The notes under the pieces: generated by a model
Told to the model about the DNA's origin: nothing
Seen by the model: only the letters and a program-made list of their open reading frames with translations
Databases searched by the model: none
Part shown: positions 1 through 11,281 of the stretch, one piece after another
How the letters are laid out: each line of letters begins with the position of its first letter
Position numbering within the stretch: position 1 is the first letter of the stretch
Made by a program: the position numbers and the translations under genes
Source of the DNA: Eubacterium sp.
GTDB taxonomy: Bacteria > Bacillota > Clostridia > Oscillospirales > Acutalibacteraceae
Direction: 5' to 3'
Assembly (NCBI GenBank): GCA_017543415.1
Contig: JAFYGD010000173.1
Location: forward strand, 1-11,281
DNA: 11,281 bases

Positions 1-86
1 AAGGGGTGAAAGGCGGCGTTCCCCGTTTGTACGGCAACGCTGTTTTCAGGCGGCGCAGGCTCTTTCTTTTTGCTGAATATGCCCAC
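1..86 (-). CDS. Phage portal protein, N-terminal fragment (partial)
   Basis: This open frame starts at GTG (86-84) and runs off the left edge of the window. Only about 28 residues are visible, beginning M-G-I-F-S-K-K-K-E-P, a basic start common in portal proteins. A good ribosome binding site (GAAAGGAAG) lies inside the last codons of the large terminase gene, whose stop is 4 bases upstream, so the two are translationally linked. Portal follows large terminase in most tailed-phage packaging modules, and the call rests mainly on that order. The visible residues alone do not prove it. Confidence 0.55.
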   Translation of the reverse strand, partial: MGIFSKKKEPAPPENSVAVQTGNAAFHP

Positions 87-90
87 GGCT

Positions 91-1344
91 TCACTTCCTT
101 TCTAATGCAAATGAAAACGAAAAGTCCTCGCCCGAGCGGTTAATAACCGTCTGAACGAAGTATCTTATATCGTCCATTGCGTGGTCGTTTTCCTTTTTGG
201 GTGCGTCGCGCCGGATATCGTTATCCCAGCGGTAAACCGAAAATTCGCGCAGGGTATCAACACATTCGGGAAAGATGAATATTTCACAGTCCTTGAGTGC
301 CTGGCAAACCCTGTTAATGCCCGATAGTACATCGTTATCCGCCTTGATAACGGTGTATTCGCCGTGGCGCTTTACTGCCTCAATAAAAGAGGCGGCGGAC
401 GGGTCAATAACGAGCGCTTCTATCTTCCTCTCCCCTGCAAGCTTTTTCAGTTCAAGGTAATATTCCTCGTCCGTAAGCTGAATTCCCTTATCGCGCGAGG
501 AGTGGTAAAACTCGTTTATACGGTACCACTTTTCCCCTGCCTTTCCCCAAAGCCCGAGCGAAAACGGGTTAACGGTTCCGTAATCGCAGGAAAGATAGAA
601 TTTTTCAAAATGCTCTGCGCGCCTGACGTGCTTTTCGGGGGAAAACATAGGGTAAACCAGACCTTCGGCGGCTACCCATTTTCCCTCAACAAAGCGCTCG
701 TAAAACGCACCCGAATAAAGGCTTTTATAACGGCTTTTGATTTCGTTTGAAAGGGAGGGATTATCGTCCATTGTAAAATGCAGGTAAAGCATATTTTTTA
801 TCTCTGATTTTTTTATCCACTCATTATAAAACCAGTGATAAGGGTGCTCGGGGTTACAGTTGAACCAGAATTTTGAGCCTGTAAGCGAACACCTTGCGAG
901 CGCCTGCTCTACGAAGGAGCGCGGCATAAGCGCAACCTCGTCAAAAAGAACGCCGCCCAGGGTCATACCCTGGATTAAGGCAGCCGAGCCTTCATCCCTT
1001 CCTCCGAAAAGATAAAACCGGTTTTCCGCGTTGCCCCTTCTGATAACAAGAATGTTCCGGCTTACCTTTTCATTTACCTCAAAGCCGAGCGATTTAATCA
1101 GCGGCACAAGCGGAGTTATCACATTGCGCCTTAGGGACGCAATGGTTTTACCGCAAAGGGCAAAAGAGGTACCGCCAAAGGCGTAAAACGCCCAGCATAT
1201 AAATGAAATTGACATTGAAAGCGTTTTACCGCTTCTTACCGCACCGTCGCAGATTATGCCGTTTTTGTTAGCGTAGCTGCTTTTCGAGCACCACCAGTTA
1301 AGCACCTTAAGCTGCTTTTTTGAAAAGGTTCTGAACTCAGTCAT
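91..1344 (-). CDS. Phage terminase large subunit, PBSX-like (packaging ATPase/nuclease)
   Basis: This 417-residue protein is the motor that pumps phage DNA into proheads and cuts concatemers. The N-terminal ATPase shows a Walker A-type loop GAVRSGKT (residues 34-41) and a Walker B strand VLFDEVAL (132-139, D135 and E136). The C-terminal RNase H-like nuclease shows the acidic positions expected: D254 in LSCDYG, D314 in VIDPS, and an Asp cluster near 388-392 (DHAMDD). Length and motif order fit the PBSX-type large terminase family. It overlaps the upstream small-subunit gene by 8 bases and is followed by the portal start. All motifs are intact, so it could be functional, although the surrounding prophage cannot be judged from this window. 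Confidence 0.93.
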   Translation of the reverse strand: MTEFRTFSKKQLKVLNWWCSKSSYANKNGIICDGAVRSGKTLSMSISFICWAFYAFGGTSFALCGKTIASLRRNVITPLVPLIKSLGFEVNEKVSRNILVIRRGNAENRFYLFGGRDEGSAALIQGMTLGGVLFDEVALMPRSFVEQALARCSLTGSKFWFNCNPEHPYHWFYNEWIKKSEIKNMLYLHFTMDDNPSLSNEIKSRYKSLYSGAFYERFVEGKWVAAEGLVYPMFSPEKHVRRAEHFEKFYLSCDYGTVNPFSLGLWGKAGEKWYRINEFYHSSRDKGIQLTDEEYYLELKKLAGERKIEALVIDPSAASFIEAVKRHGEYTVIKADNDVLSGINRVCQALKDCEIFIFPECVDTLREFSVYRWDNDIRRDAPKKENDHAMDDIRYFVQTVINRSGEDFSFSFALERK

Positions 1345-1648
1345 TTAAAGAATCACCTTTCGTGTTTTCAGCACTTTTCTCAAGCGCTTGATAAAACGAA
1401 AGCGCTCCGTCGCTGCCCGATACGGAATAATCCTTCAGCTTTTCGCACGCCTTGATTCTGTCAAAAAACTTAATCTCCATTCCGCCGCCGCGCGGGCGTT
1501 TAATTTCGCTGACGTTAAAAAGATTAAGCTTCGGCAGCTTTTCAAGCGCGTCCTCCTCGCTTAAAAACAAAAGCGAAACCGCGTCGCTTACATTACCGTA
1601 GGCAAGCTTTTTAAGAGTGCTTTCAACCCTGTCGTTTTTTGAGGACAT
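1337..1648 (-). CDS. Probable phage terminase small subunit
   Basis: This 103-residue protein lies directly upstream of, and overlaps by 8 bases, the large terminase. That is the usual place for the DNA-recognition subunit. Its C-terminal half (VSEIKRPRGGGMEIKFFDRIKACEKL) resembles the tail of Terminase_2/PBSX-type small subunits, where a Gly-rich turn is followed by a 'K-x-x-D-+-x-x-A-x-x-x-L' helix. It is much shorter than XtmA of PBSX, and I see no clear N-terminal helix-turn-helix. The start is supported by a strong ribosome binding site (GGGAGGGG) ending about 6 bases upstream. The function is inferred from position plus this C-terminal pattern. Confidence 0.65.
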   Translation of the reverse strand: MSSKNDRVESTLKKLAYGNVSDAVSLLFLSEEDALEKLPKLNLFNVSEIKRPRGGGMEIKFFDRIKACEKLKDYSVSGSDGALSFYQALEKSAENTKGDSLND

Positions 1649-1688
1649 TTTGTCCCCTCCCTTCAGCCGTTATTGAGAGGTCAAAAAT

Positions 1689-1727
1689 AAAAACCCCTCT
1701 ACTAATACCCTTGAAAGAGGGGTTTTT
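1689..1727 (-). terminator. Intrinsic terminator in the leader of the phage terminase genes
   Basis: A perfect 12-bp inverted repeat (AAAAACCCCTCT at 1689-1700, AGAGGGGTTTTT at 1716-1727) encloses a 15-base loop. Read on the minus strand, the stem is followed by TTTTTATTTTT, a good U-tract. On the plus strand only five T follow. It lies between two divergent gene starts, so it ends no visible gene. It sits between a candidate minus-strand promoter (1784-1812) and the small terminase start, so it may act as an attenuator or close off a short RNA. Confidence 0.75.
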
Positions 1728-1783
1728 ATGCGTCAGATATGCATAATTGGACCGTAAATGGCGCAAAAAAATATTTTTTCCCG

Positions 1784-1812
1784 ATTTTATGCGTATTTGA
1801 CTCTATATTCAA
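1784..1812 (-). promoter_or_regulatory. Candidate minus-strand promoter upstream of the terminase genes
   Basis: On the minus strand, TTGAAT (1812-1807) and TAAAAT (1789-1784) are separated by exactly 17 bases, close to the sigma-A consensus. The start point would be near 1777, giving a leader of about 130 bases to the small terminase ATG with the 1689-1727 hairpin inside it. Its -35 is only 8 bases from the -35 of the divergent blaI-type promoter. Called from sequence match only. Confidence 0.5.
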
Positions 1813-1820
1813 ATTCACCC

Positions 1821-1849
1821 TTGACAAGTCTGGTCTATTATTGTAGACT
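1821..1849 (+). promoter_or_regulatory. Promoter of the BlaI/BlaR1-type operon
   Basis: A perfect TTGACA -35 (1821-1826), a 17-base spacer and TAGACT as -10 (1844-1849). A BlaI-type dyad (1833-1848) covers the spacer and nearly all of the -10, and a second dyad lies just downstream, so occupancy by the repressor would block RNA polymerase. This is the arrangement expected for an autoregulated BlaI operon. Confidence 0.75.
1833..1848. promoter_or_regulatory. BlaI-type operator 1
   Basis: A perfect dyad, GTCTA - 6 bases - TAGAC, lies over the promoter spacer and -10. The half-site resembles the TACA/TGTA-containing dyads bound by BlaI/MecI repressors but is not identical to the staphylococcal sequence. 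It is paired with a second similar dyad exactly 26 bases downstream. Confidence 0.7.
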
Positions 1850-1858
1850 AACAGTATA

Positions 1859-1874
1859 GTCGACAATTATAGAC
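1859..1874. promoter_or_regulatory. BlaI-type operator 2
   Basis: A dyad GTCGA - 6 bases - TAGAC, with one mismatch relative to operator 1, starts 26 bases after it. It lies just downstream of the expected transcription start and ends two bases before the AGGAGG ribosome binding site. Two dyads at this spacing suggest two repressor dimers binding on nearly the same helical face. Confidence 0.65.
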
Positions 1875-1888
1875 CAAGGAGGTAAGCT

Positions 1889-2248
1889 ATGGAGCTTAAA
1901 TTATGTGAAAGCGATTTCCGCTTTATGTGCGTTATCTGGGAGAACGAGCCGCTCGCCTCCCGCGATTTGGTAATAAAATGCAACGAAGCCCTCGGCTGGA
2001 AAAAATCCACAACCTACACCGTTTTGAAAAAGATGACGGAAAAGGGCTTTGCTAAAAATGAGAACAGCGTTGTCACTTCGCTGATTGAAAAGGAGAAGGT
2101 GCAAAAGGCGGCGAGCGAGCATATTGTGGAAAGCTCGTTCGGCGGCTCGCTCCCCTCGTTTCTCGCCTCGTTTTTCGGCGGTAAAAAAATCAGCGACAAG
2201 GAAGCCGAGGAGCTGAAAGCCCTTATTGACAATTTCACGGAGGAATAA
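1889..2248 (+). CDS. BlaI/MecI/CopY-family transcriptional repressor
   Basis: This 119-residue protein has the full layout of a BlaI-type repressor. Residues 1-75 form a winged helix ('LASRDLVIKCNEALGWKKSTTYTVLKKMTEKGF', then a wing). The C-terminal dimer helix region (PSFLASFFGGKKISDKEAEELKALID) contains the area that BlaR1-type proteases cleave in known systems. The start is fixed by AAGGAGG 6 bases upstream. It is one base away from the blaR1-like gene (stop TAA 2246-2248, next ATG 2250), so the pair is one operon. By family knowledge it represses its own operon through the two dyads upstream until cleaved or displaced after membrane signalling. Confidence 0.93.
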   Translation: MELKLCESDFRFMCVIWENEPLASRDLVIKCNEALGWKKSTTYTVLKKMTEKGFAKNENSVVTSLIEKEKVQKAASEHIVESSFGGSLPSFLASFFGGKKISDKEAEELKALIDNFTEE

Positions 2249-2249
2249 A

Positions 2250-5012
2250 ATGACCGATTTATTCATAAGCGTTCTTAATATGAGCATAACCGCGAGCTAT
2301 GTCATCCTTGCGGTTTTGCTGCTGCGCCTTACGCTGAAGGGATTTCCTAAAAAATACAGCTACGCGCTTTGGAGCGTGGTGGGCTTTCGGCTTATCTGTC
2401 CCTTCAGTTTCAAATCGGTATTCAGCCTCTTTTCGCTGAACCTCTTTGATATGACGAAGGCGCAAAGGTGGGAGGAACATCAACTGAACTACATACCCCC
2501 TGCAGATAAAACAGCGTTTTCGTCAGAGGTAACCACCGGAATTCCGTCTCTTAACAGCGTGGCACAGAGCACGGTTCTTACAAGCCCCGCTTATCAGAAA
2601 AATTACAGCTGGCTGTTGCTTGCGCTTATGCTGCTTTGGTGCGCAGGTATTCTCACCGTTCTTATCATTTCAGCCGTAAAACTTCTAAAGCTGAAACAAC
2701 AGCTGCGCTTTGCCGTAAAAGCAGAAGGCAATATTTACACCTGCGAAAATATCTCTTCGCCGTTTATAGTTGGCATTATCAAGCCGAAAATCTATATACC
2801 CGCAGGAATTGACGAAAGCTATAAGGAATATGTTCTGGCGCACGAGCGGTATCACCTTAAAAGGCGCGATAATATTATCAAGCTCTTTGCTTATTTCCTG
2901 TTAGTACTGCATTGGTTTAACCCGCTCGTATGGCTTGCCTTTTACCTTATGAGCAAGGATATGGAAATGAGCTGCGACGAGGCGGTATTAAATCAGAACG
3001 AGGGCATCAAAAAAGCATACTCCACCGCCCTGCTCTACTTTGCAACCGATAAAAAATTTCCTGCCCCGAGCCCGCTTTCGTTTTCCGAAAACGGAGTCAG
3101 GGCAAGGATAAAAAATGTTTTAAAATACAAAAAGCCGAAAAAGGTTTTGCAGGCGGCGGCAATTATGCTTTGCCTCGCGCTGCTCACAGCCTGCGCCGCC
3201 AACCCGAAGCAGACGGTCACAGAGGAAAGTGTGAAAAACGCTTTTGATAAAATCAGCAGCTCCTTTGAAAGCGATAATTACACCGCAGGCAAGGTTATCG
3301 GCGCAAATATGGCAATATCCATGGTGCGCGAAAACGGCTATTACTACGATAAAATCACCGTCAAAAAGGACAGCCTGAAAATCGTTGACAACCTCGGCAA
3401 TCAGATTTTTGTCAGCGAAAAAGCGGAGAAAGCGCCGCTTGCCGCCAAAGATGATAACGGCGTTCTGGAGCTGGAAACGGGCGGCAGTATTCCGCTGACG
3501 GTATATGAGGATTACCGCTATTTGTTCCGCGACGGCGACTACACCTGCATTACCTATACTAACAGTAAGATGACGGAGGAGGGCACTGTAACCTACAAGG
3601 TTTATTATAACAACGGCGCGCCGTTCGCCTTTTGCGATATGAACTGGGTGTACCTGCTTGAGCCGGAGGATATGGATTCCCTTATCACCGACGCGATTCT
3701 GAAAAACGAAAAGGATAACTACATCAAAGGCGATTATTTCGGCGAAGCGCACCGTATTCTCGATACAAAATTTGTTGACCGAACGGAGCAGGAGGTCGTC
3801 GTTTATCTCTATGCAAAGGTGGCGTGGCTGTCGCAGGAAAAAGGCAACGAGCTCGGCAACCGCCTTGTAAACACAAGCGGCAGCGCAGGCCCCGTTATCA
3901 TTACCTTTTCAAAAGACGGTTCAAGGTATACGCTGAACGACTATGAGGGGCTTGGAAGTCTGCACGAATCGGATTTGAGAAGCCGTATTTCCGAAAGTGA
4001 TTACCAAAAACTTGAACAGTTACAAAAAACGGGCACTAAAGAAATTGACCAAGCGCTATATAAACAGGTTGCGGAAAAGTATTCCCTTGATACAACCGAA
4101 TTCATTATGACCGCCTTTGACCTATGGGACGGCTACGTAAAAACAGAAGAAGACCGCAATACGCTTATTAACTTTGGCGAATATACGGTTAAATACTGCT
4201 TTTCACATTTTATTAATGAGGACGGCGAAGAATCGCTTGAGCGCAAATACATGCTCATTTTAAAAGAGTTGCTTGGCTACGACGCACAGAGCATCGAGGC
4301 GCGCAGCGGCCGTGATTTTTTTGATATGCTTGTTACCGAATACCGCAATGACCGCAATCATTACAAATCTGACGAGGAAATGCAAAAAAATTCGCCCTAC
4401 GGATATCTTCTTTTACAAATGACGGGTAACCTTTTTGAAACCTCGGACTATGTAAAACAGGTTTATCAAAACAATCCTGTATTTAATAAGGGCGAAAAAA
4501 TAACCTTTGCAAAAGCAAAGGAACTGATAATTAACGGTGACAGCACTAAAATTACCGATTTTCAGGATTATGAATATGCCGATTCCGCCTCCGGAGTATA
4601 CGATTACACCCTTGATATAGCAGACTTTAACGGTTATCTTTGCGTGGGTACGGGCGCGTATGATTTAACAATAGAACTATTTGCAAATGACGGAACCCTG
4701 CTTGAAAACTATTCAAGGCCTGTTACTGCTGACAGTTTGGTATATATTACGGAAAAGCTTGCAACAGAACTTGCCGAAAAGGAAATGCAACAGGAATACG
4801 GCAGCGGCTACTCCGACTTTGTATTTAACGGTGAAATTGAACTGCAGCGTGCAAATGAAGGCGATTTTGTTACAACGCTTAACCCGGGCAAAAACGACGC
4901 CTGTTATGCAGTGCATTTTAATAATTTTAAAAAATCGGTAGTCGCCGTTTGCTACATTGACGCACGTGACGGCACCGCGCTTGACATCAAGGAATACAAA
5001 ACAGATTTTTAA
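2250..5012 (+). CDS. BlaR1/MecR1-family M56 membrane metalloprotease with unusual extracellular sensor
   Basis: This 920-residue protein begins with a multi-helix membrane region (helices near residues 10-28, 35-52, 118-140 and 210-230). It carries a cytosolic M56 zinc protease: H198-E-R-Y-H202 is the HExxH motif, and the downstream EMSCDE244 supplies the expected acidic ligand. A last membrane helix (about 299-314) ends in LLTAC, so C315 is lipobox-like, and about 600 residues follow outside. Residues 320-585 resemble the extracellular tails of many clostridial M56 proteins. Residues 590-920 I do not recognise. I find no S-x-x-K/S-x-N/K-T-G series typical of the BlaR1 penicillin-binding domain. 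ATG 2250 is chosen over a TTG at 2226 because GGAGG (2239-2243) fits it. Expected role: signal-triggered cleavage of the BlaI-type partner. Confidence 0.88.
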   Translation: MTDLFISVLNMSITASYVILAVLLLRLTLKGFPKKYSYALWSVVGFRLICPFSFKSVFSLFSLNLFDMTKAQRWEEHQLNYIPPADKTAFSSEVTTGIPSLNSVAQSTVLTSPAYQKNYSWLLLALMLLWCAGILTVLIISAVKLLKLKQQLRFAVKAEGNIYTCENISSPFIVGIIKPKIYIPAGIDESYKEYVLAHERYHLKRRDNIIKLFAYFLLVLHWFNPLVWLAFYLMSKDMEMSCDEAVLNQNEGIKKAYSTALLYFATDKKFPAPSPLSFSENGVRARIKNVLKYKKPKKVLQAAAIMLCLALLTACAANPKQTVTEESVKNAFDKISSSFESDNYTAGKVIGANMAISMVRENGYYYDKITVKKDSLKIVDNLGNQIFVSEKAEKAPLAAKDDNGVLELETGGSIPLTVYEDYRYLFRDGDYTCITYTNSKMTEEGTVTYKVYYNNGAPFAFCDMNWVYLLEPEDMDSLITDAILKNEKDNYIKGDYFGEAHRILDTKFVDRTEQEVVVYLYAKVAWLSQEKGNELGNRLVNTSGSAGPVIITFSKDGSRYTLNDYEGLGSLHESDLRSRISESDYQKLEQLQKTGTKEIDQALYKQVAEKYSLDTTEFIMTAFDLWDGYVKTEEDRNTLINFGEYTVKYCFSHFINEDGEESLERKYMLILKELLGYDAQSIEARSGRDFFDMLVTEYRNDRNHYKSDEEMQKNSPYGYLLLQMTGNLFETSDYVKQVYQNNPVFNKGEKITFAKAKELIINGDSTKITDFQDYEYADSASGVYDYTLDIADFNGYLCVGTGAYDLTIELFANDGTLLENYSRPVTADSLVYITEKLATELAEKEMQQEYGSGYSDFVFNGEIELQRANEGDFVTTLNPGKNDACYAVHFNNFKKSVVAVCYIDARDGTALDIKEYKTDF

Positions 5013-5039
5013 ATTTAACAACCGACACTTTTCACTAAA

Positions 5040-5065
5040 AAAAGACGGGAGTAATCCCGTCTTTT
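5040..5065. terminator. Bidirectional terminator between the convergent blaR1-like and DAHP synthase genes
   Basis: An 11-bp perfect stem (AAAAGACGGGA at 5040-5050, TCCCGTCTTTT at 5055-5065) closes on a GTAA loop. The minus strand reads into a run of seven U, the plus strand into four. The right arm overlaps the TAA stop of the DAHP synthase gene. It can serve both converging operons. Confidence 0.85.
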
Positions 5066-6104
5066 AAATTTGGTTATAAATATTGTAAATAAGATTTTTT
5101 GTTTTGTCCCAGCCGAGGCAGGGGTCCGTAATCGACTTGCCGTAAACTCCGCCGTCAACGCTCTGGCAACCGTCCTCAAGATAGCTTTCAATCATAAAGC
5201 CCTTAACAAGCTTATGAATCTGTGCGCTCTTTTTTCTTGAAAGCAACACGTCGCTTACAACGCTTTGTTGTTCAAAGCAGTTCTTATCTGAATTTGAATG
5301 GTTGGTATCAATAATAACCGCCGGGTTTTCATATTCGCCCGTACAGTAAATTGAAGCAAGGAAGCTTAAATCCTTAAAGCCGTAATTCTTATGGTTCATT
5401 CCGTGCTTATCAATACTTCCGCGCAGGACTGCGTGCGAAAGCCCGTTGCCGCTGCTTTCAACCTCCCAGCCTCTGTAAAGGAAGGTATGTCCGCGCTGCG
5501 CGGTTTTAATTGCGTTGAGCATTAAATTAAAATCGCCGCTCGTCGGATTCTTCATACCTACGGGTATGTTCAGAGCGCTTGCAACAAGGCGATGCTCCTG
5601 ATTTTCAACGGAGCGCGCGCCGACTGCGGCATATGAAACCAAATCGGAAATATACCTTAAATTCTGGGGATAGAGCATTTCATCCGCACAGGTAAGCCCC
5701 GTTTTTTCAATAGCGTCCTTGTGCAGAGAGCGTATAGCGATAATACCCTCAAGCATATCGGGCTTTTTTTCGGGGTTCGGCTGATGGAGCATTCCCTTAT
5801 AGCCCTCGCCCGTTGTGCGCGGCTTTTCGGTATAAAGCCTTGGCACGATAAAAAGCTTATCCTTGACCTCGTTTTGCAAGGCGGCAAGTCGGCTTATATA
5901 ATCAAGCACCGCGTCCGCCCTGTCGGCAGAGCAGGGACCGATAATCAGAACAAGCCTTTCGTCCCTGCCGCAGAAAATATCGGCAAGCTCTTTATCCCTT
6001 TTTTCCTTCACCTTTACAAAATCGGGCGAAAGCGGGTAAAGCTCTTTTATTTCTTTAGGTATAGGGAGCTTACGCTTAAACTCCGTGTTTACCATACAGT
6101 CCAT
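5064..6104 (-). CDS. aroF: 3-deoxy-7-phosphoheptulonate (DAHP) synthase, AroFGH type
   Basis: This enzyme condenses phosphoenolpyruvate with erythrose 4-phosphate, the first step of the shikimate pathway. At 346 residues it matches the class I-alpha (E. coli AroG-like) length. Visible signatures are IIGPCS (metal ligand C58), EKPRTT (93-98), KNPTSGD (185-191), TNHSNSDKN with H269, GFMIES with E306, and GKSITDPCLGW with D327. Together these give the full Cys-His-Glu-Asp metal site. There is no extra regulatory or chorismate mutase domain, so any feedback control would reside in the core. The start is supported by AAAGGA 8 bases upstream. It lies 16 bases after a histidine phosphatase gene and is probably cotranscribed with it. 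No other shikimate genes are nearby and I see no T-box or leader peptide. Confidence 0.96.
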   Translation of the reverse strand: MDCMVNTEFKRKLPIPKEIKELYPLSPDFVKVKEKRDKELADIFCGRDERLVLIIGPCSADRADAVLDYISRLAALQNEVKDKLFIVPRLYTEKPRTTGEGYKGMLHQPNPEKKPDMLEGIIAIRSLHKDAIEKTGLTCADEMLYPQNLRYISDLVSYAAVGARSVENQEHRLVASALNIPVGMKNPTSGDFNLMLNAIKTAQRGHTFLYRGWEVESSGNGLSHAVLRGSIDKHGMNHKNYGFKDLSFLASIYCTGEYENPAVIIDTNHSNSDKNCFEQQSVVSDVLLSRKKSAQIHKLVKGFMIESYLEDGCQSVDGGVYGKSITDPCLGWDKTKNLIYNIYNQI

Positions 6105-6120
6105 AAACAGTGTCCTTTAA

Positions 6121-6837
6121 TTAATGTCTTGTATCGTCAGTATACTGCTCGCAAAAGCGCGCTTTAAACGACGGCTCCTCATCACCTGCGTAAAGGTGGG
6201 AAAGGTCGCCGAACTGAATACAGTTAAAAATCGCCTTGCCCTGTTCGCGCTCAACGCTTGCAAGCCGCGTTACAGAGGTGGGCAGAGCAACAAAGTTATG
6301 CCAGAGTATCATGGGCGAAACGCTGAAAATATGCGAAAGCATTGCCGCCTCTACTCCAAAATGGCAGAAGAGCAAAATTCTTTCTGCGTTAGGCTTTTCA
6401 GCGCGGTATATTCTTCCGTCGTGAACGTAACCGTGGCTTTTGAAAAGCTCGTCAACTCCGTTTTTAACATCGTTATAGTGGCGCTCAACGTCGCCGCTTT
6501 TCATCAGCTCAACGCCGAGCCATTTTTCATACGAATAGTAATCGTCAATTCTCGTCCAGTAATCCGGCAGCCTGTCCCAGCACTGCGTTTTTTCGCCGCC
6601 CCAGGTTACAGTTCCCTTGAATTCATGCAGCCATTTAAGCTCTTTTGCGGTTTTGCCCGTTTTTTCAAGGTAATATGAGGCAGTCTTTTTAGCCCTGCCC
6701 ATAGGGGAAACGTAAACCGCCGAAAACTCGGTTTTTACAAGCCTTTGGGCAAGCAGCTCTGCCTCACGCTCGCCTTTTTCAGTTATGCTGTCACGCTCAT
6801 AATCGGGGTCTGCGTGGCGTACAATCCAAACTTCCAT
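6121..6837 (-). CDS. Histidine phosphatase superfamily protein (phosphoglycerate mutase-like)
   Basis: This 238-residue protein shows the catalytic start of the branch: R7-H8-A-D (the RHG/RHA motif), with H8 expected to be phosphorylated. R48 lies in SPMGRAKKTA, E72 in HEF is a plausible acid, and the second histidine is H159 in LLFCHFG. The substrate cannot be told. The family includes phosphoglycerate mutases, cobalamin and sugar phosphatases, and many uncharacterised members. It is upstream of, and 16 bases from, DAHP synthase, so a link with that pathway is possible but unproved. AAGGAT precedes the ATG by about 8 bases. I see no clear promoter in the 19 bases between it and the MITE-like element. 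Confidence 0.9.
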   Translation of the reverse strand: MEVWIVRHADPDYERDSITEKGEREAELLAQRLVKTEFSAVYVSPMGRAKKTASYYLEKTGKTAKELKWLHEFKGTVTWGGEKTQCWDRLPDYWTRIDDYYSYEKWLGVELMKSGDVERHYNDVKNGVDELFKSHGYVHDGRIYRAEKPNAERILLFCHFGVEAAMLSHIFSVSPMILWHNFVALPTSVTRLASVEREQGKAIFNCIQFGDLSHLYAGDEEPSFKARFCEQYTDDTRH

Positions 6838-6856
6838 ATAATTTATCCTTATTGCC

Positions 6857-7134
6857 TAAGCAGAGCGAGACGAATCCGAACCGCTAAAAACACTGTATTT
6901 AAGCGAACTTTGCCGTTTTCGTTCTTGCTTTGCGTCAGCAAAGCTTCGACCTCAAAAGCCAAATTTCATCCTAACTTCAAGCGTTTTTAGTGCTTTGCAG
7001 TTTAAAATGAGCAGATTTGGTTTAGGTCAAGGCAAAAAACGCAGGAATACTTAATGTATTCCGAGTATTTTTAACGCAGAGATAAGGCAAATCCGCCATT
7101 TTAAACCGTGTTCGGATTCGTTTCGCTCTGCTTA
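6857..7134. mobile_element. MITE-like non-coding element with 25-bp terminal inverted repeats
   Basis: The ends 6857-6881 and 7110-7134 are inverted repeats of 25 bases with one mismatch (outermost TAAGCAGAGCGA). They begin and end with TA, as expected if TA is the duplicated target of an IS630/Tc1-type transposase; the bases CC flank both sides. The interior folds nearly completely. Arm 1 pairs 6882-6894 with 6980-6992 and holds the perfect hairpin GCTTTGC-GTCA-GCAAAGC (6927-6944). Arm 2 pairs 7000-7009 with 7097-7106 and 7014-7019 with 7088-7093, and holds the hairpin GGAATAC-TTAAT-GTATTCC (7044-7062). No reading frame of interest is present, so any movement would need a transposase elsewhere. 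It fills the gap between the lipase-like and phosphatase genes. Confidence 0.72.
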
Positions 7135-7158
7135 CCCTGAAGCAGGGGAGCCGTTTTA

Positions 7159-8493
7159 TTATTTTGCGGAATTTTCAATAAGTCTGTTTTCGTCAATGGA
7201 AAGCAGGAAGGAGGCATAGGAATCGGGACGGTGGCTGTCGCCGAAATAGGTTGCGCCGATTTTGCCGCCCGTTGCGCCGCCGAGCCCCTCCTGAAATACG
7301 AAGAAGCCGGAGGTTTTTCTTAAAACCTTTGTTGTACCGAGAAGGTCAACCGCGCTTGCAAGAAGAAGGTACATAGCCTTGTTTGCCTGGGCAATTTCCT
7401 CCTCGTTCCTGCCGCCTGCAATATAAGCGCAAAGCGTGTACTTAAAGTATTCGTAAGGAGTAACCGTTTTAAAGCACTCCTTCATTTTTGTGTTATAGAA
7501 GGTGTCAAAATCCGTAATGTTATCGCCCATAATGTCAATAACCTTTTCGGTAGTTGAATTGCCCTTCTTGAACGGGTGGAACTCCCTGTCCTTAACGAAT
7601 TTTGTATAATACTGCTGCATATCGCGCTTCATATCTGCATAGTCGCCAAGGCCCCTGTTATCGCTGCCCATAAGGCGGAAAAACCTTCCGAACTTTGAAA
7701 AGCCGCACTTTGCGGGGAATACCATAGTAACGAAATCCTCGGGGTTGAGGATATTGATAATTCTCTCGTAATCCGGGTTATCGTCTATTTCCGAAGTAAC
7801 GATTGCGTTAGGAGTTGCAAGGCAGTAGGTAAAAATATTTTCCGGCTTGATTTTATGAGAGCCGAAGCCGCCGAGCTTAAACAGCTTTACTGCAAGAAGG
7901 TTTGCCGCCGCGCCGCGGCTGTGGCCGATAATAAGAAGCTTTGTTTCATATTCGCTCGGGTACTTATCAAGGTAAGCGGTGAGCTGCTGATACATATAAT
8001 CCCTTGCGTCTGCAAAGCCAAGGTGAACCTTGCCCTTTTCCTCAAAGCCCGCGTAACCGTTGCCGCCGTTAGCCTCTCTGTCAACGCCGAGCGGGTCAAA
8101 ATTTGAAAACCACTGGCGCTTATAGGAGCCCATAAATGCGGTAAGCACAAAGTTATACATCTTACCGTCAAGCTCAAGCTCCCTGCGGGCGGTGAAATAG
8201 CTTATCTGGTCGCGCTCCGCGCAGCCGTTGATTTCAACGTCAGTCAGCCCGATTTCCCTTAAGGCGCGCTCAAGGTTAGGCTGCTGATTTTTAAAGCCCG
8301 TTGCCGTAATTTCCTCGGTTTCGCTCGGCGTATCGTAACCGAGCACCGTCATAACGGCGCAGAATCTTGCAAGGTCAAAGTTGAATTCCTTTGAATCCTT
8401 TGCAAACCAGTTATAATCGTAATTAACGTCTGCAACGCCCTCTATACCGTCGCAGATAAAATTGCACTTATATGTGCCTTTAAGATTTTCCAT
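7159..8493 (-). CDS. Class 3 lipase-like alpha/beta hydrolase
   Basis: This 444-residue protein has a lipase class 3 style catalytic triad. The nucleophile elbow is IIGHSRGAAA (S192). The acid is D253 in ILNPEDFVTMVFP, which matches the 'N-x-x-D-x-V-P' pattern of the family. The base is probably H421 in GDSHRPDSY near the C-terminus. No signal peptide or membrane segment is seen, so it appears intracellular. The start at 8493 is chosen over an upstream ATG (8517) because AAGGGGAG lies 6 bases before it. It has its own promoter (8536-8564) right after the terminator of the upstream operon. Substrate is unknown; a lipid or ester hydrolase is the reasonable guess. Confidence 0.88.
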   Translation of the reverse strand: MENLKGTYKCNFICDGIEGVADVNYDYNWFAKDSKEFNFDLARFCAVMTVLGYDTPSETEEITATGFKNQQPNLERALREIGLTDVEINGCAERDQISYFTARRELELDGKMYNFVLTAFMGSYKRQWFSNFDPLGVDREANGGNGYAGFEEKGKVHLGFADARDYMYQQLTAYLDKYPSEYETKLLIIGHSRGAAANLLAVKLFKLGGFGSHKIKPENIFTYCLATPNAIVTSEIDDNPDYERIINILNPEDFVTMVFPAKCGFSKFGRFFRLMGSDNRGLGDYADMKRDMQQYYTKFVKDREFHPFKKGNSTTEKVIDIMGDNITDFDTFYNTKMKECFKTVTPYEYFKYTLCAYIAGGRNEEEIAQANKAMYLLLASAVDLLGTTKVLRKTSGFFVFQEGLGGATGGKIGATYFGDSHRPDSYASFLLSIDENRLIENSAK

Positions 8494-8535
8494 AAATACT
8501 CCCCTTATGTTAAACAACTTTTGTTTATTTATTAT

Positions 8536-8564
8536 AGAATATTATAATTTAAAGTTCTTGTCAA
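8536..8564 (-). promoter_or_regulatory. Promoter of the lipase-like gene
   Basis: On the minus strand a perfect TTGACA (8564-8559) is followed after 17 bases by TATTCT (8541-8536), in a very AT-rich stretch. The -35 lies immediately next to the U-tract of the preceding terminator, so this intergenic region ends one unit and starts the next. Confidence 0.7.
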
Positions 8565-8565
8565 G

Positions 8566-8588
8566 AAAAAAGCCCTCATAAAGAGGGC
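8566..8588 (-). terminator. Terminator of the glycosylase operon
   Basis: Stem GCCCTC / GAGGGC (8588-8583 with 8577-8572 on the minus strand), a 5-base loop, then six T (8571-8566). It lies 3 bases after the stop of the DNA glycosylase gene. Confidence 0.85.
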
Positions 8589-8591
8589 GCG

Positions 8592-9077
8592 CTAAACAAT
8601 TTCCTTCCATTTTTCCGTAAGCCCATCAAGGCTCCACGCTGCGTTGGCGGGGCTTGTTGAGGGAAGGCATACTGCCTTTATTCCCGTTTTGCTTTCAATA
8701 TATTTTCTGTAAAGCTCGTCAGCCTTTTTGCCGTTGGTGAAAATGCGGGTAATCTTACTTTCGTTTATTATGTAATTAATGTTGTTTGGAACGGCGTTTT
8801 TTATGCTGCTGTCGGCAGAGCCGGTAATTTCGCAGGAGTGAATTACGTCCCAAACGGCAATATTGTTTCTTAAAAGAAGCGCCTTCTTTTCCTCAATGGT
8901 TTCGGGTGTTTTTTCGTTGCAAACGCCTGCAACAACGCGCCAGAAACGGTTTTGCGGGTGGCCGTAAAAGAAGCCGTATTCCCTTGATTTTACGGACGGA
9001 AAGGAGCCTAAAACAAGCACCCTTGAGTTTTTATCATACACCGGCGGTATGGGGTGAATTATTGCTTTTGTTTTCAT
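8592..9077 (-). CDS. DNA-deoxyinosine (hypoxanthine-DNA) glycosylase, uracil-DNA glycosylase superfamily
   Basis: This 161-residue protein belongs to the hypoxanthine-DNA glycosylase branch (family 6) of the UDG superfamily. The enzyme cuts out hypoxanthine arising from deaminated adenine and starts base excision repair. Visible marks are the substrate loop LGSFPS (23-28), the YGHPQNRFW segment (38-46), AVWDVI (74-79), and the C-terminal LPSTSPAN loop (138-145) typical of this branch. Length is normal. Its ATG overlaps the stop of the upstream S51-like gene (ATGA), so translation is coupled, and a terminator follows directly. The family call is firm; the exact base specificity is by homology. 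Confidence 0.9.
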   Translation of the reverse strand: MKTKAIIHPIPPVYDKNSRVLVLGSFPSVKSREYGFFYGHPQNRFWRVVAGVCNEKTPETIEEKKALLLRNNIAVWDVIHSCEITGSADSSIKNAVPNNINYIINESKITRIFTNGKKADELYRKYIESKTGIKAVCLPSTSPANAAWSLDGLTEKWKEIV

Positions 9078-9649
9078 TTTTGCACCAGATATTCGTCGTC
9101 TTTTAATGTATAAGCCTTATATTTTCCTTCGGCTAATGCTTTTTCGTAGTAGGGCCTTCTCTCCTCGCAGAAGTGGCAGAAAAGTATTCCGTCAAAAAAT
9201 CCGAGACCGCTGAAATCAGTCAGTCCGACATCGTTGCTGTCAAAAACCTGAACGTGTTCAATGTTCTTTGAGGCGATATGCGCACCCGCGCTTCCGCCGA
9301 TATAAAGCGCTCCGTTTTCAACAAGGCGGATAAGCTCCCTGTCAAAGCCCGTATCGCGCATAGTTTTAAGCATTGCAAAGGTGTTTCCGCCGCCGACATA
9401 CACTGCGTCAACGGTTAAGCCTATATATTTTTCGGGCGTGTTTTTGTTGAAAACCGTAACGTTGGCGCGGGTAAAGCCGAAGCCTTCAAGCCATTTTTTA
9501 AACTTCGCGCTTTTAACGTCCTTGTTGCTCGCCTTTTCGCTCGGGAAAAACAGAACGGTACAGTCCTCAACAGGCTTTGGCAGCTCGTTAATTATTGCCT
9601 CCCTGACAACAGGGCTGTTAAAATCGGTTGAACTCAAAATTAAATGCAT
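9074..9649 (-). CDS. Peptidase S51-family protein (dipeptidase E-like, class I glutamine amidotransferase fold)
   Basis: This 191-residue protein shows a PepE-type fold: GGGNT (86-90) for the oxyanion region and YIGGSAGA with the nucleophile S120. H159 in LFCHF is the likely catalytic histidine, close to the spacing in dipeptidase E. Known members split Asp-X dipeptides, but many relatives have other or unknown substrates, so only the fold and serine nucleophile are safe. The gene starts 2 bases after the stop of the MazG-like gene, with its ribosome binding site (AAAGAGG) inside that gene, and overlaps the glycosylase start. It is the third gene of a compact operon. Confidence 0.85.
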   Translation of the reverse strand: MHLILSSTDFNSPVVREAIINELPKPVEDCTVLFFPSEKASNKDVKSAKFKKWLEGFGFTRANVTVFNKNTPEKYIGLTVDAVYVGGGNTFAMLKTMRDTGFDRELIRLVENGALYIGGSAGAHIASKNIEHVQVFDSNDVGLTDFSGLGFFDGILFCHFCEERRPYYEKALAEGKYKAYTLKDDEYLVQK

Positions 9650-9651
9650 AT

Positions 9652-9966
9652 TTACCTCTTTACGCTTACTAAAAAAATCTTCTTATCAAACGCACCGTTT
9701 TTCTCTTGTTTCTGTTTTTTTAGTTCAAGTATTTCATCAAAGGACGAACCCTGGTTTTTAGCTAACGCTTCAACTACTTCAAGAATATCCGCAAGCTCCA
9801 TTATCTCTCTGCTATGCAAATATTCTTTCGTTTCTTCTTTAAGTTTCTTTTCAAGCGCAACAGTGTATTTTTCACTGTCAAGAATAACCGTTTTTGCTGA
9901 CTGCCCGTTATTTTCTATTATTTCGGGAATATTGTCCCTTACTAATTTGTTGTATGGTATTATCAT
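9652..9966 (-). CDS. MazG-like nucleotide pyrophosphohydrolase (all-alpha NTPase)
   Basis: This 104-residue protein starts with YNKLVRDNIPEII (5-17), the signature of a common MazG/phosphoribosyl-ATP pyrophosphohydrolase-like group. It carries the metal-binding pattern E44-E45-x-x-E48 followed by E57-L-A-D60. Members hydrolyse NTPs or dNTPs to monophosphates and pyrophosphate, often to clear damaged or unwanted nucleotides. A role in histidine synthesis is unlikely because no his genes are near. Its ATG overlaps the stop of the ASCH gene (ATGA). The substrate is not predictable, but its operon partner glycosylase acts on deaminated adenine in DNA. Confidence 0.88.
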   Translation of the reverse strand: MIIPYNKLVRDNIPEIIENNGQSAKTVILDSEKYTVALEKKLKEETKEYLHSREIMELADILEVVEALAKNQGSSFDEILELKKQKQEKNGAFDKKIFLVSVKR

Positions 9967-10301
9967 TTTACTACCTCTATTTCAATTCCTATAACGCCGT
10001 ATTTTTTAATCTGCTCTTTTGAATAGTATAAGAGCATATCGTCGGGTGATGCAGTTGCAAGCTCACCCGGAGCATATCCGCATTTATCAAGCGGTAGCTC
10101 AGCGTAAAGCTCTTCAAAATTTTTGAAGAGATAAAGCGCTTTGACTTTAGCTGTTACTATACCTGCTTTTGCTTTAAAGCAAATTGTATCACCGGTTTTT
10201 ATTTTGCGCCGCTTTTCGTCATACAACCGCAGCTCAATTGTCTTGCTGCCGTTTTTAACGGTTTCAAACGGAGCGTCGTTCAGTTTCATAATATGAGTCA
10301 T
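9963..10301 (-). CDS. ASCH-domain protein
   Basis: This 112-residue protein is a single ASCH (ASC-1 homology, PUA-like) domain. The start PFETVKNGSKTIELRLYDEKRRKIKTGDTICF (11-42) has the conserved G-x-K-x-x-E-x-R pattern (G18, K20, E23, R25) and the 'I-x-x-G-D' turn. The end is YGVIGIEIE (101-109). ASCH proteins bind RNA or act on modified nucleosides (one subgroup hydrolyses N4-acetylcytidine), so a nucleotide or RNA role is likely. The start at 10301 is preferred over the longer frame from 10370 because the predicted promoter (10328-10356) would start transcription inside that extension; a weak GGTGG precedes it. It is the first gene of the four-gene operon. Confidence 0.8.
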   Translation of the reverse strand: MTHIMKLNDAPFETVKNGSKTIELRLYDEKRRKIKTGDTICFKAKAGIVTAKVKALYLFKNFEELYAELPLDKCGYAPGELATASPDDMLLYYSKEQIKKYGVIGIEIEVVK

Positions 10302-10327
10302 ATTCCACCGCCAAAAATTATACTTAT

Positions 10328-10356
10328 ATTTTATCACATACAACGCTTTATTGCAA
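10328..10356 (-). promoter_or_regulatory. Promoter of the ASCH-MazG-S51-glycosylase operon
   Basis: On the minus strand TTGCAA (10356-10351), 17 bases, TAAAAT (10333-10328). Transcription would begin near 10321, about 20 bases before the chosen ATG. An alternative TATAAT sits just downstream but lacks a good -35. Confidence 0.5.
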
Positions 10357-10373
10357 ACTGCAACGCGCAAATG

Positions 10374-10398
10374 AAAAAGCCCTGCTAATCGCGGGACT
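10374..10398 (-). terminator. Terminator of the small membrane protein gene
   Basis: On the minus strand an imperfect 8-bp stem (AGTCCCGC with GCAGGGCT, one mismatch and one G-T pair) and a 5-base loop are followed by five T. The stem overlaps the stop codon of the gene ending at 10385. Confidence 0.6.
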
Positions 10399-10861
10399 CC
10401 TTATTAGATAGATTTCTCTTTCTCTTGTACCTGAATATAAAACAGTTTGCAAGGTTGACGATAAAAGTGGGAATTGGCGCAACTACTGCAGCAAATATAT
10501 TAGAATCAAATCTATCAACTATGTCATATATCAGAGGATATGTAACCCTGTTAGCAAACAAAACTAAAAAGCCAAATGATTCGCTATAATTCCATTCAAT
10601 AACACTATAAACAGTAACAACAGAACTGATAATTGACAACACAATATAAAAAATCAATATGATTCTTTCAGAAATTATATCAGTATAGTATTGTGGCAGA
10701 ATGTAAAAGAACATAAGGAAATTCAAAACCAACATAATAACGGGGACTATGTATAAGATTGATAGAAAAAGAGCAACTGCAGTTGATAGAACAGTCATTA
10801 TCAATTCATAAAATATCAGTAAAACCACTAATCTGATTGAATTACCGCTATTCAATTTCAT
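10385..10861 (-). CDS. Small polytopic membrane protein of unknown function
   Basis: I do not recognise this 158-residue protein. It is strongly hydrophobic with helices near residues 9-30, 32-54, 66-88, possibly 94-112, and 122-143, and a basic tail (R144-Y-K-R-K-R). It is therefore an inner-membrane protein, probably with the tail in the cytosol. The start at 10861 is chosen over an in-frame ATG at 10912 because AAGGTGG lies 7 bases upstream and a candidate promoter ends just before it. The DNA is visibly richer in A and T than the neighbouring genes, which suggests separate acquisition. It stands alone between the operon promoter on one side and the hairpin modules on the other. Confidence 0.7.
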   Translation of the reverse strand: MKLNSGNSIRLVVLLIFYELIMTVLSTAVALFLSILYIVPVIMLVLNFLMFFYILPQYYTDIISERIILIFYIVLSIISSVVTVYSVIEWNYSESFGFLVLFANRVTYPLIYDIVDRFDSNIFAAVVAPIPTFIVNLANCFIFRYKRKRNLSNKESRD

Positions 10862-10883
10862 AATTATCCCACCTTTTACCTTA

Positions 10884-10912
10884 CATATAACACAAGTCAA
10901 AACACAATGCAA
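10884..10912 (-). promoter_or_regulatory. Candidate promoter of the small membrane protein gene
   Basis: On the minus strand TTGCAT (10912-10907), 17 bases, TATATG (10889-10884). The start would be near 10877, leaving a short leader with the AAGGTGG site. Weak matches, so tentative. Confidence 0.35.
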
Positions 10913-10960
10913 CCTCTGTCTGTTAAAATTAATATTTAGTTTATGGAGAATTCAGTTCTT

Positions 10961-11072
10961 GAGGCTGCCCTTCGTCCAAACATATTCCGCGATTAAAGAA
11001 TAACGCAAGCGTTAAACTAAAAATCGCTGCATATGTTTCTCCTCTCAGCGGCAGTACAAGTATCTGCCGCTG
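10961..11072. repeat. Structured module copy A (variable hairpin between conserved arms)
   Basis: Plus strand: conserved GAGGCTGCCCTTCGTC (10961-10976), one variable base, then a hairpin (10978-11038). The conserved CTCCTCTCAGC stretch follows, leading into a second hairpin with arms CAGCGGCAG and CTGCCGCTG around a 9-base loop (11046-11072). The variable hairpin pairs AAACATAT with ATATGTTT, then GCGATT with AATCGC, then TAACGC with GCGTTA, with 3-base internal bulges (TCC opposite TGC) after the first stem. Copy B has the same layout with different but still paired bases. Not translated; no transposase inside. Confidence 0.75.
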
Positions 11073-11105
11073 TAACGAATAATGGCTCTTGTAAAAGGCA
11101 AAGAT

Positions 11106-11135
11106 AAAAAAAAGAACAGACGAAAGTCTGTTCTT
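11106..11135 (-). terminator. Terminator downstream of the 5S rRNA 3' end
   Basis: A perfect 10-bp stem (AAGAACAGAC at 11112-11121, GTCTGTTCTT at 11126-11135) on a GAAA loop (TTTC on the minus strand), followed on the minus strand by eight T. It begins 7 bases after the 5S-like 3' end and is typical of the end of an rRNA operon. Confidence 0.85.
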
Positions 11136-11141
11136 CTTTTA

Positions 11142-11176
11142 TGTCGGCATCGACCTATTTTCCCGGGAGGCTGCCC
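11142..11176 (-). rRNA. rrf: 5S ribosomal RNA 3' end (partial, interrupted or truncated)
   Basis: Minus strand: GGGAAAATAGGTCGATGCCG followed by ACA matches the conserved 3' third of bacterial 5S rRNA (loop E strand and helix I 3' strand). The preceding GGGCAGCCTCCC resembles the 3' part of the helix IV hairpin. A strong terminator follows, as after a normal rRNA operon. The expected adjoining 5S sequence upstream is replaced by module B. A CAGCGGCAGATACTTG stretch that also looks like 5S (after helix II) reappears about 80 bases further on, at 11257-11272. Either the 5S gene is split by an insertion or only a 3' fragment remains; the window ends too soon to tell. Confidence 0.5.
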
Positions 11177-11272
11177 TTCGTCAAAACCTCCTGCGTGATT
11201 GAAGTATTGAATAATACTAATAATCACTACGGAGGTTTCTCCTCTCAGCGGCAGTACAAGTATCTGCCGCTG
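11167..11272. repeat. Structured module copy B (variable hairpin between conserved arms)
   Basis: Same organisation as copy A, whose start lies 206 bases to the left. GAGGCTGCCCTTCGTC (11167-11182), one base, a hairpin (11184-11238), then the same CTCCTCTCAGC stretch and the CAGCGGCAG / CTGCCGCTG hairpin (11246-11272). The variable hairpin pairs AAACCTCC with GGAGGTTT, GTGATT with AATCAC, and AGTATT with AATACT around GAAT, again with 3-base internal bulges (TGC opposite TAC). Its first 10 bases coincide with the 5S-like segment read on the minus strand. Sequence outside the two modules differs (AATAATTTG here, TAACGAATA after copy A), so these are true module edges. Confidence 0.75.
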
Positions 11273-11281
11273 AATAATTTG

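Follow-up and report, generated by a model that had tools for sequence, protein, structure and literature searches.

The window, that is, the whole stretch of 11,281 nt of Eubacterium sp. DNA analysed here (contig C135), carries at 91-5012 a phage terminase large-subunit gene (Terminase_6N) at the contig start and then a penicillinase-repressor/BlaR1-peptidase gene pair. Towards its other end lie two direct copies of a structured module, both on the minus strand and both at the positions given in the initial annotation. The module, named R1, is made up of a hairpin (HP1) and a core, and spans 11072-10972 (copy 1) and 11272-11178 (copy 2) on the minus strand (Table 1). The core runs from GAGAGGA through a long stem-loop (stem 2) to GACGA; in stem 2 an 8-bp helix (AAAC...) is separated from a 6-bp helix by a 3x3 internal loop GNA/GNA, and a second internal loop leads on to an apical helix. 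As had been observed from the two copies alone, the central hairpin keeps its pairing in both (ATAT/ATAT against CTCC/GGAG, GCGATT/AATCGC against GTGATT/AATCAC, and TAACGC/GCGTTA against AGTATT/AATACT), and the bulges described at a fixed place correspond to the same 3x3 internal loop in each copy. The module is shorter than first drawn: HP1 and core belong to it, whereas a 5S rRNA gene tail located 3' of the module begins with the outermost common arm (10961-10971 and 11167-11177). After copy 2 this tail comprises 37 nt and its terminator, while only 11 nt are left after copy 1. The arms of a pseudoknot proposed with GGCAG and CCTC are likewise 5S target sequence and, because the sequence after GACGN differs from target to target, the pseudoknot is not a feature of the module. 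The same arrangement of tail and module was found in genome G030 (locus L125) downstream of a full 5S gene, which was recognised by eye, and at locus L119 an Rfam 5S match lies upstream of an R1 copy. The 5S gene expected upstream of copy 2 is unreadable because the contig ends there, 9 bases upstream of HP1.

Table 1. Parts of the two R1 copies and of the sequences next to them in the window
Feature	Position	Strand	Description
HP1 of copy 2 (type A)	11246..11272	-	9-bp hairpin, loop ATACTTGTA
Core of copy 2	11178..11246	-	GAGAGGAG linker, stem 2 with GNA/GNA internal loop, 3' end GACGA; 78.5 bits against model R1
Displaced 3' tail of 5S rRNA gene	11141..11177	-	begins directly 3' of GACGA; compare tail at L125 (by eye) and Rfam 5S match at L119
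Terminator of the 5S tail	11107..11140	-	inverted repeat (I2) and T run
Spacer between terminator and HP1 of copy 1	11073..11106	-	without clear antisense segment
HP1 of copy 1	11046..11072	-	identical to HP1 of copy 2
Core of copy 1	10972..11046	-	linker, stem 2, GACGA end; 88.7 bits against model R1
11-nt remnant of 5S tail (AGGGCAGCCTC)	10961..10971	-	after GACGA of copy 1; direct repeat from offset 0

Selection on structure, which the initial annotation had deduced from the compensatory changes between the two copies, is strongly supported by covariation in further copies. The family was collected by BLAST and then with a covariance model, R1 (threshold within the genus, E ≤ 0.01). Across 32 aligned copies 95.2% of the core cells were paired, against 80.9% in shuffles, double compensatory change occurred in 20 of the 23 pairs, and none of 500 shuffles was as high on all five measures. 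HP1 falls into types that are mutually unrelated in sequence: by regular expression, and thus approximately, 183 unique copies were sorted into 48 of type A, 62 of B1, 46 of C, 8 of D and 7 of B2, with 12 unsorted. Among the 27 distinct stems of type A, whose loop is invariant by that selection, 97.1% of the cells pair, against 74.5% in shuffles, and 53 of 243 cells show double change, a value that none of 500 shuffles attained; three of the five measures beat all 500 shuffles, while the other two were equalled by 87 and 186 of them. The minus-strand copies in the window each fold better than 200 of 200 shuffles (z -4.2 and -5.6), and the plus strand folds equally well (z -4.3 and -5.9). Since folding does not separate the strands, the strand was decided by the counts of G-T and A-C cells over many copies, which were 65 and 13, respectively, in helices a and b of 172 distinct cores. 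This excess indicates that one strand is the functional one, as RNA or as single-stranded DNA (ssDNA), the polarity of the fold being compatible with both. A reading of the AGGAG...ATATG motif as a ribosome binding site with start codon was rejected, the ATG not being conserved. The view that the module belongs to no named family holds for Rfam, in which the window gave no family at its gathering score, the matches at E ≤ 10 being far below theirs.

R1 is present in five copies in its own genome; within the genus, 50 of the 80 genomes contain it, with a maximum of 43 copies (G038). With the same model it was found in 5 of 250 genomes and 3 of 135 genera of a family sample, in 3 of 394 genomes of an order sample and in 3 of 391 of a class sample; the last two counts each include the own genome, and the order count also one other genome of the genus. 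Divergent copies occur in three further families (L320, L321 and L322; E values of 2.6e-5, 2.7e-6 and 5.8e-6 per single genome, based on a rough model calibration). At L320 the core ends at the base directly before tRNA-Tyr, and at L321 there are two tandem copies with a repeated target, as judged by eye; no tRNA gene was found in the 3 kb covered at L322. Titles of the records retrieved by pattern search refer to gut Clostridia (goat, sheep, deer and others) or to uncultured ones, and in 1 of 11 to Bacteroides. Plasmid and phage DNA gave no match to R1. In G038 six contigs (C6, C8, C22, C35, C66 and C67) have an R1 core no more than about 90 nt from their end, which indicates that the repeats probably break assemblies. 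At L024, L048, L105, L109 and other loci R1 copies are paired head to head, with only the HP1 hairpins between them and GACGA at both outer ends. Three loci (L055, L063 and L200) share an R1 context common to genomes of two genera, with what we take to be a tRNA-like end upstream and the start of a nucleotidyltransferase-like gene downstream; this suggests recent transfer.

In 59 of the 171 copies with enough flank, a duplicate of upstream sequence begins directly after GACGN (score of at least 12), against 28 of 3398 pairings with the upstream sequence of another copy. A start at +1 was obtained for 5 of the 171 and at +2 for none; starts at -1 or -2 also reach the threshold, in 36 and 35 copies, mismatches being allowed so that these counts overlap. 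The other 112 copies have no duplicate at this score. Upstream, the duplicated tail mostly belongs to an intact gene; in some cases it is part of a preceding array unit or of a gene fragment (L026). At a score of at least 11 there are 67 duplicated copies, of which 64 form 30 register clusters of target, several of them hit repeatedly (the other three were dropped, their upstream window being cut off). The number of distinct genes is below 30, as some clusters represent cuts at neighbouring bases of one gene (rpsU, 5S) or an earlier R1 junction. Targets comprise the T-loops and acceptor ends of several tRNAs, two regions of 5S rRNA, on the opposite strand the 5' part of tRNA-Thr and tRNA-Leu, and, among protein genes, the 3' ends of rpsU (S21), rpsI (S9) and a rubrerythrin gene; one more is presumably a parS-like palindrome. 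No GACGA-like sequence common to the target cut sites was seen by eye.

At nine protein-gene loci the displaced and the restored coding tails differ by synonymous changes in 9 codons and non-synonymous changes in 3, of which two concern the junction codon, and four of the nine tail pairs are identical. On the sequences compared, these differences match a gene end brought in from a relative; if the duplicate were decaying, the protein would not be preserved. Duplication of the target site by staggered cuts is unlikely, the repeats being 11 to at least 40 nt long and the tail differences mostly synonymous. Two rpsU sites without the element, at L310 and L308, can be set against the occupied one at L107: relative to L310, L107 contains an inserted unit of about 200 nt, about 69 nt of which are repeated tail and terminator. 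Units also follow each other in tandem, three at tRNA-Ser (L110), two at 5S (L125) and others elsewhere, and 15 tRNA-borne R1 units measure 172-280 nt each. Among 20 stretches of 0.4 to 19.9 kb examined beside R1 copies no large carrier was recognised; the long case, 8.7 kb from tRNA-Tyr at L132, holds metabolic-type ORFs and no recombinase, as judged by eye. As read from the compared sequences, the element is mobile, its fold is conserved with a strand bias, its junction lies at GACGN and its target sites recur, and in this structural and mobility reading we have high confidence.

Between the upstream tail and HP1, 31 of the 67 duplicated copies carry a segment antisense to their target (score of at least 9), compared with 86 of 1946 mismatched pairings; at this score the other 36 have none. 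The antisense match spans the cut in 27 of the 31, typically from about -12 to +7 (the exceptions are L044, L049, L234 and L238), and in 4 of the 31 it lies in an earlier unit of the array and not beside the copy's own HP1 (twice at L110, and at L203 and L244). At least one copy with antisense occurs in 15 of the 30 target clusters. The segment tracks variants of the target: the 5S sequence TTGGAGGG is matched by CCCTCCAA, and TTGGCGGG by CCCGCCAA (L017 and L013, respectively). tRNA and rpsU genes that lack R1 can also be followed by antisense-like segments, as at L308, where by eye an rpsU-antisense-like segment follows the rpsU terminator in the absence of an R1 module. Of 71 distinct tRNA contexts drawn from the fetched loci, a sample biased towards R1, 40 were judged R1-free; a duplicated tail was found downstream in 13 of these and antisense in 9, with none upstream. 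The regular expression used for this missed at least two R1-like units (L217 and L254). With a second rule the numbers were 11 of 34 for the duplicated tail and 7 of 34 for antisense, two of the 11 (L062 and L213, missed by this rule) being R1 units after all. Some such units end in other modules. One of them, R2, has the form GAGAAACGAAC ... GGGAGAA - small hairpin - TTCGATAGTTGAGARGA and terminates tRNA-tail units as R1 does (L092, L119, L126, L197, L209, L231 and L257); another, R3, does so at L047 and L021. For 12 loci with R2 or R3, Rfam at E ≤ 0.05 gave no family for the modules. R2 or R3 units and R1 units succeed each other at a single tRNA (L092 and L047). Given their presence in R1-free units and their stacking with R1, R1 may belong to a set of interchangeable ends.

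The best reading of these results is that R1 is the strand-specific, folded recombination site at the 3' end of non-autonomous integrative elements of very small size. On the module strand, such a unit consists of a restoring gene tail, a terminator, in many cases an antisense segment, HP1, GAGAGGA, stem 2 and GACGN. It would move as a circle that is at least partly single-stranded, in which HP1 and stem 2 would fold and be bound in folded form. A cut would be made after GACGN, the predicted nick site, and at the matching point of the target, and strand exchange would then join the element's tail to the target gene and leave the original tail behind. The antisense segment, where present, probably brings target and element into register through base pairing. 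The way of working would be oriT- or attC-like. The initial annotation had offered a functional RNA or an ssDNA recombination substrate; the latter fits best, because the element is mobile and has its junctions where the fold ends on the 3' side, whereas a functional RNA is less likely in view of the terminator that stands upstream of HP1 in the tRNA-borne units read. Taken as a whole, the ssDNA reading is somewhat favoured over the sum of its alternatives.

The likeliest class of enzyme would be a single-strand nickase or recombinase, for which an HUH relaxase is put first and a tyrosine recombinase second. In four genomes (G024, G037, G047 and G064) all R1 copies, one or two in each and five together, are placed directly before mobC, which is the position of an oriT. 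MobC and relaxase were identified by Pfam at three of these loci and by ORFs at the fourth; for the fifth copy only the start of a mobC-like ORF is present before the contig end. A folded inverted repeat lying immediately before a fixed 3' end is a further resemblance to a MOBP oriT. The relaxase is put first because of these five copies and because the TrwC relaxase, according to PMC3264647, integrates DNA site-specifically. R1 differs from an oriT in that it also occurs in genomes without a relaxase match and in that the nick at GACGN is a predicted one. Moreover, a scan of 30 relaxase loci, a subset of the relaxase matches, gave no strong R1 at 29 of them, only the known linked one being above 17 bits. 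Relaxase PF03432 does not track R1, with 29 of 50 R1-positive and 17 of 30 R1-negative genomes containing it. Three plasmids whose relaxases are 35-37% identical have no strong R1 (best 16.7 bits, and not before mobC), a search of viral contigs with one mobC-linked relaxase found none, and no match to RP4/R64-like nic motifs was seen by eye. A relaxase is put forward as the putative enzyme tentatively, at less than even probability. Nor do PF01797, PF00589, PF00078 or PF02371 track R1 across the 80 genomes of the genus.

The strongest alternative, which we consider unlikely without dismissing it, is that R1 marks a conventional att site left by decayed integrative and mobilizable elements (IMEs) with a tyrosine integrase, which would have used the 3' ends of tRNA and ribosomal-protein genes, HP1 and stem 2 being merely accessory or oriT sequence beside attR. 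One integrase normally serves one site, whereas a single common fold ends here at 30 register clusters of target. Tyrosine integrases are present in 75 of the 80 genomes and, among the matches listed, one lies about 2.8 kb from R1 in contig C109 of G066 and another, confirmed by Pfam, about 1 kb from a copy in G013; against this, the R1-positive genomes G000 and G010, both incomplete, have no integrase match among those listed, and the 15 tRNA-borne units leave no room for an integrase. IMEs as described in PMC5704250 do choose the same kind of target, rpsI included, and have a repeat that includes and restores the gene end. R1 units differ in being gene-free and so short, in using one folded end for many targets and in reaching up to 43 copies; the 15 tRNA-borne units are too short for integrase and mobilization genes of their own, the five mobC-linked copies being the exception. 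Improbable by comparison is a structured RNA, either a small RNA or a cis-regulator, spread by duplication. It would account for the RNA-like fold, the tolerance of G-T on one strand and the closeness to strongly transcribed genes, but less well for the recombination junction at the 3' end of the fold, the patchy presence and the lack of an Rfam match; the terminator a few tens of bases upstream of HP1 also argues against it, with partial coverage, since a run of at least five T within 96 nt upstream of HP1 was found in 72 of 175 copies.

Two other classes of mobile element come into question at lower probability still. A REP-like element moved by a Y1 (RAYT/IS200-type) transposase, which we think quite improbable, would agree with a hairpin having a GGAG-type foot and with the head-to-head pairs, which resemble BIMEs, and several high-copy genomes do encode Y1_Tnp (Pfam) proteins, presumably RAYT-like. 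Duplication of the target is not expected of the Y1/REP class, however; no R1 above 13.4 bits was detected in the 20 Y1 loci fetched, and G033, G028 and G063, with 22, 17 and 12 R1 copies, lack a Y1 match at E ≤ 0.001. A retroelement or self-splicing intron with the antisense segment as internal guide is the least credible and has hardly any claim. A group I guide spans both sides of the cut, as the antisense does here, and many of the targets encode abundant RNAs; parS-like and opposite-strand tRNA targets, and again the lack of an Rfam match, speak against it, and unlike what would be expected of a group II intron or retroelement, reverse transcriptase was found in 21 of the 80 genomes, in only 16 of the 50 R1-positive ones and not in any of the six genomes richest in R1.

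The R1 element, read as the small integrative unit with an ssDNA end, can also be placed among other systems. With integron attC sites it shares a fold conserved over sequence with a strand bias, a junction at the base of the fold and tandem arrays. It differs in having no cargo, in its target-specific closing sequence and in its end, GTTTGGACGN; RYYYAAC/GTTRRRY boxes were not seen in the R1 alignments. IS200/IS605 and REP/RAYT elements also have folded ssDNA ends and choose their cut site by base pairing (PMC5934647), whereas R1 duplicates its target and no transposase is linked to it at the 20 Y1 loci. For IS608 a tetranucleotide suffices, in contrast to the guide-like segment of about 19 nt in R1 units. 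The bridge RNA of IS110 (PMC11208158) similarly has a target-matching segment beside structured modules; the IS110 Transposase_20 occurs in only 1 of the 80 genomes, and that one has no R1 match. No description of the R1 element was found among the literature matches listed, and the element is best understood as a variant among integrative elements. A bolder proposal, which we regard as speculative and rather unlikely, would be an integron-like system of gene-free cassettes with interchangeable folded ends (R1, R2 and R3) that stack at tRNA, 5S and ribosomal-protein genes, and in which a rewritable antisense of about 19 nt, and not a sequence read by a protein, picks the target by pairing with ssDNA.

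If the ssDNA reading is true, R1 elements would represent a class of minimal mobile DNA that enters essential genes harmlessly, with a target that base pairing, and not a protein, may determine. This would link the biology of oriT, attC and integrative elements and might provide a compact system for programmable insertion. It would also explain the scattered duplicated tails of tRNA and 5S genes in these genomes.
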